Assembly (NCBI GenBank): GCA_008360955.1
Contig: LUCM01002273.1
Location: 101,928-165,927, forward strand
DNA length: 64,000 nucleotides
Direction: 5' to 3'
Source of the DNA: Fasciolopsis buskii
Lineage: Eukaryota; Platyhelminthes; Trematoda; Plagiorchiida; Fasciolidae
How positions within the stretch are numbered: position 1 is the stretch's first letter; every line of letters starts with the position of its first letter. This document shows positions 1-64,000 of this stretch, piece after piece. The notes below the pieces were generated by a model. It saw only the letters and a list, made by a program, of their open reading frames with translations, searched no databases and was not told the DNA's origin. The position numbers and the translations under genes are program-made.

Positions 1-2099
1 TGGCCAGTCTTAACGGTTCATCTGAGATTAAACAGCCGGAGTGGTCATTGGCGTGACTTTATTTGTCTTAGGATTGCGCTCCCAGGCAATGGGGCGTCGA
101 TTCGGATAGCAGCTTCTTAACAGAAATGCGCAAACAGCGCATCGGGTGGAGCGGAGCTTTCGGCGGGAGTTTGCGTTGCACCTGTGGTCACTGGCGAGCC
201 TGGAGAAGAGCCGGAGATAGAGAGGACAGCGGGGAATTTCTTCAAGCTGGTGTTAAGGTGATTAAACAAAAAGTGGAAACAGCGATAACGGTAAGTTTCT
301 TACAAAGATTACAGTGTCCTTACTGCTGTCTTGACGGGCCGTGTGCAACGAACACCGTCCGTTTGCTCCCTATATGGCATATGGCTCAGTCAGTCTTAGG
401 CTTCATGGTCCTTGTTTGTAGCGCGTTCCTCTTTCATCTTCGGACATCTTCGCAGATGCAGATTACAGTGGTCTGATAGGACGGTTAGCGCAATGGTTAG
501 TAATAATAATAATATTAATGTATATTTCTCGATTTGCAAGAGGCATGCGCAAGGCAAAATCAAGTTTTTACAGAGGTGGTGCACAGGAAATACGAACAAT
601 ATAAATCGAAGGAAGAGGGGGTGAGAGCAACCTTAAGTAATGTGAAAGGTAATTTGTTTTCGTATATTTATCGAACTACGAGAGTCATGCGCGAGGCACG
701 ATCAAAATTGTGGAAAGGCACAGTGCAACCACGGAAAAAGGAAGTTAAACATACAATGCAACGTGTTTTCGCTCACCAGATCACAACAGGCAATGCGACT
801 TGCTGAGCACGAGGTTTGGACTTTTAAATCAAAACTAGATAGTGATTCGCAGAGGTTTTTCTCTGACCGACTACCAGTCCTGCACTGCGATTAATACTAT
901 GTTTGAATGCATCAAAGGTGCATATCGCGGACGCAAAATAGGGCTGGAGGGCAATGGCTATCGCTGCCAGTTGGCCTGGATCCTCGAAACTCAAGACAGT
1001 TACGTGATGGAGATGGAGATCAATGTGGTTGTGATAACGGAATGGAGATGAGTCAAAACCAGATTGGAAATCAAAAAGGCAAGATAAAGCTCGAAAAATC
1101 CGAAAGTACAGTCCGTTGAGCAAGAAAGCGGTGACGCGGGATGGGGATTGTGCGATCGTAAGACTAATACGTGAGGTTTACTTTCAGCAATTTTGAGTTC
1201 ACGGATTTCAGCCTGGTCCAGAGATGAAGGCGGCGTTGGAAAAGAAGAAGAACCGGAATCAAATGAGGCAACGCCTGGTGGACTGTTGTGGCGAACTGTT
1301 ATCAAGACCATTGGCCCATTGCCAGTTTCTCCAAAACGGGATAGACATTGATGAAAAATGACGGTCCTCAGCTATTTTCGGATGTCAAGATGCATTGTGA
1401 ATGTCAGTTTATATCAGATGCCAATAAAAATACCGTTCATTCATGGGTCCCCTTTGCATGGTTTTGGCAAGAGAATTTTGGGAAGGAGCAAAAGGAAACC
1501 AGTACAAAATGGTGCACACGGAAGGCGGTGGTTTATGCCTTGAAACAAAAGTGTGCGTAGGGCTCCGTCATCGCTAACGCCGTGTCTTGCTTTTAATAAC
1601 GAGTGCTGCTTGAAACTTGCTAATGTGTACTTGTGTGTTGCATAAGCGAATCAGATCGTCTGTGTGATATGGACAGATTTTTTTAATGAAACCCTGCCGA
1701 GTACTTAAGGGAAAATATTCTGTATGATTCGAGTTGGCAGAATACTGGGGATCAAAACGAGTAGGTAGGAAGAGTAAAGGGAACCTCGGGTGTATTCTCT
1801 GATGAAATGTCTACAAAGGGAGAAGCTAGTTCCGGCAACATACAGCATAAAGACAGGATCCTTTACGTTAGCATAGTAAATAAGGGACAGAGAAATTTAT
1901 GGGGAAAGGAGGCGGGGGTGAGTAGACCGATATAAAGAGGGTTGAATGCGGTTATAGCTGTCACAGAATCCAGCTTCCTTCTGCTATCACGGACCTCATC
2001 GTTATTTACTGTTGTTGGCTGAGATCCAAGTTTTGTGAACCTTACTGTAATAACCTAAAATCCCGAACGAAATTCGTATGCCCGAGTCTCCGAGAGATA
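1..2099. other. No recognisable gene; intergenic or intronic DNA
   Basis: I see no protein family, RNA gene or clear transposon domain here. Open frames are short (up to about 116 codons), overlap on both strands and match nothing I know. A small TAA microsatellite lies at about 497-518. The right edge meets the 3' end of a minus-strand LINE near 2,100. Older repeat remnants beyond recognition by eye are likely. Confidence 0.5.
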
Positions 2100-2123
2100 A
2101 AGGTTGTATATACGAATAAGAGC

Positions 2124-3384
2124 TTAAACAGTCAGCAGTTTGCGGACTTCGTTTTTTAAGGCGATGTTAGACGACGATGGGAGACGCAACTGTTGAGGCA
2201 TTGAGTTCCACAAGGAACAATATTTCACAAAAGAGTTCTCTCTAATGCTTGTTTTTGCTATGCTAGTTGTGACGACGGGCTTTGTGTTTCGAAGGGAGTA
2301 AGGAGTTTGATTTCTGAACTGAGGGGCTGAAATGCGGATGTTACCACTGATGAGACTATTGAAGTATATTAAGTTTGCTTTCGCGCACTGAAGCCACGGA
2401 GGTTCGAGATTCAGTATTGAACACCGTTCCTCGTAACTTAGGGTTCGTAAATACACGCTGAGCGCTTTCGATTGCTAGTCTGCCACACTGTCTCATGCTG
2501 GAGCAGATTAGAAAACAATAATCTAGAATGGGTCGGACGTGTGTTGAATAGGTTTAGTAAACTCTCGTTAAGCTTAAAAGTCCTATGTAGAAAACAACTA
2601 TTTATTCGCTTTCGCAACTTAATTTAGTGAGTGCTCCGAAAAGTTGGAGCTCCAAGAGTAGTTTAAAGCCAAGTCACGAACCGTGTTGCTTATGGGGACG
2701 ATTTGACTACCTATTATAAGGCGTCCGTGGATACGGTGCACTTGTAGCACATGAAGTAGCTCTTTTTGGCTCAGAAATCCATTTTTCATTCCTTTGCCTA
2801 TTTTATGAGGGATATTAGGTCTTGAGTTACTTCGGCGACAATAGACCCAAGAGCCTCAGGCTGGAAAGTGTAAACGATTTTGATGTCATCGGCAAATAAG
2901 AAGGGAACACTGTTCCGGACAACGTTCAAGACATCATTTACGTGCGAAAAACAACAGGGGACCTAGTACACCGCCTTGAATTACACTACTAGTTACTGGT
3001 CTGGGGTGGAATGGGAAACCATTTGCTTTCACCACTTGATTTCTGGATGAAAGATACGGCGTAAACCATGACAGTATAGGGTCGGTTATCTCATGGGATT
3101 TGATCTTTTTATCAGCCTGCGATGGGATACTCTGTCGAAAGCTTTTGTCATATCCAGAAAAACTACCATCACCGACGTCCGGCGTTGGCAGCCGTTGTGA
3201 TTGTATCTAGGCAATTAGTCATACAGGTAGCGCAAGATTTTCAAACCATGTTGGCTAGTGTTGACAAGTTTGTGGTCAGTAAGATATGTGGTGAGCTGCC
3301 TTTTAATCAAGGGCTCCATGATTCTAGAGGCAGTCGGGGTATGGTTGATCGAAATATAGTCGGCTGGGTCTAGTCGTATGCCTT
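2124..3384 (-). pseudogene. LINE reverse transcriptase with intact FADD and C-terminal tail
   Basis: This is the RT part of ORF2. The palm motif B/QG region reads QGGVLGPLLF, and motif C reads VPFLFADDIKIVYT with the two catalytic aspartates intact at about 2,885-2,896. The thumb region VRDLG can be followed to 2,650-2,700. The C-terminal 110-codon frame (2,124-2,456) carries YFNSLISG, RNQTPYSLRN, FVKYCSLWNSMPQQLR and ends EVRKLLTV, the usual CR1-like tail (xxFFSxRVxxxWNxLP type). Several stops and frame shifts lie between the pieces, so no full protein could be made. Confidence 0.8.
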
Positions 3385-4179
3385 TCAGACGGACGTTTTC
3401 CGCTGGGAGGGAAAGGTGTCACATTGGACGGAGAGGTTGAATATGTTTGTCATCAATATTGAAATATCTCCTCCACCTAGTTTAAAGTTGGCTGGAGGTA
3501 ACGAGTCTGGTCCAGGGTGATCGCTGACCGTTGTTTTTCCACTAACGAAGATATCTCTTTTGGTAAGAAAGAAACCGCTGAGAATGTTTCCGATATCAGG
3601 CATGGTAGATACGGGGTTGTAAGATTCATATCGTTTGTTAGGGCTGATGCAAAGAATCTGCCAAATGCCTCAGCGATTTCTTGGGGTTGTTGAGATAAGT
3701 GTTATCGTAGGTGAGGTGGCGGACAGAAGTAGCCGAAAACCTGGCGCCGCTACTCTTGATTTAACTAGTTGTGCCATAGCCAATTGTGGGTTTGGCTGGT
3801 TTAAAGCACGTATTTCTTGGATTTTACTACGGGAGTCCATTAACGCTTCCAGCTGTTCTGACAGGCGATTTATTCGCAGAAACGAAGAACAGTCTCTGGT
3901 TCCAAGAAAGCTTTTCTGATGTTTGGCGATTTTGCAGCTTAGTCGGTCATAGCTGTCATTCGTTTTATGAAGCGATTGAGTCTGTGCCGGCGTGATAATG
4001 TCTAGGCATTTGTGCAGGATTGAATAAAGTTTGTCAGTTGCCATTTGCACCTCACTTGCTAGGAATAAGGAGTCCCAATTACTCCTACGCAGCAGAGTTG
4101 GCAGGCGACCCCAGTTTGCCCTAAAGTAGGGCCTAGCGGTTGGAGACGGCATGCTGCTGCGGAAGAGTAGTATGAATGA
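3385..4179 (-). pseudogene. LINE ORF2 linker between endonuclease and RT
   Basis: A 160-codon frame (3,670-4,152) continues from the endonuclease and is basic and serine-rich, as in the region before the RT fingers of CR1-type ORF2. The next frame (3,385-3,603) starts the RT with GPDSLPP then LGGGDISILMTNIFN, which corresponds to the conserved GPDGLPxxxxKxLxxxLxxxLxxLFN entry motif. Matching sequence occurs at about 22.75 kb in the second copy. Confidence 0.7.
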
Positions 4180-4830
4180 GCATCTGACAGGCAGATGATC
4201 GCATCCAGGGAAACTAATTCCAATGGATGCGCGGAAGTGCTTTAATCCAGTCGTAAAGATAAGGTCAAGGATGTCTCGGTTCCACGTGTTTTATCCATCC
4301 ACCTTGCTCAATGTTAGTAAGAAAAGGAAGCAAGGAGTTAAAAGCGGTGAAATCTGACCAGCAAATACCTGGAGTATTGCAGTCCCCCGCCAAGATTTTG
4401 GGACTTGGCAAGGTGGACGAGTAAGTAATTGCGTCATTTAGGAGTGGGAAATCGTTCCGGCAGGGCCTGGTGGGCGCTACACGCATCCAATCAGGAGGCT
4501 TTCTCTGTTAATGTCTGTTCTAAGCCGCAAGGCATCCGAAACACAATTTAACTGAGGGTTTTTGCGTAATAGGGCCGGTACTGAATTTCGAACATACACA
4601 AGGCAGCCGCTCCGACGCTGAGATGGGCGAAGTTTTCTGAATGATTGCTATCCAGAAATGGCAACTGCGTCGTCCGGAGTGTCGTCAATTAACCATATCT
4701 CGGTGATTAATAGGGAGTCGTTTTTTGAAGAGAGTGCTAACTGACGAAGAGCTTGCACTTTCTCCAATAGAGAATGGGCATTTATTAGAAACGGTGACAG
4801 CTGGGGAGGATCATTTTGGCTTTCAGTCAA
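4180..4830 (-). pseudogene. LINE apurinic-like endonuclease domain (ORF2 N-terminus)
   Basis: This domain nicks target DNA so that reverse transcription can be primed on the cut end. In order on the minus strand I read an INAHSLLEK start, LLITEIWL (canonical xxTETWL with the catalytic Glu), then SGCLVYVRN, then ILAGDCNTPGI (canonical GDFN, here Phe to Cys), and PGCDHLPV at 4,191-4,211 (canonical SDH, here Ser to Cys with Asp and His kept). A stop follows ISG near 4,648 and frames shift at least twice. The domain order is the usual one for CR1/L2/jockey-type APE endonucleases. Confidence 0.8.
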
Positions 4831-4869
4831 TTTGTTTTTTTTCTCATTCGTGACCTCATTCGGGAGGGC

Positions 4870-6128
4870 GTTTCATCGTTTGGTTGGGGGTGCCGGCCCA
4901 AGGCACAATGGCGGCACATCGGCATATAGTAGACCAGGGTAATATAATCCATCAAAGTCAAATTCAGCCACAGAGAAAGTTTTCGTTATGGGCAACAGTG
5001 ACAGTGATACTTTTTTTGAATGAATGTGATGGGTTGGAGAGAAAAATTCAGTGAAGCTGAAATGTGTACAACTTGGTCGTTTCAGTGGTTGTAACAAAAA
5101 TTTGGTGAGGCATAAGAGGCGAATCTACTGGTCTGGGAAAGGCGTTTCCCTAGAATAAACTGGTTGGAATGGGTGAGACCGCTGCCACCGGGAGTGAAGC
5201 AGCCTGCGGAAGAGTTGTTGAGCGTGCATATGAGCAATGAGATCTGAAGAATGGTTGGTGAGCCATGGGTGGCTGGAAGCCCATGAGGGGTGGTTGCATG
5301 ATGGCCGCAGGTTCTGGGAAAGAGAACCCGTTGGGGGGAATAATGGGTTTCGTTATACTTCCCCTCCAATGCCTAGTGAAGGGAGATGACCGGTCAGCGT
5401 AGGCATTGAGAATAACAGTATGGCGGTGGTCGACGGTCATGAAGGAGCCCTGGGTAAGAATACTTGAGGTGGGTCGCGTGAAGCCAGTGGGAGGAGGGCT
5501 ATTAAAATACCCTAACGGAGGGAATGTATGTTGATAGGCCTATGAAAGTGAAACTTGAGATCCGCAGGTGTTGACTGTGGATTGGTAGTTAGCGTTGTAT
5601 TAGGGAATGAGGATCACTGGGGGGAAGATAGGCATGGACGTTATAGGTCATGCGTCATTTGGATGATGGGTTCTAGACTTCCTCGGATTGGGATTGGATT
5701 TACGGGGGTGGGTAGTGGTCCTATTCCCGGAGAGTGGGCCCAAAGTGGGTGATAGAAGCTTGAATGCTCCTTGGGGGTCTTCATATGAGTGTTCGGGCAG
5801 TGGCTCCGGGTGTGACTCAAAAGGGAGAAATGTTAAGTTGGTTTGTGTAAGGCGGTAGGCTCTGGGGTAGTACAGAAGAAAATTGGGTTTGGGTAGGCGT
5901 GGTGTGTTTGGAGCCTGCGGGATTTAGAGAGTTGTAACTGTTAGACTTTGTGGTAACGGAAATTTTGCCTCTGGATGTTGAGGAGATAGGAGATGACAGT
6001 ACACGAGGAGGCTGCCGAGGTGACCTTTTAAAGGGGTCGGTTGGTATATCCAGGCTAATGGTGTGGGAAGGATTACCTTGCCGGATCCCTGGTTGCAGGT
6101 ATCTTGAGATAACTCCAGATGGGGTCTT
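4870..6128 (-). pseudogene. LINE ORF1, proline/serine-rich C-terminal part, broken
   Basis: The plus strand is strongly G-rich here, so the minus strand reads as proline-, serine- and threonine-rich frames, for example 5,150-5,440, 5,082-5,369 and 4,873-5,097. No domain is visible. Position between the ORF1 core and the endonuclease, and a similar low-complexity stretch upstream of the EN in the 21-24 kb copy, identify it as the ORF1 tail plus the inter-ORF region. It contains several stops and frame changes. Confidence 0.5.
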
Positions 6129-6677
6129 TTACTCGGAGGTTGTGTAGGAGAGGGAGGAATTTTTCAGATCCCGATCCACCGCAGGTGCTGCGGTGGTCTC
6201 AAGCAGAGATGCTTTACATCTTATGGGACTTAAAATTGGGGGAGTGGGAGGGCTTTGGGGCCGAGGACATACGGGCGTCTCAGGATTTACTTTCGATCCT
6301 CGAGAAACCTCCCTTTGCAGGGGAGTTTTGTCGGTACACATATTTATTTTACTAAATCGGGTGTGCTTGGCAACAATTTGACAATTGTTGATAAATTTTT
6401 CAGCCGCAGACTCGCCCGTAAATTGGAAACGTATGGGGCAATCGTGGCGCTGCAACGTTTCCCTTAATTTAGTGCAGTTGCACTCGTGATGAGCCATACC
6501 GCAAGCGTTAAGAATGCATGACTTCACCATTTCTGGGGGAAGGCACTCGGTAACACTGAATAAAACAGCGTTTTTAGCTGCAGCAATGCTTTTTCGAACT
6601 TCGGTGGTGATTGAGTTCAAAAGGCGGCGTGTGGATATTAGGCTTTGAGAAGCTAAATGCAAAAATGTGTCTTCCAT
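6129..6677 (-). pseudogene. LINE ORF1 protein, N-terminal half (nucleic-acid-binding region)
   Basis: This is a 182-codon open frame, the longest intact piece of ORF1 in the window. CR1-type ORF1 proteins bind the element RNA and form ribonucleoprotein particles with ORF2p. The frame carries a string KNAVLF, then VKSCILNACGM, then CPIRFQF and a KTPLQRE ending. In arrangement this resembles the RRM-like fold of CR1 ORF1, with an xxVLFxVxE first strand and a basic end. A proline-rich segment follows. The same core is recognisable at 16.5 kb (AAKSAVVF and RVKLCILYA), which supports it as a real conserved domain. The RRM assignment is by analogy; a structure prediction would settle it. Confidence 0.7.
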
Positions 6678-6989
6678 TGACTGAAAATTCTTCTAAATGT
6701 TTTTTATCATCTGCTCAAAGTCGATGGTTTTTTGTGCGCCGTCTGGTATAGGTCTTCGAGTGCTACAGAACCTGGGGTGCTCAAATCTGGTGCGACTTAT
6801 TTTCACCATTTGTTTTCAAGTGCGTGGTGGTCCGTTTTCTCGCTTGACCCACTAGACGACTGGCAATAGAACTGCGGAAAACTTTATCCGAAGGCATTTG
6901 TGCTTTGTAGTTTTGCAATGCTTGAAGTTAGATCAGGTCAGAGCTGAAAGTCTGACAATGTCAGCAATATAGTCAGGCAGAGAGCAAGT

Positions 6990-7310
6990 CGAAATTTGAC
7001 ACTCAGAAAAATTTAGCGAATTTTTCTGACCAAAAAGAAGGTTTCACTTTTCTAAAAATGCTAGAAGGATAACTTAGTAGACTAAAAAACAAAGCCGTCA
7101 ACTCACACGAGGTGCGATGTAACGCAGTTCCTGAGGCGGCAAAGGGTGATCCCAGTTCATGAGAAGCGATACGGTTTTCAAATAACAGTAATTCCAAGCG
7201 ACTGTAGTGGCAATCGAGAAACATAGTCGAACAGAGTATCTGAAAACAAACAACGAAATGGGGATGAAACGGAACTGCAGCGCAGCCAGTCAAAGGGCTC
7301 GAACAGCCGT
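6990..7310 (-). mobile_element. 5' fragment of a second LINE family (same as 53.2 kb)
   Basis: Reading leftwards from about 7,310, the sequence matches the plus-strand start of the LINE at 53,215-53,420 in opposite orientation. Both contain a TTTTCAGATA/TTTTCGGATA block, then a TCG-CTTGGAATTA or TCG-CTCGGAATTA block, then a CTGGGATCACCC or CTAGGATCACCC block. The 7-kb copy keeps only this 5' region; no endonuclease or RT of this family follows. It sits just outside the 5' end of the 2-6.7 kb element. Identity was judged by eye. Confidence 0.6.
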
Positions 7311-7489
7311 TGGCAAATGAATTCTCGATCTAATAATATAGCATCAAATGGAAAAGGGCCCTTTCGCTGTTTAGTCATCCCGAAATATATGCACATCGTT
7401 GCTGGTAGCAACAATAGCCCGGCAACTACTTCATAAAGCAGGTACAATTTCCCCAATGTTTTCATTTTCATTAAACTGCTTTTCAGCAT

Positions 7490-10400
7490 TCACCAAAAAC
7501 TGCCCCTAAATATTTAACTTTTCCGTCGTAAATGCCCTTTCTTACTTTTCCGAAGTCCAAATAACCTTATTATATAGCGATAGGTACTGCCCTATCTGTT
7601 TTTAATATACTTAGTTCATGACAGTTGGCTGACAACGAGCGCTCAACAGCCACCGACTCAAGTGATCTAATCACCTCCAGCTATCCGTTTATCAAACATA
7701 GTTTTCGCGCATGCTACGACCTCATGCGCAACGTCCGACACACTCCCTCGGCGAATGCCACAGCTTGGCTCTTGTAGCTTGTCACATCCCAGTTCTGCGT
7801 TTTTGCCATTTAGTCAGCCTCATTCTCGTCCTTGAACTCACTGAACGACAGTCGTACAAACAGAGATGTTTGTCTTGCGGGGTTAATTCGATAATGCGTG
7901 AATTTATTGACACGAACAAAAGCAAACATGTCCATTAGCATCAATTTGCTTTGTGCCCGCTTTGAGTTGAGTGAATAAAGTGGCCCCCAACCAATTTACC
8001 TATATTTGGTAAAGTACTTTCAGCTAGACCACATAGATGCCTAAAAAGAACGATTGGAAGACATGTCGCAAACAGGCGACAGCGCTGATTGCTTCAAAAT
8101 TCGCCACCCATGGGAAGATATGTTGTGAGAATTATCATTTCCTCCGAAATTTTATTTTCCTGGCGGGCGTGTTTAATCGATTCGGGCTAAAACCTTAACG
8201 AACCCACATGCAGATGACACCCATATTGAGTTAAGACAGGCTTGTTAAAACATAAAAAGAAGAATTGATCGCTCCACTTCGGCGAGAAATCACCAATCGA
8301 TTCTATTCAGCGGCGCTGCCCCCAGTTTCCATCAATTTTAGTGGGAAACACTAGGGGGGGCAAAACGTTTGGTATTCAAAATCGGGGTGCTTGTATTGGT
8401 CTTCGGTAATAAACACCCCCTGGTTGATTCCTCTTTTTGGCCGATTAAAAAATCCCAAAGCGAAGATTTTCCCCTCTTCGTCGATTGACGTAACCAATTT
8501 CATGCCGTTGCAGATCGTTCACCAGATTAATGGATGAATCTAATCAAAGCCTGTTACAGATGCAGCCCGACCTGCTGCCGATGAAAAAAGAAACGCGCCC
8601 ACAAGATGTGCACCCTTTCTTCCTGTAACATTACTGATACATTTAGTTCAATGTTCTGCTAAATATTATCCAAAAGAACAGCTGAAGTAAAAATCGGAAA
8701 GGCCGTCTTTGTTCATAATAATAGGGGCTCTTTTACGCGGTCATTTTCCAGGGCGCCTACAATGTCGCAAATGAATACAAAGTAGTGCAAAACATGCCTA
8801 AAATTTTGGTTGACCATGTCCCTGGTGTACATGGACCGTTTCGCACATTCCAACAGCATGTGAAAAATGGAACTTTTGGGCAGTGTGTAAGGTCAAATTG
8901 GCCTATCGGACGGGATGGGTCCAGTGCTAGGTTTGATGGCAATCCACAATATGCCCCGAATTTCCGGCCGAATATGAACGAATTGTCACTGTACCGATCT
9001 GGATTATTCAACTCCTGTCAATTCTGCCACAACTGGTGCTCCCCCTTTTAATTCCGTTGTAGCTTTTTTACTGGAGTTCAACAAAACCCTATCTTATAGA
9101 TACATACATGCAAAATTCTATTTGTTGCCTCCATGAAACTGAGAGATGGTCTTCAACTTTCCGATAAAAAGACAGGCTCTCCGCTGAAGGCCGTAGTCCG
9201 TGATACCCCAGAATGATGCTGGATTTGCTAAGCAAACTGTGCAGTGACAGCAAAAGACCAAAGCATTTTTGGGAAGCCAATTCAATTCAAATCAGTTATG
9301 ACGTTCCATTTCAACTATATAGCATTTCTTTGGTTTCATTTGTTTTGTCACCCCAGGTTTGCTCTTTTCTGGTCAGGCCACACCTTTGAGGCGCTTCCTT
9401 CTCTAATCCTGCGCATCGGTTTCTATTCTCGCATCGATCGCACGTGCGACGAACTTGGTAAAGTCCAGGCTAGGTTTGCTCCGACCAAACTTAGCAAGAA
9501 ACCAGTGAGAACCGCGGCGCCTAACCGACGAGAACCCAAATCATGGACTGCACTTCTCTTTTATAAATGAAATAACGGGCTGTAATTGCAACTTGGCAGC
9601 TTTCCTTTCGTTTTAGTCTCCCTGTTGTCTTGCTTTGTTTAGTTTACACCGGCCGCAGTTCGGTTCTTAGCGGTAGTGTGCAACCTTTATGAATCGTGAC
9701 TGACGAGTATGCATATTAGTTCCAAGTACATGCAGTATTGCTTCTGGCTTAGCTGTTGATCAGGATATTGTTCCATCCACGCTAATTTGGAGCCACGATA
9801 TACGCAGCACACCTCTTGCTTTTGAATGCTGCCTCGAGTATTCGCTATTTTGCTGACTCAGGAGATTAAAAATCCAACAGATTTCCGGGGTTTGCTGCGG
9901 AAGTCCTCTGAAGATAGCCCCGGACATCGTGGCAGTGGTAAATGCACTCAGCGGAGGTGGCATTTAGAGGCCAAGATGACATTCTTTCTCTCTAATTCTT
10001 AAAGCCCTAAGGATAGCCACTTTTGAGGTAAGAGGCGCCAGTGTCACCATACCGAATCATCTCGGTCTTTTAGATACCAGGCAGGGTACTGAATTTTAAT
10101 TGGACTCCATGCTCTTGGACATCATGAAAACTTATTAAAGCCAGGACAAAAGGCACAAGAGAGGTTGCATGAGCAGGTTCACCTTTGGTGAAATTGGTGA
10201 TAGGATTTGCGAAAGGCAAGGCTATATCCCTTGCGGTTATCACATGTTTGTCCTTGCATGTGAGACACAGAACTTTGAAAAGCAGTTCCCGAGTCAACGT
10301 GGTTTGCTTCTGACTGAATTAAAAGTTATTTACCTTTCTTATTTCGACGTAAATATTCTGTCACTCTCAACTGCCTCTCGAATGCCAGAGCTCCACCAAG

Positions 10401-10840
10401 TAGGTTCTACCCGTTTTTGCGGCAAATGGCATTGCCCTACGGGACACATGAAACTATATGCGATCTCCACTGCCCCGTTCACTTAGCCGACGACATCAAA
10501 AAGCATAGTAATCCAGAACTGTCCACAGGCTTTCCGTTTGAATAGTGTTTTAGGAGGCCACAGTTCATTTTTGGGCCTGTGGGACCAAACGAGAAACTCC
10601 GCAGTTTTATCACCGAAGTGAATAGCGTGCCTGCACAAATGAGCAAACATTTGGCTTCCGACGACTTCCCATTTCCCATATCTCTACCTCTTACACAGCT
10701 ATCGTGCATATCCGAAGTGGTCTCCTTTTCTATCTCGCCACCAAACGGCATAATGATTTTGACAGACGCACATTATTCAAACGACTGTCTGCACTAGCTC
10801 TTTCGCAATATTGTCGGTGATTTCGTTAAACACAACAAAC
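7490..10840. other. No recognisable gene
   Basis: I checked the short frames on both strands, including those at 8,757-9,051, 9,244-9,570 and 10,169-10,486, and recognise none. No tandem repeat or inverted repeat stands out. The frames at 8.8 kb are open on both strands at once, which is weak evidence for coding. Confidence 0.45.
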
Positions 10841-10849
10841 CTCCTATCC

Positions 10850-12600
10850 TTGCTCTCTTCAAACTGCTGAACTCGCTGATATCGTTTTAGAAAAAAGAAA
10901 ATCTCTCAGAGTCATCTGCCTTGATGTTAGGCATTCATACAGCTGCTCTATAGGGTGCCCATTTTATAGCCGCCAACCACCGCCTTTGAGAAGGAAGTTA
11001 GAAAACGTACTACACAATCCCTTACACATTTGTATCACTCCTACTCATCCGAAGATCAAGAGTACGAAATAAATTGGGGGTTCTGAAAACACGCCGGTGG
11101 CACAAGTTGGTTCCATGAAGAAAAGGAAATCAAACTTCCTTGAACTTACCACCAGATAAAAGAGGTACGATCAGCAACTACATGGTGAATATGCAATTTC
11201 TTATTATCATTTAATATGCCTCCTCTGGGCCGATAACATTTTCCCGGTAGTCTTTTTCCTATAGGACAATCATATTAAAGTTTCGCTTCCCCTTTCCGGC
11301 ACCTTTGACCCCCTTTCCCATGAGGTCGTATATGCCCTTTCAATGAGTTTCACTCTCCATTTCATCAACATCTATAAGTCCAACCACTCGGTTTCGCCCA
11401 CTCCTAATTTCAAGCCGGGGTCTAAAGTTACCATATAATTTGCATACATGCAGCTCCACTTCCGCCGAACCTCACATCTCCTATGTCTTTCCAAGGGAGT
11501 CCCTCCTCCAAGTATTCCATATATGGTTCCGCTAAAACTCACTGATGTTGCCTTCAGTACAGCTCCGTCTTTCCCACTTCCCAACCAACTCCAAAATCGC
11601 CCCCGAAATGTTACTTCACCTCTACTCGACCATCATCGACATTCACGTTAATTACCAACTTAATTTCCTACTCCCAGTCGCTGAATCTTCCTTCGCGGAT
11701 AAATTTTACTTGGCGACATCGCCCCTTTGTTAATAAATCTATGCGAATCTCTTGGGGCAAACGTAGGTCACAGCTTGACTTCTCCCTTCCCCACCCATCA
11801 CCAAAATCACCTTGTCGTTTCCCAATAGTTCGGAATTATTATTCCTCGGACGCCAAAATTCCCCGAACCATTTGTCACACGTTTCGTTTTTTTGTTCTTG
11901 GGAGATTTTGCAATACAAACCATCAGTCTTGCACGATTTCCGGGGTACCAACTGTTTTGTCACTTAGAATGGACTCTATAAACCGTGAACCATTTCTCAG
12001 CTGTTGTGGATATATCCAAGTGCATTTTCGGCCCTTTTGCCTCCTCCCGTAATTATGTCTGCTGCAGTTGTTTACTGCCTGTCCCACTGAATATTGGCTC
12101 ATTTTACTCACGTGTTTAAAAGATTTTCACCCCGGATGGGCCTTTCAACCCATGTGTGCTCATCAATTATCAAGAATCCGTAGCCCCATCAGCCGCCACC
12201 TGGATGTTTTTGGCCCTATAGTATACACAGTAGTACGTTCCCTTCCCTAGCCCCAAGCACGCCGACCACTTCCCGATCGGCAGGCGTCAGCAAGACCAAA
12301 TATATGCTCTTCCCTTTTATTCTAGGTCGGCCAATTAGTAATAAGTGGACCTTGCATAAGCTGTTTCATTGTTGTCGTTCTTCTCGTCCACATCATCTTT
12401 TTTTAAGAAATACTCCACTATTTTCTTTAAATCCAACCAAAAAGTCCATACATATTTTTGTGACAAGACTACAAATTGTACTTTCATATTTTTTTTCTCG
12501 TTGTGCCGTGCTTGGAGTGAATGGGACATACTGTCTACTGTATTTAGCATGTTTATCATGCGCAAGCAGCCGCTATGACATTAGAACCACGGCGTAACGC
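10850..12600 (+). other. C/T-rich segment, possibly decayed LINE ORF1
   Basis: The plus strand is strongly pyrimidine-rich, and its frames are rich in proline, serine and leucine (for example 11,741-12,052), the same bias seen in the ORF1 tails at 5-6 kb and 17.5-18.4 kb. No domain is readable. I infer a plus-strand LINE remnant from composition alone; this is weak. Confidence 0.25.
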
Positions 12601-12659
12601 AAACCAACAATCCAATCTCTCTACGAGCATTATTGCGCAATGGCTTGAAGCAAAATTAA

Positions 12660-12920
12660 TGAAACTCGATGCCTGAAGCGAAGGGTGTTTTCTTCAGGAC
12701 TGGACTTATATGCGGCAGTGAATTCATAGGAGAGTATCTAAAAATTGCAGAGGAAATTCAACAATTGGACTGAATGATGATGTTGGTCCAACAGCGTTCG
12801 TGATATAAGTGATGACTTATGAGATAATTCCAACGGTCAAAATACTCGAGAAGTGACAAGTTGGTGTGAAGGAGAGAAATCAAAGTGGGAGTAAAGCAAG
12901 GGGGACTATTACTGAACAAA
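12660..12920. repeat. Unclassified dispersed repeat, copy 1
   Basis: This stretch resembles 27,395-27,640 in the same orientation and order. Shared blocks include TGTTTTCTTCAGGAC versus AGTTTTACTGAAAAC, AAAAATTGCAGAGG versus AGAAATTGCGGAGG, GATAATTCCAAC versus GATTGTTCCAAC, and GAAGTGACAAGTTGGTGTGAAGGAGAGAAATC versus GAGGTGACGATTTGGTGTAAAAGGGAGAAATC. No open frame is shared. The family is unknown; it could be the 3' part of a LINE or a non-autonomous element. Confidence 0.55.
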
Positions 12921-14799
12921 GCAAGATGTAATGCGTTGCGCAGGCAATTATCTGTTTTACAGGACCTAGGCATGCGCTGTGGTTCTGGGTGGGGCATCTG
13001 GACTGCTTCACATTGCGACTTATATTGTGCGATGCCCGTTGGCGGTAGTATACGGGCGGTGGCTCGGCTGCCGTCGAACAATGTGCTTACAGCAAAACGT
13101 GGTGGGTACCATGGTGGACAGCGGCATTTTTCATTTGCCCGTATTACATTTACAAGAATCTGGCGGTGAGCAGGTATTAAGATTCCAGGCATCGAACGGA
13201 TGGCAGATCCGGAAAGGGTAGACGGAGGGAAAAGAAAATCCTGGAATATGTTTCCGCCAGCAGTTAAGAAGAGTAGACAAAAGATGAAAGCAATGGTTGA
13301 ATTTGTTTAGACGGGAGGCAGAAATTTTGCGACGCCATGTGTTAATTGCTGTGTGGTTCTGAAGTGAACTGTTCGCGGCAAAAGTAGTTCTGCAGAATAA
13401 CACTTGGCGAATGGGCTCGTTTTGGGGAGCATAGAGCTACAGTGCTCGCTGGATGAAGTGCTGCAGATGTTACTTAAGTCATGATGACAGAGCTGGCTGT
13501 AGTGAGAGGTAATGACAAATTTTGAATATCCGGTAGGGTCTAGAGGTCACGGATGAGGCCCAATAGCTTGTTTGGTTTGAGGCCGGTGTGTTGGTGAAAC
13601 GAAATCAGCACGTAACCATAATGATCAGAATTGTGATTGCCAGTAGATCAGAAATTACCGTCTAAGGTTGTGTGCGCTTTCACAATGGGCTTTATCGTGA
13701 TAAAAGTGGGGGAATTGGTTAGCTACCTCGGAGGATACCTTCCAAGGCTGGCCATATAGCGAACTAAGGGCAAGTAACCATTAAAATGATTGAAAACAAG
13801 GCAATACAAATAGCTTGTTGTACGCCTTTGCGCACAACGTCATTTGTCATTTCCACTACTGTGCGTAAAATGGTAAACAATGCAAGTCAATCGCTGCGTC
13901 ACCTTAGGGACCTTTCGCTCTGTTGGGGACCAAAAATTAACTTTTAAAGAAAGTTTGCGAGCAAAAAACAATATGAAACTGTTTCTCTCGTGTTTGGCGG
14001 TATTTACGCTCAACGATTATCTCAACCAGGCGTTTTGTCAATTCAATTCACTTTATTATTTCGTTTTTTCTGAGTCACGGGAATTTGGGGGCCCTGCTGT
14101 CTGATCAACCACCTCACAACACTACCTACTGCGGTCTCATGTGGGGTCACCCTGTGTTCATCAACCGCATCGGCCATCGAATGGTACCACAACTGCACTG
14201 GGACATGGGTCACACGCCATGGCTCAGGTGGGCCTGATGATGACAACGGTGTATTCCTTGTTTATGTGACATTTCTCAGCTGCAAGACGAATGCTTGGAG
14301 CGCAAAATGAAATTCACGTAAAATTGGAGGCAGATCAACGCGGCTTTCTGTTTGAAACCTTAACAGCGCAATCTAATCACAGGACAATTTGGAGTAAGAG
14401 CTACGGAATTGCCAACGCAATAAGACTAATGCTTATAACTGCTCGAGGTTTAACGTCTATATAGAAGCATGGCAAGTGGCCGGAGGCTATTTTCGAAAGA
14501 TTGTGGGTGACGAGGTACATATTTTGGAATTAATTTCAGCAGCACTGTTAATAATTTAGGTGGAATCCGGAAACATGTTGCCGTAACCATGGTGACAGCG
14601 GGTCTTGCGACTCTTGAACAGACAATGAAGGGAAAGGATGCATCGCGAAGAACACAAGTAACTTATTACCAGTAGCAGCTTGAATAGTGACAGGCCGAAA
14701 CTGCCAAGGACTGTGGGTTATCGATGGAGCCCTAGTAAGTGTTACGGCTGAGATGGAAACGAGTAGTCCTGATGAGTGATGTGCAGCAGTGTTGAAAGT

Positions 14800-16720
14800 C
14801 TGTGGCTTCTTAATGCAACACGGTTGACCCCGTTCTTAGGAGTATTACTATATCGCCAACCTCGGAGAGAACCGGCCGAAGGACACATGCCTCATTTAAT
14901 AAAAACTTATCCCAGGGAGGTAGATTCCTGTGGTGGTGATAGTAGTAGTAGTAGTAGTAGTAATAGCAGTAGTGGTGGTAGCAGTGAAAGTCGTTATAAC
15001 CTCAGAAAGGGGCGGCAGTGCAAACCCTAAATGGACTGGGCCGGTGGAGGCATTCCTCAAGATAAAGTGGATTATTTAAAGGTGGAAAGTAGTTGTGAGT
15101 GGCGGAGGAGAACGATGAGGTATGCGGATGGGTGGAATTTTATTGGCGTTGGGGGAGAAATTGTGTGGATTAGGTGGAGCAAGTTCTCGTTGAGCCAAAG
15201 AAGACGACTGGATACTCAAAAGGGACAGCGGTCTTGTGATTGGTGAGTTTATGAAGGTATTACAAATGATAGGAAAAGGGTAATAGTTGTCATTTTTTCA
15301 ATAATGGTTAAAGCGTAAAGAGCGGGGCCACAGTTAACAGTGGGCGGCCCATGGGGATGGTAGTTAGATGAGGCATTTAAGAAGAGGCTGAGGTGGTGGA
15401 CTTTGGTCTGGTAAAGTCTGGTATTAAATTGCTAATCTAGAATCGGCTAGGTTGGAGGCACAAGAACATTCTCTCTAGGTATTTTAGCGGCAGATTGGTG
15501 AAACTTGCCCTTTTCTGAATAACCAGTTTCGCTGTTTACCGAAGCGAAAACCATTTTGGAAACAGCAGCTGCCCTGACGGAGATAACGTTAGCAGTTTTT
15601 AAATGTAGCTGGGGCATTTTGGTATACATATGTCTCTAAAAACGGCTCAAAACTCCACTTCCAGGAATTCGAAGAGGGTTGGATAAACTCCAGATGGATT
15701 GCGTGCTCGTAGGGTTGAGGAGTAGGTGGCCTGCAGCTTTGGAAGGGTAAACATGAGAGTCATATGAAAAGAACTTTCTGTGAATCAGGTAGGGGCTGCC
15801 ATTGGAGAAGCATGAAGGGAAGCCAGAGTATTGCGCGGGTTGGGAGTAGCCCGCATCAGGAGGTTTGTGGCTATGCTCCGCGAATCTGATACCTAAAGTT
15901 GGGGCACTGGGTTGGGAGTCTCGTTCACTGTTCCAGTATTGTAGTTAGTGGATTCGCTTAGGTCATTCATATGATGATGCGGAAGTCATCACTTTCATTG
16001 TCCTCCCCCTTTACCTTTAGTGGTAGCGTCAGTTGGAGGAGACGTGAGTTGCTGGCAACTGGATGCTCCCTAGTCGATCGCTGCTTCATGTGTTGTTGGA
16101 GTTCTAGGCTCCGGTGAGGGAAAATTATCCAAAGCACTCCGAGGTGGAGGGTTAGAGGGTTCATTGGAATGCTCACAAACAGTTGTTGCTGGTTCGATTC
16201 TCGAGTTTCGATTCGTTTCTATTTACGATGAAATTTCCGAAAACATTTAAACATTATTGAGTTGAGTAACTTGGGCAATTACCACAAATCTGCTGATAAG
16301 CTGTCTGACTGCCGGCTCCTCACTAAATCAAGGAAGAAAAAGATATTCTTAGGGCTGCGATTTTTCTGCATCCTGATAAAATAACGCCAGTGGATCTGCA
16401 TATATCTTGCATATAATATGCAAAGTTTAACCCTTTCGAATGGCAGACGACGTGAAAAGCCAAACACTACAGCACTTTTAGCGGCAGTAACGCGTTTGCG
16501 TGGTTCTGTGGCATAGAATCTGAACAGCGAAGTTCTATTTCGAAATGTTGACGAAGAGGGTTATTTCCACTCTCCAAGATGATGAGAATTTGAGATACCC
16601 ATAGCGCGATACCTTTCATTGATTGAACGTGATTTTTGAGAATGATATCTTTTCTTTCTTGGTCAATATCCTTCCTGATGGCTACGGCGCGAATATTGCC
16701 CAGAGCCACCTATATGGGAG
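14800..16720 (-). pseudogene. Detached LINE ORF1 (same family as 2-6.7 kb element)
   Basis: At 16,270-16,500 the minus strand reads RKRVTAAKSAVVF, then LPFERVKLCILYARYM. This aligns with RKSIAAAKNAVLF and LPPEMVKSCILNACGM in the ORF1 at 6,129-6,677. A proline-rich stretch follows, as in that copy (frame at 15,967-16,176). I found no endonuclease or RT downstream of it on the minus strand, so this copy is broken or rearranged after ORF1. Frames at 16,467-16,709 and 16,279-16,467 overlap the domain and are separated by a frame change. Its function as an RNA-binding ORF1p is by family knowledge only. Confidence 0.65.
14931..14986. repeat. AGT/GGT trinucleotide microsatellite
   Basis: An imperfect GTGGTGGTGATAGTAGTAG... 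run of about 56 bases. In the plus frame it codes for serine with glycine, inside an 84-codon frame (14,776-15,030), but nothing else suggests that frame is a gene. Confidence 0.9.
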
Positions 16721-17459
16721 TAACCCCGTGAAGAACTTTAGTGCTCGAATTATCACTTGTGACAAAATCAGGCGATATCCGCTTCACTAGACGTACTTTG
16801 AATGGTTGATGAGGTTTTTGCACATTTATTTGTCGATTATTTCATTCATCACTGCAATGCGGTCAGTGTAAAACAGACGTGTACACGTAGAAAAGGTAGA
16901 GGGAGAAACGACTCGATGGTAGTGTTTGTGACTTCATAGAACATGATAAACCGCCTTCGCAAGAAGAAGCATCTGCTGTGCACGTTTGTCTAAGAGCTAC
17001 ACAGTGAATGCTGTAGAAGGTATTTCTGATACTGCGGGAAATCCATGACTTCAGGCAAAGGAAATAGAGTTTTCCGAATGTTACTAACGCCTTCAGAGGT
17101 TATAATATTCGGACATAACCTTAAAGGCGTGGATAACTGACCCGAAGTGACATTATCAGGCCGAGAATACTGCGTTAAATTAGACGGGCGTGAAACTGGA
17201 CGAGCCACAATGATGGAAACGGGGGATAGGAGTGAAATCAAAAAGGCCTCAGTCACATAAACACACGTGTGTTCAGTTCACGGGCTGGGTTAGCATGGTC
17301 TACCTGAATCATTATTGAATCGTACAAGATTCAATGTTTATGGAGGATTCCAGATAGGCGTCGGACCCGAAATCAAGAGGAAGATATGAAGGAGGACATT
17401 GTGGATATATGCCTTCAAGCACGTCCCTGATCATTTGTCCAATAACTGAACGGCAGCCA

Positions 17460-19735
17460 ACCTAAATTGGTTGAATCTCGAGGCAAATGCATACCAGTAA
17501 ACTATCCATTTAACCACACAAAGCCAAACATCAATATCCACTCTCCTAATTCAGTAAGCCAACCCGCCTGTGCATCTCGACCGCCTGGCACCTTCAGCAC
17601 GTTCAACTCCAGTAAGCTATCTCGACAGAGCTTTGCCAAGTCGGGGGACTACGACGCACGACGGCCAACTAGACGCCGCTTACAATCACAAAGTGATTGA
17701 CCCACTGTTCCGGTGCGTCCACCGTTACTCGAGAACGCAGTTAGTTGCTTCCAGTGTGATACAAAGCCCCTCCATATTCAGAGCATGCCACTTGTCACCC
17801 CACGTTGATTCACCTACTAGGAGGCCGTAGTTAGACACATTCCCGTCACTTCAATGCCAATTTGCTATTCCTGTCTCCAAACATTCATCCTAACTACCTT
17901 TATTATAACAAATGCACTATTTAACTATCTGCTCTCCAGCCTATCTGGTATGCTTTAGACACCTGTATTTCTCCCTGATCCACAATCTATCTTGAGACCC
18001 CTTTCTCAACTCACTGTCGTTCATCACTTACCCCAATTGCCCGCCTATCCAACACCGCTTTCCTCACTCCTGCGGGTTCCAAAAGTAACTTCTACTCCTA
18101 CAAACACGTGCACACACCTGATAACCGGCTTTTTCGCCGGCACTTTCAAAGAACCCTCACCATCCTCCTAGATTGCTAGTCCCGCCGTGATACTGTCGCC
18201 AATCCACCACCTAACACTTTCCCACTCATACTGCTACCACATCCCCCATACCGAAGTACTCTGCAACTCTGTTCTTCGACTTACAAGCTTTTATCACCTT
18301 GCGCTCCAGTCCGCAAATCCCTTAATATGGTCAGTACCTCGCCGGCAAGTATACTTGATTCGACTAGATTTATTCCCGCACTGCGTCTATTCATTGTCCA
18401 AACCCCTGGTATACCTTTTGACTGTTTAGCCCTTGCAGAGTCCGCCTCTTGGATATCATATGGAATTAAATGCTCCCGTGAATGTTCTTTAATAGTCCTG
18501 AACTCCCAACATCTAACTCACAAAACGAAGGAGCTAAGACTGCTGGTGGCCAAAAACATTATCTTGTTAACATAAACTCGGTTAACCGATCACAACTTCA
18601 CTTCCTTTTCTTTGGCAGGTTACAGTCGGTACCAAACAGACCGATCAACCCGCAGATGGGGTGGCTGCCTAGCCTATGTAATTCTGTCACACAGCTTCCG
18701 TTCTCCAACATTCGCTGATGGATTATATTCCTGACAAGATTTGAATTCACATGCAATTACCAGAGCTGGCAATCCACATAGGATGTAAGCACTGACCACA
18801 AATCTCAGATAATTCTGATGCCTCTCGTCTCGCCCAAGCCTTTTCATCTTTCTGGTCTCCGTTCCCAACGTAAGATAATTGCAGCTAACTTCAGTGCTCC
18901 TCAAATTTGTTGGTCCTCTTTATTCACCCAACAAACCCTACTGGACTTTATTCTTGAAAAGTACGCTGAAGGATGGGCTCAGCATGTGACCACGTCCACA
19001 AGGTTTCATAATATATTGGACCTAGTTTTTAGGCTTAGCATCCCCAATTTTAAGGTTTCAGTATTGAACCCTTCCCTGGGAGTGGCCACGAGATGGTTAC
19101 GTGTAGCTTCTCTGTCCGAACCAAACCTTCCTCTCTCATGTGTACCCACCATACTGTCTCTTCCTATATGTCGACGCGTTGGGACGAGATCCCTGATGCT
19201 CTGCGAACCCAGTTTCTTTTTATCTCCTGACCCATAGAATGCGGCAGACGGCCTTTAGGCGAAACTTCTTTTTACTTTTAATCGTTTGTCCACCACGATC
19301 ACTCAGCATAAACCCAAAAAGCCTAGTAATCCATTTCAGCTCTAGATCAACCCTTTAAAGGCTCACAAAATCTTCAACAACACAGGAAACTTCCAGCTGT
19401 TAATGCAACAAGGATTTCTAACCTCAAGGTCAAATGGCAGGAAATGTCAACTGTTGGATCTTCTAACCCGGTTGGGAAGACTTACTACACTGTCAGAGGT
19501 CCTTCGAATCCTCAATCCTTGACCGTTCCGAACTTTATCATATTCAACACCTTACGCACAGAGCCCCTGGTAGACAACGGGGGAGCATTCAATACATATT
19601 TTTCTTCTACTCTCATTACCGACAATCTGGCCTTGAAGAGGAGAACAATGACATACACACAGAACTTAAGTTCATGTCGGGTGCCAGTAAACATTGTCGA
19701 ACCTGAGTTCTACTATGAAAGTTAGGATAAAATAA
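17460..19735 (+). mobile_element. CR1-like LINE on the plus strand (late ORF1 + endonuclease)
   Basis: A pyrimidine-rich, proline/serine-coding segment (17,460-18,450) leads into a readable endonuclease (18,490-19,240) and then a short pre-RT stretch. The latter (19,444-19,725) carries FNTYFSSTLITDN, like the NNYFSSVF motif that precedes CR1-type RTs. No RT follows. At about 19,735 the strand bias flips, which suggests truncation against an opposite-strand repeat. Many stops break the frames. Confidence 0.7.
18490..19240 (+). pseudogene. LINE endonuclease domain, plus strand
   Basis: The domain starts LNSQHLTHKTKELRLLVAKN, the usual opening of CR1-type APE domains (LNARSLxNKxxELRxLxxxxxP). 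It continues with RWGGCLAYV (canonical RGGGVAxYV) near 18,655. Then come APQICWSSL, LLDFILEK, GWAQHVTTSTR and NILDLVFRLS near 18,900-19,030, which match the DFNxPxIxW, LLDF, GxxQxVxxPTR and NxLDLVF signatures. Several frameshifts and stops separate the pieces. It compares directly with the minus-strand endonuclease at 4,180-4,830 (GICWSDF and GGWIKHVEPRH). Confidence 0.75.
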
Positions 19736-19739
19736 ACTG

Positions 19740-21180
19740 AGAGCAAGGGGAGGCCAGTACAGAAGGCGCATGCAACATTGGGAAGAGATGACCTTTAACC
19801 AAACCAGTGATGACGGATGGGGCCGATGGAATGCCTGTTACCCAACCTGAAATACGCCTGCAAGGGATGAACACAGGAGGGTGATCAACCAATCTCGCTG
19901 CGCCTGCACATATCTGCAGCTGGACTGCCCGCCCGCCTAGCGCTCATAAAATCCGTGAATCTAACTGCGCCTTATACCATCGCAGTAACATGCGAGAGAT
20001 GAAGGAAGGAAGATGGATATGTTGTAGGTAGGACAACCCGGACATTAGGTTTCCAGGATTGGATAATCTCGGGCCTGTTGAGATCGCTGTAGTCAGTGCT
20101 TAATACTTTTTTAAAGCCTAAGCAGAATTGAACGGTTCTGGAAATGACAGGAATAAGCGGCGTTCCTGTTGTTCTTCAGCTTGCGTACTAGTACGGGATC
20201 AATTTTTCGGGAAGTGAATTAAGGGGACGCGTGATTTTGTGCGCTACATCGCCAAGGCATATGGCTGGTGGCGTGCGGTATCAAAAATGCCGGTTGTGTT
20301 TGGTGAATGTGGATTTTGGGACAGGTCGATCTACGATGTAAGTCTTCTAAGCAGGCGAGCAAAACGAAACTAATTGTGGAACCCATATCTAGGTAGACAG
20401 ACAGTAAACGGCGGCAATGGGTATAATTACCGAAGGAGGTAGGAGGAAGATTCACTAGGGTCTTACCATATCCATGATAAATGAACCATGGTGTATAGGG
20501 TAGAAACTAAGATATCAAGCATTAGGAACCCCAGAAGTTGTAAGGAACAGAAGATACTGTAGGTGAAATTTGTCAGCAGTGGGTGAAAGGAAGCTATGAT
20601 AAATCGCATGACGTTTTATGGGAGCAAAAGTAAATTCACAGGAATTGACGATGAACGATGGGCAGATTTCGACGAGGAGGGAGACAAAGTGTTCAAGATG
20701 TCGGCTGAAACTCCTCCAAAGCGATTAGCTTTGATTTATCACAATAAAGGTAAAAAACACCCAGCAAAAGTTATTTCTTTGGAGGGACGCCACGGCAAAG
20801 ATTAAGAAATGACGGGGATAGTTTGAAAAAATCGAAAGACAATGGCCGAGGGGGTCAGCGCACCATTTTACCGACCACGTTGGAGTTGTCTGAGGTGCTG
20901 GAGAGATTGGGATTTGAGTGAGCGCCCCTTTGCTCACAAGCGAAAGCTAGGTACTGAGCGAAAGGAACCGTTTTTGGAAACAGAAAAGATGCTCTGGAAG
21001 CTTTCACTGGCAGCGGGCAAATAATAATGAACTTCGCGTTTCGAGGGGATTATAAGAATGTGTTCCTTACACGAGGTGCTGAAGAGCAGACGTCGAATGT
21101 AATAACACCACTGAAGAGTATCAGGTTTGATTTTGTTTGTGGGCCGCAGTGACTCGCTGCATTCCATACAGTTCAGGTTA
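19740..21180 (-). other. Minus-strand-biased segment, unassigned
   Basis: The plus strand becomes purine-rich at about 19,740, opposite to the LINE just before it. Minus frames (20,219-20,455 and others) are proline/serine-rich and may be part of a LINE ORF1 or 3' region, but no motif is readable. Plus frames at 20,596-21,024 are lysine/glutamate-rich and also unrecognised. Confidence 0.25.
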
Positions 21181-21215
21181 TAGGAGAAGCTAGTTAACCG
21201 TTTATTAAAGGCAAA

Positions 21216-22458
21216 CTAGAAGTTTTTGATTACCACCATGTCGCACCGTCTCATGTTAAAGCAGCCCTGACAGTAATGTTCCACAACTAGTCTGACTTTG
21301 GTTCCAAAGGAGTGCATCGTGGTCGGTCTGTTTTCAGTTCTGTTTATCAGCTTCTTCAACTTGTTTGCTTCTGCAACTTGTGTAAGGGAAGGTTTCGAGA
21401 AGTTTAATGCGCAAGAATAATTTAGTCCCAAGTCACGAACTTGACCGTTAATGGGGATCATTTGGTTACTGTTTGAACCCTTCTGTGTTTTAGCTCAATT
21501 ATGTCCCATTATGCTGACCGTCCTGGTGGAGAATTCCATGAGCGAGTCGCTTTCCCAGGCACTGAGTAAAAAACTCTGGTTATGTTAATGACGATGGATG
21601 GTGAGACTTCAAAGGAAACGAGTAGATAGCTTTGATGTCATCAACGGAGAAAAAGCGAAACTTTTAAGCATAACGTCGAAGACCGTTGAACGGTGGGCGT
21701 AGAACGCTGCTTTGCATTACACCACCGGTCACTAACCTAGATTTTGATGTGAAACCATCCATTTCGAAATGAAAGGTATGATGGAGTTCTCGATAAAATT
21801 GTACCAACATTGCCATAGAATTCCATTTTATTTAGGAATCTGGGGTAGAACACTCGATCAGGAGCCTTCCTTAAGTCTAAAAGTTGCTATAACTGACCTT
21901 CAGTTGTTACTTGGCCTTCTAGTAGTCAGAATTGCAAGTGGCGCAAGATTTCTCTTGCATAAACCAGTGTTTTCCAGTGTTAATAAGTTCATATTCCGGA
22001 ATGTGAGCGACAGGATTATCTCTAATAATAAGTTTCATCATTCTAGAGAGTGTAGTGTTATTGTTAATCTGGCGGTAATTTGCGGGATCACTGCATGTGC
22101 TATTTTTTGAATGGGGATAATCGAAGTGGTTCTCCACTCTAACGAGATGTTGCAGCACACAGCGGACAAAATAAGAAGACCTCCAAACAAAATTTAGGTA
22201 TCGGCTTCGATAAGCAAGAAGATAGCTGGAGGTTCTAAATCATTTCCAAGGTGGTAACAAATTTCGGTTTTCACCAAAAACTGGGCCACTTCCTTCAGGA
22301 GAAATGCGATTGTCACGTATGACTGTAGTCAAGCGGGGTCGGTATAGATTAGCATAATTGTCATAATTCACCGGATCAGATGCGAAGAAACCACCGAATA
22401 CATCTGCAGTCTCGTATATTCTGTTTAAATAAAGGTTGCTTTGAATGACGAACGGCAT
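21216..22458 (-). pseudogene. LINE reverse transcriptase remnant
   Basis: Pieces in order on the minus strand: a pre-RT frame (22,240-22,458) with DVFGGFFAS and DDRIS-like text; an RT finger frame (21,919-22,158) with DPANYRQI (canonical DPxNYRPIS), TLSRMMKLIIRDN and the SCATC region; motif C near 21,637-21,642, where SVDD replaces FADD; and a thumb frame (21,216-21,461) with INGQVRDLGL (canonical VKDLGV) and EANKLKKLINRT. The two catalytic aspartates remain but the frame is broken repeatedly. Confidence 0.75.
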
Positions 22459-22759
22459 TCGCAGCGCCTGGGGACATGGAGGAGGTCTTTCCCAGTCTAG
22501 GCAATTTTGTTGGGTTAGGCCGGTCTAAAGCTGGTGGATGTTGGTTTTTTTTGTTTATGTAGTCCAGTACCGTTTCCTGAGTTCTAAAAAGACGAATTAT
22601 GGACAGAAGTAACGGAAATTCTTTGGTATTGAGGAAATCTTGCTGGAGGTTTTACGGGCCTGCGGCGTATCCGGTCTTAATAACTTCTTTTGAGAAGCAT
22701 GTTGGGGATATGGGAGGAAGTAGCGCCACCGGGGATTTTGCGTGGTTTGTTATCGGCCA

Positions 22760-23300
22760 ACTGCACTTCTGGCGATAGAAAAAGAGTCCCAACTGGTGCT
22801 ACGAACTAGAGTAGATAAAATGTTCAAACCAGATTTAAACGCGGTCTTGAGTTTGGTGGCGGGAAGCCATTCAGTTGGGCGGTGTGCATGAAGAGCTAAC
22901 ACGTAGATGAGCACATCCGCGTAAACTAGCCCTAACAGATGCCTGGACGTGCGGTAAGTCTAAAGCAAATATCAAGTCAAGAACGTTAGAGCTCCTTGGT
23001 TGGTCAGTTACGCGCTACGTCTAACGGCCCTGGCAAGCGTTTTGAAGGAAATGGGGCAAGAAATTTGCAGCGGAGAGCGTTAATCAACCGTCGCAAGGCA
23101 AACTGAAATCTCCAGCGACCAGCTTGGAACCTGGTAGGTCATAAGCAGTATTTAGCAGTTCTGCCGTCAGAATAAAGCTATTCTATGGAGAACCGGGAGG
23201 CTAGAGACGCATCCAGCCGGGTGGCCTTCTTTGCCAGTCTGAGCTCCGAGCCATACGGCATCTTGGAAGGTATTCATCATGAGATCTCAAATCAATGTAG
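22760..23300 (-). pseudogene. LINE endonuclease remnant
   Basis: On the minus strand at about 23,080-23,165 I read AELLNTAYDLPGSKLVAGDFSLP, the GDFN region with Asn to Ser; the other family copy reads SPKILAGDCNTPGI at the same place. The later LDLIF-type region aligns by nucleotides at 22,940-22,995. The N-terminal part is not readable with confidence. Frames are interrupted. Confidence 0.6.
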
Positions 23301-24229
23301 TTGGCATTGGTTCTCCGACATGGATGAGTCAACCCCCTCCGCACTAGACCTCGAGGCTCTTCCTGAGTGTGGCTCAAGACCTATGAGCACAAGAATACAC
23401 GCAGTAGGATACACAAGAAAATTACCGATGGTGACATCAGAAGACGAGACAAAAATGATTATGCATTTTCTCGCTGAAATGGAACTGTGAGAAGGTCAAT
23501 CATTTCCATTTACGGTCATTTTAGTCCATTTCTCCCTTTCTCAATTTTGACCTTCTATATTTTTGGGTGTCCCATGTATAGAATAATGCACAGACAAAGC
23601 ATGGAACATCTGGAAAGAGATTTCTGGGGAACTGTTGCTTCGTAACCTGTCTTTTTCATGCTCGGTCGATACAAGTAGATCTGAAGTTAGCAAACTTCGA
23701 TTGGACAGTGCGGAGGCAGGGTGTGAGGGCGTCGGCCTTGGGCTGATTAGTGATTCCAAGTGAGTTTTAGATGATTGGCCAGAAGAGCTCATCAGGACTG
23801 CTAGTGGGTGGTTAATTGATGGGCCAGGGTAATGGGGCAAGTCATCCTTCCATTCTTTCCCACAGCACTTTGCCGCTATGGACAACAGTGACAATAATGA
23901 AGACTGGAGAGGCGGACAAGCTCATGCCACTGGGGTTGGTGGGGTAAAGCGAATAAAACAGAAAATAGTTTGGGTTACGTATATGAAGAGCCAGATGAAG
24001 GCATGCGGGAGAAGTGGGAAGTAGGTCAGGGAAAGGAGGAGTCAATAAAAATGGCTTTGTGCTGCAGATTAGGGGACCTTTTTAGATTTAAAGACATCGG
24101 CGGGCGGGAAATGCCAGCAAGTTTTCGTACAGTCCATAAGAATATGAGGTTAGTAGTGAATTTTCTTCCACCATGTGTCCGGTGGAACCGGTTGAGTTGG
24201 TGGCAGGGTTAGATGTAGCGGAACAGGAA

Positions 24230-27200
24230 TGTGACTGACGCTATATTTGTAAGGCGGCTGGTGAACGGGGCTTAAGCCAAGTATTTACCAGTTTGCAGGT
24301 AATTGTGGGGCAGATGGGGACTGGTAAGCCCATGTATCAGGTAACCTGGAGGATCGCGTATGTGCTACAATTATGGTTAGACCTGCGGTTCAGGACTGGT
24401 AGGCTTATTCAGTAAATTATTTACAGCTACTTCGCCTGATTTGCCGAGTTGCCTAATGATGGGTGCACTCTGTGGCTTCGTAGACGTGTTTGGCGTCTGC
24501 GGTATCCCCTCGATGGCAATTATGCAAAGTATCGGGTGGATCTGAAGCTAAGACTGGAAGGATTGTTGTGATCAGTTTCGAATCCTATGGACAGGTTATG
24601 CGCTGCAAGTTTCCGCCAGTCCGCTTGTGTCGTCTGCAGACGTCTTTTTGCATTTTGAAGTAGGGGTCGTTGGCGATTTTAGTGTTTTTATCCAGAAGTG
24701 GGCGTTTTAGGGCGTAACGGTTTCACGGTCTTTCAGGGAGCGAATGGGAAGGCGACTTAGTTGGGTCCGCTCTAGAGAAAGTTGATGGGTTGGTGATTGT
24801 GAGTAAATGGTTACAACGCTAACTTTCAGGAAAAGGGTTGAAATAATTCTCAAAGTGGAAATAGAGAACTACAAAAATATGCCGGCAAGGAGTAAAATTA
24901 AATTCAGAAAAATTTGTGCAACATATGTGAGCAGCGCACGAGACTTTCAGCTAGCGGACGCCTATATAAAGCAAATGAAACCCGGGAAAAAATAGCAACA
25001 TTTCAGAACGCGCTGGCTCAGTGCCTTCTCGTTTCTCTAACAGCCCTGCAGTCCTTCTTATTTGCCATATCGAAGCAGCTCTCCTTGGTGTGAGTTCTGG
25101 TACACTAATTCATATTCCTCGTTTTGACGAGCACGAATCATATTCCTCTTCAAGTACTTCCAGTGGTTTATTCCTGCAATTTTACCCTAAGGGTCTCAGA
25201 AAATGTCACTTTGTGACCTCGTTTTAAACGACGACAAATGCCATACGCTATTGCACTTTGCACCAATTTCTGTGTTGCGTGTATTTCACGCTTATTAGTG
25301 ACGGGAATGGCTTTACTTCATCTCGATGTGCGACATCCATTAAATGAAACTGGCCGCCCGAATGCAATAAAGCGAAAGCGATTATGTGACAATTTAAATC
25401 GCTGAAAAATGGGCAACAGAAATCGCGCATAATCCGAATCCCGAGAGATAGATAAAACGTTTGCAATTTGGGGACCAGCCACTGCAGGGATCACAGCCTG
25501 GTGGATATTGAACAATATTATTTTGCTTTTTAGCCCCACCATCCACTGGTGGGAAATACTACTAAAACCATGCTGGCATCATAAACTCACATGATTTTTA
25601 CATGTCTGAAAAAACCACTATGCTCCAGAACCAGCATTCCCGAAATTTCTTTAAATATTCGGAGTATCCCCGCATGCTGCCATTGCCTCAACGTGTAAAT
25701 TTAATGTCCCAAATTTCCTACCTCTTAAGATAGGCCCTGCAGATTAAGTGGAAACTGTTCCGCCGATCACTGGTGAAAGCTGGACGCAGCGGCTTTGAAG
25801 AATCACTTCTAAGGTCCTCTCCATGTTCGTTCAATAACCGCGTGTGTCCATTGAAAACAGCAAATCTGGCAACTTACATGCCCCATCCACTTACTATGTT
25901 TGTAACCTAACTTGATTACATCACATTGTTTGGGAATTTGTTCGCTTTCGATAAGATTCGACCTTTATTTGAACCAGCGAAAGAGGTGCTCGAGGGAAAC
26001 GAGCAAAAACCTGTCAACAACTCACGCATCCTGGATGAAGATATCCACCCACCCTATAACGTAATCAGGTATGTTAAAGCAGCCAAAGCGCGAAATACTC
26101 ATGCTTCCGGTAGACAAGGATAACGAGGTAGCAGCACTCGGCAACACCGGGTACCAAGAGAAGAAACAAATGTTACTAGGTAGGAATGATTCCTCCAATT
26201 CAGTGTTTTAAGGTCGATAACAGAACTTAGAACCAAGATCAAGAAGCCAATATGAAAAATCATGAAAATAAAGCTTGCAAAAGGGTCTGCCCCTAGGACA
26301 CATGGACTTTCTAAACCCCACAAGCCGTAGGCGCCCGATCGTCGTACTTTCGTGTGCAGCAGGTATATCGGAAACGTTTGAAAGTACCCCACTTTCGCTA
26401 GGCATCACAATCCTCCACATACCGACCGTGGTTCTGAGATCCGTTCTAGCTAACGGAAAAGGTTGCGTTGACCAGAAAAACCCCTCAGGGTTGGTTTGCA
26501 TCATCCTACACCCTGGGTGTTGGCGAGAAAGACACAGCACAGCTTAGCCATACCACAACCCGACCCATATGTCCAGTTATGAGACGACTGTGCACAAAGA
26601 AGGTATGAGGCCAACATCGGCGACGCAAAGGTGGTCTGCGGAGAGAGTCTTATTTTTTAAGCCCTTCAGTCGGATAAATATTTCGGTCGGTATGTCGAGA
26701 TTTTCAAACGTTTTTAACTTTACAGGTCGCACCATGGGAAGTAGAACGTGGGCGAGACGGATAAGGCAACGATCCCATTTAGTCATTCTCCACGTGTGAT
26801 AAAGAGCCCCAGTTTGGCATGAAAAGTCACGATAACTGTCGCAATTTAGTTTGCTCCCTCCAACTCATTCAAAACATGCATTCCAATAAGATTTTGCTCA
26901 CCCGTCTGCACTAATAATGCGCGGCTTGAGAGTCATTTTTATCAGCCAGGCGTGAATAGTTGATGACTGGTTGCTGCCGAATTTGCGGAAGATAAATGAA
27001 TAGAACCGTGTAATTGGATAGAGTGCGTCGTAATCAGAAAGCCTTGCATTAATCCCTTACAAATTGGAGGCTATTCTTGAGGTGGTAATATTTATATTAT
27101 GCATCTTTCTCTTATAACCAGAAGCAAAGGCCGGGGCACGATCACAATGGCGGCCAAGCGCGCTTGAAAAGTTGGGACAAATATTGAAGCATATAGCCGG

Positions 27201-27390
27201 AATGAATGGAGAATGGAAACATGACTCCACTGTGCATAAGGTTGAGCAAAGACCACAGGTTTTTACGAAAAACCAAGCAAAACGGCATCATATCAAAAAG
27301 GGTAAAAAATGGAAAGGCACCGTTTGTTTGGGCGCACCCAAGAGCAGTAATTTGGAGCTACAAACTTGCAACTCCATGTCTGGTGCATAA
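24230..27390. other. No recognisable gene; some unassigned open frames
   Basis: Nothing here matches a family I know. On the minus strand, 26,208-26,786 is open for about 190 codons with one break near 26,560, and overlaps plus-strand frames (26,275-26,547 and 26,569-26,799) in the same segment. A 65-codon plus frame lies at 25,926-26,123. Openness on both strands argues against a simple coding reading. No splice pattern decides it. Confidence 0.4.
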
Positions 27391-27394
27391 GAGG

Positions 27395-27640
27395 AGTTTT
27401 ACTGAAAACAATTCACGGTTAGAATTATATGTGGAATCTACCTAACAGGAGACAAACTAGAAATTGCGGAGGCGATCCCACGGTTGAATTAAACGACCGG
27501 GATTGTCCGACACCATTCACTACGGTTTCAACGCTCCATGAGATTGTTCCAACTGTCAAGCATACCGAGAGGTGACGATTTGGTGTAAAAGGGAGAAATC
27601 ATAAACAAGTGAAATCGAACAAGGACAATTACCGATTAAA
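27395..27640. repeat. Unclassified dispersed repeat, copy 2
   Basis: This is the partner of the segment at 12,660-12,920, in the same orientation, with shared blocks around AAATTGCGGAGG, ATTGTTCCAAC and TTTGGTGTAAAAGGGAGAAATC. The copies differ by many substitutions and short gaps, so they are old. It is unassigned. Confidence 0.55.
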
Positions 27641-27649
27641 AGCTTGTTG

Positions 27650-29400
27650 CGATGAGAAATCATTATCATCCCGTAGGCCAGGTTCGTGACTTGGAGACAG
27701 ACCGAGTAAAGGAAGATAAAAGTGGACGCTGACGATGTGGAGAAAAGCCACTTAGTTTTTATTAACATGAATGACAAAGATATATAGCTTATGGACACGC
27801 ACATGGTGTTAGTTTTCGCAGTTTTGGAGACATAAATTACCAATCATTGCGATTTCGAGTCTCTAAATGGACGAGTTGACACACAGTAATAAAAGCTGTT
27901 TGCGTGATTTGGCGGTTATCAAAGAAGCATATTTTGCTTCGCTTGCTGTTTGTGCACCCGACAGCTTGGTCGAGGAATCCGTAGATGTTAGTGAGAGATT
28001 TTGTGTGAGGCCGGTCCCGCAGTTTTAGCTGAGGTTTAGGAGAGCGATGTGATCCGTGGTCCGGGGTCCATTGGATATTTAACAGGGCCTAGGTGCATGG
28101 TTGAGTTTCGGGACCGAGAACGGGACTGCCCTAGGTTATGACCGATATTTTCCGATGTCACCTGCCAGCAGTATAGCGGGCGGCTTTGCGATAATCGAAC
28201 GACGTGATTTCAGTAGTTTTGCAGAGCCTCGCTGTAATTACTAGGTGGCTTTGAAGGGAATCAGACGGCGCAGTATGAGGTATGTTAAGTAAAGTTGAGT
28301 GGAGAAGCTTGCTTAAGGCTCACTAATTTCTCTGTTCTATGAGTGAGGAGTTATTCCATGTTAGGTGGCATAGTTGGCTCTAAGTGGAAGAAAAATGCAC
28401 TCATCTGTTTGCCTGCCTTACTAGCCCACCAGGTTCACCTGGAAGTTGCATTTAGGTCGGATACCGCAGTTTCCCTCTAGGACCTGAGTCAATCTCCACT
28501 ACTTTTATCCCATCCATTCACTGCCTTTCAGATGCTCCACAAACCCTGGAGGACGAACAGACAGGCAAATATCGGCCTGCGTTCTAAGCGTGACAATAAA
28601 AACATTACGATGCTGTTTTAAACGGACGAGACCGCAAAACACACTGATCTCGCGGATTGCATGTCCCATCAACGGCGTTGACATTGTTTACACAATAGAA
28701 TTTACATATTATTCTATTTGTCTCGTTCGGTGTTCTTCCTGGACCTCTTTGCATTGTGAGTTGCCGTTGCCCATGAACTCCGCACGTAGTTGCAGGTTGC
28801 AGTTGTGTCACCCATTTGCACTCGGGCGCTGAACTCACCTCACAAGGCACATCACCCACCGTGAATGCTGTTGGTGTAATTGTGGCATTTCTTCTGAAAT
28901 TTAAAGTCATGCTGTCATCACGCCCCTGCCGCATGCAGGGCCAACAGTATTTTTTGGCCAAACGTTCTCCACCACCAGCGTCAACATTTTCGCCTTCTGC
29001 ACCAGGCTACTGCCCGTCGATGCAATTAAAGTCGTTTTTCTCTAAGGCGGTCCTCTTTGATTATCCTTAAAGAACCGACAGTCTTTGCCAGTAGTTCCAT
29101 AGCACAGTCATCTGTGCAGTGGTGATCTTCCGAATTCCGATACGAAAGATGCCTTTAAGATGATGTTCCCTTGGCCATTTGTTACAAGCCACCCTGGCTT
29201 GCTTTTGCACGATGATGTTAGTGTGATACATCGACTGGTTAGACACAGTGTGAAAGGCGATAGCTTGTGTACGGAATTGCTTATTGGAGTAGCATGACAC
29301 TAGTTGGTGCAAATGTTGGTGACGGTGTTGAGTGGATGGAAGTTCATGATGATGTAAGTTAGACTTAGTTGTGATGTGATCCATTTTGGGCACAGCAAAT
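27650..29400. other. No recognisable gene; 118-codon minus frame at 28.6-28.96 kb
   Basis: The minus frame at 28,605-28,961 is cysteine-containing and open for 118 codons, but I recognise no domain in it, and the reverse strand is also open nearby (28,816-29,070). I list it as an observation only, without a functional guess. The rest is featureless to me. Confidence 0.3.
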
Positions 29401-30740
29401 TGTGCAATGACCAAAATGGTACGTTTGGAAAGGCTGTTTCTTGCATTGGGCTCCGAGACCTAGAAATGAAAAAGGGCATTGGTATTCGATCCAGTCTGAT
29501 CATGACTTGATAACAGGCGCAGGACCCAAGAGGTATCAAGGCCAAGAACAACCACCTCGAATTTTTGGCAATGAAGATGATCCTAGTGACCAGCACGTTA
29601 ACGAATGGCTTGCGGATGCGCCTCCAGGTCAGGTCTGGTGGAATTTATTATTGTTTTGATAGGAGCAATATCGTTTCTTTCGGTGAATTTCGGTGAATAG
29701 CGAGACAAATCATGCGTTTTCATTTTGGAAAGCATGCGAGCATCTCGTGCTGTCTTTTTCTGAGGCTGTACTTTTTCATTTTCCCTCTGTCTAGCAGGAC
29801 TCGCTTTGGCAAAAGGACTGGAGTGTCTCTGCACCCGAGAATTAAACGCGGAGTTCTTCAGCTGGCCTTAGTCATTACACGTTCAACGAAGATGTTCGAC
29901 CCGCAGAAAAGTACAGTTCAAAGAAGTTACATTCAAGGGTGGCTAAATCAGCAGTGGGACTTAGAGGTATTGCAATCATCCTTGGTCTACAAAATGGGCA
30001 CCAAAATAGCGAATTGAACACAAACATTGCGGGGAATCCAGCGGCCACTCTCTGGAAGCGACGGCCAGTGAAAAGCTGACCACTTAAGCCCGATTAGTCT
30101 TTTATCCTTTGCAACTTCAATTGGGCTATGCTCTGAGAACTTGAACATGCTGGAGTAATACAACCACAACTCTGAGACTGGGCGAAGGTAAGAAGTGACT
30201 TCGTCGTTAATTTAGAAAATTCCTTTAGGAAATTTCATCAACCAAGTTGTTCAACATGACGCAAGAGAAAATGCTTTTTGCTGTTTACGGTAGGCTTGAG
30301 ATCAGGGGGTGAAACGCACCTACACTTTTGTGCAATCCGCAAACAGAAAAATAGTGTCAGGCCTGATGATTTGAGAGATGTCGTTGAGGTGAACCTGTTA
30401 AGGTTCGTGATTAACCCAATTGTATTCGGACAATGCTTGGGTAGAATTCCATTTAAATTCATCAACCGTAATCTAGAAGTAAAATAAGAGAGGCACCGGG
30501 CCAGAAACAGATTTGTGATGCTGTTGCTTCCAGTGTTTAAAAATCCTTACAAAAAGACGCACCACCAAAAGCCTTTGCCATACCCTGGTGAATCACAATC
30601 AGTGCCTTTCCGTCGGTGGCAGCTTTCGTTGCTAATATTAAGGAATCAATCACGCATGCGGAGCATGACTTGCTATGAAGTAACCCATACTGGCAGGCGT
30701 TGAAGCGGTCACGGTCTAATAATACATTTGCTATCATTTT
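29400..30740 (-). mobile_element. LINE remnant: reverse transcriptase and tail only
   Basis: Minus-strand pieces in order: 30,537-30,737 carries NACQYGLLHSKSCSACVID (canonical QxGFxxxRSCxTNxL) and then VIHQGMAKAFGGAS (canonical VYLDMAKAFDRVxH), where motif A has lost its Asp. Near 30,320-30,345, motif C reads TIFLFADCTKV, so the second catalytic Asp of FADD is Cys. A thumb stretch with VAKDKRLIGL lies near 30,090. A tail with VQPQKK and IAPIKTIINST lies near 29,640-29,780. No ORF1 or endonuclease of this copy is visible upstream, consistent with 5' truncation, which is common for LINEs. It belongs to the CR1 group but to a different family from the 2-6.7 kb element. Confidence 0.75.
30330..30345 (-). 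other. RT motif C with catalytic loss (FADC)
   Basis: The minus strand reads Phe-Ala-Asp-Cys at 30,332-30,343 inside the LINE RT; the usual pair of aspartates binds the catalytic magnesium ions. One base change from GAT/GAC to TGC-like coding cannot be assumed, since at least two changes are needed. Confidence 0.6.
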
Positions 30741-30879
30741 ATCATTCCACAGAATTTGGGATACCTATGGCACGCTTCATAAGTCCGCAAATAAAAGGTT
30801 TCTCTATCTGAGACGATCTGAAAACTGGGAAAACAACGGACGTTTTGCACAGAGACACTTCCGGTCACCGAGGGTAAAC

Positions 30880-32700
30880 TAAATAAAACGTGCAACAGTA
30901 TAAGGATATCTGCGACAGAATGACTGCTGGAGGGATGTCGTTTGATGCAATCTGTAATGGAGATTCATCTTGGATAGCAATGCTTCAATATAACGTAGAA
31001 AAAATAACAAATCGTGGAATACGCAGGGGAGATTGCCGAAATCACCGATGAAGCATCGCGGTGAACAGCAAAATCGTTATCTTTGTTCTATTTATCTTTC
31101 CGACAGCGGACTATTTCTCCATAATTTTCCCGCAACGACACTGAATTTGGTCGTCGTTTAGTTTCCGCCCGATACATTCAACTTTCTCTGTTTCCCCTCG
31201 CGGTTTTAGCTTTAGATTTTTTTCGGACACTGGGTGTAGTCACTGACAACCCTGAATTAAGGGAGTTTGTTGTGTTATGGTCCGCTTTCACTTTATCGCC
31301 CACGTTAGTTGACCATAGACGTTTAGTTGTTCTACTTTGATGTTCGCCGTCACGCCCAGGAAAGTTTTTGTTTGGCCTAATCAGGCATGCAGAATCCTTT
31401 GCATTTGCTTAAATCACCAAATAGGTACTTTGTATTAACCCGCTATTCATCAAGTTCTCACTTGCGGAAAACTTTGTGCTATTCTTGTCTAATTTTGGCT
31501 GGATGGTGACTGAGGCCCATTGTCAAAGATATGACTGCTGTGCACATAACTTCCGACCCTACAATAGCGTCACAGAACATGCGAACCAATCTTGTCTCCT
31601 TTCGGGTTTTGCAGCAAGCTGGCCTATGTGTTGTTTTCAGGTTTCAAGGCGCTGTCCAGGGCATGTGAAATGTATCCTTGGTCTAATCGGGTTGCGAGTC
31701 ACTGATCGACTTCACCCAGACCAAGAGTGACATACTTGTTCGTTATACCTGGCATAATAATGACATTATCCCCTGTCATGGGGGGAAACAGTATATTTAC
31801 TAATGTTGGCCGAAGGTTGTTTGTGCGTACATTCTTAAATATGACTGTTGTGATACGTGACCTGGGTAAGGAGCCGCCAGCTTTGAGTAGTTTGGCCATT
31901 GCTGCGGCCTTGTTACTGAAGCACGACGTTTAAAGTTTTTTGATATTTCGAGGCGAATTTAAAAGGGTCTTAATGTTGGTAGGCACAAGGTTCATTTTCA
32001 ATGTCAAGACAAATAATTTCGCTTGTTTAAATCTGGTATTCATTAAACAATACCCCCTTTAAAGGGGGTCCAGGGCGCCCAACGTCTTTGGGCTTGTGCC
32101 ACGCTGGGTTGAGGTGATTAAACCAGAGCAGTGCCCTGCGGTCGCGTGGAACTGTTTTGAGGCCAATTCAGGATCCATCGATGAAAGAAACTACTCCAAT
32201 TTTGGCTGACAAATAACGAAGAGTCAGTCCCACGAGACACTGCGGTATGGACTGATGAAAGGTAGGGGAAAATAACTGGCGGGCAAGCAAACTCTTACAG
32301 TCGCTCCGGGAGGTATCCCACTTGAACTATTTTTTGTTTATGGGCTCGTTCGCCTATGTTCAGGATGGTATCAAGAATGCTGTTACCGCTTTCGGGTAAT
32401 TCAACATGTCGTGTCTCCCCGTCCATTTGTTTTCCGGAGAGAAACATGGATCAGTTCGCTTCACAGGACTCGCTGCTTGAGCCAGAAACGGCGGCCCAGC
32501 TTCCTGCACGGATGAGCAGCAGCATTCCACCGCGATTCTACCGAAGATCCTCTTTTACAGGTTGGGGTGGCAATTTTAGAGGGTACCTTAGGAACGCTTC
32601 CGGAATAGCAAACTCAGAAGCTGTGGGCCGAAATATTGTAAACGTCAACTGCAAACGGGCCGCGGCAACAACTGCTTCGCCATCTCAAATTAATACTGAA
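30880..32700. other. No recognisable gene; one 18-bp palindrome
   Basis: No domain is readable. A perfect 18-bp palindrome, ACCCCCTTTAAAGGGGGT, lies at 32,052-32,069. A 124-codon plus frame at 32,356-32,730 abuts the tail of the next minus-strand LINE and is probably in its 3' untranslated region or is chance. Confidence 0.4.
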
Positions 32701-32729
32701 TTGGAAACAGAAAGAAAGTGTTCTGCTTG

Positions 32730-34310
32730 AGGGATACAGGGTCGCCCTCTGTTTTGGGGAATATGCGTGAGTATGGTCCGAATGAGAAACAGTCCCAGGT
32801 AAATTTGGGAAACAACGTCTGCCACGCTTTCTTCAAGCGGGCTCTAAACTTCGCAACAATGATAGCAGATACGGCACCCTTCGGTAGTTTGTCCCATGCG
32901 CTTAACTTTTGGAGTGAGAAGAACGTGGTCCCGATATTTTTCGGGGCCCTGATCTTGTTAAACCTCGTGCTGTGGCCTCTTATAGAAGGATTTTCATGGG
33001 GACTAAACAGCAAACTGGCCGTCCTTGACTGGCTCCGCAATACCTCGAGTCTAACGAAGCCTTTGGTTCGTACTTGGTATACCGAGTGTAAGTATAAAGA
33101 TCCTAACCCGTCATTATAAGTCAGTCCTTTGGTTCTGGGATCGTCCTTGTGAGGCACCGCCGGACTTCTTCTAACAATTGTTTATCCCTGACCAAAGCAG
33201 GAGCTCGTGAATTATTGATTATTCTAAATGAAGGCTTGGCACAATGGCATGGTAACTTCGGCGTCCCTGTAATGCACTACTCGTCGGAGTTGGTGCAAAA
33301 AGGCCGGCCGCCGCTGCATAGGGATTTGATGCTCGGAAGACTTATGAGTAATTGTTCCCAAAACCATTCGGCTCTTTTACCCTATGGACATCCTAAGGGT
33401 TGCGGGGCAAATTCGCCCGGTGGCTCTCTTCCTGAGCGGCCGAACGCACACACTTCCATACGCCCAGTAGCACCTCCACCTAAATTATCGGGGAAATGTG
33501 TTGTCCAGAGCCGTCTTCACTGTTTTCCGCGGGATTATCAAAAACGTCCGCATCGTCAACTAACAAAAATGGACGGATTTGACTTCCGCCTTAGGGTAAC
33601 TGATGAACACCAAGAACAGCAACGGTCCCAATGCCGAATCCTGGGGCGCCTCACCGCAGACAGAAAAGACCGTGCTACATCTACCGTAACATGGCGAAGA
33701 TAGTCCGCAACCGACCTCGTCGCGGGGTGAGCTACACTTGGAGGCCCCAGTTTTTACGGCAGCAACCTGGGGTTCACGGGTTCGAAGTTCTAAAAATCTA
33801 CGTAGCATTCGCTGACCGCATCCTCACATCCATTCGGGCAATCACGTCGTCCAGGAATGCAAACGGAGTTGTCGGATACGGTTTGCCATTGAAAAATTGT
33901 TACCTCGAGTTAAGAAGCTCGGTCCCAGTTGGAATGCCCCGATGTATAACCTTCAGTCCTACTGCGAAAAGATTCACTGAAGTAGGTTGCTTTTGCGACC
34001 TTTGCTCCCTTCTTCGTAGATCGGCACCACCCACTTCATCATTGAGCTGTCGAATATCCCTCACAGCTAGCGACAGATCAGGCAGATCCGTTAGACTAAG
34101 AGCAACTGCGTGTGTTGGCAATTTTAGAATGGCCGAATTTGTACTGGTGGCTGCTGAAGCTTTGATTTCTTAGTCCCCGTATTATCGATGTTACTTGCAG
34201 TGTTTCAACTAATGGATCTGTCACTCTTTGCGCTATGGGATTTATGATAATACCTAGCTTGATGGTGCAGTCATGAACGCACACCGACGTGCGGTATTTC
34301 AGAAGCACTC
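32730..34310 (-). mobile_element. LINE remnant: reverse transcriptase and C-terminal tail
   Basis: Minus-strand order: RT fingers (34,096-34,308) with SFSSHQYKFGHSK; motif B and beyond (33,560-33,808) with CGEAPQDSALGPLLFLVFI (canonical SGVPQGSVLGPLLFLLYIND); motif C near 33,552-33,557 reading LLVDDAD, with both aspartates kept; and the tail (32,690-33,157) with RGHSTRFNKIRAPKN, TTFFSLQKLSAWDKLPKGAVSA and VAKFRARL. This is the classic LINE end (RGHxxKLxxxxxxxxxRxxFFSxRVxxxWNxLPxxVVxAxSxxxFKxxL). No endonuclease is readable upstream at 34.3-35.9 kb. It is 5' truncated or decayed. The family differs from the 2-6.7 kb LINE. Confidence 0.8.
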
Positions 34311-34314
34311 ACAT

Positions 34315-35910
34315 CTCATGTTCTGCTTTTGCTGCTTGATTGTACTTCTCGGTAAGTACACTGCACGCTATGACCGCAGGTTTCTCATTAAAGTCGGCAT
34401 AGTTTAGGTAGGTATTTGGATTCCTTTTTGCCTTCTGAGTGGGGTGTATTTCGTACTGACCCCGGTGCCCCTTTGAGTCATTGTGGCCACTTCATAACCT
34501 CGCTGCGCCGCACGTGCCCCTGTAATTCTCAGCATCCCCACCACGTTTGTCGTTTCTTCTGCCGTGTTTTTCTGACCAGCCCCTCCAATAAATTTGGTCT
34601 ACTCCTCGACCTACCATTTTGGGCTAGATGGGCCATCTACCTACCAAATAGGGAAGAAAGCGATGGCAGTAGTCCAATCTCAGAATCTCAGGTGGTGTTT
34701 GAGGTAAACACACTCAGAGGTGAGCAAGACTTGGGAACTTTAAAGATAGCCTACCGGACCGTGAGGAATGGGCGCATTCCGGGGTCGGTGACTCTTGGTA
34801 AAGACGGAATCTTAGATGAAGGGGCCACAGGGTTTCCATAGATCAGGGGAATGATTAGGCCCGTAAAATGCACTTTGTTCTTAGTATGGCTTGGCAGGGG
34901 CACTAACCAACGCCGTCAAGTGGCTAAAAGGCAATGCTGGGCTGGAACCTGGTCACTAAGGAAGGGAGATTAGCTGAATCATCTAATAAAGCTGCTCAGA
35001 CGAGCGGAGAATTGCGCCAGAATGTAGTTGATACACTAAGGCCGCTAAGAACACCAACTCATGATCCGGCCAGCAAAGTGGGAACCCGACTCAAAGCAAT
35101 CCCAGACTAGATCCGGATGAACATGGGAGCCGTAGATGCCGGAATGATTTCTTGACAGCAGCGGGGTCACTGAGCAGAAATTTGCGAAGAATAGATGAGG
35201 CTGACTGTGTAGCACTAACATAATCTTGGCTTTATGACAATGCATAATTGGATCTATTATGCCAGCGAGGCTAAAGCACATCCGTTTGGGACAAGGAAGA
35301 CAGCATGATAGGAGTATCAGTGATTTGGAGAAACTCACTTCAACTCTGCATGCACTCAGTCAGTTCCAGCTATGGTCACCCTAAGTAGACGAAAAATAGG
35401 CGCGCTTTGTGTCCACTGGAAGCCCGCAAAACCATCGGGGGAGAGCGACCAAATCCCAGACCACCTAATGAGAAGTATCATGACCGGATAACGTGATAAT
35501 GTCGGGGCTCTTATTACTCACAAGGTCGACTGAAGTACGGGGCTGGCTAGTGGGGCAAACTAAGGCTCTGAATGCCTGATTTTTCGCAGCAGAGATCTAG
35601 TTTGCACCATATCATTCAGTCAATGAGGTGTAAGGAAGGTCATGCATCCTCCGCTTTGGACCACCCAATGACGGACTTCGAGTCCGACTTCACCTAAATC
35701 AGAGGTTTCATCGAACAAACCCACAGATCTACACCACAAGTTTTCAATTGAACTTTTATAGGCAGTTGTTCTGTAACGCGTACTTTACATCGCCTGTAAT
35801 TTCTTGCTTTTGAAATTCATCAGGGTATTTCACTGAAAGCTGTAGGCGGAGAAGAACGTGTCCTTCTGCGAGCGATTCAATGAGTCACTCAACAAGTTGT
35901 CTAATAAGAA
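34315..35910. other. No recognisable gene
   Basis: This lies between a LINE RT remnant and the left repeat of the Gypsy element. Frames at 34,416-34,841 (plus, 141 codons) and 35,045-35,338 (minus) match nothing I know. It could contain the lost 5' half of the LINE to its left, but no endonuclease signature is visible. Confidence 0.4.
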
Positions 35911-35913
35911 GGG

Positions 35914-36097
35914 CACCTCCTCTGTGTGTTCGATCAGCGTTCGTTGGATGCGAATATGAGAATAAGGCTAACGTGGTGTCAACTGCGCATATTTGGAATT
36001 GGACCACTTACAGGGAACAGGCTGTGAAATGCACCCAGGAATTGTGTCGTAATTTGCGCGTGTGGTCACTGCATGCGCGAAACGCACAATCAAACAG
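35914..36097 (-). repeat. Left 184-bp direct repeat, candidate 3' LTR
   Basis: I compared this base by base with 41,709-41,892 and found no difference over 184 bp. Just right of the core, ATGGCCGGGAGTTGGTT resembles ATGACCGAGAGGTGATT beside the other copy after a 3-base offset, and a TAAGA string sits just left of both. The true repeats may therefore be some 20-25 bp longer with diverged edges. There is no clean TG...CA end at the core borders. The plus strand of the core is open for 61 codons in both copies. Confidence 0.75.
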
Positions 36098-36739
36098 GAA
36101 ATGGCCGGGAGTTGGTTGAATCCTTGCGTAGACCGACCCTACCGACGAGACCCTCCATTAGAAGGGCTTAGGTTACTTTTGTGTGTAGTAAATGGCATGT
36201 TTTACGTCCGTGTCATGGGAAACAGGCAGCAAGGTGAATGTCAGAGGAAAAAAGAAACCTCTCAACGATGAGAAGGCTTAGATACAAAAATTAGGGGACT
36301 GGCGGCTGGCACTGGAAGTGAGATACTTAGGAGCTGCTGTAGCTGGCTACCCAACCCCAAACCCCCATAGGCTTTTCGCGGGACGTAGAATTTTTTATTG
36401 CTAAGGCGATTATTTTAGTGGAGTTTATTCTCCACTTGCCCCAGTGAATGAGCTAGAACAAACGGTATTATTGGATAGAGGTGTGGGGCGATCCTTGGAC
36501 TTGTGCTCCTGTGATGCTTTAGTGTCACTGTTCCAATTTGTTTCACTTTAGGCGTCAGTATGAAATATGAAGGGTGCCAACAGGGAACTTGTTTCTGCTG
36601 CGAAGCACTTGCATGCGACCTTTAAGATTTGGATTTACAAACACACGGTCATGTTTCGTTCACGGGCCGCCGGTAGGTGCAACTTACGCATCGGTTATGT
36701 TAACCTGGCGGCGTAGTCAGCATAAGCGTAATAAACTAG
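36098..36739 (-). other. Gypsy 3' end between integrase and left repeat
   Basis: After the integrase core no clear C-terminal domain or polypurine tract can be read on the minus strand. VFVNPNLKG near 36,620 might be the VFVRxDxxRxPLxPxYxGP-type integrase end but is too changed to be sure. No PPT lies directly beside the left repeat. Confidence 0.4.
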
Positions 36740-37470
36740 CGCCTTTGGGGCTACCATGTCGCTGGGTAGGTAGAACGTTCAACCGGAGGTGAGTTCGGCT
36801 GTTGTAGCCTGGACGTCCGTTTTAAAGGCAGCACGGCAACCCAGTACGACTAATGGTGGTGCTTTATGCTAGTTGAGGTTAATATGGTCCGACAAAGCTG
36901 CTTTTGGCTGGCGGTGGAAGGGTTCGACGATGCTGCTTCCTGCGGAGCGATAGGCTGTGGTATCGGTTCGCCTGTTCTCCAAATGCTGAAGGCGGCTACA
37001 AAGACCGCCCTCCATATCTGAATCACGGTTGGTGGTAACTAGGGCTGGACATCCGACTGTGCTCTAGAGAGATTTGAGCTATGGCTTTTGTAGTGGCCTT
37101 TGGCAACGGTCCCACCACCGGCCATTTCACGAAATGATCTATGAAAATGAGTAAACAAATGCAGCTCATGGAGGGTGGCAAAGGACCTATTAAGTCGACA
37201 TGGACCATTTAAAAACAAGAATCCATAGCATGAAATGACCAAGTTGACTTGCGGTGTGCTTGTGGACCTTGGACCGCTGACGGGATGCAGCTGAGTCCGG
37301 ACGAGTACGTCACGGTTCATGTTGCACCAGATGTATTGGTCGGTAATGAGCCTGGGATAAGCGTTGATGCCTGAGTAAGAGACCCTGAAATTGTCAAAAA
37401 CGGTCCTCCTAAGAGCCTGCGGGACGACATATTTGGGATGCTCTTTGGAGAAATCACACAATGTCCTTCA
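36740..37470 (-). pseudogene. Gypsy integrase, central Asp changed to Asn
   Basis: From right to left: the pre-integrase HHCC region with VPQALRRTVFDNFRVSYSGI, RLITDQYIWCNMNRDV (canonical TRLIxxRYVWPNMxxDV); catalytic core start MVHVDLIGPLPPS at about 37,185-37,208 (first catalytic Asp kept) and FIDHFVKWP; then FGCPALVTTNRDSDMEGGL near 37,010-37,060, where canonical TDRGSQFE has the second catalytic Asp as Asn; then TTAYRSAGSSIVEPFHRQPKAAL near 36,930, with catalytic Glu kept. AFKTDVQATTAEL follows, like the A(L)KxDxxxSPAELVYG end. Stops and shifts break it. Confidence 0.85.
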
Positions 37471-37650
37471 GACAAAGGCGGTGACAGGTTACATCTCGAA
37501 TCTTCCATCTGTGAGTCATTTGTGCCGGCGCAATATCTTCCGTTGTGATTGGCTGTTTCCAACTTCTGAACAATCGACACGGGACAGCGCATCTGCGATC
37601 GGAATATCGACACCTGAGGTGCAACATACTTTTCTCGTAAATTGAGCAAT

Positions 37651-37874
37651 TTACTCTAGGCGCCCAGATTCCCTTGGGGAGTTTGGGTTTGTGGTAGCAT
37701 GGCGAATTGTTTTGTTATCTATGTAGACCATGAAATCACAACCTTCCAGAATATGTTTCAAATGTCGAATGCCCAGGTAAATTGCTAGAATTTCGTAACT
37801 GAAGGTGCCATACATGAACCCAGTGGGTTTCGATTCCTTTAAAAGAAAAGCCATAGATTCCCAAGATTTCATTC
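37651..37874 (-). pseudogene. Gypsy RNase H domain
   Basis: The frame carries YGTFSYEILAIYLGIRHLKHILEGCDFMVYIDNKTI, the canonical YSTFxRELLAIYxAIRHFRHxLEGRxFxVxTDHKPL pattern. The catalytic Glu of the REL motif is kept (YEIL), and the Asp of TDHK is kept as IDNK. RNase H removes the RNA strand after minus-strand synthesis. Then NSPRESGRLE matches xxPRExRQLD. The 73-codon frame is open. Confidence 0.85.
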
Positions 37875-38868
37875 GAGGCTACTTCAATATAGCACCTACT
37901 ATAGTGTCTGAGGCTAACAAAGCCATACTGCTGATAATTTGCTTCCCCTTCACCAACTTATCTCGTGGAATCCGTGAATGCCAATTTCTTAGCCTTACCT
38001 TTAAGTAGATCTGTTAGAGGTTGCATTAGCTGAGCAGATCGCGAAATAAAAGTCTACAAAAGCTCACTAATCGAACAACACTTGCAGCTGCTTGAATTAC
38101 ACAAGTCTCAGGTAGTCTAAAACAGCCTGCATATGCTCCGAAGGGGGTGCGATCTCCATGGATGAAACCTTGTGTCCTAAAATACTGATGGAATCTCTAT
38201 TCGCACTTTTCTACGACTACCGTGACTCCGTGTTGTCAGTCGGTCACAAAGGGTCCGCAGGTGTCTTAAATGTTTCGTTCGGTTACAGCTAGCAATAAAG
38301 ATGCCGTCCAGATAAACAAATGCAGAGTCTAATCGGCAGCAAACCATCTGATAAAGAGCTGAAGGGTTTGTGCCTCGTTGCTGAGTACGAACGACATCTT
38401 CAAAAACTCGAGCAGACCAAGAAGAGTGATCTCCACACTTTTGCGGATTTCAGCCTCAGTAGTTGTTATCTGATTTTACGCGCGCACTAAGTCGATGCCA
38501 CTAAAAATAGCCTTTTCAGCTAAACCTGCTTTGAGGCCTGCTGGTTGCGTGATGTGATACCTATCCAGAGTATTTCCTCCGTCGAATGAGTAGCAGTCTC
38601 TGCATGGCCGGCGATTCCTTCAGGACCATATCAGATGGGGATGCCCATAGACAGTTCGAGGGTCGGTTAATCCCTAGATTGACCATATGCTGGAATTCCA
38701 CCTTGCTTTGCTGAGTTTTTTCCACCGCTAATCCACAGGATTTAGAGTACGCTGATGGTTGCGATATGATGGACCAAGTCTGCTGATATCGGTGGTGAGC
38801 TGTTGCTGGGTCTGATTTCGGAAACTCACTAAAGAGCTCATCGAAATCGGGTCCTGTCACAGGAATTC
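37875..38868 (-). pseudogene. Gypsy reverse transcriptase, YLDD changed to YLDG
   Basis: The start (38,561-38,860) carries QSKVEFQHMVNLGINRPSNCLWASP, the usual AxxEFxxMLxLGIIRPSxSPWASP entry motif. Next come FSGIDLVRA (canonical FSKIDLVRAYHQI, motif A Asp kept), LLGLLEFLKMSFVLSNEAQTLQ (canonical TPFGLFEFLRMPFGLxNAAQTFQ) and AFVYLDGIFIAS at about 38,296-38,320, where the second catalytic Asp of YLDD is Gly. The connection to RNase H (SSMALLASDTIVGAIL) is readable at about 37,880-37,920. Frames change several times. Confidence 0.85.
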
Positions 38869-38869
38869 G

Positions 38870-39240
38870 TCAAAACGAGGCTGAAATGTCGCACTGCGTT
38901 TTTCATCCGACTATCACTTTCGATGTGGTTTGGTCTGTTATGTGTCTTCGGCTAGGGTCGACTATCAAACCATGGTTTTTGACCAAATCCAATTTGCTTG
39001 TTGCTTGTCGCACATGAGGGACGGCAAAAACCCATGGATAAGTTCGTCACAGCCCTAGATCCATTGTAAAAAGCTTTCTGCCGAAAGTTGGAATATGGAG
39101 ACCATTAGTAGCTTGTAGCGTCAAAGCCGACGGAACGCCCGTTGGCTAGAACGAAACCGGTGTGATTCTGACCTTGGATCCTTTGTCGACTAAGAAACAC
39201 ACCTCACTTGTCCGGTCTAGTACATACACTGGGCATCTAG
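38870..39240 (-). pseudogene. Gypsy aspartic protease, active site DTG changed to DKG
   Basis: The minus strand reads CFLVDKGSKVRITPVS at about 39,150-39,200, matching the canonical FLVDTGAxVSVxP of retroelement proteases, with the essential Thr as Lys (codons at about 39,179-39,187). It continues with LQATNGLHIPTFGRK, then YPWVFAVPHV, then NHGLIVDPSRR, matching LxAANGxxIxTYG, FxWxFxxADV and FGLLVDxxxxx. Two stops interrupt it. The protease normally cuts Gag-Pol into its parts. Confidence 0.8.
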
Positions 39241-39382
39241 GTAGTGGTGTACGGGCAAAGATGGTCACCATTACCTGCCGGTCTAAACGTTTCCCGAGAT
39301 AGTATGGAATTTGTGGTTTTGTTCACAATTTTGCACCTGAGGATTGAACCAGCGAAGGCAGTAGCGTAACCTGCGTATTGAT

Positions 39383-39950
39383 TTGGGTCTAGGAGATTTT
39401 TCGTGCATTGGTTACGGCTCGGACTTCATTGACGAAGGTTACTGGTGGTGGCCTCGTATTGCGCGACTATCTGCATCAAACGCCAAAACTTTCGGCACAA
39501 CATCTGGACGTCGGAGTTGTGGTGGCCGATCTCCGGTTGAAGGTCAGCAGCTTGGCTCAAAGGAGCGCAGTGGACGGGGAGGATTGCTCGTGGTGAAGGC
39601 CTGTGCCTGAGGGACGATTACCAGCGCATATTCTGAAGCTTTTTTTGCGGCTTCGGCACATTTTTCTAATCTCTGACCATGTATAAACATCGTCAAAGTG
39701 CTTTCCGCATGCTATGGCAAGCGTTGCAACCACAGTTGTCGCAGAACGGTGTCGTTCATGGAGTTCAGACCAACTAATGACCGCATTCTCCGTATAAGCT
39801 GAGAGGGGATAATGTCCCTTGACTGTATTCCTGGAAGAATTTGTTAGATGGGTTTTTCCTCGGACGTTGTCAGCAGCCGTACCACAGAACATGCTGAAAG
39901 TTCTGGTTCTAAGTTTGATGTTGACTAAATAAGAAACCAACAGCAACGAG
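39383..39950 (-). pseudogene. Gypsy gag remnant
   Basis: In minus frames I read QRLEKCAEAAKKASEYALV near 39,600-39,680, which resembles the end of the Gypsy gag core (LAxxADxI region), then proline-rich text. Near 39,330-39,400 there is RWFNPQVQNCEQNHKF followed by SGNV. This may be a decayed CHCC motif (CWYH...C...C, then GN) typical of CsRn1-clade gag, with Cys to Arg, His to Asn and the last Cys to His. Further upstream (40-41.7 kb) gag is unreadable. The gag call is mainly from position before the protease. Confidence 0.5.
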
Positions 39951-41683
39951 ACAAACCCTTAAGAGTGATGCTAGGGCCAGGGGCTTCATTAATCAATTGC
40001 CCTTCATCGGAGTCTTCTGAGCATAGTAATTCATTAAAAGTGGTATTTATCTTGTCCTTATATTGTCTTAGATGTCAAAGGTTTGTCCACTCCCTAGGTG
40101 GATGCAGATCCCAAATCCACTGGTATTTCGGGTTTTTTATCCCTAAACACCACGCTGTCATTGAAAAAGATAAACAATACCCATAAAAGCTTGACGAAAT
40201 ATCCGGTGCATCGTCCCCGGAGGAAAGAAGGCCACCTACTACATGTTCAAAAGGTTGTTCGAAAGCATCCGTCAAGTCAGAGTCGTTTGAAATATGACCA
40301 ATGCTAATCATGCGCCATCCACCAACCGCTCATTTCCTGGGTCAATGTATTGTAACCAGCGTCTCGCAGAGCTAAAGGTTCTTCGCGTACGGCAACTACT
40401 TTTTTCTTAATGCGTCTCCAGGCGGCAAATCTTGAATGACCGCGACCAAGGAGAAACCCTTGCGTAAATCTCGAGGATATTTGACCTGTTAAAGATCCAT
40501 AATGTAATACAAATTCTAAGTCTCTTGTTTCCCTTACTGTTTTCAGTAACTAAGTTCATGTCGCCAATATTTCTCACGTTACAGCATGACAATTGTTTGA
40601 CCGGTAAGATTCGAAGGTAATCTAATTACGTTTAGTTCAAAGGAAATGTACCTATCAGTTATTGATAATATCGAATGATAATGAAACATTAAGCAGAGGA
40701 GATGACAATCCATGAACAAGCTACGCAAATATTACGCACAAAGCAGAGGACCACGTCCCGCTGAAATGATATCACTCCCCTAGTTGTTGGCATAACTAAA
40801 GTGGAACTTACTGATGCAACTTCTAGGGTCAATCGACACTTCGGTTAGTCAAAATGAGCCAAGAACTGCGCGAAACGTAGAGAGACTCACAGTCAGTGAA
40901 CGATCACAATGGAGTCTCATGACAAGATGACCTTGACAATTAGACCCCACTCAAACCTCTGAAGAATCGTTGTCTAAGGAAAAAACATACACAAAGACAC
41001 TGCCACCATGTATGGAGCGCTTACGGAGGTTAATAATGTAATGTCATACAGAAGTCAATGCACGATTAGCCGTTTATCAGTAAGCCACAAAGAATGACTA
41101 TGGTCATTAAAAACAAATGATTAATTTTTCGCGGAGTTATGCTTTCGTCCAGAAAAAACTGACAGAAAACATCAAATTATGATTTTGTTGCCAAGTCTGA
41201 CGCGAAATTCTACAAATTTACAGCACCTAGAAAAACCGCCCTTAAGGGACCGTTTTGGGGACGTTTTAGCGCCCTTTGTGCTGACTGGGTGCACAATAGA
41301 AAACGTTGTAAGGATTCGAGGTAGTTGGGTCCATAATGAAATCGTGCATTTTGATAATGATGTTGTTTGGAGTCGCTAGCGATAGCATTTGAATTTCGAC
41401 TGCTGCCCCGTTATGTGCTCCTCTTCGACAAGCGATTCAAGGATAGCCACGAAAGCCTCAGGATCCTAAGAGATAAAGTCTGGTACCGTCATATGTGTTG
41501 CATTGCACCCCAGCTAACATTACTTCTTAGACTGTGTAATCATATCTAGAGAGTACTATGGTGACGAAAACAAAATATGATGTGAGTTAGATCTATATCT
41601 AATAGATCGCGATATGCAAGAAACGACTCCAAAAACGGTGGAAAAAGCGACAACAATAGTGAGAAGTGAGAAATACAAAGGAA

Positions 41684-41694
41684 CGGGTTCACCA
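41684..41694 (-). promoter_or_regulatory. Candidate primer binding site, tRNA-Trp-like
   Basis: The minus strand reads TGGTGAACCCG, matching 10 of 11 bases of TGGTGACCCCG, the complement of the tRNA-Trp 3' end used as primer by CsRn1-clade Gypsy elements. It begins 14 bp inside the right repeat, further than usual. The site is short, so chance is possible. Confidence 0.4.
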
Positions 41695-41708
41695 CTTTTT
41701 AAGATATA

Positions 41709-41892
41709 CACCTCCTCTGTGTGTTCGATCAGCGTTCGTTGGATGCGAATATGAGAATAAGGCTAACGTGGTGTCAACTGCGCATATTTGGAATTGGACC
41801 ACTTACAGGGAACAGGCTGTGAAATGCACCCAGGAATTGTGTCGTAATTTGCGCGTGTGGTCACTGCATGCGCGAAACGCACAATCAAACAG
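41709..41892 (-). repeat. Right 184-bp direct repeat, candidate 5' LTR
   Basis: Identical in all 184 positions to 35,914-36,097. A primer-site-like sequence lies 14 bp inside it on the minus strand (41,684-41,694). Outside it on the right no gene is recognisable. If LTRs, they are short for Gypsy but within reported ranges; if not, they are two copies of a young short repeat that happen to bracket the element. Confidence 0.75.
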
Positions 41893-44800
41893 ATGACCGA
41901 GAGGTGATTACCAATACAGCCTTTTTTGTGAAAATATCATTATTTCAGACGTTGTACTTTGTCTCTGTGACCGCGTGAATCACAGAAATCAAGTCTAATT
42001 GATACAAAACCATCCGCAAGCCTTATTGGATGTGCACTGCTGCTTCATCTCTAAAATAGTCGCATGGTTCGACGTACATTGGGCTACTTTTGCTGAACAG
42101 TACTTTTTCTGTGGTACTTTGAACAGTTCAACCTACTTGCAAATACCGCAACAATTTCTTTTGCAATAATTGTCATCATTGTCGAATGATAAACGCAGCT
42201 GCACACACTTTGAGCAGTCGATTTCACAAAATCCATCCGGTTAGTTAGGTAAACGTCCTCCTGGTATGTGGATTGGAAGGGGAGGGCCGCTCACGCGGAC
42301 AGCGAGATCTCCCGATCTTACCACGTCAGACTTCTTATGGAATAAACCAAAAAGCATGATCTGTGCACTCAGTTGCACAGCGTCGTCCGCCATTTCAAAA
42401 AGCATATCTCCTTGAGGACCTTTTCGGAAGAAAGGCCGGTAGCTACCGGCACTGGTTCACTTGCTGCGCTCCGGTGCTCAATGTCCCAATATCATTTCGA
42501 CTTCCTGAGAAGCGATGACCACAGTTCAGCTTAGCTCACTTGCCTGAGTAAGTGAAAACTGAGATAACCGTGTGTGAAATCCAAGTAAATCTTAAATCAC
42601 TTAGGTATCTCAGATCCAACTGGGCACCGGTGAGCTCCCACACGGTGACGTAACTCTGACTAAGCCGTGGACTATGGAGTTTGTGTACTGCGAGCAAGCG
42701 AAGTCATCATCTGTGCCTGTTTACTTTGGGGTGAAAGATAATTTCGTACTGCTCCTATTTCAGACCGCTTCAGTTATCTTGGCGCATCTGGTGTAGTGCT
42801 TTTATGGATTCCAATGGCAAGCTGAATGCTGAAAATATTTGACAAATCATTCGGAAAGAGCAGTTCTGATATTCGAAATCTGTCCTCTGTTGTGTGTGTA
42901 CTCGTGCTAGCGTGTATGTCTGAAAGAGATGGCTGTGGAGGAAGCTGCTCACGCCAATGGCCCAGATCTGTGCTAAGTTCCAGGGATTTTCGGGGGCCGC
43001 TAGTGGTCTGTGGAGGCACGAAACCCTTTAGGCCACACATCAGGAGATGACAGAAGTGAATACATGCAGCGTTAGCTGTGGACAAGGTCCGGCAATTCAA
43101 CAGTCTTGATAGCTTACTTCAAATCCTGAAGTTTCAGTCGCATTCACTAAGTGACTGTAATCAACTAAGCGTGAATAAATAGCAGTCGTCATTGTTTTGG
43201 TCGCTATAGTGTTTGACTAAGCCAGGTGGCGTTCACGATCCCGACTTATGCTGTCTCACTGGGGCAGTTTTCCTGTATACATAAAATGACACAACGGAAT
43301 ATGACACGAACGACATGAATGGGCTTGTGGCTCTGATACAAAAGAAATTAGCCGTTTCGCTACACAGATCTTCTTATCGAGAGCTCCGGATAGTCTGCGA
43401 CAAACAATGTCCACAAAAAGTCCTCTTTAAATGCCCAACTAATGCACAGTACATTCTTTTTTGCCATTATTTTCCTCTTTCGCTTCTCAAACTTTTCAAT
43501 ACTTTTTTCAATGAATCGATCAGGGTAGTCGCTTTGCCGAAACACCCCCGGAAAAAGCAAAGCCCCCATCTATAGTCTTCAGTGAAAATTTTTCTTTCAT
43601 CCATTGATTAATTTGTTTGTCAGATTTCATTTTATTTGTTGTCAAACTGTCGAAGTAAGTGCGCCAGGCAATCCACGTTCAATTTCATTTCAAGGATAAT
43701 TGTGCGAAGCCATCAGTCCAGTGATTTAGGCATCTAAGTATCCCATCCTGTCGCTTGCTTCCCTTCCCAGTGTGAAATGAATATTTCTGCGGGCTATGTT
43801 GAACATGGGTAGTATGTATGCAATATCAGCAACATCTGCCACACAAACGATACAGTCAATATAACGGTTATAGAGAGCAAAATGTTTAATCACTAGCCAT
43901 AATTGAGCGTTGTGAAGTGCTGCCATAAGGACGTAGTTGAAAAGGTGCCCCAGGTACAACCGCATTGTTTCCTCATCTGACAACCTGAGCTATGACCAAC
44001 ACAAATTATCAAATCCAGTAAATGGAATATAGTTTTGACCTCCTTTCAAGTTCAACTAGTCTTATGCACTGTCAAATTATTGTTGATTGTTGATCACATT
44101 ACAATTTTGACCAACCATAAAGAAGGCGCTATCCACTTACTGGGCGCAATAAATAAAACATTTACTGGTTCCCCTTAGTTTTTTCTCTTTAGTTTGTCTT
44201 TGAATCCATAAAAAGATATTCCTTCAATAAAACAAACCCTATTGAAAATATCAAAGCCAATGCATCAAGTCACGTTATTGGGCGTATGAATCGGACACGT
44301 GATCTCCCCTTTTGCGATATACGTCTTCCATAAAGTTGTGCTTACTTTACTCTGGATCGAGTGTGAAAGAAACAATTGGAAGCTGCCAAACGATAATCAG
44401 TGGCTGATAACCACCGGAAAAACGTCTAGTAGAAACAAGCATAACTTATTTGGTAGCAGGTTTTCATCGATTTGATGCTCAGTCCATCAAGCAGTCACAA
44501 TAATTTATCTAGATTTTCCATGAGTACAGGCCAAAAACGCATGCCAAGAACAACTAAGATCCTGGCATTGCCGAAATTCTCTTGTGAAAGATGGAGTTCA
44601 ATTAGATGTAATAAGCTAAGGAGGTCAAAGCACACATGTAGTTGCTAATAGAGATAAATACTGAAAGAAAACTGTATAAAAACAGATGGTGCAGATAAAC
44701 TACAGGGATTTTTATGAAGATCTTGAAAAGCGAACTGTATGAGACAAATAAGCCATTCTATGGGAAGGAGTAGAATTATCATCAACGGGTGACAGTGGAA

Positions 44801-47505
44801 AAGGTCAGTTCATGTTGTCAAAATAAAATAATCACTGCCTAGCAGTAAACTCGATGAGATGAACATGAATATTCACTAGAATCGGATACAGTGGAAGTCG
44901 GTTCAAGCTCCCCGTTCCACCAAGCCTTATACCTGACTTGGAGTGAGCCGCGGCCTCCATAATCTATAAAATCACGTGGGGTAACTGGTAGTTTGCAGTG
45001 GCTCGGAATCACTTGATTTACGTCATCGCTTACTTACCGAGTCTGTCATCCATTTCATTCTGGCTATGCCCCGGTAAACAGATTCAGCTGCAGTGTTCCA
45101 ACTAATTTTGCTTCATCTCAATTGTGTTTTACCACTTTACATCTTCATATGACTCCACATTGGTTTTCTCACCACACCAACCACCAACCAATGAACGGCT
45201 AGCGAATAAAATCGCCTACAAACTTGGGGCACGTTCACCTTTACGATAAGTATATTTTCTATTACCTTATTATGCTACTTATAAGGATCATCAGCCTGTT
45301 TCGTTATTTTATCTCTATGAGGCAGTATGTGTACGGCTGCGCCTCGCGGTTTGTGCATTGAATGGTTAGTTGAACCGGCGTCCCTAAAGACACCATAAAA
45401 GGTGAACTATTGCCAGGACAGCTGGGTGAAAGCGAACGCTGTCTGGCACCGAGAGCCATGTAGCAGTGACAAACCATGCCGGTTGTGTAAGTGATTTTGT
45501 ACAAGGAATTTCCTCGCTCCATCTGAGTATTCGGCCTGTTCCTCCCATTGGAGTGCACAATCCCTCACAAAAGACGCAAAAACGTGAGAAACTGACGTGC
45601 GGTGAGACCAGACCAACCAGCTGAAGCACAGACCTTAACGCGAAAATTACCATGAAATGCCGGCCACTTGTGAAATGGACAACAGAGATGCATTCGCGGG
45701 AAACGAATCGCCTATAGAGGGGTAAATGAAGCGCTAAAACTAGCCGTCGAAGTCCTGACGCAATCAATCATCCAAGTGTTTCAATGTACGGGCGACATAC
45801 AGTGCCTAGGCGTTAGTTCAGTACTGTGTCAGATGCCTTCTCACTCAGTGAAACGCAGTCTAATAGGCAAGCCAGATGATAGCTCAAAAATGAAATTATT
45901 GACAAATCCGTTTGGATGAGCGCTTTTGGCCCTTATTTAGGTAAGTCAAAATTTATCCATGATTTTTTTGTAAAATGGACACAACTGACGAATCCAAAGC
46001 ATACCTAGTCTAACTGAAGGCCTCCGGTTTCAGTTTCCGGAGAAATGTAGCGAATTTAATTATCTGAATGGCCTAAAACAAAACCGGTCTCTTCAGTGGA
46101 GTCTAAGCGCCTGTGCGGTTGTGTTGGTTTTTGTTGATTCACAGAATTGTTGGCTAATGGCAGACATATTGGTACGGATTTGTGAAATAAACAGACGAAC
46201 TTTGGATGATAATAACATTCCTTCTGTTTCAAGACTTTTCTTTAGGTCCGAAAATTCTGTTTACGGCAGTGCTTCTTCAGTCCCCAAAAGCAACTGAATT
46301 TATAAGCGAAAGCGACGTAATAGTGACAAAAGATCAGAAAATTTTAAGCAGCATCCAAGCTCGGAATCGCCGTCATTATCATCGGCATATTTGGTCGGCA
46401 GATTATTTTCTTTGTTGATGGGTAAATCGCTAATATCAGGGTGGAAAAATGGTACGAGATACGGTCAGTCTTAAAGTTAACCGGAGTCAGTAGGAATGAA
46501 ATCAGATACTGCACCTTTGAATGCGTTTAACAGTTCTGTTCCGTTGAACAGCTTCATAGAGGTCCAGTTAAATCGTTTTTATGATAAGCTTAGAAGTTAT
46601 GGTCAATGTTGTCAATTTAGTCAACAGCATTCTCGTACTCCTAGAAGCAAACGGAAAACTTTCCCTAGTGGTAAAATGTAAAGAAACTGCTTAGGTTAGC
46701 AAACGCATCTGAAGTCGATTGCTTGGTGCTATGTGCAACCTGGTAATAGAAAGCCTAAGTTCTGTCCAATATTTTCGTGAGATGGACGTGTTAATAAGGG
46801 GCCGAAATTAAATGGGTTCCCTTTAATTTGCGTGGATGATGCGCGCTAGCTTCCAATTATTGGCAACTGATTTGTCCTCGATACACCTGGGATTTGCCTC
46901 AAGCGATTCTGCATACCATGATGGAGTCCACGTGGAGTGCCTTTAATTACGGGGACACATCGGAAGCACTGAAAGTATCTGTTTGTCCTATGGCACTGGG
47001 ATTACATATCTATCCCGGTGGCTTGTGAAGTCTTGCTGATGGAGAAAACATACTGGGCATTTCACTCGTTTTACGTTCTGATCTCGGTGGTAGAGCCCCT
47101 CCCATAGGGTCTTCCCATTGTGGTCTAAGCTGGTGGAAATTTAACCATTCCAAGCAGGGTGTCTATATGTCATTGGTTCAGATGTTTTAATGAGAAGTAT
47201 TTCCCTCAGAACAGGGATGTCAATATTGTTACATGAGATCTGCTAATTTTAAAGATTGCAGATACCAAATATTTGGCACTATGGGTACTAAAAAGACGAG
47301 ATTTTCAAAAATCGTATTTTCCACAGAAAGCTGAACCCAAGAACCTGAACTGGCCTTAATCAATGCAACTTGGCGTACTTTCACAACGAAAAGATCCTTC
47401 TATCTCTAATCAGTATGAACTTAAAGCGGAAGTACATAGCTTTAGAAAAACAAGCTAAACAAGAATTAGTTCATCCCCAATACTGAGTTTCCACAATCTC
47501 GATAC
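41893..47505. other. No recognisable gene
   Basis: I see no transposon domain here. Unassigned frames include 42,774-43,100 (minus), 43,726-43,983 (minus, 85 codons, hydrophobic) and 45,384-45,767 (minus, 127 codons, also open in another minus frame). None has a recognisable motif or convincing splice borders. GC is lower than in the first 40 kb. Confidence 0.45.
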
Positions 47506-47509
47506 TCCA

Positions 47510-47860
47510 TTTTCCCTTTCCTTCCTATTGTTTTTCCTTTCATTTCCCTTTACTCTCCTTGTTTTCTTTTATCTTTTACTTCAGGAAGGGGACTGCGGCC
47601 ATCAGGAAGTTGCCAAATGGGAAAGGTGATTGGCGGTGGGAGGTCTCGAACCCGCGACCTTTCCATCCAATCGCCTCAACCCTATCCACTTGGCCGATTA
47701 GTGCATCATCACCAGGAGGGAACCGGGAACTGAGGCCAGCACAGGGCTGAAGCTGAAAGGAATCGAACCCGTAGCAGTTAAGTTGAAACCCGCATGCTGT
47801 TGACCGTTTGAACATTGCCGACCAGCCGGTAGGGTGTGTCGTGAGCCATGTCATCAGATT
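47510..47860 (-). mobile_element. tRNA-derived SINE with two tRNA-like boxes and A/G-rich tail
   Basis: On the minus strand the unit begins near 47,850. A Pol III B box GGTTCGATTCC lies at 47,759-47,769 and a second B box GGTTCGAGACC at 47,642-47,652; both match GGTTCGANNCC exactly. A good A box, CGGCCAAGTGG, precedes the second B box (47,686-47,697); the A box of the first unit is weak. The unit ends in a purine-rich, A-rich tract of about 75 bp (the pyrimidine run at 47,510-47,583 on the plus strand), as expected at a SINE 3' tail. No target-site duplication was found. Nothing suggests it encodes a functional tRNA: the T-arm stems pair poorly. Confidence 0.7.
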
Positions 47861-50380
47861 GTTATGTCCGCACCGAATTGGTCATTTTTTAATTTAATTA
47901 ATCTTTCTGATCAACGTAAAGCATCGATCAATAAACTGATGCAGGTTTGGCTTCATGGATTCAAAAACAGCGGGGAACTGATGTGCTCAGAAACAAACAC
48001 CGACAGCACCATCTCATTAGACCTGACTGAAATTCCTCAACCCTAAAGAATAGAAGTGTTAAAAGGGGTCCTAGCACGATTCCTACTTTACATTTCAGTT
48101 GTGATAATAGCCTACCTTCACTTATGAGATCTGTCAGTTTGTATCCTCTGGTTCCTATGGTGATTGCGGTCCACGGCAGTGACTGCCAGAGTGCAGGCTA
48201 CCATTTAAATACGGTTAATTAAGCAGTTCCGACATCACTTTGGTGAAGGTAATCAAATATTGTTGTGCTTACAAGTTTAAAAACTACTTTCTCTAAAATC
48301 ATAGCGAAAAGTATTTAAGGGCTTATTGTAAAGTTTTTATTTCGGAATTACTGACTCAAAAATATTTTCTTGGTCAGTTAATTTCTCCACATAGACCTCT
48401 ACCACAGTTGTAACTAAAAACGCACCAGTTAAACAGCACCTTATCACCTGCAGGTCAATCCTTCCCAGCGTTTTTGACAGACTGCATTTCGCATACAAGT
48501 TATTCTATTTTGCATTCAACTTTCTTTCAAACTTTCCTTTAAACAAGGCACCCGCAGTGTCATCGACCCATTATTTTGCTATTTAACTACACGAACTTCC
48601 TGGATGCATCTGAAGACGCTATCCGTGGTGTGAACCGTGAATACTTGATTTTTTGGTATTCCAGCATTGTCTGGTTTACTTTTCTCGTCTATAATCCTAA
48701 GTTCCAGTACTTGTCAACCTCGGTTCCACTGCTAACTGGGAATTGAATTCGTCGAAGAACTCTGTTATTGTGCATTGCCTCAGTAGTACCAATCTTTGTT
48801 TCGACTTACTACAGCTTTTCCGGTCACTTCGATGCCTTTTACGGCAGTGCTTACTGGATCCTTGTTATTGTTTATTAATCTCAGGATAAATGCGGCAAAC
48901 ATGAATTGGGTAAAGATAAGCACAACTCCTTGGTACTAAATTGTAATTTTCGGCCAAATCCATCTCCGCTGCCAAGCCACACTTCTGGATCAAATGATTC
49001 ACGTGATGTATTTGTTTTGCGACATGCTTTGTCGAAACACGTTTATTCTACTAAAAACAGCCCGAGGCATCTGAACGACTGTCGGGAGAAGCTGAAAAGA
49101 CGGGAGTTAGTAATTAATTAACGGAAAGTGTGCGCATCAAACATCCCATGTCAGATACCTCGATCTAGCTATCAACCATGATCCTAATCGGGATTGACCA
49201 GGTCACTCTCTCTCGAAGTCTGAATTCACTTCATGCTTCACCTTACCCCTATTTGACCGTTTGTATTTCAATGCATCTTACAGTATTGAAATATTTCGAA
49301 GTTTCTGCCGAAGCCCTCAAACATTTGCTTTAAATTGGTGGGCTCACCTACAGCTCATTCATTCATTTCGTCAATAGCCACCATGACAAGGCACTTTCGA
49401 TACTTCACATGTAAAAATATTGACTGACGACATGCCCACTTTATAATGTTTTTAGCGCAAGGAAATTGACTTCATCCACTCACAAAAATTTGTTTGCAAA
49501 CACTCAGACAAATTCTCGGCCGTACCCCCACTTGGCTAGATTTCCTACTAATCCAAACAGCGTTGCATATCCTATTATATCATTTTACATTTGCATCCTA
49601 GTGGTAACTTGGTTAATTATTCACATTCGGTTGCATATGGCGAATCCTTCGTTTAGACAGAGAAACTAACGAGTGTGCACACACACACACACACACATAC
49701 GCGTAACGCTAAAAAGAGTTCCGCCATTAAAGAGTTAGACTCCTGCTCAGACTTCGATCATGCCTACCCACATCAACTTGTAAGGCAGAGAAGCTAAATC
49801 CGTCTAGCAGCATTTCTTCGTTGCAAATTGCATGATCCTTACATTGGAAGGAAGGAAATTAGAAGGCTCCTTGCAGAACTCTAAGCGGAGCGTTAGACTC
49901 AAAATTCTTATCCACACAGTACTGGGGCGTTAACCCAACAAGGGAGCATACTTATCACTACTCCCCGTGATTGAGTTAGCAGATGGCGCGATCCTGATTA
50001 TCCTGCGCGATGGCCAATGCAATATGAGATTAATTGTGTATGTGTAATTCATTGATTTTTGGACGAATACTCTTAGGGAGTCCAGCCACTAAGCAGGAAA
50101 ACAACTTGAGTTTCCAACCAAAGTCTTTGGTCTTAAACAAGACCTTATCCACAGAGCAGCGGGGAGCGATTGAGTGAAATCCCGTCTATTTAGATCAGTC
50201 ATTTTTCCACTCGCTTTTCCCATTACATTCCCAGCTCAAATCAGTCCCAACCAGGACGATCAGGAGACTATATTGCCAGGCATCTACGCATTGACCTTTC
50301 AGGCATGATTGGATCTTCGGCTTGAGATAAGCCATCCTGTATCGTTCGTTGCATCGTGGGTCATGCCATCCGTCACACCA
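47861..50380. other. No recognisable gene; CA repeat at 49.68 kb
   Basis: Short frames (47,834-48,046 and 48,906-49,121 on plus) are unassigned. A CA dinucleotide repeat of about 22 bases lies at 49,677-49,698. Otherwise nothing can be supported. Confidence 0.45.
49677..49698. repeat. CA dinucleotide microsatellite
   Basis: A run of about 11 CA units, GTGCACACACAC...CATACG. Uninterrupted. Confidence 0.95.
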
Positions 50381-50387
50381 CGTCAAG

Positions 50388-50624
50388 ATGCAGTCTCACC
50401 GTGACGGAAACTATCAATTTCCGTATCCTGATAGCTTGTCAGATGCTTTTTTCGCTTTGGACCTACCAGGTCTTACCGTCTTCGTTACCCGTCGAGATCA
50501 TTCCTCACCCAAGAACACAGAGGAACGTGTCACGAAACTAATCCCAGCAGTCCCACCTAAGGAGCAACCGACTTCTCAATGCCAGCGCATAAATGTGGCT
50601 GGCGCTAAATGTCAGGAAAATTGA
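50388..50624 (+). CDS. Unassigned 78-codon open frame
   Basis: This frame starts at ATG 50,388 and ends at TGA before 50,625. It has a balanced composition with acidic, basic and proline residues, unlike the neighbouring AT-rich DNA. I recognise no domain. No promoter or splice signal supports it. It may be an exon, a processed fragment or chance. Confidence 0.15.
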   Translation: MQSHRDGNYQFPYPDSLSDAFFALDLPGLTVFVTRRDHSSPKNTEERVTKLIPAVPPKEQPTSQCQRINVAGAKCQEN

Positions 50625-50754
50625 CATTATCGAACTCTACTTTTAGCGCTGAAAGCAGCTCACCTGAATCCGATGATCAGATGTGAGTAAACTAATTTCG
50701 GCATTTGTAGTAAAATTGAGAGGAGACAGCTGCCTCATAAGAAAAAGGCAATTT

Positions 50755-51076
50755 TATGGTACGTCGTAAGCACATGCATGCAAGCACACACATACATATG
50801 TACTTGCGCCCGTACATATATGCACGCCTGCGTACATATACAGGTGCGTAGTTAAACATGCATGATGTGTTGGGTGTACGTGCAAGTCACATGACAGCCT
50901 CGCAGTGGCCTGCAACCAATCAGAAACTGGAATACTCACGATCGAGAGAAACGAAATTTCCGCTACGGTCACTGACCCGAAGATATCCTGCCTGTGGTAT
51001 TTTTGTCATATATATATATATATATATATTTGTTTACGCATCCAGATACTACTTCCTGCTTATATATATATATATG
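50755..51076. repeat. Alternating purine-pyrimidine tract and two TA repeats
   Basis: At 50,768-50,865 the sequence is rich in CA/TG/TA steps (CATGCATGCAAGCACACACATACATATG and similar). Two pure TA runs lie at about 51,007-51,029 and 51,060-51,075, separated by 30 bp. Such DNA is prone to Z-form or cruciform structure and to length change. It is not coding. Confidence 0.85.
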
Positions 51077-51650
51077 GGTTTTCAGGTAAACTTTAACATG
51101 ATTTCCAGTTGCCATGGTCCTCTTGTTGTTTTCAATTCCATACTCTGTGGTCGTAGTTATTCCTGATATGTTACCTCGATTGTGGTCCGTGGGCTATGAG
51201 TAACACGGAATGCTTAGTTATCAGACTCGATGTCCCTAACATCAACACTGTAGTATACTGCTCGCAATAGGCAATAAATAAATCCAGTTAACTTGAGCAT
51301 ACTAAGAGAATCTGAGTTCGAAATTGTCTTCGCCTTGGAGTCCAATAGATTTGACCCGAGTACAGCAGTCACACCGTCAATGAAATAGATATGGTGAGTT
51401 ATGAAGATCGAAATATTTTAAAGTATTTGAAAGCAAGGGAGTGTAAAATGATTTTCACGCAACTACTGGCAGCTATTTAATACATTACATTAATATTCTC
51501 AGCATTCTTTCGCTTAGTTTTACTAAAATGGCCGAGAGTGGGACAAATTCGCCCGTGCAACACTTGTAACGTGAATTTGTGCACTGGATTCTCGCAAGGG
51601 TCTGAGTTAATACCGACTGCCACCATAGCGCATTTCACCGTTATTTTTTG

Positions 51651-51906
51651 TCTGCTTTGATGTGCGTGCCTTCCGACAAGACAGAGGGTATTTACTTGCC
51701 TCGGGATAAAGACCGATTGTCATTTAGGAATGTACAAACGGGTTTTAAAGGAGAAATTGGTCATCCACTTTATCGTCTCTGGACAAATGTGAGCACTGAA
51801 GAGTTGAAGTTTTGTCATGCTGAAATAGGCACCAACCACCATAATGACAACAGCTTTGGGATTCGGTTTTCTCCTGAAACACATCCGTGTACTGATAATG
51901 TGAAAG
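51651..51906 (+). CDS. Candidate internal exon, unassigned
   Basis: The frame is open for about 85 codons with a protein-like composition, and a good donor GTAACT follows AATGTGAAAG at 51,907. Upstream, a T-rich stretch with an AG (near 51,690) could be an acceptor. No protein family is recognised and no matching downstream exon was found. Low confidence. Confidence 0.15.
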
Positions 51907-52194
51907 GTAACTGACCTAGACGAAACACTTCTTTCGGTGTTCATCAATTCTGTCGTTGATTTCATATCTCCTCCAGCGTACATTCAATATGAATAACATT
52001 GAAACTGCACTTCTTCTTCCTCACTTATGCATAAGAATTCTATATCTCCTCCCTCATCATTTTGAAACTGTCTAAACTACCAGGAAATAGCATTCAACCG
52101 ACCCATTGAAAACTCATTCGTGTGGATGTATGATATTATCTATCTTCAAAAGGTTCATTTTTGAGTAAGTATGTACTGTAAAATGGTTATCAGT

Positions 52195-52797
52195 TCATTT
52201 CTTTACAACGTGCAGACAGATGACCTCTTGCGTGGTCTTGTCAAAAAGAACCATCTTCTCATTCAGTTGAGATAATTCCGGAAGAATGTGGAAAATGGTG
52301 TAACGATCATAATCAGTCCAGCAAACACGTACACAATCAATAAAGTGTCGGTATCTTGTGTATCTTGCTGTATATGCTCTGATGGAGCCATCAAACTGCG
52401 AACTGCTCTCGATCACATACCCAGATGAATTAGCTCGCCAGGAGAGATCAATTTTTCCCCACTGTCGAGAAGCTGACATCAGAAAAAAGCCAAATTGGTG
52501 TTTAGACAGTATGTTTTGCTTAGGTGGAATCACCAGCCACTAATTCGCGTCTAGGTTCACTGGTGCAGCTTGGATGAAGAATTAAGTGCAACCCTAACAA
52601 CAACAACATCGTCGCTGTTCAGAAGTTGGGTTTACGAGAAAAAACCAACTGGTAATCTGACGGAATATGACAAGTAGGCAGTATCCATACCGTCCATGAC
52701 CGAAATACCGAAGAAGCTTGGGATGACGGATTCAACAGAATCATCACTATGGGGATTACATTTGATCTCTTCGGGACACGTGACGAAAGGAAAACAT
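52195..52797 (-). CDS. Candidate two-exon gene end; possible lipocalin-like motif
   Basis: The last exon would be 52,472 down to the TGA at 52,195. It follows a strong acceptor on the minus strand: TTTTTTCTGATGTCAG. A donor GTAAAC at 52,635 and a preceding acceptor CGCCTTCAG at 52,798 frame an upstream 162-bp exon (52,636-52,797); the phases match across the 163-bp intron. The last exon has 92 codons and contains VCWTDYDRYTIFH, which resembles the TDYxxY structurally conserved region 2 of lipocalins. One short motif is not enough to assign the fold. The upstream exon is open in two frames, so its reading is uncertain. No AATAAA signal is visible soon after the stop. Confidence 0.2.
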
Positions 52798-53559
52798 CTG
52801 AAGGCGATAATGGAAATCCATGTAGAGGAAGAATCGTTGAGAAAACGAAAAAGAAGTAAAATCCCTCCCATGCGGCCTAGCTCTTAGAATGTAAGTATTT
52901 CTGAAAAGGTTGCGTTGATGAGCAACTTACCAAGATTTTAATTTGTAATATGACCTTTTGAGAGCTTGGAATTAGATACAGGTTGCATTCGACGAGCGAC
53001 AGATAAGAAGCCTGCCACGAAGAGTTGCGACTATTAATTCTCCCGGTAGCAGTTGGGGGAGATCTTTCTTAGCGTTAATACATTACAACTTTCCGTATTC
53101 CAACAGCGTGATGGCAATTTTCCATCTTCCCAGTGACTGTCTGAACGACAGCATTTTTGATGACACAAATTGCTCTTCATTAAAAGTTCACCCGCGAAGA
53201 TGACACGTACCTAATGTCAACCGTTCCATTTGACAGGATGGTCTACAATTCTGTGTCATCCTATTTCGTTACTTTGTTTTCGGATATTTGGTTCGATCAT
53301 GCTCTCCGTTCGACGCTACAATCGCTCGGAATTAGTTTTGTTCAAGGACCGTATCCTTTCTCAACACGGACTAGGATCACCCATTGTTGCACCTCAACGA
53401 TCTTCTAATCGATCTAGAAGAGGCACTCGTGCTGGCTGGCAGGCAGCCCCTAAATGCACCCTTCCAGCCAAGATCTCAATTCCGGCATTGTTCAGTACCA
53501 ACATCCGCTCTCCGTTTAAGAAAATGTCGAACTTGTCCCTTACACTTCAATCACCGATC

Positions 53560-54155
53560 CATGTTCACATGTGTGTCATCTGCATACAAGAATCATGGCT
53601 GAACCCGGATTTCGCTGATTCACTCGTGTCGATAGACAGCTTCAAACTCCATCGGCAGGACGGAGTTTCGAACAAGAGGAAGAATGGAGGCGGTGTCGCA
53701 ACATACATAAACCCCTTCTGGTCTGGCAAATCCGAAGTTGTTTATACGTACTCTCTCAATGGAATTGACTGTCTCGTGACACAGTGTCATCCTAGGTTTT
53801 CTCGTCATAACAGCACTATCATAAACAATTTATACATGGCCCGTTTAGCTCGCTACAAAATATCGCATCTTTTTTCGACTCTTTCCTAGTGTTCATTGTT
53901 CCCCTTCTTGAGGATAATCTGCATATTATTGTAGGTGATTTTAATCATGCATCTACCTCACCACTGACTGTGTTTGATTTGACTGATCTCTGCGTTTCTC
54001 CCAAAAGGGGCAATTCCATTTTAGATAGAGTTATTACCAACCACCCCGATTTATTTGCCCTGAAACTGCGTACTCCAATTTCAAGTAGCGATCATTGTTT
54101 GCCTTTGTTAAAGCCCAAGATATACTCTAGGTCAGCATTCGATTCCTTCAGCTGA
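53560..54155 (+). pseudogene. LINE endonuclease domain, catalytic motifs kept
   Basis: The frame 53,230-53,889 and, after a frameshift near 53,886, the frame 53,889-54,155 give a nearly complete APE domain. Motifs in order: CIQESWLNPDFADSLV (canonical xxTETWLxxxxxDxLV, catalytic Glu kept), NGGGVATYI (RGGGVAxYV), IIVGDFNHAS (GDFN kept), RGNSILDRVITN (RGxNxLDxVxTN) and ISSSDHCLPLL (SDH kept). Only the frameshift breaks it. Confidence 0.85.
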
Positions 54156-54293
54156 ACAAATCAAATCCGAGCTCGCCTCCGCAACCTTTCACGCAACAAC
54201 CTTATTCTTCTTCTTCAGAAATCCCTTCAATCGCATCTACCTGTTTCTCTTTTGAATCAATGCTCAACGACAATGTCAAACTATTCACATAGA

Positions 54294-55273
54294 CGGCCAA
54301 CGCAATCTTTGATATTTGCTGCCCCTCAGAAATACTATTCGTCTCAAATAGCCGTATCTCCACCCAGAAACTGAAATCTCTAAGACGATGCAAGGAGCAC
54401 TTCTACAAATCTCGTAATAACTCAAGCATGCGGTACGTTTCCAACCTAATAAAAGCGGAGATCCGACGCATCGAAATGACGTTCGCTAGCCAACTGTTGA
54501 GTGGTAACAACAATCGATTCCTATGGCAAGGCATTCGACTGTTGTATGGGAAGAAGAAGAAGCATACGAAAACTCCTGCGGATATCGACAACATCAATCG
54601 TGCTCTCACCTATCCTTTCAATCATAACCCGGTCATATTTGGTCTGGGTACTGATATGACAGTCACAAGTTCTTCTAGAGACAAGGTGCTCCATCTTCTA
54701 CGCACCACTAAAATTACCACAACGGTTGGTCCTGACAGTCAGTTCTCAGCTCTTTTAAGGCATGGTCCTGTGGCTCTGACCAATGCATTCACTTCTCTGA
54801 TTAGCTCATCATTAACCTCGTCTTCTATCCCTGAGTGTTGGAGACCCGTCACTATTACTCCCATCCCTAAATCTAACTATTCTGCTGCTTTAGCAAAACG
54901 TCTTCGCCCCATCGCCTTAACGTCTTCTGGTCTTAAACTGACGGAGACTGTCTTACTTAAGCGCCTGCGTTCTTCTATGTATCCTCCTGACGACCCATTT
55001 CAATTAGCCTATTAATCTAACTGGTCCAATTTGGACACTGTCGCCTCCCACATTCATCACATTTGTAAGTCCTTATACGCATCAGTGAAATCCGTGCGTC
55101 GCGTCTTTCTAGACTATTCGTCGGCATTTGGCTCAGTCCCACGGTCTCTTCTACTCCACAAACTGCAAACATTTGGTTGTCCCAGTTCTTTATTAGCATG
55201 GCTGTCTGATTACTTTATTAGCCGAACCCAGTGCACACGAATGGACGGTAAAGTTTTGTCCTTCGTTCAATGA
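54294..55273 (+). pseudogene. LINE reverse transcriptase, N-terminal half, motif C deleted
   Basis: One frame runs from about 54,294 to 55,273 with a single internal stop (55,013-55,015). It holds SLRRCKEHFYKSRN, VGPDSQFSALL, CWRPVTITPIPKS (canonical WKxAxVxPxPK), LRPIALTSSGLKLTE (YRPIALTSxxxKxxE) and VFLDYSSAFGSVPRSLLLHKL (motif A, first catalytic Asp kept; the second Asp of FDSV is Gly). It ends after RTQCTRMDGKV, just where GVPQGSVLGPLLF and FADD should follow; these are absent. Confidence 0.85.
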
Positions 55274-55294
55274 GATCAACACTTATCAGCATGT

Positions 55295-55500
55295 GAGAAA
55301 TTCGCTCACAAAATTCTTTCAGATCCCACGCATCCTCTGCACAGCGATCTTTCAAAGTATCGCTCTCATATTTAGACACGATCCGCTTTTTGTTCCATAC
55401 CCTCTGGAATCACTATCTATGGGAACTCTACTGTCCCATATTTAGAACGAATTTTGGCAAACCGTGACCGTGTTTTAGCCGGATTCCTGAGCAGCCCGTC
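55295..55500 (+). pseudogene. LINE ORF2 C-terminal tail after deletion
   Basis: The plus strand reads KFAHKILSDPTHPLHSDLSKY near 55,298-55,365, the xxHKILxDxxHPLHxxL element of CR1-type tails, followed by PYLERILANRDRVLA in another frame near 55,430-55,480. It follows the RT fragment with only about 25 bp between, showing where the middle of the RT was removed. Confidence 0.7.
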
Positions 55501-56316
55501 TTAATTCGATGTGATTATTCCTGGATGAGTGCTTTCATATTCTTTACGAGGCGACGAGTGCAAATTTTTTATTTCATCCATTAATTTCTTTTCCCCCCTA
55601 TTTTTTATGCTCACAGTTTTTGACTGAAATGCGACATTATTTTTTGCACGCAAAATTCTATACAATGCAATAAAATACAATACATGTGTCGTCTCAAGCA
55701 GAAAGCATTTTCATGCCAGCCACCACTGATGTAAGGATATCACATTGTGAAATACTTCTCCGTATGTGTTTGTCATTTTGGGTAAATAGCTCAAAGTATA
55801 TGACAGAACAAAGGACCACTTTGCCTGGGTATAAGTGGCAAGAAAGATAAAAATCAAATGTTGTATTGGGGAAGGTAGTTTCAGTGACATGTCCATTCGT
55901 GTTTTCCATCGCCTAAACTTTGTGGTAAGACAGAAAATGGACCTAGCTGATCCGGGTCGACGGACATAACGGACAACGTTTTGTCAAGAAAGTGACGCTG
56001 TATCTATTACATCAACCACAAACCATGCCCAGAAAGAAGATACTTGAAAGAGTAACTTTGTGCAAAGAATTCTCTGAACCTGATAAAACGACCGACGGGG
56101 AAATTTGGGATATATAAGCATTATCAGTGGTAACAGACTAATTAATGGCTATGGTATTCGGATTTGCACTGGAATGGTGAAATTTTCAGAACAATAGCAC
56201 AATCTGAGAAATCGCACCTCCTTCGTTTGCATTGAAGATCGCCGATGGACACAAAAATTCAATCGCGGTTCTTAGGAGCTGGCTCAGGCTAACGAAATTC
56301 ACAGTTGGAAAAGTTT

Positions 56317-56528
56317 CAGTCACTCAGTCAATCACCCGGTCAGCATTGTCAGTCAATCACCAAGTCCATTCAATCGATCAGTCACCAAAGTCAGTCAACA
56401 ATGTCAGTCAGCCATCAATGTCAGTCAGTCAGCAATGTCATTCAGACAGTCAGTCACTCAATCAGTCAGTCATTCCCCAGTGTTAGTCAGTTAGTCAACA
56501 GATCAGTCACCCAATACTTAATCAGTCT
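56317..56528. repeat. CAGT-derived tandem repeat (about 210 bp)
   Basis: Imperfect CAGT/CAAT/CACT units run through the whole segment: CAGTCACTCAGTCAATCACC and so on. Two plus frames are open through it (56,232-56,486 and 56,305-56,532), reading SVSQ/ISQS-type repeats, because 4-base units shift phase; this is a byproduct of the repeat, not a gene. Confidence 0.9.
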
Positions 56529-56529
56529 G

Positions 56530-59500
56530 TGATATCAACTGATGAACTGTTATTTTTTACCCAGTAATTGACCAACCAATCCAACCATAAATCAACCACG
56601 AGTTTTAATCACTGATCTCACCGTATAATGAATTTTGTAAAAGCATTATCACCCTAAATTGTGAACAATCTAGTCTATTAAGGAGTTCTTTCAACTCTAG
56701 TATAGGTCATAACAGGAAGCAAGCTTATGCGCTGACAGATCTCCGAGATCTGCAATGGATCCGTTGTTTAACACGACCAGCAGCATACACCAATGTGTCC
56801 CTGAACATTTTCTAAGCTTTTCAAAAAGTTTTGCACTTTACTTTCGACCGACTTATCAGATTTAAACATGATCCCTACAATAGAGTTTTTTGAGTTCCTA
56901 ATGACGACGACAAAGTAGTATACGGGGTTGGGGATAAATGTAACTACACGACGCTAGTGCACCAATGAACCGCTTGCACAGTAGACTGGACCCAGTGAAA
57001 GGCTACTAGGTATCGAACTGCCTGTTGTCCTTCCTCTGGCACATTCTCCTTTCTCTTCATCATGAATGTGACTCGTTTGCACCCAGATTACTAAAAGAAA
57101 GATGACACTGTTACGGTAAACTCTTCGACTCATTTATCACAATTTTAGTTTACTTTAAGTGACCTGTCATTTCGTCGACATAAGTCAGCATCGCTCACCG
57201 ACGCACCCGTATGACGCAGGGACATTAACCTGACCGGCCTTAGGCTTTCCTTAAGTGGTTTTCTGCTTGTTAGTTTGCACGAGTCTTAACTAGCGGTATT
57301 TGATTGCCAGTGTTTAGCTAAGCATTCAGCTTCATACAAACCCTTATTGTTTGCCCCTATGTGCAAGAATATGCAGTTTAATCTAGATTTTGAGTGCTAG
57401 TTTCACGCGTAAGATAATACTATACAGACTTTCTGCACTCACTTGCCCGTGCTAAGTGTTCCATTTGTTACTTACTTTCCTTTGAAGATAGGTGGATTAG
57501 CATAAGCTTTGCGAGCCTCTTGACCTACAGTCCAGTTCCTTCCGGCCAGTGCTACCTTTGGATGATCTTCAGCTGTCTCGCTTTGTTCTCCGTTTCACTG
57601 ACAACGGATAACGTGCAACATCTGACTGCCTACTGTTCACACCGATCCTGACAAATTAAACGAGAACGGGATCCAGGTAGAACAACCACTCACTGATCAT
57701 CTGTTTCAGTTTGACAGCGATACCCAGGTAGACGTGAAATGAATAAGCTGTATATGGATTGCTAAGTGAACTTGTGGGTTTGTGCAAATGGCTCACATTT
57801 CACTCAGGTATCTCACTTGTGGCCCGTGTGTACACTCACGTTAAGTTCAACTAAAGCCTCTAGTTGCAAATATTCATAGGCTCACCCAGAAGTTTATCAT
57901 GTAATTCGCATGATTCGCTACTACTGTAGAACATTTTCTCGTTTGGTTGAAATAAAAAGTACTGCGGGTGCAAGATGCTTTTCCGAACGAGCAGTGCACT
58001 GGATGGGTGTCATGAACCAAAATGGTTGTATTCTTGACAGGGAGGCTAGACAAAGTAAGAGGCGGGAAGAGACAGGAGGACCTAGAGCGAGGGAGATGGA
58101 AAGGGAGGGGAGATGGGAAATGAGAATGAGGACGGTAAGAAGTGTCAGAGAATGACGAGTGTGAACTTACATTGCAAATGTCAACTGAGTAATGGGGATC
58201 GTATTTTCGATGGAGGCAGACAAGTGGTACAAACCACCAAAGTCCTCCAGCTCATGTCTGTTCATTTATTCTCCACGGTTTCCGTGCTAACCATCTGTCG
58301 CATAGATACTAGTACTCATGGTAAGTGAAATAATACATAATGAGTAAGGGATAAAAGAAAATTTAAAAGATCTATATGCTCAGGAAATCCCAATCATTGA
58401 TTTTTTCGCTATTCACTTTGTCCTACAAGGAAATATAATTAGGATGAGCAAAACGATACACATGTGCTTTGTGATTAAATCTCCTCACGGTTCAACTGGC
58501 AGAGAAATCGGTCGCAAAACTGATGTCCCTTTTTCAATTCCCGAACTTTAGAAAATAGTCACTTTCGAAAATGACAATCTTTGAATTAACTAAGATACTT
58601 GTGGTTCCGCGTACGCACAGAGATTTCACCGATACTGCAATTGCACGTGGATTTGTCGAGGGACAACAATTTTCAGTTTGTTTGTGCGAGTTTCTAACCG
58701 CGCAAAGGTCACACTAATATAGATGTTATGTTTTCTTGTAAGGATTACCGACCGCATTCATATGATGAGTGCTTCGGCTCTTGCGCGTGATTTTCTCATC
58801 ATCAACAACATTTCCGCCTAGAAACCTATAAATGAACGCGACTCTATCCTGAGACATTAGACGACGGTAACGTTATAACTAGGTAAGATAAGAAAAACGG
58901 CACTCATAAATTTAATTAGTTCTTGCATTCATAATTTTTGTTGAGACCTCACATGGCCGTGCTTCTCACGTACCATAGTGGCTACCTTTTCAATCTGTCT
59001 GAACAGAACGGTCAGCTGAACTTCGGAATGCAAACACTTTCAATCCGTGACTCATCGCCATTCTTTTAGGTCTCGTACTATGCAGATATTGTTCTATTTT
59101 TCTTTGCATTTTGTTCTGTTACCTGAACCTGTGTTCTTAATATCAGATCAACCTAAAAAAAAGGTTCTATTTTCACACTTCCTTATTTGGTAACAGTAGA
59201 TATTCCGTAGGGAAGAGCTGTCATTCGGGATTTTTCCAAGTTATCAATGCAGAATTTCTAGTCAAGGCGAGGAATCAATTCGTAAGTTGTTCGTGTTTGA
59301 CGATTGGTGCCGCATGTTGGGCTCGGAAAGATCACCATTCGGTAATCGAGGAAATTTTCCGACCTTAAACGCAAATGGTTTCAGGGAAAGTACCGTGCTG
59401 TGGAACCAACTATCTAACGTCTCACAGTAATAAGCGTGAACTCGGTGATTTGACGAGCATCTCAAGGAATTCTCCACAGAATGAATAGCGCAGCTAAAGT

Positions 59501-59555
59501 AATTTCAAAAGCATCGTCATAAACAAACTATGGTAGGTTAGAGTAACACAAACCG
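56530..59555. other. No recognisable gene
   Basis: AT-rich DNA with short unassigned frames (57,910-58,155 and 58,113-58,328, arginine/glutamate-rich, plus). No transposon domain, tandem repeat or RNA gene is evident. Confidence 0.45.
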
Positions 59556-59559
59556 CCTG

Positions 59560-59630
59560 ATGTTACATTTAGCGCAGTTTTTTTTGTATTTACGCAGCCC
59601 GCATCGCCAGTTCGATCCTGGTTGACGATG
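59560..59630 (+). mobile_element. tRNA-like SINE head
   Basis: On the plus strand an A box TAGCGCAGT (59,570-59,578) is followed 30 bp later by CCAGTTCGATCCTGG (59,608-59,622), a good B box (AGTTCGATCC) forming a 4-bp T-arm stem with the 7-base loop TTCGATC. The D and anticodon arms are degraded and a T8 run interrupts them, so this is not a working tRNA gene. The rest of the SINE body to the right (to about 59,800) is plausible but not proven. Confidence 0.5.
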
Positions 59631-60519
59631 ACTGTGAATTTTGAGTAAGGCGAATTCAAAATGACAGAAGTGTGAACAACAGACCCACCGGCAATTTCCT
59701 GGCAGAAGCAGCACGGTATAATAGTTAAAACGCTTTTCCTTGTAAAAGAAAAAGCGCATAAAACTGGTGTATAATGCCGATTCAAAGTGAGGATGAACAT
59801 TGATGAACATCGCTGCTGCACCTTGCAGATCTTTCTTGTACCTTTCCCTTGCATTCGTTTAAACAAAATAACGACCCATAATCTCGGCTCCTGGTACCAA
59901 GGCAGTGCTACACCCTGGGGGATACTATAGTTTAATTTCTTTTGGAGCATATACAAAAGTATTCAGTTTAATTGCGAAATAACTCGGGATTAAGATCTGA
60001 CAGAAGTTTCGAAATATGCACCAGGCTTTTCATTTTTTCATTCATTTTACTTCCTCTAAGAACGAAACCACTACAATTCTAAACCCCGGGCGGAACTCAG
60101 CGAATAGCTGTATGCTACCTGACAGCTAGGCGGACAGGCACCAAAATTGATAGACGTGAATAAATTGGGCCTGGTTTCATCAAATAAATAGCCATCGACA
60201 ATCGGCAACAGTATAGATGACACAACGAGTTCCTATTTAGCAACTATATGCGCTGTAATATACTGTAAGTCTTCAAGTTCGCATCTGAGACTATGGCTCA
60301 GCCATTCTGCCGGGACCCTTTCTTAGACCTTACTTTGTATTTTGCCTGTGCCTCTCTACACTCCAAGAGACTACCGTTTCTGATGTAATTGGTGTTAGCG
60401 TGGCTCTCAGGGTCGGGACTAGTGGTGTATTGTTTGACTGGATCCCACTTATCTTTCGATGATGCACAATGAGACAATTAATTTGTCGATTAAACATGCG
60501 CCCTTATAAACCGCAGTTC

Positions 60520-60714
60520 AGATGCAGTCAAAGATATTTTTTACTCACAACCTCAAAGTCACTCTCAAAAATTAAAAAGGAGAAATACGTGATTTCCGCT
60601 ACAGACATGAATGCTAAAGTAGGTGAGCTTTCTTCGAACAAACCGATTTTAGGAGACCCTCTTGGTCTCTTGTTTTGTCACTCAGAAAAGGCAGAACAAT
60701 TGGTGATTCCGTAA
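60520..60714 (+). pseudogene. RTE-type LINE endonuclease fragment
   Basis: The frame carries SATDMNAKVGELSSNKPILG and then GLLFCHSEKAEQLV. This fits the RTE-clade signature xAGDxNAxxGxxxxxxxxLGxxxGLxxxxxNGxxLxxLC, with GD as TD and NG as KA. The upstream LSKIKKEKYVIS fits the strand before it. The fragment stops at 60,714 and is isolated from any RTE reverse transcriptase on the same strand. Confidence 0.65.
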
Positions 60715-60951
60715 CCAATTAAAAAATAACGTCTGCCTCGCTAGTAGAATGCGGAAGATGCGAATATCACAAGTCAACAGAAAATGTTTAGGAAGTTGGG
60801 TTGACAGTAAATGCGCGGTAACGAGTGTTTATTTTACGAGGAGAGTAGATGACAACGGGATTTCGATTACCATAGGAATTATTAATTCAAAACTCCACAA
60901 CACGCCAAGCTCCATCCGGAGTGAATCTATATAAAGGTACTTGCATGATCT

Positions 60952-61074
60952 CTTCCACGACCTCCGAGGTCGTCGGATTTTAGCCCACCTGAACACATTT
61001 GGGAATATTTAGAGAGAAAGATTTTGCTCACAGGGTTTACAAGATGCCAAAGAGAGGTATTAGCTGAATATTGA
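60952..61074 (+). pseudogene. Tc1/mariner transposase C-terminal fragment
   Basis: The plus strand reads LPRPPRSSDFSPPEHIWEYLERKI, matching the Tc1/mariner block LxWPxxSPDLxPIExxWxxLxRxI that carries the third catalytic acid (Asp or Glu) of the DDE/D triad; the Glu in PPEHIWE is kept. It continues with QREVLAEY and, after a stop, GNI, like LxxALxEEWxxIP. The upstream catalytic part is not readable. This is the only DNA transposon trace I found. Confidence 0.75.
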
Positions 61075-61769
61075 GGTAATATTTGTCGACTGAATGGTGT
61101 GCACTATTTCATTAGTGAATGTATATACTGCATTATGTAGTATTGTTAGCCAGATTCAGCCGATTTTTAGAAAACTAAAATTCTTTCAAAAATGCGACAG
61201 GAAGCTAACACCGTCAACTCGGAAGCAGGCCAAAAATTTAACAATGTAACAGCCATGGTCAGCCGTGATCATTAGAACGAAATTCTTTTAGGATACCATT
61301 TGTCTTACTCAGAATTCGTGTCGAATATGGAAGAGTGGAATGGCAAGGAGGGGCTAACATAAATGCTGAACGAGCGGATGAATGGGCAAGAAATGAAAGT
61401 AGATAAAAGTTTATAAAAAATTGGTGAGATCTGCACAAATCTTGGTGGCAAAATCTTTGTATACTTTTATGCGTAGACAGCCTACTTGCTTTATAAACGA
61501 GTCAAATGCAATAGAAGAAACAGGGTTGATAATGGATAGTTTTCGATAAATTGTGCCAAAAATCCTTCTAAAGCAGATCCAGAAGAATTATCAGATGGCG
61601 GTAATTTTTAGTTTCTATTTCCATCTCTACGATCACTAATCTTACATCAGCATGTTTCGGTTTTAATCAGGTGCAAGGTAATAAGTTGGACAATTGCATA
61701 AAAGATAAGACATTTTGAGTGCAAAGACGCCACTGATTGTGAGAATGAGTCACACCACCTATTGTCTCC

Positions 61770-62432
61770 ATCTATCGCTTAAGGGGATCTAGTGGTCCCA
61801 ACCTCGATAGCCTAACCGAATCTACACCGACGAATCGTGGGTTAAGTACTTCATACCGTTTCGCCATGTCATCGACAGGTCCCCTCGACAAACCTTCCAA
61901 CCATTACCTGCCTCGAAGAAAGAAGTTCGACGTCACAACCGTAATGTGGGCATGCGCAGAACATGTTCCAACCCTAGGGTCTAACCTTTGAATTAATGAA
62001 CAAATTCGATCCTAATATTCTAATAATAATAAAAAGGCAGTAGTGTTCAAACCTCGACAGTCTTTGCGCGTCTTCGGTAGGCAACAGCTATGTTTCTGGG
62101 CTATATAGCAGGACCAACCTTAATGCTGTGGTGCACACTCGATTTTTGATGGGTAAATAAGTTTCCCGCCAACGCCACAAATGCCTTAGATCGACTAACG
62201 TCAACCGGGTGATGTGTAGGCATGACGACACTTCGTTCGATATAGGGCCACCTGCTGATATACGATTATCCAAGTAACTAAACCCATCTGCTTCACCAAA
62301 TTTTTCGCCTCCAGCTGAAAGGTTCCGTTTCGAGCCCGTCCACACCGTCATCAGCAATTCGAAATTTGAATCTCCAAAACCCAACCAAACCATACATCCA
62401 TTGTCGTTCAGATGGCTGTGACAAACTTGCAT
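61770..62432 (-). pseudogene. RTE-type LINE reverse transcriptase, C-terminal part
   Basis: The frame 62,088-62,432 carries EADGFSYLDNRISAGGPISNEV (canonical FxYLGSxISxxGxxxxEVxxRI), DLRHLWRWRETYLPIKNRVCTTALRLVLLY (LxxLWxxRDISLxxKxRVYxATVRxxLLYGxETW). A stop replaces the Trp of ETW, and LPTEDAQRLSRFEHYCL (LRxEDxRRLxxFDHRCL) and IIIRILGSNLFINSKVR follow. After a break come LEHVLRMPTLRL (WLGHVLRMPxxRL), AGNGWK and LSMTWRNGMKYLT (QxxTWxxxMKxLT). This is the normal RTE tail order, with a TTA microsatellite-like run at 62,010-62,030 inside it. Confidence 0.85.
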
Positions 62433-63436
62433 CCTGGGTCACCACTCCGTGACAACGTCATTTGTATGTTCGAAGTCAGACGCGTTCATGTGTGAGCAAA
62501 TATCAGCACCGTTATCCTTACCTAATGATAGGATTATTTTCACTATCCCCTCAAGCAAAAAGTCAAAAAATAACCAGGGTACAGAGTTAACCTGAAAAAC
62601 ACTAATTATGATGACCGTTTGAGGTGAGAGATCGGTGAAATGAGAACGAAAATCAGTTTTCCTACGAGGACTGGGCTTACTCCGATAACCAAACCGTGGT
62701 AAACACAGACTGGAGTTCTTGAATAGTCTCCATTGCTTTGGATGGGGAAAGGACAGCAGAGTCTGGTGCTTTTCTAATATCCTGCGAAGTATGCTCCTCT
62801 GTGGAGGTCCACCTCAAAAGTTGAATCATGCGAAATGGATCACAGGACCATGTGAAGGGCTGACGCTACCGGGCAGTTATACTGAAGTTCGGTTCGTTCC
62901 ACTGGCACGTGATTTCTTTCCTCAGTTGACTCAAATAAAATTAAACAACCCATTTTCCACGAGGGGGCATTCTCTGACATTTTTTGAGACCACCAGATTT
63001 CGCGGCCCCTAAGCAAACCAGTGTAACGTTCATGTCTCCTTGCCATTACCTCATTTTCACTGATTATCATGAAAGTTAACTGGGGATAGTTAAGCATCAG
63101 ACTGCCTCAGAGTGTCAATATGAAAAGACTGAGAACATAATTAACACTATCTAAAATATGGGAGTGCCATAGTAGATCCGTGCCACCGAGCTGGCGGCTG
63201 ACCAACAGTGGCTAGATTTGGTCGCGATTCATTTCTGTTCTAATACCAACACCATGACGGCTTGACTACCGCTCAAAATACGGCATTGCACTTCGTTAAT
63301 AAAGTGACCACATCGACTGACTGCCCTATCAAAGCTTATTGTGGCGTGGTGGCAAGTGATTCGATATCTCTCCCACCAACCAAAGAAGCAAGCATTAAGA
63401 AAAATCTCGTTGCGGTGCTGCATTGCTTCTGAGTGT

Positions 63437-63486
63437 CCCCCCCCCACTAGTGCGCGAACACAGTCACACATACATACATACATACA
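63437..63486. repeat. C9 run and CATA microsatellite
   Basis: Nine C residues at 63,437-63,445 and a CATA tetranucleotide run (about five units) at 63,466-63,486. Confidence 0.9.
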
Positions 63487-63514
63487 GACTGAATTAGTTC
63501 ACCTTTAGTGCCCT

Positions 63515-64000
63515 TTGACTAGATTTGCTGTAGTTCCACTCCTGCTGCCGTCGCCTCATCAATTTAAAGGATTTGTTTCTCATTATGGGTATTTTTCGTC
63601 GCTATTCCCGGTCAGATTTACTTCTACTAGAAAACTCCCGTTATTTCTCCCATCTTGGACTTCAATATCCATGTACATCACGGATCTCCCACTAAACCGA
63701 AAAGACGCATTCGTGCCGGTTGACAGGCTGCTCTTTAAAGCACCCCGCCAGACAAAATGCCTGTTCTGTCGTTACCGAGTACCAACATATGCTCTCTTTT
63801 CACAAAACTACCGGATCCATCTCGCATGTTTATACCTGTGTGGTTTGCATTCAGCAGCAGTGGCTGAACTCATATGCTGCGGATGCCCCAATATCCATCC
63901 AAGGCTTTGATGTGTACCGACTGGACAGACAATACAATGCCAAGAAAACCGGAGGTGGTGTGGGCACATACATCAATCAAGCAAGTCTAAACCAATTTAT
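63515..64000 (+). mobile_element. CR1-like LINE, same family as 53.2 kb, cut by window end
   Basis: From about 63,650 the plus strand follows the 53-kb element: ACCGAAAAGACGCATTCGTGCCGGTTGACAGGC beside AGATCTAGAAGAGGCACTCGTGCTGGCTGGCAGGC, then CGTTACCGAGTACCAACAT beside TTCAGTACCAACAT. Near 63,910-63,985 a new frame reads YRLDRQYNAKKTGGGVGTYIN, the start of the endonuclease (compare HRQDGVSNKRKNGGGVATYIN). Stops and shifts break it. The remainder lies beyond the window. Confidence 0.75.

Follow-up and report, generated by a model that had tools for sequence, protein, structure and literature searches.

Identical 184-bp direct repeats around a decayed Ty3/Gypsy element, possibly the homogenised middles of its own LTRs

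How can two sequences that bracket the remains of a retrotransposon agree in every base when the element between them has fallen apart? The question is raised by a locus in Fasciolopsis buskii, in a window (the whole stretch of DNA that we analysed) of 64 kb. A 184-bp core occurs there twice in direct orientation, at positions 35914 to 36097 (left copy) and 41709 to 41892 (right copy), ~5.8 kb apart, and both copies are read here on the minus strand. The sequence-only reading of this window had reported exact direct repeats of this length, and they were confirmed when blastn was used to align the window with itself (word size 11, E ≤ 1e-5): 184/184 bases were equal, with 0 differences within the core and mismatching bases on both sides of it, and the pair was the sole repeated pair in the 64 kb at that threshold. 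A repeat finder gave the same pair as 193 nt with 98% identity, which included 9 extra bases on the left, 5/9 of them equal. An exact match of 184 bases is far beyond what chance can account for, and the divergence of the core is <1.6% at 95%. The explanation that we prefer, with a probability of about one-half, is that the two copies belong to the old LTRs of a dead Ty3/Gypsy element and that the middles of these LTRs were homogenised by gene conversion.

The sequence between the copies contained only short stop-free pieces on both strands. When 14 minus-strand pieces of this body were scanned with Pfam, 11 had no match and the other three had a clear match, a weak match and a meaningless match (E = 0.078), one each. 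The clear match was an RNase H piece of a broken pol (37654 to 37878, minus strand; PF17917, E = 7.1e-8), which also matched PF17919 (E = 8.7e-4), and the weak one was a piece that faintly resembled an integrase zinc-binding domain (37042 to 37467, minus strand; PF17921, E = 0.057, under the curated cut-off). Translation by eye added an RT piece (38180 to 38449, minus strand), with YLDG where F/Y-X-D-D would be expected, and a protease piece (39149 to 39322, minus strand), with VDKG where D-T/S-G would be expected, both expectations being the conventional motifs as given in PMC2582038; neither piece was recognised by Pfam. The direct repeats enclose Gypsy-type pol domains in a single strand sense, as a Ty3/Gypsy remnant would, and the broken Gypsy body that had been proposed from the letters was borne out. 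The accompanying claim that catalytic residues had been lost in three domains held for the protease and the RT, as judged by eye, while a third loss was not established. The minus-strand position of the broken pol puts the right copy on the 5' side of the element and the left copy on the 3' side, and we interpret the right core as the central part of the 5' LTR and the left core as that of the 3' LTR. Pfam gave no Gypsy match for six pieces located outside the repeats, nor for a further 20 of the longest pieces in the window, and thus nothing was seen of the element extending past the repeats.

That the repeats are parts of the element's own LTRs is favoured by a primer-binding-site-like sequence near the right copy. 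This sequence, TGGTGAACCCGT (41683 to 41694, minus strand), lies 14 nt from the right core, on its downstream side in the direction of the element, and agrees at 11 of 12 positions with the primer site of the CsRn1 clade, TGGTGA[G/C]CCCG[T/A], which is complementary to tRNA-Trp (PMC2582038). With at most one mismatch allowed, it was the sole match to the consensus within the 64-kb window. Since 46 of 100 shuffles contained at least one such match somewhere (mean, 0.66 per window on both strands), it is the position of the site that counts: for any particular 30 nt of one strand, the chance of a match is ~1.5e-4, a figure that does not take account of the choice among tRNAs. An 11-mer version of the primer site matched this site and one other, at 62434. 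The site is placed just inside the putative 5' LTR, and it would adjoin the LTR directly only if the LTR ends next to it.

Judged by the primer site only, the element would be CsRn1-like. According to PMC2582038, LTRs of this clade begin with TGT and end with AAA or ATA, compared with TGT...ACA in most retrotransposons; LTR lengths range from 146 to 368 bp in five table rows, and the elements make 4-bp target duplications. The locus resembles the elements of the clade described there (PwRn1 and AgCR) in its tRNA-Trp primer site, in a core length that falls inside the LTR range, and in a possible TGT start of the LTR. It differs from them in that no 4-bp target duplication was found and in that the core edge does not carry the AAA or ATA end. 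Additionally, pol is broken here. Further marks of the clade are a CHCC Gag and the position in a pol tree.

An LTR that ended next to the primer site would have a diverged end and an identical middle. The 14 nt that separate the primer site from the right core (41695 to 41708, minus strand), possibly the diverged end of the 5' LTR, and the 14 nt after the left core (35900 to 35913, minus strand), possibly the diverged end of the 3' LTR, were equal in register at 6/14 positions. This side of the core showed no excess similarity, with 997 of 2000 random window pairs scoring as well at 25 bp and, for extensions anchored at the core edge, 668 and 462 of 1500, depending on the gap cost. On the other side, the 17 nt before the right core (41893 to 41909, minus strand) and 17 nt near the left core (36101 to 36117, minus strand) were equal at 13/17 positions, at an offset of 3 bases from the core edge, and these may be the diverged starts of the 5' and 3' LTRs. 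The similarity was marginal: among 2000 random window pairs at each length, 10 at 25 bp, 80 at 40 bp and 339 at 60 bp reached the local score of the 17-mer. When the extension had to start from the core edge, this side was not significant, random pairs being as good in 129 of 1500 cases (gap -2) and 311 of 1500 (gap -1). The similar but diverged flank described earlier is therefore present, though marginal. As proof of a diverged LTR, the marginal 17-bp similarity was rejected. If the 17-mer were homologous, 4 mismatches falling at random over 201 positions would leave a clean 184-bp run at one end with a probability of 3.6e-5 (by formula), and a run at either end appeared in 47 of 200,000 simulations; with both flanks added (12 mismatches in 215 positions), a clean 184-bp run appeared in 0 of 200,000. 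The case that the core is more alike than the rest of the LTR pair is strong if the flanks are homologous, and the homology of the flanks is itself marginal.

Target-site duplications are a hallmark of insertion and decay with age. The duplication that would be expected of a Ty3/Gypsy remnant was not found at the outer ends of this one, where no 4-bp duplication abutted the outer edges of the repeats. A comparison of 56 × 56 boundary pairs at and near the outer edges of the core gave 10 four-base matches (approximately 12 expected), none of them at both core edges, 0 five-base matches (3.1 expected) and 0 six-base matches. With no 4-bp duplication there, it is improbable that a recent insertion ended at the core edges.

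This result bears on the possibility that the element moved recently in trans when it was already dead, its broken template being copied with the helper proteins of an intact relative and its LTRs being equalised by reverse transcription. Non-autonomous LTR elements are well known, and those mobilised in trans resemble this locus in combining a broken coding region with identical LTRs; the difference is the target duplication expected of a recent insertion, which the locus does not have. After such a movement, the identical copies would themselves be the LTRs, with a length of ~183 to 184 bp. The 184 bp of the core are within the LTR lengths of 146 to 368 bp, and the minus-strand core begins with C-TGT, in agreement with the TGT start of LTRs in the clade (PMC2582038). 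However, the core ends with GTG and not with ACA, AAA or ATA, and the primer site would sit 14 nt from the end of the LTR. The search for a 4-bp duplication at the outer core edges would miss an element that was chimeric or had been rearranged. Together, the missing duplication and the unequal adjoining 14 nt argue against a recent insertion of an already dead copy, and we consider mobilisation in trans possible but doubtful.

The contrast between an exactly identical core and diverged surroundings could also have arisen with no biology involved, if an error in assembly or gap filling had put the sequence of one LTR into the other copy. The window contains 0 N, which is compatible with gap filling. 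On the other hand, an assembler would not normally collapse copies that differ as much as these flanks do, and we regard an error of this kind as unlikely.

The sequence-only reading had further allowed for two insertions of a young short repeat. These would be independent events, and the repeat, ~184 bp long, would have no connection with the Gypsy body. Exact identity would be explained in this way, and the observed/expected ratio of CpG was higher in the core (1.10) than in the body (0.88) or the window (0.84), but 239 of 3191 windows of core length held as many CpG as the core. Two such insertions are difficult to reconcile with the equal orientation of the copies on both sides of one element and with a primer site 14 nt from one of them. 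The inverted termini, or target duplications around each copy, that would characterise a SINE or MITE were not found: the outer 20 nt at the two ends of the core shared no exact inverted match of 6 to 8 nt, and 324 boundary pairs searched for a per-copy target duplication gave none for the left copy and a single 4-mer, AGAT, for the right copy, which was taken as chance. The core contained no tRNA and no Rfam family at the gathering score, and no third copy was present within the 64-kb window (blastn, E ≤ 1e-5). A 20-mer of the core had 0 matches in viral contigs, and in genome contigs it matched three bacterial records that shared only 20 to 21 nt and were taken as chance; records of the window's own genome may have been left out of both collections. 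The stop-free frame across the core, with 61 residues and surely no real protein, found 0 candidates in the protein collection. Thus, the proposal of two insertions found no support in termini, per-copy duplications, tRNA or Rfam matches; given also the shared orientation and the primer site, it was rejected as the leading reading, and we judge it improbable.

Selection that held the 184-bp core in both places, e.g., as a promoter or a structural element, is favoured only by the contrast between the core and its surroundings. Selection rarely preserves every base. Neither strand of the core folded unusually (z = -1.31 and +0.79), and the core had no Rfam match. Selection was therefore rejected as the leading reading and is, in our estimate, extremely unlikely.

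The orientation of the copies, the primer site at 14 nt and the missing target duplication fit old LTRs with a homogenised middle. Conversion between LTRs was the best supported of the explanations first offered for this locus. In the proposed course of events, an old Ty3/Gypsy element would lie on the minus strand, with the repeats as the middles of its two LTRs, and would have decayed after its insertion. The central 184 bp of one LTR would then have replaced those of the other, once or perhaps repeatedly, through non-reciprocal homologous repair (intra-element gene conversion), and the LTR edges and the internal region would have kept diverging. We infer that the edges are diverged LTR, and likewise the homogenisation, its direction and its date.

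Published conversion tracts are compatible with such a course. A survey of LTR pairs in plants predicted potential conversion in 25% of them, the commonest tract lengths being 100 to 1000 bp (PMC7251063), and in human LTR elements the maximum conversion tracts were 14 to 450 bp long, with a mean of 99; the donors there were other LTR elements, and conversion was commoner at short distance in cis (PMC4921805). A 184-bp tract in LTRs 5.8 kb apart fits both sources. As in the intra-element LTR conversion described for plants (PMC7251063), the locus has an identical tract of a few hundred bp in an element that looks older and is made to look young; in contrast to that survey, it is one locus, and its flanks are only marginally alignable.

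Several points count against conversion: the flanks are marginal, no clear polypurine tract precedes the left copy (in the 100 nt scanned, the best 12-mers had 8 to 9 purines and started 30 to 90 nt from the core), and no LTR boundary is backed by a target duplication. Moreover, conversion would be inefficient between sequences that have diverged as much as these flanks, and the core must therefore have stayed similar throughout. In a stronger form of the idea, the cores would have stayed identical for a long time and the 184-bp tract would evolve in concert within the decayed element, whether through recurrent local conversion that had sharp borders or through selection acting on the core; this appears very unlikely.

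What is seen here is most likely an unremarkable instance of a process already known. LTR elements are usually dated by the identity of their LTRs, and the failure of this clock is illustrated by loci where identical LTR tracts enclose a dead body, as conversion can make old elements look young. A single case adds little to the published surveys unless repeated homogenisation with fixed borders is shown.

Searches for relatives of the pol pieces gave little. Against solved structures, the best matches of the RT and RNase H pieces had E values of 1.1 and 0.17, respectively, and were to unrelated proteins. The RNase H piece had 0 relatives among viral contigs, and its one match in the protein collection was a protein marked as the window's own. 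Elsewhere in the window, a broken LINE was seen at 53 to 55 kb; the 240-residue piece of it that was searched had three relatives, with 57 to 65% identity over 43 to 44% of the piece.

Outside the Gypsy element and its 184-bp repeats, the window also carried a broken non-LTR retrotransposon on the + strand (53215-55012). Its endonuclease piece (53811-54152, +) matched Pfam PF14529 (E 9.6e-4) and PF03372 (E 1.2e-3), and an RT-like piece (54293-55012, +), which was recognised by eye, had three relatives with 57-65% identity under the source label 'lgn'.

The kilobase with the highest G+C content in the window (33001-34000, 50%) was surrounded by six overlapping stop-free frames of 134-198 codons each (32326-34838), five on the + strand and one on the - strand; apart from one meaningless hit, nothing matched these frames in a Pfam scan. 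Two tandem arrays were also observed: approximately 15 units of a TAG triplet at 14940-14985, with 81% matches, and a small, degenerate array of GTCA-like units at 56378-56472.
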